Shown here one piece after another: positions 1 to 25,759 of a stretch of 25,759 bases of DNA. Position 1 is the stretch's first letter. Every line of letters starts with the position of its first letter. The translations under genes were made by a program, and so were the position numbers. The stretch is from a virus, in the IMG/VR virus record IMGVR_UViG_3300046665_000492, positions 1-25,759 of that record; one strand, written 5' to 3'. The notes under the pieces were generated by a model. That model did no database searches and was not told the origin of the DNA. It saw only the letters and a list, made by a program, of their open reading frames with translations.

Positions 1-89
1 TTTCTCGAGCGCTTGTTATTAACGGACAATCCGCTAATAAAGCTAAATTCGAGACGGAGAAAGCTAACTTTAGATCTTTATTCTCATAA
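1..89 (+). CDS. C-terminal fragment of an upstream gene (partial)
   Basis: An open frame enters from the left edge (codons in phase with base 3) and stops with TAA at 87-89. The 28 visible residues (beginning SRALVINGQS and ending FRSLFS) are hydrophilic and use codons like the rest of the window. A good intrinsic terminator follows immediately, which supports this being the true end of a gene. Function cannot be judged from so little. Confidence 0.5.
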   Translation, partial: SRALVINGQSANKAKFETEKANFRSLFS

Positions 90-95
90 GCAGCA

Positions 96-126
96 GGGAG
101 GGAGAAGAAATTCTCTCTCTTTTTTT
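96..126 (+). terminator. Intrinsic terminator with GAAA tetraloop
   Basis: A G/A-rich arm at 96-106 pairs with a T/C-rich arm at 111-121, closed by a GAAA loop at 107-110 and including a few G-T pairs. A run of seven T ends the structure. It separates the upstream gene from the promoter at 137. Confidence 0.75.
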
Positions 127-136
127 AATTTAGGTG

Positions 137-187
137 TTTACAAGTGCAACAGTATTTGTTATTATTAACTTATCGCAAGAGCGATAC
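137..187 (+). promoter_or_regulatory. Sigma-A promoter P1 with palindromic operator O1
   Basis: The -35 is TTTACA (137-142) and the -10 is TATTAT (160-165), 17 bp apart. The operator TTATCGC-AAGA-GCGATAC (170-187) covers the expected start site. The same layout, including the GTTTACAAGTGCAAC block around the -35, recurs at 829, 1490 and 21169. A protein bound here would block initiation. Confidence 0.85.
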
Positions 188-214
188 AATAACTAAATAA
201 AAGGAGAGTTTAAA

Positions 215-421
215 ATGAAAACATTAAACCTAACAGAAAGCCAATTCCAAGGACTAAGCGAGGTTTACGCTAACATCCAGTACGACGGAGGCGATCTACA
301 CGCTAGCTACTATACAGCAGAGTACAAAGGCGAGGTATACGAGCTAAAGATTACGGAGGACGGCGAGCTATACGACAGAGTAGAAGGCTCGGAGGATTGG
401 AATTACGTAGATCAAATGTAA
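215..421 (+). CDS. Small acidic hypothetical protein (68 aa)
   Basis: Not recognised. The ATG follows AAGGAGAG at a good distance and the gene is the only one between promoter P1 and the hairpin at 428, so it is probably a monocistronic early gene. The protein is acidic and rich in Tyr, Glu and Asp, with alternating polar/hydrophobic stretches (YKGEVYELKITEDGELY) suggesting a small beta sheet. No membrane segment or metal-binding motif is visible. Position and size resemble phage host-takeover genes, but that is inference from location only. Confidence 0.75.
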   Translation: MKTLNLTESQFQGLSEVYANIQYDGGDLHASYYTAEYKGEVYELKITEDGELYDRVEGSEDWNYVDQM

Positions 422-427
422 GGAAGG

Positions 428-451
428 GGATCTCCTCCGGGAGATCCTTTT
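428..451 (+). terminator. Intrinsic terminator with TCCG loop
   Basis: GGATCTCC (428-435) and GGAGATCC (440-447) form a perfect 8-bp stem around a TCCG loop closed by C-G (UNCG-type). Only four T follow, so termination may be partial and allow readthrough into the gene at 475. Confidence 0.7.
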
Positions 452-474
452 AAAATAAAATTGGAGGGTTTAGG

Positions 475-783
475 ATGAATAAAACAAAACTTTATAACGA
501 TATCGTAGAAAACTATAAGCAAGTAAAAAGTAACTGGAGTACACTTTTAGAATTATGCGAGGAAAACGGCACTCAAGAACGATATGCGGAAACTGTAGGT
601 ACTTATAGCCGGTGGGATCTAGATCACTTAACGAAATACAAAACGAATAAGCATAGCAGAACGAAAGGAGATCTCGAATTTTATAGATCCGTAACTATTG
701 CTATGCTTGAGTTATCGGAGCAAGAGATAAACAATCAATTAGATATTATGGATTACATCAAAGAAGTAGATAAAATTAAATAA
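475..783 (+). CDS. Hypothetical protein, mostly helical (102 aa)
   Basis: Not recognised. The start follows TTGGAGGG and the recurrent context TTTAGGATG. The protein is charged and predicted helical, with a Lys/Arg-rich middle (KYKTNKHSRTKGD, near residues 54-66) that could contact nucleic acid. It has no promoter of its own, so it is probably expressed by readthrough past the hairpin at 428. A terminator and promoter P2 follow. Confidence 0.7.
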   Translation: MNKTKLYNDIVENYKQVKSNWSTLLELCEENGTQERYAETVGTYSRWDLDHLTKYKTNKHSRTKGDLEFYRSVTIAMLELSEQEINNQLDIMDYIKEVDKIK

Positions 784-792
784 TTGTGACCA

Positions 793-818
793 GGGAGGAA
801 ATTTTCCTCTCTTTTTTT
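793..818 (+). terminator. Intrinsic terminator
   Basis: GAGGAAA (795-801) and TTTCCTC (803-809) form a near-perfect palindrome followed by seven T (812-818). It closes the unit begun at P1 and directly precedes P2. Confidence 0.65.
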
Positions 819-828
819 ATTTTAGGTG

Positions 829-879
829 TTTACAAGTGCAACAGTATTTGTTAGTATTAATTTATCGGATAAGCGATAA
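829..879 (+). promoter_or_regulatory. Sigma-A promoter P2 with operator O2
   Basis: TTTACA (829-834), a 17-bp spacer and TAGTAT (852-857). The operator TTATCGG-ATAA-GCGATAA lies at 862-879. It is nearly identical to P1 through the -35 and spacer, so both probably answer to the same regulator. Confidence 0.85.
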
Positions 880-908
880 CTAATAAAACTAAAGGGAGAG
901 ATTTTAAA

Positions 909-1484
909 ATGATGAAAATTACGTACATTAACGAAATGACAGGCGAAACAGTAGTAGAGTGGATGAAAGTCGAGGAGTGCGAGCCTCAAGATAGAGTTTC
1001 TTATGTTGTTAGAGGATACAGCGCTAACGGTAGAGTAGTAGCGTCTCTTGTTACTAAAAACTACACTAGAGGGCTTATGAAAATGCTTAGTAAAATAGAT
1101 GATCCGGAAAACTGGGGATCCTACAGCAATATTGTAAAAATTGTGTGCGAACGTAGCGAGATCAAAAAAGGCGGATTAATGTTTAAATACGATATGGAGT
1201 TTACGATATGGGAAAGAGAGGCTCCAGCTCCTAGCGAGGATCCCGAGATCAATCTAGACGAGCTAGAGGTTTATCAAGACTTGCTCGATGTTTATAAGAA
1301 AATGGGATCCGAGTATCAATTTAGACATAAAAAAGCCGGCTGGATCATCAGACGTTTTGCGGTAGCTTATAACTATGCAAGCGAGGCGTATTTAAAGAAA
1401 GTCGTCTCTTACAATAGCGGTAGCAGACGTTACGAGCTACAACTCAAAAACCTTCATAAACATTTTGAGATAGTCAGACGTTAA
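909..1484 (+). CDS. Hypothetical early protein (191 aa)
   Basis: Not recognised. Two in-frame ATG codons (909 and 912) follow AAAGGGAGAG; either could be used. The N-terminal half is beta-rich, followed by an acidic linker (about residues 103-120) and a helical C-terminal half containing RHKKAGWIIRRFAVAYNYASEAY, given here only by its key residues: basic and aromatic, which could suit nucleic-acid or protein contact. It is the sole gene of the P2 unit, and promoter P3 starts 6 bp after its stop codon. Confidence 0.75.
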   Translation: MMKITYINEMTGETVVEWMKVEECEPQDRVSYVVRGYSANGRVVASLVTKNYTRGLMKMLSKIDDPENWGSYSNIVKIVCERSEIKKGGLMFKYDMEFTIWEREAPAPSEDPEINLDELEVYQDLLDVYKKMGSEYQFRHKKAGWIIRRFAVAYNYASEAYLKKVVSYNSGSRRYELQLKNLHKHFEIVRR

Positions 1485-1489
1485 AGGCG

Positions 1490-1540
1490 TTTACAGGTGC
1501 AACATATTTTGATATTATTAATACATCGGTTAGGCGATTA
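1490..1540 (+). promoter_or_regulatory. Sigma-A promoter P3 with degenerate operator O3
   Basis: TTTACA (1490-1495), 17-bp spacer, TATTAT (1513-1518). The operator position (1523-1540) reads ACATCGG-TTAG-GCGATTA and is the weakest match of the seven, so repression here may be weaker. The -35 begins 6 bp after the preceding stop codon. Confidence 0.8.
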
Positions 1541-1562
1541 ATCGAAAAAGGAGAGTGTTAGG

Positions 1563-1820
1563 ATGAATATAGAAAAGCTAACTCGTTTCTATGAGGATCG
1601 TATTAAGGATATGACGCCTCAAACGGATTTAAACAGCTTGCTAGGTGGAGTTTACGCTTTAGAGGTAAATGATCCACGTAAGGGAGAGATCCTAGTCGGA
1701 TCGTTTAAAGTTACAGGGCATTACAAAAAAGGCGGCGAGCGTTTTATAACCGGTTTTGATAGTGCCGGATACAACAAAGTAATTAACGCCGCTCATGTTT
1801 TAAAGTATCGAAAGTATTAG
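1563..1820 (+). CDS. Hypothetical protein (85 aa)
   Basis: Not recognised. It starts after AAAGGAGAGTGTTAGG, a leader shared with several genes here. A helical N-terminus is followed by a segment with a small beta-barrel look (GGVYALEVNDPRKGEILVGSF). First gene of the P3 unit; its stop codon overlaps the ribosome site of the next gene. Confidence 0.7.
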   Translation: MNIEKLTRFYEDRIKDMTPQTDLNSLLGGVYALEVNDPRKGEILVGSFKVTGHYKKGGERFITGFDSAGYNKVINAAHVLKYRKY

Positions 1821-1831
1821 GAGTGAGAAGA

Positions 1832-2044
1832 ATGGAAGAATTGACGAAAGCGCAAAAGAAATCAAAAGTTAAATACCATATCGACAAAGGAGCAAACGAT
1901 AGCCAATTTTATAACGTGGATCTCCGAGTATGGAAGGGTAAAGACGGAGGGATCTCGCTAAACAATAAAGATAGCTCAATCTTTGCTAATGTTCCAAAAG
2001 GATCTAAGCTCTACGATCACCTAAATAGATTTTTTGAAATGTGA
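1832..2044 (+). CDS. Small basic hypothetical protein (70 aa)
   Basis: I chose ATG 1832 rather than an in-frame GTG at 1823, because AGGAG (1819-1823) is 8 bases before 1832 and would overlap the GTG. The protein is rich in Lys and Asn. Its C-terminal half (VDLRVWKGKDGGISLNN then KGSKLYDHLNRF) resembles in pattern the 63-aa protein at 22669 (NYRLWYNKENGALHL then SKMYSRLLDN), suggesting distant paralogues. Function unknown. Confidence 0.65.
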   Translation: MEELTKAQKKSKVKYHIDKGANDSQFYNVDLRVWKGKDGGISLNNKDSSIFANVPKGSKLYDHLNRFFEM

Positions 2045-2050
2045 GCATGA

Positions 2051-2081
2051 AAAAAGGAGCCGGGGAGAGTTTACCGGCTCC
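2051..2081 (-). terminator. Hairpin best read as a minus-strand terminator
   Basis: GGAGCCGG (2056-2063) and CCGGCTCC (2074-2081) form a perfect 8-bp stem. On the plus strand no T run follows, but the stem is preceded by AAAAA, which becomes a T run after the hairpin on the minus strand. No minus-strand gene is visible nearby, so it may stop antisense transcription. On the plus strand it could stabilise the 3' end of the P3 transcript. Confidence 0.5.
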
Positions 2082-2103
2082 AATATAGGAGAAATGCTCT
2101 AAA

Positions 2104-2127
2104 ATGGATCTCAAGCAAGAGATCTAG
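2104..2127 (+). other. Seven-codon ORF enclosing a hairpin
   Basis: ATAGGAG (2085-2091) is followed by a two-codon ATG-CTC-TAA and then by ATG at 2104 opening MDLKQEI and a TAG stop. Its bases also form GATCTC (2107-2112) / GAGATC (2119-2124) with loop AAGCAA. This may be a translated leader of the HTH gene at 2156, or a degenerate gene remnant. Confidence 0.3.
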
Positions 2128-2155
2128 ATAATTATACCATAGGAGGGCTTGAATT

Positions 2156-2347
2156 ATGGAAAGAGTGCTAACTCAAAGGGATCTATCCGATAGATGGGAA
2201 GTCTCTAGACAAGTTGTGAACAATTGGAGTAAACGGCATGAGGATTTCCCTAAACCGGATCAATTCGTTAGCAGCGGAACAATAGCTCTTTATTTAGAAA
2301 GTGATGTTAAAAAATACGAGAAAAAGCGAGGAATTACACATGTATAA
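2156..2347 (+). CDS. Small HTH DNA-binding protein, MerR/excisionase type
   Basis: At 63 aa it is almost entirely one helix-turn-helix/winged unit: LTQRDLSDRWEVSRQVVNNW (residues 5-24), then a proline-rich turn (FPKPDQF) and the short sheet and helix typical of MerR/AlpA/Xis-like small phage regulators. Such proteins act as excisionases or transcription factors; with no integrase in the window, a regulatory role is the safer reading. AGGAGGG precedes the ATG. The last 8 bases overlap the next gene, so the two are translationally coupled. Confidence 0.8.
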   Translation: MERVLTQRDLSDRWEVSRQVVNNWSKRHEDFPKPDQFVSSGTIALYLESDVKKYEKKRGITHV

Positions 2348-2852
2348 AGATTTTAATGAGGTTATCGAGTATATGGTTAACGAGTCAATAGCGGACGCTA
2401 AAACAGAGATCCAGCGCCTAGCTATTGAAGCTCTCCAAGTTGAGGCATGGGACGAGGTACTAGAAAAAGGATATTTACTATTCGAGGCTAAATTGTCTCA
2501 TCTAGAATATGCTTCTACTCTTTACTGGGTAGGTAAACAGAAATCAGATCTAACGAATGTTAGCGGAGGCGGCTTATTTGATCCTAGCGGTTTCCTGTTA
2601 GCTTTCAAAATTAATACCCTAGCCAAGCAAGAAACTACAGAGAGTCCTTTTGGCTATTTAGATAATATTACAAAAGTCGGTTACATGACAGATATAGAGG
2701 AAGTATCTCGAGAGGATCTAGTCGATATCCTTTATGATGATATGAAAGCTAAAGCGGATGAGCTGGAGCGATTGATCGATGAGGATAAAAAGATCGAGGA
2801 TAAAAAAGCGGTAGCAGAATTAGCGGAGGATATTTTAGGAGAACAGGCATAA
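2340..2852 (+). CDS. Hypothetical acidic helical protein (170 aa)
   Basis: I place the start at ATG 2340, inside the ATGTATAA overlap with the HTH gene and 8 bases after CGAGG, rather than at upstream in-frame codons that would overlap the HTH gene heavily. The protein is acidic and mostly helical, with a highly charged C-terminus (residues about 130-170; DELERLIDEDKKIEDKK) suggestive of a coiled coil. Coupling to the HTH gene hints at a shared role. Family not recognised. Confidence 0.75.
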   Translation: MYKDFNEVIEYMVNESIADAKTEIQRLAIEALQVEAWDEVLEKGYLLFEAKLSHLEYASTLYWVGKQKSDLTNVSGGGLFDPSGFLLAFKINTLAKQETTESPFGYLDNITKVGYMTDIEEVSREDLVDILYDDMKAKADELERLIDEDKKIEDKKAVAELAEDILGEQA

Positions 2853-2864
2853 AAGCAGCGGCTC

Positions 2865-2926
2865 GAGCATATGCTCATTTATGAGCCTATAGGGGAGATC
2901 TCCAGCGTATCGGAGATCTCCCTTTT
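2865..2926 (+). terminator. Strong terminator preceded by overlapping palindromes
   Basis: GGGAGATCTCC (2893-2903) pairs over 11 bp with GGAGATCTCCC (2912-2922) and is followed by TTTT. Just upstream, GAGCATATGCTC (2865-2876) and GCTCAT-TT-ATGAGC (2873-2886) overlap and cannot form together. The terminator ends the HTH operon. The upstream palindromes might be a protein site or a structural switch. Confidence 0.75.
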
Positions 2927-2980
2927 ACATTTTATCTAGATGTAATGTAATTCTCTCTAGTTTCGTTTCTAAGCGGTTTT

Positions 2981-3018
2981 AAGGCTAAAGGTATGTAAAT
3001 ATACCTCTAGCCTTTTTT
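2981..3018 (+). terminator. Second strong intrinsic terminator
   Basis: AAGGCTA and AGGTAT (2981-2994, one bulged A) pair with ATACCT and TAGCCTT (3001-3014) around a GTAAAT loop, followed by six T. It lies only 55 bp past the previous terminator with no gene between. On the minus strand it sits just after the tiny gene ending at 3036 but lacks a T run in that direction. Confidence 0.8.
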
Positions 3019-3035
3019 CGTTTAAATTAGGCTCT

Positions 3036-3104
3036 CTAGAATAAGCCATAAAAGAAAAAATAAAGGACAATGATTAGAAAAAGAATTAATAAATATTTAG
3101 GCAT
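3036..3104 (-). CDS. Tiny single-pass membrane peptide (22 aa)
   Basis: On the minus strand AGGAGG is 9 bases before an ATG (3104-3102) opening a 22-codon frame. The product has a short basic start (MPKY) and then an almost uninterrupted Leu/Ile/Phe stretch (LLILFLIIVLYFFF) ending YGLF: one transmembrane helix. Such peptides in phages and plasmids can be type I toxins, superinfection or lysis factors, or regulators of membrane complexes. The ideal ribosome site and clean hydrophobic content make it more than a chance frame, but no homologue is recalled. Confidence 0.55.
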   Translation of the reverse strand: MPKYLLILFLIIVLYFFFYGLF

Positions 3105-3170
3105 ATAAGCAAGCCTCCTCGAAATAGAATGTAATGTAAACTACTTTAAAGAAAAAGGGAGTTGTTTAGG

Positions 3171-3302
3171 ATGTTAAAAACGTACACTTTAAAAGTCGGT
3201 TTCACTAAAAAAGAGGACGTAAAATTTTTAGCTGCTTCAAAAGATCAAGCTATTATTATCGCTAACGAAATAAAAAAGAGTAAGGAGGCTCCTAATAAAT
3301 GA
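3171..3302 (+). CDS. Small basic hypothetical protein (43 aa)
   Basis: ATG 3171 follows AAGGGAGTTGTTTAGG, the leader type used by several neighbours. The product (MLKTYTLKVGFTKKEDVKF to the C-terminus KSKEAPNK) is Lys-rich, with a beta-like start and one helix, as in small phage nucleic-acid-associated proteins. It overlaps the RHH-like gene by ATGA (3299-3302), so the two are translationally coupled and may be partners. Function unknown. Confidence 0.7.
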   Translation: MLKTYTLKVGFTKKEDVKFLAASKDQAIIIANEIKKSKEAPNK

Positions 3303-3502
3303 GCATGAAAACAAAGGGCGTTTCGTTTAATATGGAGGATCCTCACCAAGCTAAATTATATGAGTTCGCTTGCAATACTACGAATTTTTCCGGGCTTGTT
3401 AAAAATTTGTTATCTGTTCAAATGGAGCAAAGTAAACGAGTAGCTCCAGCTAAAAAAGTGATTCCCTCCTCTAATGGAGGGATCGTTTTTAAAGTGGATT
3501 AA
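3299..3502 (+). CDS. Ribbon-helix-helix-like DNA-binding protein (67 aa)
   Basis: Residues 4-40 have the RHH layout: a strand (KGVSFNME), a helix (HQAKLYEFAC), a turn (TTNFSG) and a second helix (LVKNLLSVQME), followed by a basic flexible tail. Proteins of this shape in plasmids and phages are centromere-binding partition factors, copy-number repressors, or relaxosome accessory proteins. AGGAGG is well placed. Its position 110 bp before the regularly spaced TTTCCAACC array makes it the prime candidate to bind that array. The exact role is inference. Confidence 0.7.
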   Translation: MSMKTKGVSFNMEDPHQAKLYEFACNTTNFSGLVKNLLSVQMEQSKRVAPAKKVIPSSNGGIVFKVD

Positions 3503-3567
3503 AGGTTTTTTGCTACACATATCAGAGAGCCAAGGGCGACTAAAATCCAGCCTATTATTTGAGTCAT
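3499..3567 (-). CDS. Second possible tiny membrane peptide (22 aa)
   Basis: A 22-codon minus-strand frame from ATG 3567-3565 encodes MTQ followed by a hydrophobic helix (IIGWILVALGSLICVA) and a basic end (KNL). GGAGG is present upstream but 15 bases away, longer than ideal, so this is weaker than the peptide at 3036. Equal length and topology on the same strand suggest the two could be related in function. Its 3' end overlaps the end of the RHH gene by 4 bases. Confidence 0.35.
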   Translation of the reverse strand: MTQIIGWILVALGSLICVAKNL

Positions 3568-3611
3568 AAGGGTTATTTTTCGCCTCCTTTTTTCGGTCAA
3601 AAATCGACAAA

Positions 3612-3784
3612 ATTCTTTCCAACCTTTTTTCCAACCTTTTTTCCAACCTAAATTTTCGATTCTTTCCAACCGACAAGGAGCCTAGAGCCTTACTCTCCCA
3701 AGGGTTACAGCGTTTAGGAAAAACGATTCTTTCCAACCGATTTTTTTCATTCTTTCCAACCTTTTTTCCAACTGTTTTTCCACA
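3612..3784 (+). repeat. Iteron-like TTTCCAACC array with symmetric spacing
   Basis: TTTCCAAC(C/T) occurs in direct orientation starting at 3616, 3628, 3640, 3663, 3730, 3753 and 3765, and a related TTTTCCACA (a DnaA-box-like word) aligns at 3777. The steps are 12, 12, 23, 67, 23, 12, 12, a mirror-symmetric series. The two central copies share the 17-mer CGATTCTTTCCAACCGA. An AT-rich stretch follows (3790-3827). Candidate origin, centromere, transfer origin or operator. A near-Spo0A box (ATCGACA, 3603-3609) abuts it. With the hairpin at 3828 this accounts for the 365-base gap between 3502 and 3869. Confidence 0.85.
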
Positions 3785-3827
3785 AACAAGAATTACTTAA
3801 AGAATTATATATATTTAAAAGAATATT

Positions 3828-3845
3828 GTCCGGTTTTTTCCGGAC
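3828..3845 (+). other. Perfect hairpin GTCCGG-T6-CCGGAC
   Basis: A 6-bp GC-rich stem with an all-T loop, just after the AT-rich stretch and 23 bp before the next gene. No T run follows on either strand, so it is not a normal terminator. It could be a leader structure or part of the adjacent origin-like region. Confidence 0.5.
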
Positions 3846-3868
3846 GTTAAAAAAAGGGGCGGTTTAGG

Positions 3869-4294
3869 ATGTTCAAGGTAAAAACAAAAACTATTTCGTA
3901 TCATGACTTTATGGATGGCTCATACAAGTTAAAAGCAAAAGAGAAAACGATCCGTAATTTACACTTCGCTTTATTAGGAGCCTCGCTCGTTTATTCTGTA
4001 TTAGATCCGTTTGGAGGTACGATAGCTAGCGCCTCCGTTAGTGGAGCAATTACAGAGGGAGTACAAGATCGGATTATTAGAGCTTTTGATCCTATAATCC
4101 AATTAGCTCAAGGTTGCTCATATCCAGTAGCGTTTTTAATGTTAGTGCTAGGCGGAATAATGATAATGCTAGGACAAAAAACTCAAGGGCTACGGATCCT
4201 CAAGTATACGGCTATAGGATATATCGTTATCCAGTTTGCGCCCTCTATAATGGCTATACTTGCAGAAGTAGGAAAGGCGATTAGCCAATCATGA
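3869..4294 (+). CDS. Small multi-spanning membrane protein, VirB2/TrbC-like
   Basis: The 141-aa protein has a basic N-terminus (about 1-28), a hydrophobic segment near 30-46, an amphipathic loop, and two clear C-terminal membrane helices (YPVAFLMLVLGGIMIMLG, about 85-102, and YTAIGYIVIQFAPSIMAIL, about 113-131). This resembles small pilin-like subunits (VirB2/TrbC) or membrane partners of conjugation ATPases, though it lacks a conventional signal peptide. It overlaps the ATPase gene by ATGA, so the pair is translated together and probably forms a membrane complex. A holin is less likely given the long N-terminal domain and the partner gene. Confidence 0.6.
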   Translation: MFKVKTKTISYHDFMDGSYKLKAKEKTIRNLHFALLGASLVYSVLDPFGGTIASASVSGAITEGVQDRIIRAFDPIIQLAQGCSYPVAFLMLVLGGIMIMLGQKTQGLRILKYTAIGYIVIQFAPSIMAILAEVGKAISQS

Positions 4295-6456
4295 TACATT
4301 TACGAATAATACCGGACAATCAGATCGATAATACAAAAGTTGAAATTTTAGCTCGTAGTTTAAGCCGCTACGAGCCTCTTTTTAAGCGCTGGGATAGTCA
4401 AGCTAAAAAGTTTTCTAAACAGCCCTTTATTTCGTTCGAGTCCGTTTTATCCAGCAAAGGAGCCGAGTTTATCGTAACAGTTAAAGACGAAAGCGAGGAG
4501 ATAGCTCGGAAAGCTATAGAGAGTACGTTCCCTAAAGCGACGATAGAAAAAGTAGAGGATCCCTTTACGATTGAGCCTACTCTAACATCCGAACTCGCTT
4601 ATCATAACCATTACTTTTTATCCCTCCGGATAGATCGGAGAACTAATTCCCTACTAGCCGCTCTACTGGATACAATCAGTATGTTAACCGCTGGAGAGAT
4701 AATTTATGTACAGAATTTAGCGATACCGGCGGCGACTGATTGGTATATAGGAGCTGTAGAGGCGTATAAGAAGTTTAAAAACGGATCTTTGCCTAGAAAA
4801 GTACACCTAGAGAAAAAGGAGTTAACTAATTACGGTTTACGCCTAGCAGCAAAAACCCTAGCCTCTACCGCTAACTCGCTCGTACACTTGCTAGGATCAA
4901 AACCGGAGGATCCGATAGATCTAGACGGCTGGGATCGTTCTCAAATACTAAAAGAGGGATATTTAAGGCAAGAGACAATTAACAAGGCTAGAGGAGAGGC
5001 TTTCGACGTTACAATCAGAATTGGAGTAAAAGCTAACGATACGAATAGGGCTAGGGATCTTTTAAATATGGTTTATACGGCTTTTCGTTCCCTAGATGGG
5101 GATAATTATCTCAAAGACAAGAAAACGCCCTTAAAACGGACGTATGAGCTTTTAAAGGAAAGGCGGTCTAGTTTAAAGGCTCAAAAAGATTATATGAGCA
5201 TACAGGAGTTTTCTCGTTTGCTGCTAATGCCTCCGTATCACCTACAAGAAAAGTACAATATACAAAATGTATCTAGTCTTGAGCAAAAGCTACCGGATCG
5301 ATTATTAAAAGGCGGCATGTGGTTAGGAGAGCAGCAATTCCGAGGAAAGTCCGAAAAAGTTTATTTTCCCACAACTAACCTAGATGAGTTATGTTTGCCT
5401 AGAGTCGTTATAGGCGGTATGGGATCCGGTAAAACAAAAGGCTACGGCGCTAACTGGATGTATCAAGCTGTTTTAAATGGCTACGGCGCTTTATGTTTGG
5501 ATCCAGCTAAAGGAGAGATAGGGCTAGAATTAAAAAGTAAGTTACCGCCGGAGAAAATAATCCGGATCAATATAGGAGAGACGCCTATCTCTTTAGATTG
5601 GCGAGAGGCATACCATAGCAAAAACTCAAAAGGGAGGCTAGCTAATACGATCCTCTCCTTTTTCAATAACACAACCGACGAGACAGGCGCACAAACTAGC
5701 CGTTATATAAGAGCCGCTGTTATGGCTATGACGAGCGGAAAGCTCTCGGAGATACTTTCTATACTGGAGGAGCCAAAAACTCGAGAGGAGGCGATTTCGA
5801 GACTCTCGGACGGTATCCATAAAACCACGCTACAAGATTTACATGAGCATAGCGACGGACGCCGGAGACAGATCCTCGAGCCTATTTTAAATCGTTTTGA
5901 TCTAATTCTAGGCGACGAGTTTCTAAGTAGCTGCTTTAATGCCGATAAGGGCATAGATCTAGTCGAGCTTATGAGCCAAAAGAAAGCAATTATATTTGAT
6001 GTTCCTAAAAGTATTGTAGGCGAGGAGGGCGTCGAGATTATAGGGAGTCTTATTAGCACGAAAATAGACATAGCTATGACGCTCCGAAAAGAAAAGGATC
6101 AATTCCCTTTCTTTGTTGTGATGGATGAGCCTCACCAGTATTCTAAAAGCGCTCGAGTTTGGAAAAACGCCTCCGTAGAAAGTCGTAAATGGAGAGTCGG
6201 GTACGTTTGGATGTTTCATGAATGGAAACAAATTAACGCAGATCTCCGGGATATCATTAAAAGTGCTTTACCTCACTATCACATATATTCTAGCTCGAAA
6301 AATACGTATAAAGACTTGCTCGATGAATTAAGACCGTTAACCCTAGAGGACTGTATGAAAACAAAAACTCACTATGCTATTAACTCTATAAGATCCGGCG
6401 GAGACTATATAAAACCATTTGTAGCAAAAATGGCTCCTCCTCCGAGTATGCAATAG
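4291..6456 (+). CDS. VirD4/VirB4/HerA-type DNA-translocation ATPase
   Basis: The 721-aa protein has an N-terminal domain of about 365 residues and a RecA-like motor. Walker A is GGMGSGKTKG (375-384); Walker B is FFVVMDEPHQY (607-617). LDPAKGEIG (403-411) fits the strand after Walker A seen in coupling proteins and VirB4/HerA ATPases. The N-terminal part has no strong membrane helix, so anchoring would come from the coupled protein at 3869. Known relatives pump DNA or protein during conjugation, type IV secretion or chromosome handling. It is not the phage terminase, which is present separately at 24587. No relaxase is in the window. Confidence 0.8.
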   Translation: MIHLRIIPDNQIDNTKVEILARSLSRYEPLFKRWDSQAKKFSKQPFISFESVLSSKGAEFIVTVKDESEEIARKAIESTFPKATIEKVEDPFTIEPTLTSELAYHNHYFLSLRIDRRTNSLLAALLDTISMLTAGEIIYVQNLAIPAATDWYIGAVEAYKKFKNGSLPRKVHLEKKELTNYGLRLAAKTLASTANSLVHLLGSKPEDPIDLDGWDRSQILKEGYLRQETINKARGEAFDVTIRIGVKANDTNRARDLLNMVYTAFRSLDGDNYLKDKKTPLKRTYELLKERRSSLKAQKDYMSIQEFSRLLLMPPYHLQEKYNIQNVSSLEQKLPDRLLKGGMWLGEQQFRGKSEKVYFPTTNLDELCLPRVVIGGMGSGKTKGYGANWMYQAVLNGYGALCLDPAKGEIGLELKSKLPPEKIIRINIGETPISLDWREAYHSKNSKGRLANTILSFFNNTTDETGAQTSRYIRAAVMAMTSGKLSEILSILEEPKTREEAISRLSDGIHKTTLQDLHEHSDGRRRQILEPILNRFDLILGDEFLSSCFNADKGIDLVELMSQKKAIIFDVPKSIVGEEGVEIIGSLISTKIDIAMTLRKEKDQFPFFVVMDEPHQYSKSARVWKNASVESRKWRVGYVWMFHEWKQINADLRDIIKSALPHYHIYSSSKNTYKDLLDELRPLTLEDCMKTKTHYAINSIRSGGDYIKPFVAKMAPPPSMQ

Positions 6457-6481
6457 ATCCCTTTTATCGGGATCTTTTTTT
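6455..6481 (+). terminator. Intrinsic terminator after the ATPase gene
   Basis: AGATCCC (6455-6461) and GGGATCT (6469-6475) with a 7-base loop, followed by seven T. It overlaps the ATPase stop codon and insulates the Spo0E-like promoter. Confidence 0.85.
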
Positions 6482-6492
6482 ATTTTCGATAA

Positions 6493-6555
6493 TTCGACAA
6501 AAAACTATTTACAAGTTATCGCTAATAAGATAATATAACGTTAGAACTTGTCGAA
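6493..6555 (+). promoter_or_regulatory. Promoter P5 with operator O5 and two flanking Spo0A boxes
   Basis: TTTACA (6508-6513), 17 bp, TAATAT (6531-6536). The operator TTATCGC-TAAT-AAGATAA (6516-6533) lies between -35 and -10. An exact 0A box in reverse (TTCGACA, 6493-6499) starts 15 bp upstream of the -35. A second exact box (TGTCGAA, 6549-6555) lies just past the expected start and abuts the ribosome site. The TGTCGAA core is the established Spo0A target; action here is inference. Confidence 0.75.
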
Positions 6556-6570
6556 GGGAGACGAAAAAAG

Positions 6571-6762
6571 ATGAATAGTAAGATTGGTCTAGAAAGTAAA
6601 ATCGACGCTCTACGCTCCGCTATGGTAGCCGCTGGAATGAGTAAAGGGTTTACGGATCCGGAAACGATCCGCCTTTCTCAAGAGCTAGATTTATTAATAC
6701 ATGAAGCAATGGTAAACGAAAAACGCAAACAAGAGGAGAGTAAATATGTATACAATCGATGA
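6571..6762 (+). CDS. Spo0E-like aspartyl-phosphate phosphatase
   Basis: The 63-aa protein matches the Spo0E family pattern: a first helix (LESKIDALRSAMVAAGMSKG), a link (FTDPETIRL) and the signature SQELDLLI in the second helix. Family members (Spo0E, YisI, YnzD) form a two-helix hairpin that dephosphorylates Spo0A~P, delaying sporulation. Length is typical and the SQELD signature is intact. Its promoter carries exact Spo0A boxes on both sides, so a phage-borne feedback loop on host Spo0A is likely. The last 17 bases overlap the ERF gene, tying its expression to the recombination genes. Confidence 0.88.
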   Translation: MNSKIGLESKIDALRSAMVAAGMSKGFTDPETIRLSQELDLLIHEAMVNEKRKQEESKYVYNR

Positions 6763-7648
6763 AATTAAAAAGTTGCCGTTAGAGGAGCGAAAAGAGGTTT
6801 TAGGACTTCTCGCTCAACTTAAAAAGAAAAAGGCGGCTGTAGTCGCTGGAGTAACTCGTATTCCTAAAAACGGCTATAACAGCTTTCATAAATACCATTA
6901 TTCAACAGAGAGCGACGTTAAAGAGGGCGTTCGTATTCTTCTATCAGAAAACGGATTAACACTCGATACGGAGTTAGTCGAGGATAAGAAAGAGATTGTT
7001 AAAACAAAACAGGGCGAGCAATGGCTAACAACCGTTAAAATGATGTTTACTCTAACGGATAATGATACCGGCTATATGGATATCCAGTACAACAAAGCGG
7101 AGGCTACGGACTCCGGGGATAAAGGATTATATAAAGCGTATTCCGGCTGTATTAAATACTATTTCTTGAATAACTTTCAAATTGCTAGCGGCGACGATCC
7201 GGAGCAAGGGGAAAGCGATCAAATTATCAAAGATGATAAAAAGCAGCAGCAGCGAGGGCGACAAGGTGGAAACGATAATAAACGTAAGCCGGACAAGCCT
7301 AAAGTAACAAAAGCTACACTGGAGGCGAAATGGAAACAATTAAATAACGGCTCGCTTGACGGTTTGGACGAGTACCTAGAAAAGAAAGCGGCGGAGGGCA
7401 AAGATTATAGCCATGTAGACGCTATCCTATTAGGAAGTATCCAAAAGAAACAAGCTCAAGAGGCGAAAGCTAAAAAGGAGCAGGAGCAAGCGAAAAAAGA
7501 GCAAGAGCAGCAGGAACAAAAAACTAATATCGATATCACTCCGGAGGAAATCGACAAAGCTCTACAAGAGGAGCAAGGAGCAAAGGTTACGGATGTAGCG
7601 GACGGAAAAACTTACATCCATAACGGAAAAGAGATCGTTTTAGATTAA
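6746..7648 (+). CDS. erf: ERF-family single-strand annealing protein
   Basis: The N-terminal 160 or so residues fit the ERF recombinase family: GYNSFHKYHY followed by a helix, LSENGLTLDTEL, and the conserved end DSGDKGLYKAYSGCIKYY with NFQIASGDDPE. ERF proteins anneal complementary single strands during phage recombination and genome circularisation. The C-terminal half (about 165-300) is a low-complexity Gln/Glu/Lys linker and acidic tail, common in this family and possibly contacting SSB. AAGAGGAGAG precedes the ATG. Transcribed with the Spo0E-like gene from P5 and ended by the hairpin at 7657. Confidence 0.88.
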   Translation: MYTIDEIKKLPLEERKEVLGLLAQLKKKKAAVVAGVTRIPKNGYNSFHKYHYSTESDVKEGVRILLSENGLTLDTELVEDKKEIVKTKQGEQWLTTVKMMFTLTDNDTGYMDIQYNKAEATDSGDKGLYKAYSGCIKYYFLNNFQIASGDDPEQGESDQIIKDDKKQQQRGRQGGNDNKRKPDKPKVTKATLEAKWKQLNNGSLDGLDEYLEKKAAEGKDYSHVDAILLGSIQKKQAQEAKAKKEQEQAKKEQEQQEQKTNIDITPEEIDKALQEEQGAKVTDVADGKTYIHNGKEIVLD

Positions 7649-7656
7649 TGTTAACC

Positions 7657-7685
7657 GGAGCGGAGGAGAGCCGCTCCTTTATTTT
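7657..7685 (+). terminator. Intrinsic terminator after erf
   Basis: GGAGCGG (7657-7663) and CCGCTCC (7671-7677) around AGGAGAG, followed by TTTATTTT. Confidence 0.85.
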
Positions 7686-7708
7686 GACTAAAGGGAGAGA
7701 GTGTAGAA

Positions 7709-8647
7709 ATGGATCAAAAGCATTTACAGGTTTTAAACAGAATTGATGATCTAGAGAATGAGCATTGTAAAGGCTGCAAAATTAAAGAGGAGCTACGCAA
7801 ACAAAACGGACAGCCGCTCCAGTATTGTATTTTTTCCTGCAAGATCGGAAAGAAAATAAAGCAGCTCGGCGGCGTCCTTGAGTATGGCATAGTACAAAAC
7901 GTACACGCTAAAGCGCTGGATCTCACCAAGGATAAATACATAGATCTACGTAACGACGGATTGAACGATAGACAGATCCGGGAGAAATACGGCATATCTC
8001 GAGCTACGATGTTTCGGAGAAAAGAAGCGTGGGAGCTTACAGGAAAAACCGGGTTATATAGTCATCGATACACTCCGCTTAAAAAGCTAACAAAAGAAAA
8101 ATTACAAGATATGTGCATGTTTATGACAGAGCAGGAGATAGCGGATAAATTAGGCGTATCTTTAGCTACGATACGGAAATATCGTTATAGATGGGGAATA
8201 GAGTTAGTTTTTGGTAAAGCAAAAGATAAATACAGCAAAACCGAGTTTCTTTATCTCCGGGATAAAAAAGGACTCAATAGAGCGCAGATATGCGAGCTAT
8301 GGGAGGTTTCGGAAAGTACCCTTTATATCCTAATGAAAGAGTGGGGATTAATTAAAGAGCGTCGTTATGCCAATAAAGAAGGGTTAACGAAAGAGCGATT
8401 AACGGAGCTTGCTAAAGCACATACTGATATAGAGATAGCAGCAATGTACAACTTTACAAAAAATACCGTTTGGAAGTACCGGAAAAAGTGGGGAATACCA
8501 GCTTTAAAGCGTGAGATCCCGGCAAAAGCTTTAAAGAAAATGTTAGCCAAAGGCATGAAGCGTAAAGACATAGCCGAGCATTACGGCGTTAACGTTTCGA
8601 CAATTTATAAAAAGATCATCAAATACCGACAACAAAATTTATTATAA
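7709..8647 (+). CDS. Zinc-knuckle protein with five tandem HTH units
   Basis: Residues 19-44 hold HCKGC and YCIFSC, a Cys4 site like the zf-C2HCIx2C zinc-finger family of Bacillus phages. Then come five homologous units of about 40-50 residues, each ending in a helix-turn-helix: NDRQIREKYGISRATMF (about 86-102), EQEIADKLGVSLATIRKY (141-158), NRAQICELWEVSESTLY (190-206), DIEIAAMYNFTKNTVWKY (240-257) and KRKDIAEHYGVNVSTIY (284-300), the first four followed by a W/R-rich end. Such a chain could read a long repeated DNA site or recruit resolvase/transposase-like partners. No catalytic domain is visible. It sits alone between a terminator and P6. Confidence 0.8.
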   Translation: MDQKHLQVLNRIDDLENEHCKGCKIKEELRKQNGQPLQYCIFSCKIGKKIKQLGGVLEYGIVQNVHAKALDLTKDKYIDLRNDGLNDRQIREKYGISRATMFRRKEAWELTGKTGLYSHRYTPLKKLTKEKLQDMCMFMTEQEIADKLGVSLATIRKYRYRWGIELVFGKAKDKYSKTEFLYLRDKKGLNRAQICELWEVSESTLYILMKEWGLIKERRYANKEGLTKERLTELAKAHTDIEIAAMYNFTKNTVWKYRKKWGIPALKREIPAKALKKMLAKGMKRKDIAEHYGVNVSTIYKKIIKYRQQNLL

Positions 8648-8691
8648 TTCGACAAAAAGAGCTTGTAATATTATCGCTGGAGTGTTAAACT
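8648..8691 (+). promoter_or_regulatory. Promoter P6 of the XRE gene with operator O6 and a Spo0A box
   Basis: TTGTAA (8663-8668), 17 bp, TAAACT (8686-8691). The operator TTATCGC-TGGA-GTGTTAA (8671-8688) sits in the spacer, as in P5 and P7. An exact reverse 0A box (TTCGACA, 8648-8654) starts 15 bp before the -35, the same offset as at P5. A further TTCGACA lies at 8596-8602 inside the preceding gene. This suggests autoregulation plus Spo0A input. Confidence 0.7.
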
Positions 8692-8740
8692 ACAGTAGAA
8701 GTTAATAGTTATAGCGATATACATCGAAAGGAGTCACATT

Positions 8741-8998
8741 ATGACTGAAAATAAAACACCTTCAATAAAGTTGAAGGAATTACGAATTAAAGCCGGCTTG
8801 AGTCAAAATAAGCTAGCTAAACTAGCTGAGGTTAGTCAATCACATATTAGCGAGATCGAAAGCGGAGTTAAACGAGTTAGCCTAGATATTACTCGAAAGT
8901 TAGCTCGAGCGCTGGATGTTCCGTTTATGGCATTAATTAGCGAGGACTTTCTCGAGGAGAGCGAGGAAGAAATCGAGCAGGAGCAAGACGAGGAGTAA
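8741..8998 (+). CDS. XRE-family transcriptional repressor candidate
   Basis: An 85-aa protein with a canonical XRE/Cro/CI helix-turn-helix: LKELRIKAGLSQNKLAKLAE, then VSQSHISEIESG (recognition helix, about 31-42), KRVSLDITRKLARALDV. The C-terminus is a short acidic tail (EESEEEIEQEQDEE) with no oligomerisation or LexA-type self-cleavage domain, so inactivation would not be by RecA-stimulated cleavage. Its own promoter carries the shared operator, making it the best candidate for the protein that controls the seven-site regulon; the five-HTH protein and the HTH protein at 13454 are alternatives. Confidence 0.88.
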   Translation: MTENKTPSIKLKELRIKAGLSQNKLAKLAEVSQSHISEIESGVKRVSLDITRKLARALDVPFMALISEDFLEESEEEIEQEQDEE

Positions 8999-9009
8999 TT
9001 TTACTCCTC
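8990..9009 (+). other. Palindrome across the XRE stop codon
   Basis: GAGGAGTAA (8990-8998) and TTACTCCTC (9001-9009) form a 9-bp inverted repeat with a 2-base centre that includes the stop codon. There is no T run, so it is more likely an mRNA-end or pause structure than an efficient terminator. Confidence 0.5.
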
Positions 9010-9044
9010 CTCATATAAAACTTATCTAAAGGGAGAGCGAGAAC

Positions 9045-9464
9045 ATGGAAAACATTAAACAAGGTATCCAAGATATTAAAGGCGTTTTATCTATTGCTGT
9101 TATGGAGGACAAGCAGCTAACGAGCAAGGATCTAAAAGATCTTTACTCACGTTTGCGACTTGTTGAGGGTTTAGTAGATAAAGAGATCGGAGGCAAAGAA
9201 GGTGAATTGCTTTTAATCCCTAACCTACCGAGAGGATATAAACATAATCCTTATCCTCGATTAACTTACATCTTTATTTGTCAAAAGTATTCAAACGATC
9301 AATATTTTACTATGAGCGATCTAGTGGACTTTACCGGAGCTAGTCGAAATCAAGTAAAAATGGATGTAGAACGCCTTGAGTCAGAGGGACATATCCAGCT
9401 AGTAAACTCATATACAGCCGAGAGATCCACGAAATACTATAAATACAAGCCTACTAAAATCTAA
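9045..9464 (+). CDS. Winged-helix-like hypothetical protein (139 aa)
   Basis: The N-terminal half is helical and charged. The C-terminal half (about 72-139) looks like a winged helix: a helix (RLTYIFICQKY), then DLVDFTGASRNQVKMDVERL as the HTH, and a wing (GHIQLVNSYTAERSTKYYKY). The start follows AAAGGGAGAG. Immediately upstream of the replication initiator gene, it may be a replication accessory factor or a local regulator. Family not recognised. Confidence 0.65.
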   Translation: MENIKQGIQDIKGVLSIAVMEDKQLTSKDLKDLYSRLRLVEGLVDKEIGGKEGELLLIPNLPRGYKHNPYPRLTYIFICQKYSNDQYFTMSDLVDFTGASRNQVKMDVERLESEGHIQLVNSYTAERSTKYYKYKPTKI

Positions 9465-9499
9465 ACATAACATTCTAACGGAGAGGAGGATCTCGGACA

Positions 9500-10432
9500 A
9501 TGAGCGCTGGATGGATCAAGATACATAGAAAATTACAACATAGCGAAATATTTAAAGATCCGGATCTCCTCCGGTTATGGATGTACAGTCTTATGAAAGC
9601 CTCACATTGTAAACGAGAAATTGTTTTCGACGGAGAGAAAGTAACGCTAGAAGCAGGACAATTTATAACCGGACGACAATCGCTAACAGATGATTTTAAT
9701 GACGGAGTACCGCCTAAAAAGCGAGTGCAAGACCGGACGCTATGGAATTGGGTTAAAAAGCTAGAAAAGCTAGGGAATATAACAGTAGAAAACGCCTCGA
9801 GTCGCCGTTACTCGATTATAACTATCCTCAAATGGAGCGAGTACCAAGAGGACGAGCCTAAAGAGGAGAAAAAGGAAAAAGATCCAGTAACGCCGCCGGA
9901 GGTAGTAACCGAGGAGGATAACGAGGATATGAGCGAATTTTTAGAAGCAGCAAAAAGCAAGGAGCTAGCTCCAGTAAAAGAGGAGAAAGCTAAAAAGGGG
10001 AAACGAGTTTACTCTAAAGAGGACGTAGAGTTTAAACTCGCCGGATGGTTGTATAAGAGAATGCTAGATAATAATCCGAACGCTAAAAAGCCTAACCCTC
10101 AAAAATGGAGCGACGTTATCCGCTTAATGATCGAGCGTGATAAACGAAAGCCGGAGGAAATAAAGGCGGTTATTGATTGGAGCCAAGATAGCGACTTTTG
10201 GATGAGCAACATTTTAAGCCCGGATAAACTCCGTAAACAATACGATACGTTATTTATGCAGATGAAAAAACAAAATGATAAGGCTACTCGGTTAGCGGCT
10301 GGCGGAGGTTCTCGATTAAACTCCGGTAGTTCTAAAAGCGAGCGCAAAAATGATCTTTTACGTGGAATGATGGAAAAGGAGGCGCTACCTCATGGAAAAG
10401 AGGGAAATAATACAGCTTTTCGCCTTAATTAA
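9500..10432 (+). CDS. Phage replication initiator, DnaD-like
   Basis: The N-terminus (GWIKIHRKLQHSEIF, then LLRLWMYSLMKASH, GQFITGRQSL and TLWNWVKKLEKLGNI) is the winged-helix organiser domain common to Gram-positive phage DnaD-type initiators. A Glu/Lys-rich linker (about 115-165) leads to a helical C-terminal region (residues 175-265: WSDVIRLMIERD, IDWSQDSDFWMSNILSPDKLRKQY) like the DnaD/phage-replication-organiser tail that binds origin DNA. It acts before helicase loading, and the next two genes are the loader and the helicase, overlapping in order. GAGGAGG is well placed. Confidence 0.82.
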   Translation: MSAGWIKIHRKLQHSEIFKDPDLLRLWMYSLMKASHCKREIVFDGEKVTLEAGQFITGRQSLTDDFNDGVPPKKRVQDRTLWNWVKKLEKLGNITVENASSRRYSIITILKWSEYQEDEPKEEKKEKDPVTPPEVVTEEDNEDMSEFLEAAKSKELAPVKEEKAKKGKRVYSKEDVEFKLAGWLYKRMLDNNPNAKKPNPQKWSDVIRLMIERDKRKPEEIKAVIDWSQDSDFWMSNILSPDKLRKQYDTLFMQMKKQNDKATRLAAGGGSRLNSGSSKSERKNDLLRGMMEKEALPHGKEGNNTAFRLN

Positions 10433-10736
10433 TCAGGCTTATGATATGTTCGAGATTACGGAGGAAAAGGTTAACTTTTGGTACGAAATGTTAGCGGATC
10501 AAGATCCTCAAAACGTTCTGATTAATCTAAGAGAGCATATCTCTAAACAAAAATTTCCTCCATCCATTGCGGAGCTACGAGGGATTCCAAACTATGCAGC
10601 TAATAGCGGATATTTAGCAAAGGATGAGCATTTACGTATAGAGGAGCGAAAGAAAGAGGCTCTAAAATACATCCCGGAGGATTGCGTACCGGATTTCATT
10701 AAGCAGAGGAGAGCGGCTAGAAATGACAGCAACTAA
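10392..10736 (+). CDS. Replicative helicase loader/inhibitor, G39P-like
   Basis: The 114-aa protein matches the SPP1 gp39 type: an N-terminal helical domain (FALINQAYDMFEITEEKVNFWYEML with the following DPQNVLINLREHISKQKFPPSIAEL) and a flexible basic tail (KQRRAARNDSN). The proline motif KFPPSIAEL is characteristic. These proteins bind the phage DnaB-like helicase and deliver it to the initiator. The ATG follows AAGGAGG and overlaps the initiator gene by 41 bp; the 3' end overlaps the helicase gene by 14 bp, giving an initiator-loader-helicase cassette. Confidence 0.85.
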   Translation: MEKREIIQLFALINQAYDMFEITEEKVNFWYEMLADQDPQNVLINLREHISKQKFPPSIAELRGIPNYAANSGYLAKDEHLRIEERKKEALKYIPEDCVPDFIKQRRAARNDSN

Positions 10737-12069
10737 TTTTTATAACTACGAGGCGGAGAGTCAAGTTATCGGATCGGTATTAACCGATCCGGATCTAATG
10801 AACGATCTTATTATCGAGGCGGATCACTTTTACGAGCCTAAACACCAAAAACTTTTTAAATGGTTTAAATCAATCCATAAAGCCGGCGCTCCTATTACTT
10901 TAGTCTCGCTTGTAGAAATGGCTAAAGAGCGTATTAACGAGGTGGGCGGCGTTTCTTATCTATCCGATCTTATGGGATCGATTGCTACTACGGAGAACCT
11001 CAAATTTTACGAGGATCTCGTTATCGAGCATTGGAGGAGCCGAGCTAGGTATCTAGTATACAAAGAAGCTATGAGCAATTCCGCAGACGATACAATCGAT
11101 TTTAAAACTAAAGAGGCTCTCGACGAAATCGAGAAAACCGGAAAACGTCTTACTAAATTCTCTATTCGAGATCAATTAGTTAAAAATTACGACAAAATGG
11201 AGAGCATGAAAGGTGGACTAGCCGGATCCGCTACAGGCTTTACGGATCTCGATACTATGCTCGAGGGAGTCGAAAAGAAAAAGTTAATCATTGTAGCCGC
11301 TCGTCCGTCTGTAGGTAAAACCGCTTTTGCTTTAAATATCGGTCAAGGGCTAATTAAGTCCTCGATCACTCCGGAGGCTATGAAAAATAACCGTCAAGAG
11401 GTTTTTACAAGTATCTTTTCTCTAGAAATGGGAGCGGATCAACTAACTAACCGTATGATCTCCAGTGTAGGGAATATCGACGGTATGAAGGTTAAAAACC
11501 CTATCGAAAACTTTAATAGTGACGATTGGAGTAAATATACAATGGCAGCCGGAGAAATAAGCAACTGGGAGGATAATATCGATATATGCGACGAGTCTAC
11601 GATCAAGGTAGAAGGGATCCGCTCGAGAGTCCGAGAAAATCAAAAGGCTCACCCGGACAAACATCACGTAATTATCATCGATTATTTACAGCTCATTAAA
11701 CCTACAGCAGCTAAAGGATCTCGAGAGCAAGAAATTAGTGAGATCTCTCGATCTTTAAAAGTTATGGCTAATGAATTGGATTGTACGATTATCGCACTAT
11801 CTCAATTATCCCGAGGAGTAGAGCAGCGTCAAGATAAGCGCCCTATGTTATCGGATATCCGAGAAAGTGGATCAATTGAGCAAGACGCTGATATCGTAGC
11901 TTTTCTTTACCGAGACGACTATTACGATAAAGAGAGTGATAATAAAAATATTATCGAGATCATAATAGCCAAAAACCGAGAGGGATCCGTCGGTACTGTT
12001 CAGTTAGCATATATCAAAGAGTATTCAAAATTTGTTAATCTAGAGCGCCGCTTCGATCAAGCGAGCTAA
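10723..12069 (+). CDS. dnaB: Replicative DNA helicase, DnaB family
   Basis: 448 aa, the usual length for phage DnaB. The N-terminal helical domain starts EAESQVIGSVLTDP. The RecA-like core has Walker A AARPSVGKTAF (192-202), FSLEMGADQL (motif 1a, 232-241), Walker B HHVIIIDYLQLI (314-325), the ALSQLSRGVEQR motif (358-369) and the arginine-finger/DnaB motif SDIRESGSIEQDADIVAFLYR (377-397; R380). It unwinds the phage fork as a hexamer and is loaded by the preceding gene product. No intein or interruption is visible. Confidence 0.96.
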   Translation: MTATNFYNYEAESQVIGSVLTDPDLMNDLIIEADHFYEPKHQKLFKWFKSIHKAGAPITLVSLVEMAKERINEVGGVSYLSDLMGSIATTENLKFYEDLVIEHWRSRARYLVYKEAMSNSADDTIDFKTKEALDEIEKTGKRLTKFSIRDQLVKNYDKMESMKGGLAGSATGFTDLDTMLEGVEKKKLIIVAARPSVGKTAFALNIGQGLIKSSITPEAMKNNRQEVFTSIFSLEMGADQLTNRMISSVGNIDGMKVKNPIENFNSDDWSKYTMAAGEISNWEDNIDICDESTIKVEGIRSRVRENQKAHPDKHHVIIIDYLQLIKPTAAKGSREQEISEISRSLKVMANELDCTIIALSQLSRGVEQRQDKRPMLSDIRESGSIEQDADIVAFLYRDDYYDKESDNKNIIEIIIAKNREGSVGTVQLAYIKEYSKFVNLERRFDQAS

Positions 12070-12084
12070 AAAGGAGAGAGTCAT

Positions 12085-12234
12085 ATGTTACTATTTTTCA
12101 AGATTTTATTATCCTTACTAATCCTTATCTTTTCCGCTGGGCTTATTGCTAGCGATAAAAAAGACGAGCGTATGAATTTTACCGTTATCGTTTGCCTAGC
12201 TATCGCCGCTTTAACTTATACAATTACTAAATAA
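12085..12234 (+). CDS. Small two-helix membrane protein (49 aa)
   Basis: ATG 12085 follows AAGGAGAGAG. The product has two hydrophobic helices (LLSLLILIFSAGLIA and VIVCLAIAALTYTI) joined by a short charged turn (SDKKDERMNF), a hairpin topology with a charged loop. Its place between the helicase and a coiled-coil gene argues against a holin and might suggest membrane attachment of the replication complex, but that is inference. Confidence 0.65.
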   Translation: MLLFFKILLSLLILIFSAGLIASDKKDERMNFTVIVCLAIAALTYTITK

Positions 12235-12254
12235 AATTAGAGGAGTGTTCTAAA

Positions 12255-12608
12255 ATGGAATTTAACGTAAGTAAATTTAAAGAAACTGTAGAGGAATTTA
12301 AAAATATCGTATTCGGTCAAACTCAAGCGAGAACAAATAAACTAAAGCCTTTTGCCGAAATTTTCGAGGAGGCTACTAAATATATTGACCAAGAGCAAAA
12401 AGCGCCTCAAGTAGAAGCGCCTCCAGTTAACGAGGATCTAGCCGAGGAGCTAGCAGCAGCTAAAAAAGAAAATAAATATCTAAAGAGAAAGCAAACTATG
12501 TATGATCTAAAAATCGAGAAAATGAAACAAGAGATAAAGGATCTTAAAAAGATCAAAGGCGTAGTAGATCCGGAGCAACCTAAAGAGGAGCAAGTAGAAT
12601 GGATTTAA
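12255..12608 (+). CDS. Coiled-coil hypothetical protein (117 aa)
   Basis: Helical and highly charged. After a Pro/Glu linker (about 50-60), residues 61-98 carry a strong coiled-coil pattern (LAEELAAAKKENKYLKRK, then MYDLKIEKMKQEIKDLKKIK). It ends 10 bases inside the HNH gene, whose ribosome site GAGGAG lies within it, so the two are translationally coupled. Likely an oligomeric scaffold or partner; no family recognised. Confidence 0.7.
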   Translation: MEFNVSKFKETVEEFKNIVFGQTQARTNKLKPFAEIFEEATKYIDQEQKAPQVEAPPVNEDLAEELAAAKKENKYLKRKQTMYDLKIEKMKQEIKDLKKIKGVVDPEQPKEEQVEWI

Positions 12609-13174
12609 GAGGCGAGTTTAATCCAGCTCCTAAACCACAGAAAAAAGAAAAGAAGGCTAGTAGAGGCTTGCAAGCAAAAAAGCCTCTACAGGCTAAAAAG
12701 AAGCTCGAGAGCAAGTCTACTCTAAGAGCTAAACCTAAATTTGTAGAAAAGATCCCTAAACCGGTTAAAAAGAGCAAGCCGAAAACCAAAAAGGAGTTAA
12801 AAGTATTAAGAGACGGCTTAAAAGTACCTCATAAGAAAGTGAGGAGCGAGTTTTCTGATAAAGAAAAGCGAAAGATAGATGAGGCTTTCGGAGGCGCTCA
12901 TTGTGCCGAGTGTGGAAACCCTTATATCCATTATCATCATGCTAAATTTAGATCCGGATCCGGTAGAGGTGTATGGAGAAATGGAGTCCCTTTATGTGAG
13001 ACTCATCACTCTTTATGCCATAGCAGCCGAGTATATGCGGATAAATGGAGAATGTTCCTAGAGCTGCTTTATGGAGAATTTTATTATATGGACGAGTGGG
13101 ATCTATGGCTCATGAATTACATTGAGGCTCCTACTAAGAAGTTACTGGAGGCTTTTATGTTAGATCAAAAATAA
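12599..13174 (+). CDS. HNH nuclease with a basic N-terminal tail
   Basis: The first 85 or so residues are a Lys-rich repetitive tail (LQAKKPLQAKKKLESKS). The nuclease part follows: CAEC (102-105) and YHHAKFRSGSGRGVWRNGV with His113/114, then PLCETHHSLCH (131-141), giving the beta-beta-alpha HNH metal core plus a structural Cys4 zinc site. In a replication operon such enzymes may process recombination intermediates or branched DNA (NinG-like role); a free-standing homing enzyme is possible, though no intron or intein is seen. The basic tail should increase DNA affinity. Confidence 0.8.
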   Translation: MDLRGEFNPAPKPQKKEKKASRGLQAKKPLQAKKKLESKSTLRAKPKFVEKIPKPVKKSKPKTKKELKVLRDGLKVPHKKVRSEFSDKEKRKIDEAFGGAHCAECGNPYIHYHHAKFRSGSGRGVWRNGVPLCETHHSLCHSSRVYADKWRMFLELLYGEFYYMDEWDLWLMNYIEAPTKKLLEAFMLDQK

Positions 13175-13205
13175 AAAAAGATCCCGGCGGAGAGTCCGAG
13201 ATCCC
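13174..13205 (-). terminator. Hairpin oriented to stop minus-strand transcription
   Basis: GATCCCGG (13180-13187) pairs with CCGAGATC (13196-13203). On plus-strand RNA one pair is C-A (mismatch), but on minus-strand RNA it becomes G-U, and the A run at 13174-13179 becomes a T run after the stem. The structure therefore works only in the minus direction, like the hairpin at 2056. Confidence 0.5.
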
Positions 13206-13228
13206 TTATCTAAAGAGAGAGCGTTAGG

Positions 13229-13288
13229 ATGTTTTATAACTACTCCTATATTATATACGCCCTCTCTTTTGTATTTAAACCCTTTTAA
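13229..13288 (+). CDS. Possible 19-aa hydrophobic peptide inside an inverted repeat
   Basis: ATG 13229 follows AGAGAGAGCGTTAGG, a leader like those of neighbouring genes, and opens MFYNYSYIIYALSFVFKPF. The ribosome site (in AAAGAGAGAGCG, 13212-13223) pairs with CGCCCTCTCTTT (13258-13269) over 12 bases with one mismatch, then TTTT. Either this is a long-loop terminator for the HNH operon, or a small gene whose translation is gated by the stem. Confidence 0.35.
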   Translation: MFYNYSYIIYALSFVFKPF

Positions 13289-13329
13289 CGGAATTGTAAT
13301 AAAGCAATTTATGACAGCTAGGGGAAAAA

Positions 13330-13394
13330 ATCGACAAATATTTTAATAATGTTGTCGTTTCGTGCTTGTATTATTATCGCTTTAGTGATAAGAT
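13330..13394 (+). promoter_or_regulatory. Promoter P7 with operator O7 and a near-Spo0A box
   Basis: TTGTAT (13366-13371), 17 bp, TAAGAT (13389-13394). The operator TTATCGC-TTTA-GTGATAA (13374-13391) is in the spacer, 3 bp past the -35 as in P5 and P6. ATCGACA (13330-13336) is one base off a 0A box. This promoter should drive the HTH-SSB-dUTPase block. Confidence 0.75.
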
Positions 13395-13453
13395 AGAAAT
13401 TGTTAGAGGAGAGTCTAACGTAAAAAAATAGAATAATAGGAGAGTGTTTTAAG

Positions 13454-13978
13454 ATGTTTAAAAAAGAATGGGCTTTTGATAGTGACGTATTTAAACTAGG
13501 GACTCCGGTACAAGTTAAAGGTATCGATTGCGAGGGCGAGCAAGTTAATTTCAAAGGGCTAGTAAAGAAGAACCTTTTAAATGATATTGTCCTAGTTGAC
13601 GTTTTCGGATTAGAGTTACAAATTAACATTAATGATGTACATGGAGCGCCGGATCGAGTGGTAGATCCCGACTTCCAAGAAATAGGCTTTTACATTAGCG
13701 TAGCAAGTTTTGATAAAGCTCCGATAAAATCGGAAAACGCTACATTGATCGAGCCGCTTATTGATCCAGCCGAAACGATGGAGGATATAAGCTCCAGCAA
13801 ACGAGGCGGACATATTACGGCTAACGGCGGTAAACATATCCCTCACGAAACAAGAGAGGCTATCCGTCAATTACGAAAAGCTCGCCCGGATGTAAGACAA
13901 AAAGATATAGCGGAGCTTTTTGGAGTAGGGCGCTCCACGATTTCAAATATTTTAAACGAGGTAGCGGATAATGAGTAA
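13454..13978 (+). CDS. HTH protein with a beta-rich N-terminal domain (174 aa)
   Basis: Residues 1-65 look like a small beta barrel (GTPVQVKGIDCEGEQVNFKG, VLVDVFGLELQINI). The C-terminus (about 128-172) is a resolvase-like HTH: ETREAIRQLRKARPDVRQKDIAELFGVGRSTISNIL, described by its key pieces QKDIAELFGVG and RSTISNIL. The combination suggests a DNA-binding regulator or replication accessory; the HTH resembles the units of the five-HTH protein at 7709. First gene of the P7 operon, overlapping the next by 8 bp. Confidence 0.7.
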   Translation: MFKKEWAFDSDVFKLGTPVQVKGIDCEGEQVNFKGLVKKNLLNDIVLVDVFGLELQININDVHGAPDRVVDPDFQEIGFYISVASFDKAPIKSENATLIEPLIDPAETMEDISSSKRGGHITANGGKHIPHETREAIRQLRKARPDVRQKDIAELFGVGRSTISNILNEVADNE

Positions 13979-14183
13979 ACGTACTAACTCAAAAACGGAG
14001 CCGTTTACGGTTTACAAAAGCATTGAAAAGGATCTCACTTTCCGAGTGGGATCTATAATAGATATTGACGGAGAAAAAAGAAAGATCTCCAATATCAAAA
14101 GCATTAAATTTTTTAACGAGGAATTTATCGAGGTAAAGGGCATGAGTAAGCCTTTTAAGAAAATGGAGGAAAACTTAATATGA
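13971..14183 (+). CDS. Small basic hypothetical protein (70 aa)
   Basis: Lys-rich with a beta-sheet pattern ([35 protein letters not shown], key blocks [11 protein letters not shown] and EEFIEVKGM), like a small SH3/OB-type domain. It overlaps the preceding gene by 8 bp and the ssb gene by ATGA, so it is translated in a coupled chain. Possibly an SSB or DNA partner; not recognised. Confidence 0.7.
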
Positions 14184-14671
14184 TGAATCGAGTTATCTTA
14201 GTAGGACGCTTAACAAAGGATCCGGAGCTACGTTACACTCCAAGCGGAGCGGCTGTAGCTACATTTACTTTAGCGGTTAATCGTACTTTCACTAATCAGC
14301 AGGGCGAGCGAGAGGCGGATTTTATCAATGTTGTTGTATGGAGACGTCAAGCAGAAAACGCCGCTAACTTTCTAGGAAAAGGCTCTTTAGCTGGAGTAGA
14401 TGGAAAGTTACAAAGTCGCTCTTATGAAGGGCAAGACGGACGCCGAGTTTATGTTACTGAAGTCGTAGCGGAAAGCGTACAGTTTCTAGAGCCAAAAAAG
14501 AATGACGCCTCTAGCGGATCCGGCGGTTATAACGGAGCTAGCGGCAACAGCGGACGAGGAGGCGGTACTCCTCCGGACGACTATAATCAAGGGTACACAA
14601 GGGTAGACGACGATCCTTTCGCTAATAACGGCGAGACGATAGATATTTCGGACGATGATCTACCATTCTAG
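14180..14671 (+). CDS. ssb: Single-stranded DNA-binding protein
   Basis: Starts [21 protein letters not shown] and has the full OB fold: [64 protein letters not shown] Gly/Ser/Asn-rich linker (about 112-140) leads to the acidic tail ending DDDLPF, the standard docking peptide for partner proteins. 163 aa matches bacterial SSB length. It protects single strands at the fork and probably hands DNA to ERF. The start could be the first or second ATG (14180 or 14183). Confidence 0.97.
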
Positions 14672-14683
14672 GAGGTTAGGAAC

Positions 14684-14845
14684 ATGATCGATATTCCAAG
14701 TGAGTATTATGGTTTAGCGTTTTCTATTTGTTGTGCTGTATTCGCAAAAGACGCTTTAGATCACGATAGACCGGTATTTTTTTCTTTCAATATGGCTGCA
14801 AGTTTAATTTTAGGAGTTACATCGTTACTAGATATCATTGGATAA
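14684..14845 (+). CDS. Small membrane protein (53 aa)
   Basis: GGAGG (14671-14675) overlaps the ssb stop codon, and ATG 14684 opens MIDIPSEYYGLAFSICCAVF followed by a polar turn (AKDALDHDRP) and a second hydrophobic stretch (FFSFNMAASLILGVTSLLDIIG). Two membrane segments with a charged loop, a design similar to the 49-aa protein at 12085 in the same replication region. Function unknown. Confidence 0.65.
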   Translation: MIDIPSEYYGLAFSICCAVFAKDALDHDRPVFFSFNMAASLILGVTSLLDIIG

Positions 14846-14864
14846 CTAAAGGGAGAGTGCAAAG

Positions 14865-15428
14865 ATGGACGCTAATACAAAAACTCAATTAATGGACATT
14901 GTAAGAATGAGCGGAGTAAAAAACACTAAATTAACAATTCGCTCGAGCCGCTGGGAGTTTCCTACGCTGCTTAAAGCTCAAAAACAAATAGATCAAGAGT
15001 ATCTTTTGAAAGCTAATACTACTAAAGGCGAAACCTTTAAAAAACGTAAACTCGCTTTATGGGTAGAAGTCGGAGAGCTTGCTAATGAGTGGAAAGAGCT
15101 TTTTAAATTTTGGTCTACTAAAAAGATGGATCGAGAAAAGGCGTTAACGGAGTACGTCGATGGAGTGCATTTTATCTTGAGTCTAGGGAACGATCTAAGC
15201 GCCGTACCTGTTTCCTCGGATATGGTTATCCTAGCGGATCCTATCGATCAAATTTTCGCTCTTTCTAACGCTGTAGTACATATCGAGGGAGCTAAATCCT
15301 TTGATATTGCTTTATCTTTATTCAGAGGGCTAGGGGATCATTTCGGCTTTACGGAGCAAGAGATCGAGGCGGCTTACTTCAAAAAGAACGAATATAACCA
15401 TAATCGTACAGATCACGTTATCAAGTAA
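14865..15428 (+). CDS. Dimeric dUTPase (dUTPase_2, MazG-like fold)
   Basis: The all-alpha NTP-pyrophosphatase metal site EXXE...EXXD is intact: ALWVEVGELANEWKELFKFWS (E68, E71, with E75) and TEYVDGVHFILSLG (E96, D99). This arrangement with KFWS is typical of phage dimeric dUTPases, which hydrolyse dUTP to dUMP and pyrophosphate to keep uracil out of DNA and supply thymidylate synthesis. At 187 aa the length is normal. AAAGGGAGAG precedes the ATG and a terminator follows. Confidence 0.85.
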   Translation: MDANTKTQLMDIVRMSGVKNTKLTIRSSRWEFPTLLKAQKQIDQEYLLKANTTKGETFKKRKLALWVEVGELANEWKELFKFWSTKKMDREKALTEYVDGVHFILSLGNDLSAVPVSSDMVILADPIDQIFALSNAVVHIEGAKSFDIALSLFRGLGDHFGFTEQEIEAAYFKKNEYNHNRTDHVIK

Positions 15429-15435
15429 CTACAAG

Positions 15436-15462
15436 AGCCGGGCATAGATCCCGGCTTTACTT
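15436..15462 (+). terminator. Intrinsic terminator after the dUTPase
   Basis: AGCCGGG (15436-15442) and CCCGGCT (15450-15456) with a CATAGAT loop, followed by TTACTTT. A strong stem but an imperfect T run. Confidence 0.7.
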
Positions 15463-15484
15463 TAATCAAAAGGAGAGGGCGAGG

Positions 15485-15715
15485 ATGGGGAGAAAAGAGG
15501 ATAGTAAAGGACGGTATCCAATTGTACCGAGGAGAGCCATTACTAAAAGCGTCGTACATTGTCCGGATTGTTTGGAGCCTTATGTAGTCTATCGAGGCAT
15601 TAAGAAAAGCCGTAGCTACCAAGGAGGACACGTAAAAGACTTATGGTGTTATAAATGCCTAAAAGTCCAAAAGTTTATACAAGCTAATCACGATGTATCT
15701 AAATACAATTATTAG
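15485..15715 (+). CDS. Small zinc-ribbon protein (76 aa)
   Basis: Two CxxC knuckles, VHCPDC (about 24-29) and WCYKC (about 57-61), are separated by about 28 residues with basic content (RGIKKSRSYQGGHVK), the layout of a zinc ribbon. Such phage proteins often bind DNA, RNA or a polymerase. GGAGAGGGCGAGG precedes the ATG. The specific function cannot be assigned. Confidence 0.75.
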   Translation: MGRKEDSKGRYPIVPRRAITKSVVHCPDCLEPYVVYRGIKKSRSYQGGHVKDLWCYKCLKVQKFIQANHDVSKYNY

Positions 15716-15730
15716 AGGAGTAGCGATAAT

Positions 15731-15991
15731 ATGAATGAGTTGCAACATGGAGAATATTACGTAGCTTATCCCCACGTATATATAGAGCTATGTAGAGGTA
15801 TAGCAGATCCAGCCAAAAGAAAAAGAAAGTTTGAGGATCTCGTTACATCTTATCTACGGATCAATGAGCCTAGCTATCTATTTGTAAGATTTTATAAAGG
15901 GCGTTTGATCTGTAAGATTAACCCTAGTTTAACTCCTGCTAAAGTGCTGGAGAATCATAACGCTAGGAAAAGCCCGAAAAAGAAAAAGTAA
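15731..15991 (+). CDS. Basic hypothetical protein (86 aa)
   Basis: Not recognised. Basic and Tyr/Arg-rich, with a C-terminal lysine cluster (ARKSPKKKK) and a segment PSYLFVRFYKGRLICKINP that looks like beta strands; together this suggests nucleic-acid contact. GAGGAG is well placed. A small palindrome follows its stop codon. Confidence 0.65.
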   Translation: MNELQHGEYYVAYPHVYIELCRGIADPAKRKRKFEDLVTSYLRINEPSYLFVRFYKGRLICKINPSLTPAKVLENHNARKSPKKKK

Positions 15992-16024
15992 TTGAACAAA
16001 AGTTCAAGTAGGAATTACATTACA
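15992..16024 (+). promoter_or_regulatory. Palindrome and TTACATTACAT motif before the gene at 16043
   Basis: TTGAAC-AAAA-GTTCAA (15992-16007) is a perfect 6-bp inverted repeat. TTACATTACAT at 16014-16024 is the reverse complement of a word present at 2940-2950 and at 3129-3139 (ATGTAATGTAA). Purpose unknown; a protein site is possible. Confidence 0.35.
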
Positions 16025-16042
16025 TTTTAGGAGGCTAACATT

Positions 16043-16270
16043 ATGCCGGAAAATAATATAAAAAGTTACATTGTTTTAAAATCTGATTATGTTGACGATT
16101 GTTTATCTCCAGCTCAAAAAGAAGCGCTCGAGGATATCTTGCATACTGTTTACGAGTATCGAGTAGAAACCGGTAGAAATCCGCTACCTATGTATTATGT
16201 TGTTAATGTAAATGAACCATACGCCGATGAGGTTAGGGATCTAATAGCAAAGAATAATATAGGAGAGTGA
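16043..16270 (+). CDS. Hypothetical protein (75 aa)
   Basis: Not recognised. A beta-alpha-beta-alpha pattern (SYIVLKSDYVDDCLSPAQKEALEDILHTVYEY as helix region, MYYVVNVNEPYADEVRDLI as second unit; only key parts: YIVLKSDYV and YYVVNVNEPY). AGGAGG is well placed. Acidic overall. It is followed closely by the gene at 16277, whose ribosome site overlaps its stop codon. Confidence 0.65.
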   Translation: MPENNIKSYIVLKSDYVDDCLSPAQKEALEDILHTVYEYRVETGRNPLPMYYVVNVNEPYADEVRDLIAKNNIGE

Positions 16271-16276
16271 GCAGCA

Positions 16277-16468
16277 ATGAGAAAATATAAGCAATACGCC
16301 GTTTATAAAGGGGAAAAGCTGCTAGTAATGGGAACCGCTAAAGAGTGTGCCGAACATTTAGGAATTAAGCCTATGACAGTATATTTTTACTCGTCTCCGG
16401 CTTACATGGATCGGATAGCGGATTTAAACAATACAGAGAGAAAGATCACTGTTAAACTCGATGATTGA
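16277..16468 (+). CDS. Small HTH-like phage protein (63 aa)
   Basis: The pattern YAVYKGEKLLVMGTAKECAEHLG followed by IKPMTVYFYSSPAYMDRI is that of a widespread small phage protein with a strand pair and a helix-turn-helix (AKECAEHLGIKPMTVYFY). A DNA-binding role is plausible. AGGAGAG precedes the ATG. The last 8 bases overlap the ATG of the next gene, allowing translational coupling. Confidence 0.7.
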   Translation: MRKYKQYAVYKGEKLLVMGTAKECAEHLGIKPMTVYFYSSPAYMDRIADLNNTERKITVKLDD

Positions 16469-17099
16469 TCTAGAGTTATGGAGAAATGTAGCTATAGCAG
16501 CAGGAGGTTTTTATCTGTTAGTTAACTCGATGGATTTTATCGAGAAAAAATTAGGAATTAAAAGGAGAGGGCGAAAGATGGGTAGAAACGATCTAGAAAA
16601 AGAGTTTGAACGATTAAATTATAACGGTTATCCGAAATATACAGAGGAGCAAAATCGAGCTATGCTTGCTCAAGTTGCTAACCTTATTCTAAACGGTCAA
16701 GGGATCCGGGGATATTGGCAAAAGGAATATATCGAGGACGAAACAACCGTAGCAGATCCATTTGATTTTATTCCGCTAAATGTAGGGCATGTAGGCGAGT
16801 ATATGAAAATTGAGCTTATCGGACGTATTAACTATTATGATCCGAGAAATATTCCTATTGAGCTTATTCCTCCTTTTGGTGATATAAAGGAGCTGCAAAA
16901 GCGGTTAGATAAAATCGATGTAGAAGCGGATAAGAAGCGGAAAAAGAAGCTCAAGAAAAAAGATAGCCGTATCGCTTATCTCGAGGGAGCTATCCTAGAG
17001 ATCAAAGAGCAGCTCGAGGAAATGAAGCTCTACGATAATACTCATAAAGATAAAATGTTAGAAATCATTAGAGAGCTAGAAATCAAAGAGGGAGAGTAA
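16461..17099 (+). CDS. Membrane-anchored coiled-coil protein, possible internal start
   Basis: The long form (212 aa) starts in the overlap with the previous gene without a good ribosome site and has an N-terminal helix (VAIAAGGFYLLVNSMDFI, about 10-27). A second in-frame ATG at 16578 (residue 40) follows AAAGGAGAG with ideal spacing and gives a 173-aa form without the membrane segment. The middle holds an unrecognised domain; the C-terminus (about 145-212) is a Lys/Glu-rich coiled coil. A membrane-bound and a soluble form may both be made; alternatively only the short form is real. Confidence 0.65.
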   Translation: MIDLELWRNVAIAAGGFYLLVNSMDFIEKKLGIKRRGRKMGRNDLEKEFERLNYNGYPKYTEEQNRAMLAQVANLILNGQGIRGYWQKEYIEDETTVADPFDFIPLNVGHVGEYMKIELIGRINYYDPRNIPIELIPPFGDIKELQKRLDKIDVEADKKRKKKLKKKDSRIAYLEGAILEIKEQLEEMKLYDNTHKDKMLEIIRELEIKEGE

Positions 17100-17105
17100 A
17101 AGCAT

Positions 17106-17588
17106 TTGAGCCAAAAGTTAAATTTTTCGGAGAGTGAGTTAACGTTTTCGTTATCTTATGAGCAATTATATAAAAACCTTCTAAGTGTACACAATACCGC
17201 TAAAATACTGGACGAGGATACGATGATCGAGCAGAAAATCGTAGCTTATGCTCACGTTTTGGATATTGTGGGACAATTACACTCTATAGCTTTAGGAGAG
17301 AAAGAGGACGCTTACTCCAGTAGGAGAGAAGCGGAGGCAGATCTCTATTTTAAATATAGAAACGGAGAGGGAACGGATAAAAAGAAATATACTCAAAAAG
17401 ACGCCGAGTATATGGCTCAAAAGGATCTTATCCCTTTTCGCAAAAAGGAGAGCGAGTGGATCCGTAACCTAAAGCGCTGGGAGAACGCTAGGACTTATAT
17501 ACATGAGCAAGTGAACATACTGAAAAAAGTACAAGCTAGACAGCATATCGAATTAAATCAAATGAATAAGACAAGGGGACAAGCCTAA
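17106..17588 (+). CDS. Helical hypothetical protein with TTG start (160 aa)
   Basis: Not recognised. The start is a TTG at 17106, positioned after GAGGGAGAG, with no ATG upstream in frame. The protein is helical and charged (MIEQKIVAYAHVLDIVGQLHSIALG; RRWENARTYIHEQVNILKKVQARQ-like basic C-terminus, read KRWENARTYIHEQVNILKK). The run AYSSRREAEADLYFKYRNGEG resembles a structured helix-turn. It closely follows the coiled-coil gene and may be its partner. Confidence 0.65.
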   Translation: MSQKLNFSESELTFSLSYEQLYKNLLSVHNTAKILDEDTMIEQKIVAYAHVLDIVGQLHSIALGEKEDAYSSRREAEADLYFKYRNGEGTDKKKYTQKDAEYMAQKDLIPFRKKESEWIRNLKRWENARTYIHEQVNILKKVQARQHIELNQMNKTRGQA

Positions 17589-17589
17589 A

Positions 17590-17763
17590 ATGGAAAAATA
17601 CATTATCAAAAGTAAACAGAGCGGTTATTATGTTGGGATCTATGGAGGGAAACATACTTTTTCAGTGAGAGAGAAAGCTATCTGTTTTCTCCGTAGAAAT
17701 GCCGAGGATATAGCGGAGTATTTAAGAGGGCTAGGGCATACGGTAGAGCTGGAGGAAGAATAA
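17590..17763 (+). CDS. Small hypothetical protein (57 aa)
   Basis: ATG 17590, two bases after the previous stop codon, with AAGGGG upstream. A strand pair (YIIKSKQSGYYVGIYGGKHTF) precedes one helix (AEDIAEYLRGLGH), a compact beta-beta-alpha layout. Last gene of the rightward series before the convergent terminator. Not recognised. Confidence 0.65.
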   Translation: MEKYIIKSKQSGYYVGIYGGKHTFSVREKAICFLRRNAEDIAEYLRGLGHTVELEEE

Positions 17764-17765
17764 AT

Positions 17766-17803
17766 AAAAAAGGAGCCGGGATATAAATCCTAGCTCCTTT
17801 TTT
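17766..17803. terminator. Bidirectional terminator between convergent units
   Basis: AGGAGC (17771-17776) and GCTCCT (17793-17798) with inner GGAT/ATCC pairs, an A run before (17766-17771) and six T after. It works on both strands, matching the convergent gene ends at 17763 and 17805. Confidence 0.9.
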
Positions 17804-17804
17804 A

Positions 17805-18431
17805 TTAACCTTGTCGAGTTGGGAAACGTAAACCTGTTAGAGAAATGTATTTTGTAACACTTGCTCCAGTCGGTAAAGTTGCCGTAATTTGTCCGCTCGG
17901 TTTAACATCTACTCGAGCAAAACCAGCGTCCGTATTAACAACAAAGATTTCTTGTTGGTTAGGAGCAACGTCAACCGGTAAAGTAGCTAACAATGTTCCG
18001 TTTACGATAGGATCCGCACTATTAACAACTGCTAACAATCCGCTAACAGTAGTGTATCCGTCAATATCTTGAGTGAATGAAGGTTGTTTATAAGTGCTGC
18101 CGTCGCCGTATGGCTTAACTTTAGCTCCGATAATCATATCCTCATAGTTTTGGTTAGAAATAGCTCGCCCTACGTCGTCTACTTCTAATAGTGTAGTAGC
18201 AAACTCATGAGAGTCATAACCTACGCCGCTAGCTGAAATACCGTTAGCTCCGTATGAGATTTCGTTAACGTAGTCGTTACCGATAGCCTCCGGATCCTCC
18301 GAAATATCAGTAGCTCCTTTAATGATTGTGTAAGTACGGATATAGTTACTTTCTACCTCCGTACCCTCGATAGATTCAACTTCTGTAGTCGATCCCTCAG
18401 TATAATTTACTTGTTCGTCTAATGTTGCCAT
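17805..18431 (-). CDS. Possible virion protein with tail-fibre-type C-terminus (208 aa)
   Basis: Strongly acidic. The C-terminal third (about 135-208) has the alternating pattern of the small beta-sandwich that ends many phage tail-fibre, baseplate or receptor-binding proteins: IVNGTLLATLPVD, QEIFVVNTDAGFARVDVKPSGQITATLPTG, ending YISLTGLRFPT (only key blocks given). The middle is repetitive in Gly/Tyr/Asn as in fibre shafts. AAGGGAG is well placed on the minus strand. It lies within rightward early genes, with the 122-aa gene upstream of it in the same unit. Alternative: a surface or adhesion accessory protein. Confidence 0.6.
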   Translation of the reverse strand: MATLDEQVNYTEGSTTEVESIEGTEVESNYIRTYTIIKGATDISEDPEAIGNDYVNEISYGANGISASGVGYDSHEFATTLLEVDDVGRAISNQNYEDMIIGAKVKPYGDGSTYKQPSFTQDIDGYTTVSGLLAVVNSADPIVNGTLLATLPVDVAPNQQEIFVVNTDAGFARVDVKPSGQITATLPTGASVTKYISLTGLRFPTRQG

Positions 18432-18452
18432 AATGACAGCTCCCTTCTCCTC

Positions 18453-18821
18453 TTATCGACGAGGATAAACTTTAAATCCGTTTGAGTAATTTGTAGCCCA
18501 AGATCCATACGAGCGACTCTTTGAAGCTCTAAAAGCAACTTTAAAGCGGAAAGAGTTCATTTTCATATAGCGAGGGAATGAATTACGAGTTGAGTATGAA
18601 CGTCTAGATGGACTCGTAGGCGATACATAACCGTATTTCGTCGGAGCATTGATATTAACATATTTCCCGGAATACTTGTTATACATTTGGATTGTAGCTT
18701 TCCAATCCTTACGAGTTAATCCGTAGTTACCTTGCATGTAAATTTTAAGGACTACATAACTAGCCGTAGATTGATAAATACTAGCGTCTGTAAAAACATC
18801 TACATAAGCGGTAGAACTCAT
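18453..18821 (-). CDS. Ser/Tyr/Arg-rich beta protein (122 aa), possible virion accessory
   Basis: Not recognised. No signal peptide. The sequence is beta-like and polar (STAYVDVFTDASIYQSTASYVVLKIYMQG; then SPTSPSRRSYSTRNSFPRY), with a basic C-terminus ending FKVYPRR. GGGAGG precedes the minus-strand ATG. It ends 21 bp before the tail-fibre-like gene and so shares its transcript, which suggests a joint structural role such as an Ig-like decoration or fibre partner. Confidence 0.6.
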   Translation of the reverse strand: MSSTAYVDVFTDASIYQSTASYVVLKIYMQGNYGLTRKDWKATIQMYNKYSGKYVNINAPTKYGYVSPTSPSRRSYSTRNSFPRYMKMNSFRFKVAFRASKSRSYGSWATNYSNGFKVYPRR

Positions 18822-19126
18822 AAACTTTTAACCTCCCAGTATTTAATTTTGTCTAACAGAAAACATGATAACATAATTTGTCACATTTTGGCGACTAACT
18901 AGAAAATTTTCCAATCGATGAGACATAGATCTCTCGTAATAGTGCCATAGATAAAGATAATTATTGTTTTAGCGGTATTTGTCGAAAGTCCAAGTAAAAA
19001 AATATTCCTTTTTCTGAAATATGTAGTATTATATTTCTACAGGGAGCAATTTTCTATATAACTATGAGAGTCCAAAAAATACTATTGAAAAGTCCATTCA
19101 ACTATTTTTCTCATATAGATTATTGC
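18822..19126. promoter_or_regulatory. Non-coding control region with minus promoter and Spo0A box
   Basis: No gene seen. A minus-strand promoter is TAGAAA (19056-19051), 17 bp, TATAAT (19033-19028), placed to drive the 18821-17805 unit with a leader of about 200 nt. The inverted repeat TGTAG...CTACA (19022-19041) brackets its -10. An exact 0A box (TGTCGAA) is at 18981-18987, downstream of the start site, so Spo0A could block elongation or act on another promoter. AGTCCA recurs at about 18989, 19069 and 19091. The stretch is AT-rich. Confidence 0.55.
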
Positions 19127-19328
19127 TATAGATTAGTACGAGGATCTCTAACAGCTCGTACAGCGTATCCGGAAAATACGCTAAACGTGTTAAAGCTAAC
19201 CGAGTAGACAGCTCATAACCGTAGTTATTTCCGATGAGGTAAAACAAATTGTTTGTTACTGGAAAACACAAACATTAGTTATTATTATCAACTAAAGAGA
19301 GGGCGCTATCCAAAAGGGTAGCGTTTTT
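19127..19328 (+). ncRNA. Candidate structured RNA or attenuator leader ending in a terminator
   Basis: A series of stems: GTACGAG/CTCGTAC (19136-19161), AGCGTAT/ATACGCT (19162-19182), GTTA/TAAC (19189-19200), ATAAC/GTTAT (19215-19228) and AACAAA/TTTGTT (19243-19257). It ends in an intrinsic terminator, CGCTATCC-AAAA-GGGTAGCG with TTTTT (19304-19328). No ORF fits. It may be a small RNA, or a leader controlling readthrough into the ParB-like gene 25 bp downstream. I could identify only a weak promoter (TATAGAT near 19127). Confidence 0.45.
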
Positions 19329-19352
19329 CTTTGCAAAAGGAGCGACAATATT

Positions 19353-20030
19353 ATGATTAGAGCGATAAATATACAAGAGGTAAAACTAAGCGAATTAAAT
19401 CCAGCTCCATACAATCCGAGAAAGATCCTACGGAGAGGAGATAAAGGATATGAGAAGTTAAAAAGCTCTTTGCAAGAGTTCGGAGAGGTTTTACCAATTG
19501 TTTATAATAAAAGTACCGGGAATATAGTAGGCGGACACCAGCGCTATTATATTTATCTCGAGGAGGGAATAAAGAAAGCTCAAGTGTCTATAGTTGAGAT
19601 CCCTCTAGAGAAAGAGAAAGCTCTAAATATCACGCTTAATAACGAAAAAGTAGGCTCGGAGTGGGATTTCGATAAATTAGCCGCTTTAGTTAATGAGCTG
19701 GATACGCCGGAGCTATCTTTAACCGGTTTAGATAATGAGGATCTAGATAGCTTATTCGCTTCTTTGCAAGATCTAAATGATATGAGCCTAGACAGCGATC
19801 TAGACGATGAGCTAGAGAGAGAGGATCCGGAAAGCGAGGAGCAAGAGATCCAGCAGCTACCGCCGGGAGAGGAGCCGGAGTATGATCCTCCAGAAGAATT
19901 TTATTTTAAGTTAGGAAAATATGAGTTTATGGTAGACGCTGCTATTTATCAAACATGGCTACAGCAGCTAAAGGAGAACTACGATGATCTAGAGGCTATA
20001 GAGGAGATCAAGATCCGACTACAACTATGA
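19353..20030 (+). CDS. ParB/sulfiredoxin-fold nuclease-like protein
   Basis: The first 110 or so residues are a ParB N-terminal domain: VKLSELNPAPYNPRK, then LKSSLQEFGEVLPIVYN and the signature GGHQRYY (about 56-62), followed by IPLEKEKALNITLNN. In phages this domain often precedes a DNA methylase; here no methylase follows. Instead there is an acidic region (about 125-180, rich in Asp/Glu/Pro) and a short C-terminal domain. Possible roles are DNA nicking/CTP-dependent clamp, or a cofactor of DNA modification. AAAAGGAG precedes the ATG, just after a terminator, so expression may depend on readthrough. Confidence 0.75.
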   Translation: MIRAINIQEVKLSELNPAPYNPRKILRRGDKGYEKLKSSLQEFGEVLPIVYNKSTGNIVGGHQRYYIYLEEGIKKAQVSIVEIPLEKEKALNITLNNEKVGSEWDFDKLAALVNELDTPELSLTGLDNEDLDSLFASLQDLNDMSLDSDLDDELEREDPESEEQEIQQLPPGEEPEYDPPEEFYFKLGKYEFMVDAAIYQTWLQQLKENYDDLEAIEEIKIRLQL

Positions 20031-20056
20031 TTATTATCTAAAGGGAGGCTAACGAA

Positions 20057-20155
20057 TTGGAGACGGAATTAGCTCATATTGGATATGCTATACTAGCGTT
20101 ATGGATTTTGGGAGCTGTATTTACATTTCTACCTAGAAAGAAGGGGAAAAAATGA
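20057..20155 (+). CDS. Tiny single-pass membrane protein (32 aa, TTG start)
   Basis: TTG 20057 follows AAAGGGAGG. The product METELAHIGYAILALW, continuing ILGAVFTFL and ending PRKKGKK, has one membrane helix and a basic tail, so the C-terminus is likely cytoplasmic. It overlaps the next gene by ATGA (20152-20155), supporting real translation. Function unknown. Confidence 0.6.
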   Translation: METELAHIGYAILALWILGAVFTFLPRKKGKK

Positions 20156-20409
20156 TCCAAGAAGTAGAAGCGAGAAAGCACTTTACTTTAGACACTCAAT
20201 CTACAGGGCATAAAGTAGAGGTAGCAAAAGGAGAAAAGGGAAAACTGTTAGGGCATAGAAACGACGTAGGATATACAATTGTCATTAACGATAAGACGAT
20301 CAATATTACAGATAGACAGGTATTTCGATATCTGTTTAGGATAGTAAAGGAGGCTCCAAAACGTGAAGGAAGTAACGAAAAAGATCACGCTAACAGCGGA
20401 CGAGGCTAG
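20152..20409 (+). CDS. Hypothetical protein (85 aa)
   Basis: Not recognised. A small beta barrel is suggested by HKVEVAKGEKGKLLGHRN and YTIVINDKTINIT, followed by a helix (RQVFRYLFRIV) and a polar tail. It overlaps the membrane peptide gene by 4 bp and the next gene by 47 bp, so the three form a coupled string. Confidence 0.6.
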   Translation: MIQEVEARKHFTLDTQSTGHKVEVAKGEKGKLLGHRNDVGYTIVINDKTINITDRQVFRYLFRIVKEAPKREGSNEKDHANSGRG

Positions 20410-20626
20410 ACAATTCGCTTTAGAAAAGAATTATATTCACTATAGCCCTTTTGAGCCTACTCCAGTAATGGACAAAATGCGAGCGGCTGGAGTGGATCCG
20501 AGGGATTATAATTTATTCGTCAAGATCGATAGACGACTAGATAGATACACATATTCGATGAAAGTAAAAAAATATACGCTAGCGGAGCGGCTAAAGATGT
20601 TAATAGCAGAGCTTTTGCGAAACTAA
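20363..20626 (+). CDS. Basic hypothetical protein with GTG start (87 aa)
   Basis: GTG 20363 follows AAAGGAGG at good spacing, inside the end of the previous gene but in another frame. The protein has a short strand (KKITLTADEARQFALEK), a middle with FEPTPVMDKMRAAGVDPRDY and a basic C-terminus ending AELLRN. Not recognised; no membrane segment. A bidirectional terminator overlaps its stop codon. Confidence 0.6.
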   Translation: MKEVTKKITLTADEARQFALEKNYIHYSPFEPTPVMDKMRAAGVDPRDYNLFVKIDRRLDRYTYSMKVKKYTLAERLKMLIAELLRN

Positions 20627-20658
20627 AAGGAGATCCATATAAGCGGATCTCCTTTTTT
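20625..20658. terminator. Bidirectional terminator
   Basis: GGAGATCC (20629-20636) and GGATCTCC (20645-20652) with ATATAAGC loop; four A before, six T after. It serves the rightward gene ending at 20626 and the leftward gene ending at 20661. Confidence 0.9.
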
Positions 20659-20660
20659 GT

Positions 20661-21071
20661 TTAGTTTCGGATGTAAAAAACATCTGTATAGAAAGTACCG
20701 TCGTATTTAGTCCAATAACCCTCACTATCGTAGCGGTCTACATCTACAGCAAAGCGAAAGATACCGGTCTTACCATAAAAGTATTTAATATCGATAGTAT
20801 CGTAATACTTTTGCTCCGGATCCAAAGGGTTTGGACTATTCCAATCTAAATCAACCCATTTACCGTTAACGTACTGTTGCCCTTGCAAGTTTGCTCCAGC
20901 GCTATAAGCATTGTCATTCTTTACGGCTACTACTACCTCTTTATCAGTAGCATAAGAATAATTTTGTTTTGTCGTATTAGCGGATACTCCCCAGCCGCTC
21001 GCAGCAGAAGCAGCGGAGCCGCCTACTACTAATCCAATAAGAACTAAAAAAGATGTTAAAAGTTTTTTCAT
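20661..21071 (-). CDS. Secreted protein with signal peptide (136 aa)
   Basis: The N-terminus is a classical signal peptide: MKK, a hydrophobic core (LLTSFLVLIGLVVGG) and an AXA-type site around ASA near residues 21-24. The mature part is polar and aromatic with a beta-sandwich look (WGVSANTTKQNYSYATDKEVVVAVKN, IFRFAVDVDRYDSEGYWTKYDGTFYTDVF, key blocks only) and no Cys. GGAGG precedes the ATG. It resembles small exported Bacillus proteins and would be an unusual cargo in a phage early region, perhaps a lysogenic-conversion or cell-surface gene. Its promoter has tandem Spo0A boxes. Confidence 0.75.
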   Translation of the reverse strand: MKKLLTSFLVLIGLVVGGSAASAASGWGVSANTTKQNYSYATDKEVVVAVKNDNAYSAGANLQGQQYVNGKWVDLDWNSPNPLDPEQKYYDTIDIKYFYGKTGIFRFAVDVDRYDSEGYWTKYDGTFYTDVFYIRN

Positions 21072-21107
21072 AATCTAACCTCCATTAGCAAAATATGACT
21101 CTAGAGG

Positions 21108-21152
21108 ATTATATAACAATGTTTTTGAAAAATCGACAAAATGTTTTCGACA
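21108..21152 (-). promoter_or_regulatory. Leftward promoter with tandem Spo0A boxes
   Basis: A minus-strand TATAAT (21113-21108) has no good -35 at 17 bp. Instead, 0A boxes TGTCGAT (21138-21132) and TGTCGAA (21152-21146) lie in the same orientation, 14 bp apart, at about -31 to -37 and -45 to -51 from the expected start. This is like Spo0A-activated sigma-A promoters such as spoIIG, where boxes replace a proper -35. It would drive the secreted protein gene. Confidence 0.6.
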
Positions 21153-21168
21153 AATTTTAAAATAAGTG

Positions 21169-21219
21169 TTTACAAGTGCAACTATATTTGATATTATTAA
21201 TTTATCGCAAGAGCGATAA
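21169..21219 (+). promoter_or_regulatory. Sigma-A promoter P4 with perfect operator O4
   Basis: TTTACA (21169-21174), 17 bp, TATTAT (21192-21197). Operator TTATCGC-AAGA-GCGATAA (21202-21219) is a perfect 7+7 palindrome, the best of the seven. The -35 to spacer block is almost identical to P1 although about 21 kb away. The tandem Spo0A boxes lie just upstream, shared with the leftward promoter. Confidence 0.88.
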
Positions 21220-21243
21220 TAAAAAACAAAGGAGAAATGCAAA

Positions 21244-21501
21244 ATGAGTAAAGCTAAAATGGATCTTTTAACAAGAAAGGCGCAACGTGTAACGGAGGTT
21301 AAAGCTCGTAAGCAATACGCTTTTGAAAAGCAGCTTGAGAGCCAAAAGGAGGCGGCAGAGGAGTTTTTCGCTAAATACCTATCGGACGCTCCGCTAGATA
21401 CATTAATCGAGTTATCTATAGCAATGGGAGATAGAGATATCCAGCGCTATAACGAAATAATGGAGCCTATTATCCGTAGAAAGCACATGCAAACAGTTTA
21501 A
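21244..21501 (+). CDS. Hypothetical helical early protein (85 aa)
   Basis: Not recognised. Basic N-terminus (MSKAKMDLLTRKAQRV) and helical throughout (AEEFFAKYLSDAPLDTLIELSIAMGDRD as key segments). AAAGGAG precedes the ATG. It is the first gene after P4 and is followed by a moderate terminator, so like the gene at 215 it is probably an early, repressor-controlled product. Confidence 0.7.
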   Translation: MSKAKMDLLTRKAQRVTEVKARKQYAFEKQLESQKEAAEEFFAKYLSDAPLDTLIELSIAMGDRDIQRYNEIMEPIIRRKHMQTV

Positions 21502-21507
21502 TAAGAT

Positions 21508-21540
21508 CCGGGGAGGGTTTACTCTCCTCGGTTTATATAA
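21508..21540 (+). terminator. Moderate intrinsic terminator
   Basis: CCGGGGAG (21508-21515) pairs with CTCCTCGG (21524-21531) with one G-T pair, followed by TTTATATAAA rather than a pure T run. Readthrough to the next gene is likely. Confidence 0.55.
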
Positions 21541-21568
21541 ATTTAAGTGACCAGGAGGAAAATAAAAA

Positions 21569-21883
21569 ATGAAAACAGTTAATCACGTTATCGAAAAGTC
21601 GCAAAGTAGCGTATTTTACGGAAAGTTTGTAGAGGTTTTAAAGGTTAACGGTTTGGAGTTTGGTTATTATGTGCGTATGGATGAGGTTTACGGTTTGGAT
21701 GAATATAAGGTAAAGGTTTTTAGCGAAAGGAATCAACGAACTTTATCTTATGAATGTAATGCCGAGGGAGTAGAGAGATCATTAAATAATTTCCTCTCTA
21801 GAGGCTTTAACTTTTCCGGCTGGGAGTTTGAAGGATCCGGCGTTAGAGTAAAGATCCTTGAGCCGGAAAGAAAAGCTCATTAA
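21569..21883 (+). CDS. Hypothetical protein (104 aa)
   Basis: Not recognised. Beta-rich with many Tyr/Phe (FGYYVRMDEVYGLDEYKVKVF) and a helical stretch (VERSLNNFLSRGFNF). Preceded by GACCAGGAGG, one of only two CCAGG words in the window; the other is in the related context at 789. No promoter directly upstream, so probably transcribed from P4. Confidence 0.65.
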   Translation: MKTVNHVIEKSQSSVFYGKFVEVLKVNGLEFGYYVRMDEVYGLDEYKVKVFSERNQRTLSYECNAEGVERSLNNFLSRGFNFSGWEFEGSGVRVKILEPERKAH

Positions 21884-21949
21884 TTATTATAAGTATAGCG
21901 ATATTAGGGAACCGCTAAAGAAAGAAAATTAAAAGGAGAGTGTTTAGGA

Positions 21950-22669
21950 ATGTATAAAGAGCTATTAGCACGTTTAAAAGAACAAAGGGAGTCATTAGAT
22001 CAATCAATCGTTATGTTAGAGGAGCATATCCGCTATAACGAGAAAGCAGTTATTAGCGCTCCTAGTTTTGAATGGGATCAAAAGCGACTAGAGGCACTAG
22101 CTAAAGCAGATAGCCATGATAAAGAAATCGTTAAAGGTTTAGCTCCGGGTATGGGAGAGCCTATAAGCATTACAGGAGATCCGCTCCAACATAAATTTAT
22201 GCACCTTGCTAAAGGAGTCCTAGAGACGACTAACAAGCACCTACCGAAAGAGCAGCAGATCGTTTACCCTAATCCTACAGGGGATCCGCTGGCTCATCTA
22301 TATGCGGACGGAAAAACATTACAGCCTAAAGAGATCGAAACGTCTCATAGTATCTCTAAGCCTATGGATCTCGATCACCTAGTAAACAAGGAGCCTAAAG
22401 ATAACATTCATGTAGTTATTCAGATCCTTAACGTCGATACAGCCGAGGTACAAGAGACTCACGTATATGTTACGCACTCGGATAATAAAAATTTTGCTAT
22501 AGGGCTAGCAAAGGATAGACAAGCGGCTCTACATTACTTAATTAAAGAGAAGTACCCTAAACGCAACCTAGAAACAACTCGCCGCTATACGTATAGCTTG
22601 CATAGCGACAACTTTCCTAAAGAAACCGGCGATTTATTTATCTATGAAGCTAACGGAGGTAAAAACTAA
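21950..22669 (+). CDS. Hypothetical protein (239 aa)
   Basis: Not recognised. It starts with a coiled-coil helix (LLARLKEQRESLDQSIVMLEEHIRYNEK), has a Pro/Gly/His-rich middle in which the motif GDPL occurs twice (ITGDPLQHKFMHLA, about 74-87, and PTGDPLAHLYADG, about 108-120), and ends in a beta-alpha domain (NIHVVIQILNVDTAEVQETHVYVTH). The internal duplication suggests a repeated peptide-binding or docking motif. AAAAGGAGAGTGTTTAGG precedes the ATG. The stop codon overlaps the next start (TAATG). Confidence 0.65.
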   Translation: MYKELLARLKEQRESLDQSIVMLEEHIRYNEKAVISAPSFEWDQKRLEALAKADSHDKEIVKGLAPGMGEPISITGDPLQHKFMHLAKGVLETTNKHLPKEQQIVYPNPTGDPLAHLYADGKTLQPKEIETSHSISKPMDLDHLVNKEPKDNIHVVIQILNVDTAEVQETHVYVTHSDNKNFAIGLAKDRQAALHYLIKEKYPKRNLETTRRYTYSLHSDNFPKETGDLFIYEANGGKN

Positions 22670-22860
22670 TGAGTAAACGTACAGAGTCAGAAAATCATAT
22701 CTATGCTACTGGGAATTATCGCTTATGGTATAACAAAGAAAACGGAGCATTGCATTTAAAGTTAGACGGCGAGAAAGAGCTTTACTATATCTCTAAGGAG
22801 TCTAAGATGTATAGCCGCTTGTTAGATAATAAAATTATGGAGGTAGAAACAAATGAGTAA
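22669..22860 (+). CDS. Small hypothetical protein (63 aa)
   Basis: Overlaps the preceding stop codon and the next start, in a tightly coupled string. Short strands (GNYRLWYNKENGALHLKL) then SKESKMYSRLLDNKI. The pattern is similar to the 70-aa protein at 1832, suggesting a paralogue at the other end of the early region. Function unknown. Confidence 0.65.
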   Translation: MSKRTESENHIYATGNYRLWYNKENGALHLKLDGEKELYYISKESKMYSRLLDNKIMEVETNE

Positions 22861-23389
22861 AATATCAATAGCGGAGAGAGCGGCTACGCTCCTCCTCCAG
22901 TATGGATTTACATTTAATCAAGAGGCGGATACCTACGATTACGAAATCGAGTTAAACGGCTATAGAGGAGTTTACTCATTTACAGCGGCGCAGCTCCACG
23001 AAATAAAATACTTTAATGCGGACGAGTTCATAACTCAAATAACCGCACATATCGAGCATTACACGCAAAAGATGAGGGATCACCTAGGAAAGTTCGAGTA
23101 CCGGGAACAATTCGACGAGATCCTAACAAAGCTAGCGGATCTAGGGTTTACGTATGTTAAAGATCGAGGCGAGTATCATTACATTCAATGGCTAGGGGAA
23201 TCATGTACCGGATACGCTTTACACTGGAGCAACATACCGGATCTCATTCATACAGATCTAGATAAATGGTTTAATGCCTTAAAAGCTCAAATGCTGGATA
23301 ACTTATATCGTCACCTAGCGGAGAAAGAGTTAGAGAAAAAAGCAGAGGCGGATTATTTAGCGAGTACGCCGGAGGAGTTCAGATCATGA
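22853..23389 (+). CDS. Two-copy member of a small repeated protein family (178 aa)
   Basis: Contains two related units: residues about 7-75 (AATLLLQYGFTF...YRGVYSFTAAQLHEIKYF...FITQITAHIEHY) and 85-165 (FDEILTKLADLGFTYVK...LHWSNIPDLIH...WFNALKAQMLDNLY). Each unit has helix, the motif LxxxGF, strands with Tyr, and a C-terminal amphipathic helix. The next two genes encode one unit each. GGAGG precedes the ATG, inside the previous gene. Function unknown; the duplication suggests binding of repeated targets or heteromers. Confidence 0.65.
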   Translation: MSKISIAERAATLLLQYGFTFNQEADTYDYEIELNGYRGVYSFTAAQLHEIKYFNADEFITQITAHIEHYTQKMRDHLGKFEYREQFDEILTKLADLGFTYVKDRGEYHYIQWLGESCTGYALHWSNIPDLIHTDLDKWFNALKAQMLDNLYRHLAEKELEKKAEADYLASTPEEFRS

Positions 23390-23646
23390 AGCATGAGGAA
23401 AAAATACAATTGCTGTTAGATAACGGTTTTCAGATCATCGAGATAAAGGATCAAGGGCGTATTATTTTTAAACAAAAGGATAGCGGCGATCATCACGTAA
23501 GATATACGGTAGACGAGCTAATAGTAAAGATCATGGATAGGGAGCAGATCGAGCAAGCTATCAAAGAGGTAAACGAGTACCTAGAGCAAGCTATGATAGA
23601 TTATTTAGAAAAAGTAGCGGAGGGGCGAGCTAATGAATTTAACTAA
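23386..23646 (+). CDS. Single-unit member of the same family (86 aa)
   Basis: KIQLLLDNGFQIIEIKDQG, strands (RIIFKQKD), VRYTVDELIVKIMDREQIEQAI and a final amphipathic helix match the unit seen in the 22853 protein. It overlaps that gene by ATGA and the next gene by 14 bp. The ribosome site GGAGGAG lies within the upstream gene. Likely forms a complex with its neighbours. Confidence 0.65.
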   Translation: MKHEEKIQLLLDNGFQIIEIKDQGRIIFKQKDSGDHHVRYTVDELIVKIMDREQIEQAIKEVNEYLEQAMIDYLEKVAEGRANEFN

Positions 23647-23878
23647 AAAGCAAGTTATCGAGGTATTAGTAAAGGATTACGGTTTTGAACATGAATATGT
23701 TAAAGGGGATGAACATCCTAACATTATTTCTAAAAAGTTCGATCTTGCTACTTTCTCTACAGATGATCGAGGACTCGAGCCTATTTTAAGCGGCGCCTAT
23801 ACATTAGATCAATTTGATAAATTCGTAAATGTAGCGGTTATGGATAGAGTTTTCAAAACTGTTAGCAGCGAGGAGTAA
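23633..23878 (+). CDS. Probable single-unit member of the same family (81 aa)
   Basis: KKQVIEVLVKDYGFEHEYVKG, then PILSGAYTLDQFDKFVNVAV fits the same helix-GF-strand-helix unit, more divergent than its neighbours. GGAGGGG precedes the ATG. It is the last gene of the P4 region; a terminator follows. Confidence 0.6.
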   Translation: MNLTKKQVIEVLVKDYGFEHEYVKGDEHPNIISKKFDLATFSTDDRGLEPILSGAYTLDQFDKFVNVAVMDRVFKTVSSEE

Positions 23879-23910
23879 TACTTTAACGGAATTAAATAAA
23901 GAAACCTTAT

Positions 23911-23947
23911 GAGGGAGCGGATAAACGCTCTCTCTTTGTTTTGTTTT
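23911..23947 (+). terminator. Strong intrinsic terminator
   Basis: GAGGGAGCG (23911-23919) pairs with CGCTCTCTC (23926-23934), one G-T pair, GATAAA loop, followed by TTTGTTTTGTTTT. It separates early genes from the terminase genes. Confidence 0.85.
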
Positions 23948-24095
23948 AAGCAAAGGGTAAAGATTCATAAAGTCAGAGAAAACGAGAAATAGAGCTAATC
24001 TCGTTCGTCTCATGGTAGAATACAAATATATAACACGTTTAAGCGGTTTGTATAAACTTTAACAAGTAAATTAAAGGAAAGGAGCCTTAAAACCT
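23948..24095 (+). promoter_or_regulatory. Probable late-promoter region before the terminase genes
   Basis: No gene seen. AACGAG (23981-23986) and CTCGTT (24000-24005) form an inverted repeat, followed by TAGAAT (24016-24021) and TATATAAC (24027-24034) as -10-like words without convincing -35 partners. No copy of the shared operator is present, fitting a differently controlled late promoter that may need an activator. Confidence 0.35.
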
Positions 24096-24584
24096 ATGGC
24101 TAGTACGTTAATTAAGAAAGAAACAACTAAACATAAGAAGGCTTTTGAATATTATTACGCTATGGGAGCCTCTAGGAACCTCCGAGAAGTAGCAAAAGAA
24201 TTTAACACAACTTTAACGACTGTACACAATTGGTCAATTTCTTTTGATTGGAAAAGTCGAATTGAGTTACGAGATAATGAAGTCTCTAAGATTATGGAGA
24301 AAAAAACTAATGAAACCGTCGTCGAAATCAAAGCAAAATATCATACATTTCTAAAGGCTATGATTGCTCAAGCTATCGAGGATTTTAAGTCGAAAGATCT
24401 CAAGATAGAAACGCCGCTCGATCTAATTCGTGTTATACAAATGGATCTTGAGCTACTGGGCGAGGGAGACGGATCTAAATCCGGCATGTTGGATGAAATG
24501 ACTAAAGCAATTTCCGCTGGGCGAGAGCTTTATGAGGCTCAATTAAAAACTATGCAGACTCCAGCAGCAGACGAGGAGCAATAA
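24096..24584 (+). CDS. Terminase small subunit
   Basis: 162 aa with an N-terminal HTH (KAFEYYYAMGASRNLREVAKEFNT, TLTTVHNWSISFDW; roughly residues 15-52) of the phage terminase small-subunit type that starts YYxxGxxRxxxxVAxxF, followed by helices for oligomerisation (VSKIMEKKTNETVVEIKAKY) and a C-terminal tail for the large subunit. It recognises the packaging site. The gene ends 2 bp before the large subunit. Four residues or so of the recognition helix (TTVHNW) are conserved. AAAGGAGCC precedes the ATG. Confidence 0.85.
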   Translation: MASTLIKKETTKHKKAFEYYYAMGASRNLREVAKEFNTTLTTVHNWSISFDWKSRIELRDNEVSKIMEKKTNETVVEIKAKYHTFLKAMIAQAIEDFKSKDLKIETPLDLIRVIQMDLELLGEGDGSKSGMLDEMTKAISAGRELYEAQLKTMQTPAADEEQ

Positions 24585-24586
24585 TT

Positions 24587-25759
24587 ATGCAGGGGCTAAT
24601 CCATCCGGAGGTAAAATTACCGAGCTGGAGCGAATTAGCGGAGTCTATAGGTATGGATCTCGAGGATTTCCGTATAAAGCCCTTTACATTTAATCAAATG
24701 AGGGCGCTATATGAGTCCGAAAAGCCTTTTAACTTATGGGAGGGCGCTATCCGCTCCGGAAAAACATTTCTCTCTTTAGCATGGCTTATAGAAAAGATTT
24801 CTACTCTCCCTAGAGGAAACGGTATGCTGCTCGGTCAGACGCCGGAGACAATGGAGCGTAACTTTATCAATGATCTCATGGATATTCTAGGCGAGGGTAA
24901 CTATCACTATGTAAAAGGTAAATATATCGATGTATTTTATACTGACAGACATAGCGGAGAGTATCGCCGTCGCCGCTTGTTTATAGTCGGAGCAAAGAAT
25001 AAAGACGCTATACGCCGAGTCCGGGGATCTACGCTAATGATAGCTTATATCGATGAGGTTACATTAATCCCTCAAGACGTATTCGATGAGCTAGTAGGGC
25101 GTTTATCTTATAAAGAGTCTATTTGTTTATCCACAACTAACCCGGATCACCCTAAACACTGGCTCTTAAAAGAATATGTAGAACATCCTAAGAAAATGGA
25201 GGATTGGAGCCGTCATAAGTTCACGCTAGATGATAATATAGCTCTATCCGAGGACTACAAAGAGCGGTTAAAGCGTCAATATATGGGAATCCCTGCTCGT
25301 TATCAAAGAATGATATTAGGGCGCTGGGTTATTGCGGACGGCGTTATATATCAAGTATTCGATACTAAAAAGCATGTACTCAAAAAGAATAATCTAGGTA
25401 AAGCTCGCCGCTATAAAGTTGCATGTGACTATGGGGATCAAAACGCTACAGTATTCTTGCTCATAGGTGAATACCGAGATAAGAAGAATAGAAAAGTATA
25501 TCTAGTCGAGAAGGAATACTATTACAGCGGACGAGATACAAAGATCTCTAAAACAGTTACTCAATTTGTAGATGATTTCGAGGCATGGCTACCAAAAGAC
25601 GTTAGGATCTCGGAGATAATTATAGATCCATCAGCTAAAGCCCTAGCCCGAGAGTTTGAAGCTCGCCGCTTTATGGTAACGAAAGCTAAAAACAATGTGC
25701 TGGAGGGCATAGGAGAAACCGCTAACCTTATTTATAACGATCAATTCTACGTTATGGAT
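24587..25759 (+). CDS. Terminase large subunit (partial at 3' end)
   Basis: 391 codons run to the window edge. Walker A GAIRSGKT (53-60), Walker B TLMIAYIDEV (149-158, D156/E157), the coupling motif LSTTNPDHP (181-189), and the start of the RNase H-like nuclease with ACDYG (D281) and IIIDPSA (D347). This fits the PBSX/Terminase_6 type. It cuts concatemers and pumps DNA into procapsids. GAGGAG, 8 bp before the ATG, lies in the small-subunit gene. The C-terminus of the nuclease is missing because the window ends. Confidence 0.95.
   Translation, partial: MQGLIHPEVKLPSWSELAESIGMDLEDFRIKPFTFNQMRALYESEKPFNLWEGAIRSGKTFLSLAWLIEKISTLPRGNGMLLGQTPETMERNFINDLMDILGEGNYHYVKGKYIDVFYTDRHSGEYRRRRLFIVGAKNKDAIRRVRGSTLMIAYIDEVTLIPQDVFDELVGRLSYKESICLSTTNPDHPKHWLLKEYVEHPKKMEDWSRHKFTLDDNIALSEDYKERLKRQYMGIPARYQRMILGRWVIADGVIYQVFDTKKHVLKKNNLGKARRYKVACDYGDQNATVFLLIGEYRDKKNRKVYLVEKEYYYSGRDTKISKTVTQFVDDFEAWLPKDVRISEIIIDPSAKALAREFEARRFMVTKAKNNVLEGIGETANLIYNDQFYVMD

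What the first reader, a model, noticed from the sequence alone, without database searches (positions are those of the whole stretch)
3603..3845. Mirror-symmetric iteron array next to an RHH gene
Direct repeats of TTTCCAACC have steps 12-12-23-67-23-12-12 and end in a DnaA-box-like TTTTCCACA and an AT-rich stretch, followed by a perfect T-loop hairpin. Multiples of about 11-12 bp put sites on one DNA face. This looks like a centromere, plasmid-type origin or transfer origin bound by the RHH-like protein encoded just upstream, hinting at a phage-plasmid lifestyle.
Basis: partly seen in the sequence, partly recalled or inferred. Interest (0 to 1): 0.75.

Follow-up and report, generated by a model that had tools for sequence, protein, structure and literature searches.

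The report
Likely RHH-bound repeat array in phage
A Bacillaceae-type phage carries eight regularly spaced copies of a short DNA word between a small DNA-binding-protein gene and genes resembling parts of a bacterial DNA-export machine; it is most likely where that protein docks to control, and perhaps tether the phage DNA to, this machinery.

Summary
The array is real: TTTCCAACC x6, one 8/9 copy and a weak eighth copy, with steps 12-12-23-67-23-12-12. It is far beyond chance. The DnaA box beside it is not significant, and nothing marks the hairpin as special.

The array lies in the gap between a ribbon-helix-helix (RHH)-like gene and a VirB2/TrbC-like gene followed by a VirB4/VirD4-type ATPase. 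About 45 phage and prophage loci share that ATPase. About 35 of them also encode an unannotated 17-32 residue membrane microprotein on the opposite strand, between RHH and VirB2. In this phage the array sits where the microprotein's promoter must be.

Relatives suggest RHH binding. Actin-linked RHH operons have 11-bp-step repeats upstream. VirB2-linked RHH genes of the D6E-like group have 5-6 copies of another 9-mer in two blocks. The exact array was found in no other genome examined.

Best reading: a multi-site RHH operator that may also form a centromere- or loading-site-like complex. The window shows no actin motor and no Replic_Relax-type relaxase, and its RHH lacks the actin-type tail, so 'centromere' and 'transfer origin' stay analogies. 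A displaced replication origin is the main rival: relatives keep replication iterons at or inside the initiator gene, but the window shows none there. No binding was tested.

The parts
3171..3302 (+). Small ORF (about 43 aa; one search lists it from TTG 3162) directly upstream of and overlapping RHH; resembles small ORFs in the same place in PK2.1, TP-84 and BpsM-61
   Evidence: similarity judged by eye, not by a search
3299..3502 (+). RHH-like protein, 67 aa, phrog_4223; predicted helices 15-26 and 30-47 after an extended N-terminus; tail NGGIVFKVD typical of many VirB2-linked RHHs
3463..3482 (-). Hairpin with a T-rich tail on the minus strand inside the 3' end of the RHH gene: likely terminator of the leftward microprotein transcript; similar hairpins in TP-84, PK2.1, 031MP003 and BpsM-61
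3511..3579 (-). Antisense 22-aa membrane microprotein MTQIIGWILVALGSLICVAKNL, one hydrophobic segment, with its own Shine-Dalgarno-like sequence
3616..3671 (+). Repeat block A: sites 3616, 3628, 3640, 3663 (steps 12, 12, 23)
3672..3729 (.). 58-bp spacer between the two blocks (67 bp start to start)
3730..3785 (+). Repeat block B: sites 3730, 3753, 3765 (8/9) and 3777 (6/9) (steps 23, 12, 12)
3780..3839 (.). AT-rich stretch (82% AT in the two 40-bp windows starting at 3780 and 3800)
3804..3832 (-). Candidate sigma-70-type promoter CGGACA-17-TATAAT reading leftward through the array to the microprotein gene (consensus match only; number of such sites in the region not above chance)
3828..3845 (.). 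Perfect 6-bp stem with T6 loop
3869..4294 (+). VirB2/TrbC-like membrane protein, 141 aa (PF18895 1.9e-6, above its cut-off; phrog_5422)
4291..6456 (+). T4SS-type ATPase, 721 aa (phrog_5156), Walker A GGMGSGKT and Walker B-like FVVMDEPHQ; modelled C-terminal half matches TrwB Z 27.8 and VirB4 Z 27.6

Best explanation
The array is a multi-site binding region for the RHH-like protein encoded directly upstream. Inferred mechanism: RHH dimers bind the 9-bp boxes cooperatively at 12- and 23-bp steps, giving two nucleoprotein blocks about the 58-bp spacer. This would control the leftward microprotein gene, whose promoter must lie in or beyond the array because only about 36 bp separate its start codon from the first box, and perhaps the rightward VirB2-ATPase genes. 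The multivalent complex may also present the RHH GG[IV]xF tails to a partner such as the ATPase, acting as a loading or tethering site for phage DNA, by analogy with TraM-TraD or ParR-ParM. Shown: the array, gene order, selection on the microprotein in relatives, ATPase fold class, and analogous repeats beside RHH genes of relatives. Inferred: that RHH binds, the regulation, and any DNA-tethering role.
For: Array far beyond chance and beside the RHH gene. In 16 actin-linked RHH operons the region -130 to -15 has direct repeats at 11-bp steps: 6 observed against 0.25 expected, 0 of 300 shuffles as high, and none at 11 bp in a control region further upstream (some loci are related to each other). 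VirB2-linked RHH2 genes of L028 and L056 are preceded by six GGTNATACC-type sites in two blocks, and L065 by five sites of a similar motif; 60 shuffles of each reach at most 3. D6E, L028, L056 and L065 keep two RHH paralogues, one next to the actin-like gene and one next to VirB2, so the VirB2 module has its own RHH. Tails separate the classes: actin-linked RHHs end in I, L or V (mostly SFI/EFI type), VirB2-linked ones mostly do not, and many carry GG[IVF]. The modelled ATPase is of T4SS type.
Against: No binding data. Only the D6E-like clade among VirB2-linked relatives has a comparable array, and there it lies upstream of RHH2, not between RHH and VirB2. TP-84, PK2.1, 031MP003 and BpsM-61 have none. 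The window steps are 12 and 23, not 11 and 22. No copy lies upstream of the RHH gene itself, so autoregulation as in the relatives is not seen. Motif and DNA-contact strand do not co-vary cleanly. No RHH Pfam or NCBIfam model matched the window protein.
Confidence: 0.55

Rival explanations
1. Replication origin: the boxes are iterons bound by the phage initiator (DnaD/O-like, 9500-10432), and the AT-rich stretch is the unwinding element.
For: 12-bp direct repeats plus an AT-rich flank look like an iteron origin. D6E has ACGATACGT x5 at exact 12-bp steps within its replisome-organizer gene (positions). No other iteron cluster is visible in the window, and none near its initiator.
Against: In relatives with visible iterons these sit at or inside the initiator gene (PK2.1 36243-36335, BpsM-61 7952-8039, D6E 34316-34364), not beside RHH; here the array is about 5.7 kb away. 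GC skew dips at the array but does not reverse across it. The DnaA box is at chance level. Phages with the same initiator family (Lrm1, C996, phiAT3) show no comparable array.
Confidence: 0.18
2. True type II (ParM-like) centromere: RHH is a ParR-like adaptor and the array is parC, with an actin-like motor encoded in the unseen part of the genome.
For: An actin-like gene lies directly upstream of an RHH gene in 16 relatives and upstream of the ATPase in SPO1. R1 parC is also split into two repeat blocks around a promoter (PMC5016525).
Against: No PF17989 match in the window or in its 99.98%-identical sister contig. The place upstream of RHH is taken by another small ORF. Complete genomes sharing that arrangement (TP-84, PK2.1, BpsM-61) have no PF17989 match. 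The RHH tail is not of the actin-linked type.
Confidence: 0.1
3. Transfer origin: the RHH is a relaxosome accessory protein and the array part of an oriT used with the VirB2-like protein and ATPase.
For: VirB2-like and T4SS-ATPase genes directly downstream. F TraM binds repeated oriT sites and the TraD tail (PMC12117103). Replic_Relax lies next to the ATPase in SPO1 and next to the FtsK-like and TrbC/VirB2 genes in Novomoskovsk.
Against: No Replic_Relax in the window, TP-84, PK2.1, D6E, 031MP003 or BpsM-61; other relaxase families were not searched one by one. No nic-site candidate was sought. No other T4SS channel gene was recognised.
Confidence: 0.06
4. Operator of another regulator, such as the 312-aa protein with about five HTH units (7709-8647).
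For: That protein, like the array, has no counterpart among the phage records searched, and tandem HTHs could read tandem boxes.
Against: It lies 4 kb away and nothing else links the two; RHH-linked arrays in relatives occur without such a protein being needed to explain them.
Confidence: 0.07
5. RNA-level element: the plus-strand transcript has UC-rich boxes every 12 nt (Rho-loading-like), or the minus-strand leader carries repeated GGUUGGAAA.
For: Pyrimidine-rich boxes at 12-nt steps on the plus strand; local GC skew falls to about zero.
Against: No unusual fold on either strand, no Rfam match. The 12/23 steps also suit helical phasing on DNA.
Confidence: 0.04

Closest known systems
parMRC centromere parC of plasmid R1 (type II partition)
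   Same: RHH-type binding protein, short direct repeats in two blocks about a spacer, position in a promoter region (PMC5016525)
   Different: No actin motor in the window, VirB2-linked RHH tail, 12/23-bp steps, linked to T4SS-like genes
F-plasmid TraM sites sbmA-C at oriT with the coupling protein TraD
   Same: RHH protein binding several DNA sites and paired with a VirD4-type ATPase (PMC12117103)
   Different: No relaxase recognised; RHH is only 67 aa with no tetramer domain; phage context; RHH-ATPase contact only inferred
RHH-linked repeat clusters of D6E-like phages (L028, L056, L065) found here
   Same: Dispersed ~9-bp boxes in two blocks beside the VirB2-linked RHH gene
   Different: Other motif (GGTNATACC type), boxes on both strands, placed upstream of RHH2
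Phage iteron origins such as PK2.1 GGGGTGACA x5 and D6E ACGATACGT x5
   Same: Short direct repeats at 12- or 23-bp steps
   Different: They sit at or inside the replication initiator gene

Membership tests
Type II (ParMRC) partition centromere | Direct repeats bound by an RHH protein | tested here: inconclusive
   Repeats confirmed; RHH fold predicted; binding not testable
Type II (ParMRC) partition centromere | Actin-like motor gene in the same operon | tested here: not met
   No PF17989 match in the window or sister contig; the gene upstream is another small ORF
Type II (ParMRC) partition centromere | Adaptor tail of the actin-linked class (ends in I/L/V, SFI/EFI type) | tested here: not met
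   Window tail is NGGIVFKVD
Iteron replication origin | Array beside or inside the initiator gene | tested here: not met
   Initiator at 9500-10432, array at 3616-3785
Iteron replication origin | AT-rich unwinding region next to the iterons | tested here: met
   82% AT from 3780; equally expected of promoters
Iteron replication origin | DnaA boxes above chance | tested here: not met
   21 against 19 expected
Iteron replication origin | Autonomous replication | not testable with these tools
   Needs an experiment
Conjugative oriT | Cognate relaxase | tested here: inconclusive
   PF13814 absent from the window; other relaxase families not searched one by one; window is a fragment
Conjugative oriT | Coupling or T4SS-type ATPase nearby | tested here: met
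   Z 27.8 to TrwB, 27.6 to VirB4
RHH protein family | Strand-helix-helix fold | tested here: inconclusive
   Predicted helices 15-26 and 30-47, pLDDT about 95 there; no RHH Pfam/NCBIfam model matched and no PDB fold match, the model being a small monomer

The most novel reading that the evidence does not exclude
The array is the DNA-loading site of a reduced, relaxase-free T4SS-like device of phages (RHH adaptor, antisense membrane microprotein, VirB2-like subunit, VirB4/VirD4-type ATPase) that anchors or moves phage DNA at the host membrane or between cells.
Probability: 0.12. Interest if true: 0.85.

Novelty: new variant of a known kind. Interest (0 to 1): 0.48.

Why it matters
Genes resembling conjugation parts (VirB2-like protein plus T4SS-type ATPase) are shared by SPO1-, TP-84- and D6E-type Bacillaceae phages with, as far as found here, no assigned role. 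If the array is the RHH docking site, it gives a concrete DNA handle for asking what this module does: regulation only, partition, or DNA transport. The conserved antisense microprotein is an overlooked component that any model of the module must include.

Tried and rejected
Pattern scans of IMG/VR for the same boxes gave only unrelated contigs; one hit in 397 genomes of the order, not followed up. A family-wide ATPase search gave no closer full-length relative. The idea that similar RHH N-terminal strands predict similar boxes was tried: D6E has TTTTCAACC upstream of its actin-like gene, but L082 with the same KTKG strand has a different repeat, so it was dropped. A DnaA box and a structured RNA were rejected. 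RHH fold searches against PDB gave nothing, which is no evidence against the fold. PDB sequence profile searches with the RHH and ATPase alignments gave nothing credible. Paper searches found no description of this phage module (open-access library only).

Full report
OBSERVATION. Boxes TTTCCAACC lie at 3616, 3628, 3640, 3663, 3730, 3753, an 8/9 copy at 3765 and a 6/9 copy at 3777. The mirror concerns spacing only, and needs the weak last box. Six copies of a 9-mer in 283 bp exceed all 2000 local and 200 whole-window shuffles, and no other place in the window has four copies of a 9-mer within 300 bp. The DnaA box is at chance level; the hairpin is real.

CONTEXT. The record is a 25.8-kb virus fragment with phage terminase, DnaB-like helicase, helicase loader and DnaD/O-like initiator genes, an ERF recombinase and, by its sequence, an SSB. 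Around the array, in order: a small ORF, the RHH-like gene (3299-3502), a leftward microprotein gene (3579-3511), the array, a VirB2/TrbC-like gene (3869-4294) and an ATPase (4291-6456). The modelled ATPase matches conjugation ATPases TrwB (Z 27.8) and VirB4 (Z 27.6) over its C-terminal half. Homologous ATPases occur in TP-84, PK2.1, D6E, 031MP003, BpsM-61, more distantly in SPO1, and in about 40 further phage and prophage loci, all at about 51% identity or less over the full length. A sister contig is 99.98% identical over the 4,964 bases compared but starts at 5490, to the right of the array.

MICROPROTEIN. About 35 of these loci carry, on the opposite strand between RHH and VirB2, a 17-32 residue peptide with one hydrophobic segment and a ribosome-binding-like sequence. 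Substitutions concentrate at third codon positions in several groups; the D6E group shows 20 synonymous and no non-synonymous differences. In the window and in TP-84, PK2.1, 031MP003 and BpsM-61 a strong hairpin with a T-rich tail on the minus strand lies in the 3' end of the RHH gene, as a terminator of a leftward transcript would. In compact relatives only about 57-66 bp separate microprotein and VirB2 start codons; in the window the gap is 290 bp and is filled by the array. Because only about 36 bp lie between the microprotein start and the first box, its promoter must be inside or beyond the array.

RELATIVES AND RHH. An actin-like gene (PF17989) was found in 19 of 48 records. It lies directly upstream of an RHH gene in most of these, including D6E, and upstream of the ATPase in SPO1. 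These operons have repeats at 11-bp steps just upstream: 6 observed, 0.25 expected, 0 of 300 shuffles. D6E, L028, L056 and L065 have a second RHH next to the microprotein and VirB2. In L028 and L056 it is preceded by six copies of a GGTNATACC-type box in two blocks, and in L065 by five similar boxes; shuffles reach at most 3. Actin-linked RHHs end in I, L or V, a tail type reminiscent of actin-binding adaptors; VirB2-linked ones mostly do not, and many, including the window's, have GG[IVF]. So the window's RHH belongs by position and tail to the VirB2-linked class.

INTERPRETATION. Repeat arrays beside RHH genes recur in this gene neighbourhood with changing motifs. That is what is expected of an RHH protein and its co-evolving multi-site operator, though it does not prove binding. 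I therefore favour an RHH-bound operator that may double as a nucleoprotein platform, by analogy with the split R1 parC (PMC5016525) or TraM-TraD at oriT (PMC12117103). [quoted passage not shown]

RIVALS. Replication origin: relatives with visible replication iterons have them at or inside the initiator gene, which argues against the array. The window, however, shows no iterons near its own initiator, so this is not excluded. Centromere with a motor: no actin-like gene in the window. Transfer origin: no PF13814 in the window. Another regulator and an RNA-level role remain possible with low weight.

LIMITS. Functions are inferred from sequence and position. Shuffles do not correct for relatedness among loci.

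Noticed in passing
window 3511-3579 (minus); about 35 related loci such as L025-L049, L056-L065, L069-L077: Conserved, unannotated 17-32 aa membrane microprotein encoded antisense between RHH and VirB2 genes; coding-type substitution pattern (D6E group 20 synonymous, 0 non-synonymous).
   Followed up: partly
D6E (L008 1531-2367), SPO1 gp27.9 (L014 1441-2460), L028, L038-L042, L054, L056, L060-L062, L065, L073, L082, L083, L088: Actin-like (PF17989) genes upstream of RHH genes or, in SPO1, of the T4SS-type ATPase, suggesting ParM-like segregation modules in phages and prophages.
   Followed up: partly
SPO1 gp27.3, Novomoskovsk 43383-43844, contigs of L082 and L088: Replic_Relax (PF13814) proteins; in SPO1 directly downstream of the ATPase, in Novomoskovsk between the FtsK-like and TrbC/VirB2 genes.
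   Followed up: no
PK2.1 36243-36335 (L107), BpsM-61 7952-8039 (L104), D6E 34316-34364 (L106): Iteron arrays at or inside replication initiator genes, probable phage origins; D6E repeats have exact 12-bp steps.
   Followed up: partly
window 7709-8647: 312-aa protein with an N-terminal zinc-finger match and about five tandem HTH units; no match among phage records by tblastn.
   Followed up: no
window 3285-3299 and 3970-3984: 15-bp perfect inverted repeat joining the RHH ribosome-binding region and a stretch inside the VirB2-like gene.
   Followed up: no
window 6571-6762: Spo0E-like sporulation regulator (PF09388, 8.2e-13); Spo0E-like genes also lie downstream of the ATPase in PK2.1 and BpsM-61.
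   Followed up: no
L018, L022, L023, L024: Unrelated phage contigs with paired TTTCCAACC boxes; in L018 one lies just upstream of an integrase-like ORF and others near apparent tRNA-end sequence.
   Followed up: no

What the first reader, a model, noticed from the sequence alone, without database searches (positions are those of the whole stretch)
6493..6762. Phage Spo0E-like gene behind a promoter flanked by Spo0A boxes
The 63-aa product carries the Spo0E signature SQELD...LI, so it should dephosphorylate Spo0A~P. Its promoter has an exact reverse 0A box 15 bp before the -35 and an exact 0A box just after the start site, with the phage operator in the spacer. This links a host sporulation signal, the phage repressor system and a phage enzyme that resets the signal: a negative feedback loop allowing lytic genes (erf follows in the same operon) to run when the cell tries to sporulate.
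Basis: partly seen in the sequence, partly recalled or inferred. Interest (0 to 1): 0.88.

Follow-up and report, generated by a model that had tools for sequence, protein, structure and literature searches.

The report
Phage Spo0E gene flanked by Spo0A boxes
This virus of a spore-forming bacterium carries an enzyme gene that should switch off the host's sporulation signal, and the promoter of that gene is flanked by sequences that look like landing sites for that same signal protein; the enzyme is old and shared by sister phages, while the landing sites are specific to this phage and still unproven.

Summary
The 63-aa ORF at 6571-6762 is a Spo0E-family protein (Pfam PF09388, 48.6 bits against a cut-off of 23; AlphaFold hairpin matching PDB 2C0S, TM 0.77), with the SQELD motif intact. 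Exact TGTCGAA cores lie at 6493-6499 (-) and 6549-6555 (+), around a TTTACA-17-TAATAT promoter with a degenerate phage operator in its spacer. spo0E and erf form a two-gene unit between two terminators.

(1) spo0E lies between the same ATPase gene and erf in TP-84, PK2.1, vB_BpsM-61 and an IMG/VR contig. All keep the promoter with a palindrome in the spacer, so spo0E is an ancestral early gene.
(2) TTGTCGA is the third most enriched intergenic heptamer in the window (8 copies, 0.24 expected). Five copies lie upstream of operator-bearing promoters, including that of the XRE regulator.
(3) The boxes are not conserved in the relatives that keep spo0E.

So the phosphatase and the XRE-controlled operon are well supported. 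Direct Spo0A control is a good but unproven hypothesis (about 0.5). Phage Spo0E genes and phage Spo0A boxes are each known; I found no report combining them.

The parts
6571..6762 (+). spo0E-like gene, 63 aa, Spo0A~P phosphatase family
   Evidence: PF09388 48.6 bits, cut-off 23; PDB 2C0S and 2BZB matched by profile and 2C0S by fold
6746..7648 (+). erf ssDNA-annealing protein gene; its start overlaps the end of spo0E by 17 nt
   Evidence: PF04404 38 bits and phrog_155
6508..6536 (+). sigma-A-type promoter TTTACA-17-TAATAT of the spo0E-erf unit
   Evidence: orthologous promoters in four other phages keep the -35/17/-10 layout
6516..6533 (+). degenerate phage operator TTATCGCTAATAAGATAA in the promoter spacer
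   Evidence: 2 of 14 mismatches to TTATCGCnnnnGCGATAA; spacer palindrome conserved in relatives
6493..6499 (-). upstream TGTCGAA core (0A-box-like), about -50 to -44, A/T flanks
6549..6555 (+). downstream TGTCGAA core, about +7 to +13, abutting the Shine-Dalgarno
6455..6475 (+). terminator-like hairpin upstream of the unit
7657..7677 (+). terminator-like hairpin after erf
8648..8654 (-). TGTCGAA core upstream of the XRE gene promoter; 15-nt block ATAATTCGACAAAAA identical to 6488-6502 and at the same distance from the -35
   Evidence: conserved in a 93.6% identical contig, L059
8663..8691 (+). promoter TTGTAA-17-TAAACT of the XRE gene, half-operator TTATCGC in the spacer
8741..8998 (+). XRE (Cro/CI-type) regulator, 85 aa, presumed to bind the TTATCGC operators
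   Evidence: HTH_3 57.1 bits; 49% and 42% identical over 57-60 aa to the XRE proteins of TP-84 and BpsM-61
13330..13394 (+). promoter TTGTAT-17-TAAGAT with spacer operator TTATCGCTTTAGTGATAA and an upstream TTGTCGA (-) box, before the gene at 13454 (HTH at its C-terminus)
21132..21152 (-). tandem boxes TTTGTCGAAAA and TTTGTCGATTT between the 21071 (-) and 21244 (+) genes
18980..18986 (+). further intergenic TGTCGAA

Best explanation
The unit at 6480-7680 is an early phage operon, spo0E-erf. Its promoter is shut by the phage's XRE regulator through an operator in the spacer. Its first product, a Spo0E-family hairpin phosphatase, removes phosphate from host Spo0A~P so that an infected cell does not enter sporulation while the phage replicates. 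In this phage, host Spo0A~P itself also reads the promoter, and at least three other phage promoter regions, through TTTGTCGA boxes. The spo0E-erf promoter therefore reports the sporulation state and the product erases it: a closed loop. With one box at about -47 and one at about +10, the likeliest response is bandpass-like: low Spo0A~P tolerated or stimulating, high Spo0A~P blocking the early genes. Shown: gene family, fold, motif, operon layout, operator in the spacer, phage-wide enrichment of the box word. Inferred: phosphatase activity, XRE binding, Spo0A binding, the sign of regulation, and that the host sporulates.
For: PF09388 over the cut-off and SQELD intact. Sequence and fold match to the solved B. 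anthracis Spo0E-like phosphatase 2C0S. Synteny ATPase - spo0E - (XRE, RecB-like) - erf in TP-84, PK2.1 and BpsM-61, and ATPase - spo0E - erf in L003. Promoter with a palindromic operator in the 17-bp spacer in all five. The window's Spo0E scores best against three other phage Spo0E proteins (110-113), ahead of any of 52 chromosomal ones (best 92). Box word: TTGTCGA ranks 3 of 1809 intergenic heptamers, 8 observed, 0.24 expected, Poisson 2e-10. Five of 8 copies lie within 60 bp upstream of 7 operator-bearing promoters (binomial 0.0012), all in the same orientation. The core fits the Spo0A box: G2, C4 and G5 are the contacted bases, with A/T flanks (PMC3485338). phi29 shows the same TTCGACAA next to its late promoter region, and Spo0A control of phi29 is reported (PMC9437464). 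Chromosomal spo0E-family genes also carry more TGTCGAA than chance in 150 bp upstream: 6 observed, 1.3 expected, 0 of 300 shuffles.
Against: No box upstream of the spo0E promoter in L003, TP-84 or PK2.1, and the one in BpsM-61 is simply its -35. No intergenic enrichment in most relatives. Three of the 8 sites are TGTCGAT, not the perfect core. The box word could belong to a phage-encoded regulator, of which the window has several. Host unknown: no close match among about 790 sampled genomes of two Bacillota orders. Phosphatase activity of this protein is untested.
Confidence: 0.5

Rival explanations
1. Spo0E works as above, but the TTTGTCGA boxes are sites of a phage-encoded transcription factor (for example the 312-aa zinc-finger/HTH protein 7709-8647, or the HTH protein 13454-13978), not of Spo0A. 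The resemblance to the 0A box is coincidental, and the loop with the host signal does not exist at the DNA level.
For: The word is phage-wide and sits beside the phage operators in a fixed orientation. Relatives infecting spore formers lack it. Several uncharacterised HTH proteins are encoded nearby. No Spo0A C-terminal domain protein is encoded in the window, so such a factor would be of another kind.
Against: The word matches the 0A core plus A/T flanks closely (5 of 8 exact). L003 keeps a 7709 homologue yet has no box. Some chromosomal spo0E genes also carry the core.
Confidence: 0.3
2. Spo0A~P represses the phage early genes, as in phi29, so that infection pauses in a sporulating cell and the genome may be trapped in the spore; Spo0E then makes a bistable escape (double-negative loop).
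For: The downstream box sits between the start site and the ribosome-binding site. Spo0A boxes suspend the lytic cycle in phi29 (PMC9437464). The XRE promoter carries the same upstream block, so the early genes would be co-regulated.
Against: The upstream boxes are at -44 and beyond, which does not obviously occlude polymerase. No relative shows this layout. The sign cannot be read from sequence.
Confidence: 0.3
3. One reading: Spo0A~P activates P6508, raising Spo0E and erf when the cell tries to sporulate (negative feedback).
For: The upstream box (-50 to -44) is close to the -35. Four of the five upstream sites lie about 14 bp, or about 14 bp plus two helical turns, from the -35 (measured by hand).
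Against: P6508 already has good -35 and -10 elements and a downstream box in a blocking position; the XRE regulator would rise as well.
Confidence: 0.2
4. The boxes have no function: A-tract/UP-like DNA upstream and a Shine-Dalgarno context downstream. Only Spo0E and the XRE operator matter.
For: The upstream boxes run into A-tracts and the downstream box runs into GAAGGGAG. The orthologous promoters do without them.
Against: Enrichment of TTGTCGA beyond dinucleotide composition, third of all intergenic heptamers. The box upstream of the XRE promoter is kept in a 93.6% identical relative while nearby bases changed.
Confidence: 0.15

Closest known systems
Spo0E-family aspartyl-phosphate phosphatases (Spo0E, YisI, YnzD; PF09388; PDB 2C0S, 2BZB)
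   Same: Two-helix hairpin of about 60 aa, SQELD signature with the functionally implicated aspartate; profile and fold match
   Different: Phage-encoded, first gene of an erf operon, under a phage operator; about 30% identical to 2C0S; activity untested
spo0E-like gene of Geobacillus phages TP-84 and PK2.1 and Bacillus phage vB_BpsM-61
   Same: Same place (ATPase gene upstream, erf downstream), same promoter layout with an operator in the spacer; annotated as Spo0E-like in PK2.1 and BpsM-61 and in a review of TP-84 (PMC10969951)
   Different: These have XRE as the second gene, a different operator half-site, and no TGTCGAA upstream of the promoter
phi29/Nf Spo0A-controlled promoters
   Same: Phage promoters carrying 0A boxes; TTCGACAA also in the phi29 A2-A3 region
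   Different: phi29 is not related and has no PF09388 match; here the controlled operon encodes a Spo0A~P phosphatase
(Pro)phage spo0E or abrB homologues next to RRNPP quorum-sensing genes (PMC10075063)
   Same: Phage copy of a sporulation-initiation regulator under phage control
   Different: There the control is a peptide receptor; here an XRE operator plus 0A-box-like sites
CtrA boxes in Alphaproteobacteria phages, 'lytic deferment' (PMC9437464)
   Same: Sites for a host master regulator concentrated in phage promoters
   Different: Other regulator and host group; no phage-encoded enzyme acting on that regulator is part of the passages read

Membership tests
Spo0E family (PF09388) | Profile match over the curated cut-off | tested here: met
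   48.6 bits, cut-off 23
Spo0E family (PF09388) | SQELD signature with the aspartate | tested here: met
   S36 Q37 E38 L39 D40 invariant in five phages
Spo0E family (PF09388) | Two-helix antiparallel hairpin | tested here: met
   AF2 pLDDT 82, helices 3-25 and 30-61; best PDB match 2C0S, TM 0.77, E 0.04, prob 1.00
Spo0E family (PF09388) | Dephosphorylates Spo0A~P | not testable with these tools
   needs a biochemical assay
Spo0A-regulated promoter | TGTCGAA core(s) with A/T flanks near the promoter | tested here: met
   two exact cores; the downstream one lacks A/T 3' flanks
Spo0A-regulated promoter | Sites more frequent than chance | tested here: met
Spo0A-regulated promoter | Sites conserved at orthologous promoters | tested here: not met
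   absent in L003, TP-84, PK2.1; in BpsM-61 only as the -35
Spo0A-regulated promoter | Spo0A binding and spo0A-dependent activity | not testable with these tools
   needs gel shift and reporters
Phage XRE-operator-controlled early operon | Repeated palindromic operator overlapping phage promoters, with an XRE gene nearby | tested here: met
   operators with 0-2 mismatches at 170, 862, 6516, 8671, 13374, 21202; XRE gene at 8741

The most novel reading that the evidence does not exclude
A phage that both reads and erases the host sporulation master signal: Spo0A~P binds TTTGTCGA boxes at four or more phage promoter regions, one of which drives the phage's own Spo0A~P phosphatase together with its recombinase, with the phage XRE operator in the same promoter. 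This would be a closed, phage-owned feedback loop on a host developmental decision.
Probability: 0.45. Interest if true: 0.78.

Novelty: new variant of a known kind. Interest (0 to 1): 0.62.

Why it matters
Phages are known to carry sporulation genes, and phi29 is known to be held back by Spo0A, but the phage-carried sporulation regulators in the papers read here mostly have no shown function or wiring. A phage spo0E under a Spo0A-readable promoter would be a testable, minimal circuit in which a virus senses and cancels the host's dormancy decision. The promoter (about 90 bp) and the enzyme (63 aa) are small enough to test in B. subtilis laboratory strains. The conserved ATPase - spo0E - erf order in phages of at least two host genera also gives an ancestral, repeatedly kept, presumably anti-sporulation gene to study.

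Tried and rejected
DNA search of the locus against phage records: no match. Composite pattern TTCGACAA plus operator across IMG/VR: none. Erf searched in 397 and 395 sampled genomes to find the host: only 42% identity or less. A phage-encoded Spo0A DNA-binding domain in the window was considered as the binder: none. TGTCGAA pair in L024 (12028 and 12093): it appears to lie beyond the end of a minus-strand gene, not at a promoter (read by eye), so it was dropped. Three chromosomal Spo0E queries against phages found nothing, not even the known phage copies, so these searches are not sensitive for 40-aa proteins. A tree of the 42-residue domain was too poor to test monophyly. LexA-, DnaA- and AbrB-type sites were considered from memory and do not fit TTTGTCGA.

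Full report
What was claimed and what is there. The 63-aa ORF at 6571-6762 matches Pfam PF09388 (Spo0E-like) with 48.6 bits over a cut-off of 23 and carries SQELDLLI at residues 36-43. A profile of five phage sequences finds the two solved B. anthracis Spo0E-like phosphatases, 2C0S and 2BZB (E 2e-10 and 9e-8). The AlphaFold model is a two-helix hairpin (pLDDT 82) whose best PDB match is 2C0S (TM 0.77, E 0.04, probability 1.00). The aspartate of the signature motif, functionally implicated in Spo0E (Diaz et al. 2008, cited in PMC3035606), is intact.

The promoter. TTTACA-17-TAATAT at 6508-6536 follows a terminator-like hairpin at 6455-6475. The spo0E end overlaps the erf start, and a second hairpin lies at 7657-7677, so spo0E-erf reads as a two-gene unit. 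TGTCGAA occurs exactly at 6493-6499 (-) and 6549-6555 (+). The spacer holds TTATCGCTAATAAGATAA, two mismatches from a palindrome TTATCGCnnnnGCGATAA that occurs with 0-1 mismatches at 170, 862, 13374 and 21202, and with two at 8671. These lie in or just after promoters, so this is very likely the phage operator, and the XRE protein at 8741-8998 its reader; binding is inferred.

Relatives. In TP-84, PK2.1, vB_BpsM-61 and the IMG/VR contig L003, a spo0E gene lies between a homologue of the 721-aa ATPase gene and erf. In TP-84, PK2.1 and BpsM-61 it is followed by an XRE gene, a RecB-like gene and erf. Aligned promoters keep -35, 17 bp and TAATAT (TATATT in BpsM-61), with a palindrome filling the spacer, although the half-site differs between phages. 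The window's Spo0E scores better against three other phage Spo0E proteins than against any of 52 chromosomal ones. So spo0E looks like an inherited early gene of this phage group, not a recent pick-up; most other records with the ATPase lack it (5 of 32 records searched have it, one of them a 99.9% identical contig). The operator at the spo0E promoter is conserved.

The boxes. They are not conserved: none upstream of the promoter in L003, TP-84 or PK2.1, and in BpsM-61 the single TTGTCGAA is the -35 element. Within this phage, however, they are far from random. Five of six TGTCGAA copies are intergenic (0.30 expected, 0 of 1000 shuffles reach five). Among 1809 intergenic heptamers TTGTCGA ranks third (8 seen, 0.24 expected), next to the ribosome-binding word and the operator word. 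Five of the eight lie within 60 bp upstream of operator-bearing promoters (P 0.0012), all in the same orientation. The block ATAATTCGACAAAAA is repeated exactly upstream of the spo0E and XRE promoters, 14 bp from TCGACAA to the -35 in both, and survives in a 93.6% identical relative whose neighbouring bases changed. In about 25 related loci and phages no comparable enrichment is seen, apart from one to two copies in a few. phi29, whose Spo0A control is reported in PMC9437464, has TTCGACAA in its A2-A3 region. Chromosomal spo0E-family genes carry 6 TGTCGAA in 9.2 kb of upstream DNA, against 1.3 expected, so Spo0A control of spo0E genes may not be limited to this phage.

Reading. A functional phage regulatory word matching the 0A box is well supported. 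That Spo0A is its reader is the best single guess (about 0.5), because the contacted bases G2, C4 and G5 (PMC3485338) are kept at all eight sites and A/T flanks at most of them. A phage factor remains a serious rival (0.3). The sign is open. A box between the start site and the ribosome-binding site argues for blocking at high Spo0A~P; a box at -50 to -44 could stimulate; together they resemble the bandpass control described for host phosphorelay promoters (PMC3182994).

Novelty. Phage spo0E genes are annotated (TP-84 in PMC10969951; phage spo0E beside quorum-sensing genes in PMC10075063), and phage Spo0A boxes are known (phi29). In the open-access library searched I found no report of a phage spo0E under a promoter with Spo0A boxes; subscription papers are largely missing from it. 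Hence a new variant of a known kind.

Limits. The window is a 25.8-kb virus record; the host is unknown, and whether the phage is temperate is unknown (no integrase among the window proteins searched here). Gene calls outside the searched proteins are ORF-based. The motif statistics were done after the motif was noticed, although the heptamer ranking itself does not depend on that. The rival confidences overlap, because the sign of regulation and the identity of the binder are separate questions.

Noticed in passing
window 3603-3790: Iteron-like repeats of TTTCCAACC in a non-coding stretch, with a TTTGTCGATTTTT box at its edge; candidate replication origin or partition site.
   Followed up: no
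window 134-190, 826-880, 1487-1540, 21169-21220: Repeated promoter cassette TTTACAAGTGCAAC...TATTAT with the operator just after the -10, in front of small genes of unknown function.
   Followed up: partly
window 4291-6456: 721-aa VirD4/FtsK-like ATPase (phrog_5156) shared by dozens of Bacillus-group phages; function in phages unknown.
   Followed up: partly
window 20661-21152 (-): Putative secreted protein (phrog_17102) whose own TATAAT lies 18 nt downstream of tandem TTTGTCGAAAA/TTTGTCGATTT boxes, with no clear -35; the layout recalls Spo0A-activated sigma-A promoters (from memory).
   Followed up: partly
upstream of chromosomal spo0E-family genes (L099, L116, L119, L122, L143, L150): TGTCGAA is about 4.7 times over-represented in 150 bp upstream of 62 chromosomal spo0E-family genes (6 against 1.3), hinting at direct Spo0A control of some.
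   Followed up: partly
L003 225-325 and 2465-2500: In L003 the spo0E and XRE promoters share TTGTCATATTAyCG instead of the TTCGACAA block: the two promoters again share one layout, suggesting co-regulation.
   Followed up: no

Follow-up and report, generated by a model that had tools for sequence, protein, structure and literature searches.

Candidate Spo0A boxes next to XRE-operator promoters in the early region of a phage genome fragment

In the early region of a virus genome fragment, the sequence TTCGACA lies shortly upstream of the promoter of a gene encoding an XRE-family protein, and again upstream of the promoter of a gene encoding a Spo0E-like phosphatase. Is this sequence a site for the host Spo0A protein and, if so, what could the phage gain from it? 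An earlier note on this DNA had proposed one shared design, combining XRE autoregulation with Spo0A input, in which sporulation state could set the repressor level and hence the choice between lysis and lysogeny. We analysed the whole stretch of DNA (the window), a 25.8 kb piece of an incomplete virus genome that lacks the structural genes, and compared it with related phages.

Early genes and putative XRE operators

The early genes encode, in order, a TrbC/VirB2-like membrane protein, a VirD4-like ATPase (phrog_5156), the Spo0E-like protein, an Erf annealing protein, a 312-aa zinc-finger multi-HTH protein, the 85-aa XRE protein, a DnaD-like loader and the DnaB helicase; the terminase large subunit gene runs past the right end of the window. 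The small membrane protein and the ATPase that follows it (3869-6456) form a pair that occurs in many Bacillus-group phages. The host of this phage is probably a spore-forming bacterium. The Spo0E-like protein scores above the PF09388 cut-off and keeps an intact SQELD motif. A single-sequence search of this protein against solved structures gave no match at E 0.01, and a search for further phage Spo0E-like promoters returned known ones only. The 312-aa protein was found, in the scans made, only in the lineage of the window and in the relative L004, and is a candidate alternative binder of the boxes. A genome scan with this protein as query gave no match, nor did a search of the region against known phages at the DNA level.

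Table 1. Coordinates of boxes, promoters, operators and genes in the window.
Feature	Position	Strand	Description
Operator at early promoter A	170-187	+	no box upstream
Operator at early promoter B	862-879	+	no box upstream
Box ATCGACAAA	3603-3611	+	intergenic region 3503-3868; no adjoining operator
Box D, TTCGACA	6493-6499	+	15 bp before -35 of Spo0E-like promoter
Promoter D (Spo0E-like gene)	6508-6536	+	TTTACA-17-TAATAT; -10 at 6531
Operator in promoter D, TTATCGCTAATAAGATAA	6516-6533	+	between -35 and -10, as in promoter E
Inverted box (TGTCGAA on + strand)	6549-6555	-	in leader of Spo0E-like gene
Spo0E-like aspartyl-phosphate phosphatase	6571-6762	+	63 aa, SQELD motif; Pfam PF09388, E=8.2e-13; alignment
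312-aa protein	7709-8647		N-terminal zinc finger and repeated HTH units
TTCGACA copy	8596-8602	+	within coding sequence of 312-aa multi-HTH protein; codons V-S-T
Box E, TTCGACA (TTCGACAAAAA)	8648-8654	+	15 bp before -35 of XRE-gene promoter; kept in L003, absent in L004
Promoter E (XRE gene)	8663-8691	+	-35 TTGTAA 8663-8668, 17 bp spacer, extended (TG) -10 TAAACT 8686-8691
Operator in promoter E, TTATCGCTGGAGTGTTAA	8671-8688	+	2 mismatches to TTATCGCNNNNGCGATAA
Second half-operator (TTATAGCGATA)	8709-8719	+	between promoter E and XRE start codon; GCGATAA half-site at matching place in L004
XRE/HTH_3 repressor	8741-8998	+	85 aa, acidic tail; Pfam PF01381, E=1.8e-15
Box at promoter F (ATCGACAAA)	13330-13336	+	36 bp before -35; conserved in L077
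Promoter F	13366-13394	+	TTGTAT-17-TAAGAT; operator TTATCGCTTTAGTGATAA at 13374-13391
Box (TTCGACAAA on - strand)	18980-18986	-	upstream of - strand gene 18453-18821; conserved in L077
Tandem boxes at promoter C (ATCGACAAA, TTCGACAAA)	21132-21152	+	14 bp from start to start; 37 and 23 bp before -35; both conserved in L077
Promoter C	21169-21219	+	TTTACA-17-TATTAT, then perfect operator TTATCGCAAGAGCGATAA (21202-21219)

The palindrome TTATCGCNNNNGCGATAA lies within the promoter of the XRE gene itself and recurs at other early promoters. Allowing up to three mismatches, we counted 13 occurrences in the window against 2.15 expected, a number reached in none of 100 shuffles, and six promoters carry it (170, 862, 6516, 8671, 13374 and 21202). 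Relatives with a diverged XRE protein also have a palindrome across the Spo0E/XRE operon promoter, in the same position but with another sequence (ATCACGATnGTGAT in vB_BpsM-61 and PK2.1, TGATCATGATCA in TP-84, ACTATTCGAGTAGT in 031MP003). The recognition-helix residues are QSHIS in both the window and L004, and QAQIS in both BpsM-61 and PK2.1; proteins with the same residues go with the same palindrome and those with other residues go with other palindromes. Because palindrome and recognition helix change together, we infer that the XRE protein binds the operator palindrome. An XRE operator overlapping its own promoter, as the earlier note had it, is supported, its position being conserved in relatives.

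Four near-identical early promoters (137-187, 829-879, 1489-1541 and 21168-21219) also form a family with the pattern GTTTACARGTGCAAC...TATTATTAA. Each member is followed by the XRE operator or by a degenerate version of it (ACATCGGTTAGGCGATTA for the copy at 1489).

Position and enrichment of the TTCGACA boxes

The geometry described earlier for the XRE-gene promoter (E) and the Spo0E-like promoter (D) was confirmed, with TTCGACA starting exactly 15 bp before the -35 (8648 to 8663 and 6493 to 6508) and an operator of the TTATCGC type 3 bp after it, its first base (8671 and 6516) being the third past the -35 hexamer. The claim of a fixed distance holds for these two promoters and fails elsewhere, since the corresponding values are 36 bp at promoter F (13330 to 13366) and 23 and 37 bp at promoter C (21146 and 21132 to 21169). 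Identical geometry is thus confined to D and E; these two promoters have a 15-base block in common, in register (ATAATTCGACAAAAA), and may be duplicates of one another. The second box proposed in the upstream gene, at 8596, is indeed present as a copy of the sequence. As a regulatory site it was rejected, because it falls within the codons of the HTH residues 'NVSTI' and is lost in L004, where the residues differ; it is probably incidental. A -35 of TCGACA paired with a -10 of TATCGC was also considered, and this pair scored below the assigned hexamers at D, E and C. At promoter F, a TCGACA/TGTCGT pair scored slightly above the assigned hexamers, but its -10 is weak.

Counted over the whole window, the bare 7-mer TTCGACA is weakly enriched (6 against 2.75 expected, matched by 5 of 100 shuffles), and this count was dropped as too weak in favour of intergenic tests. 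In intergenic DNA, TTCGACAA occurs 5 times against 0.07 expected and [AT]TCGACAAA 7 times against 0.07 expected, with 0 of 300 simulations in both cases. The core TCGACAAA is the most over-represented intergenic 8-mer of the window (7 against 0.095 expected), ahead of ribosome-binding-site words and of the operator half-site. The box is a real over-represented motif, not a product of chance. Five of the seven intergenic TCGACAAA sites lie at four operator promoters (twice at C, once each at D, E and F); the others are at 18986, upstream of a minus-strand gene, and at 3603.

Beside the 3603 box, the intergenic region holds seven copies of TTTCCAAC (3616-3772). Read on the minus strand, the repeats fall in a small ORF that contains GWKKGWKKGWKE repeats; after it comes a hydrophobic peptide of 22 aa with its own ribosome-binding-site-like sequence.

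Spo0A as candidate binder

In B. subtilis and C. difficile, Spo0A is established to contact G2, C4 and G5 of the core TGTCGAA (PMC3485338). The exact core is found at 6493, 8648, 18986 and 21146. The three remaining sites of the seven (ATCGACAAA at 3603, 13330 and 21132) keep G2, C4 and G5 and are one base off the core, at its last base. The earlier identification of TTCGACA as a Spo0A-box sequence is thus in agreement with the published core, and the intergenic excess points the same way.

Bacillus phage phi29 (Salasvirus) served as a control genome. TTGTCGAA occurs 6 times in the whole window against 0.55 expected and 5 times in phi29 against 0.71 expected, where all copies lie in the C2 and A2c/A2b-A3 promoter regions, one of them 12 bp before the C2 -35; the distant relatives tested gave no clear TTGTCGAA excess. 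Both phages therefore carry several perfect boxes at promoters, with a similar excess over expectation, and the window thus shows the phi29-type trait of multiple consensus 0A boxes at early promoters in excess of chance. In phi29, a virulent phage, binding of Spo0A is reported to suspend lytic development (Meijer et al. 2005, cited in PMC9437464). That source presents the Spo0A response of phi29 as experimentally established, whereas that of the window phage is predicted; neither an XRE regulator nor a Spo0E-like gene appears in the phi29 annotation, and the window has both. A scan for Spo0J/parS sites with up to 3 mismatches, covering the 25.8 kb window of an incomplete genome, returned only promoter look-alikes, so that spore entrapment, the other half of the phi29 model, finds no support here. 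As the genome is incomplete, we say that the phage would work like the phi29 type and do not call it a member. Sites for CtrA in phages of Alphaproteobacteria, for which lytic deferment has been proposed (PMC9437464), are likewise a case of phage promoters predicted to be under a host cell-cycle master regulator, with another regulator, other hosts and other phages.

Reading the boxes as Spo0A sites is plausible, and is strengthened by the intergenic enrichment and by the phi29 control. Since a Spo0E-like gene sits behind a boxed promoter, we consider Spo0A the most likely binder, on the assumption that the host has this protein.

The distribution of the boxes in relatives separates them from the operator. 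Relatives that are near-identical or about 90-94% identical (L002, L003, L075-L077) retain whichever of the boxes at E, F, 18986 and C (two) they cover. This was rejected as proof of constraint for L003 and L077, as the flanks are about 95% identical too; with flanks nearly as conserved, presence in close relatives is weak evidence. The XRE protein is 92% identical in L003 and 60% in L004. The latter genome is syntenic, with the same genes and with the equivalents of promoters D and E and their operators kept, yet it has no box at either promoter, and the Spo0E-XRE promoters of TP-84 and PK2.1 are also without box. In vB_BpsM-61, TTGTCGAA at L017:4926-4933 overlaps the -35 of the Spo0E-XRE promoter, beside two XRE-type palindromes. 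The earlier note had held that relatives keeping the promoter and lacking the boxes would count against its proposal: L004 is such a relative, whereas the close relatives keep their boxes. The idea of one shared design thus applies to the operator but fails for the box. The operator is the older part, since the Spo0E/XRE-operon promoter is overlapped by a palindrome throughout the phage family, and the boxes are a layer added to this older XRE circuit in one lineage.

Predicted circuit, alternatives and life cycle

Our preferred reading, to which we give a little less than an even chance, is that the boxes are host Spo0A sites added in this lineage to XRE-controlled early promoters, where Spo0A~P would repress and the Spo0E-like phosphatase would lower Spo0A~P. 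The XRE protein would bind TTATCGCNNNNGCGATAA sites overlapping or just past early promoters and repress them, its own promoter included, acting as an early-gene autoregulator and not as a lysogeny repressor. High levels of Spo0A~P would occupy the boxes next to the -35 and turn the early promoters down, as in phi29. When Spo0A~P is low, the phosphatase would be made and Spo0A~P would stay low, so that the host would remain vegetative and the infection proceed. Binding of the box by Spo0A, the sign of the Spo0A effect and the mutual antagonism are the parts that we infer. By analogy, the phage may sense whether its host nears sporulation, much as phi29 is known to do. We doubt, while giving it some weight, that the arrangement amounts to a double-negative, bistable switch, in which the phosphatase removes Spo0A~P, Spo0A~P shuts the phosphatase and XRE promoters, and the state of the host at infection decides between 'lyse now' and 'wait'.

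Seven copies, five of them at operator promoters, also resemble one regulon, and the phage encodes several further DNA-binding proteins. TCGACAAA could then be the site of a phage-encoded regulator, for instance the 312-aa protein or the 174-aa HTH protein (13454-13978), marking a class of early or middle promoters, its likeness to the Spo0A site being accidental. The confinement of the motif to this lineage is what would be expected if site and protein co-evolve. Yet the motif matches a well-known regulator site of the likely hosts, flanking A/T preference included; phi29 shows the same 8-mer excess; and L004 encodes the 312-aa protein but lacks the motif. We regard this explanation as rather unlikely, though a serious competitor. 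Much less probable is a TTCGACA without any regulator, being part of an A-tract UP-like element or a by-product of promoter D duplicating E. Between the box and the -35 there is a run of A, at the place expected of a proximal UP element, and the 15 bases common to D and E are as duplicates would have them. Against this, C, F and 18986 also have the GC-containing core TCGACAAA, in other contexts and at other distances.

If Spo0A~P does bind, it might activate instead, so that a sporulating host would raise the XRE and Spo0E-like levels, in a negative feedback holding Spo0A~P down. Activators contact RNA polymerase from just upstream of the -35, which is where the box lies, the boxes at F and one of those at C lying farther upstream by about two helical turns. 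For 0A boxes, activation as well as repression has been described (PMC12090719). Against activation, the promoters have fair -35 and -10 elements with 17 bp spacing and so may need no activator, and the phi29 precedent is one of suspended lytic development; we therefore judge it unlikely. The proposal that XRE is a prophage repressor with its level set by Spo0A, so that sporulation state would decide between lysis and lysogeny, is unsupported and seems to us the most improbable of all. The XRE protein is CI-like by family, with putative operators at many early promoters, which is the likeness to a CI/Cro-type switch such as the integrase and UmuD-like repressor module of D6E, and in a fragment the integrase could lie elsewhere. 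Nevertheless, no integrase, divergent repressor, Spo0A domain or Spo0A-like protein was found among the window ORFs scanned, although the window covers the slot that in D6E, which is related through its ATPase, is taken by an integrase and a divergent UmuD-like repressor in place of the Spo0E-like gene.

The same Spo0E-XRE layout is common to the window, TP-84, PK2.1 and vB_BpsM-61. The Saundersvirus phages (TP-84, PK2.1) and Bacillus phage vB_BpsM-61 have, like the window, a VirD4-like ATPase followed by a Spo0E-like gene and an XRE regulator, and a palindrome lies across their operon promoter. They differ in operator sequence and in the box, absent from TP-84 and PK2.1 and overlapping the -35 in BpsM-61, and in the window the XRE gene is separated, with its own promoter. 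TP-84 is listed as lytic (review PMC10969951). As far as the incomplete genome shows, a lysogeny switch is unlikely in this phage, because no integrase or divergent repressor was found among the window ORFs scanned and because lytic TP-84 has the same layout. D6E is listed as lytic in the same review (PMC10969951) although it has an integrase, so that layout alone does not settle the life cycle.

Among virulent phages, phi29 is the documented example with Spo0A-responsive promoters. Were our preferred reading, with Spo0A repressing at the boxes, correct, an unrelated phage lineage would have gained boxes independently, on promoters under its own XRE repressor. One boxed promoter would drive a gene predicted to dephosphorylate Spo0A, making the sensing and the manipulation of host state two arms of one circuit, for which the box-less relative L004 provides a natural control. 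Within one phage family, finally, the slot after the VirD4-like ATPase holds either the Spo0E-XRE module or, in D6E, the integrase and divergent repressor (L015:14510-16993 compared with window 6457-9000).
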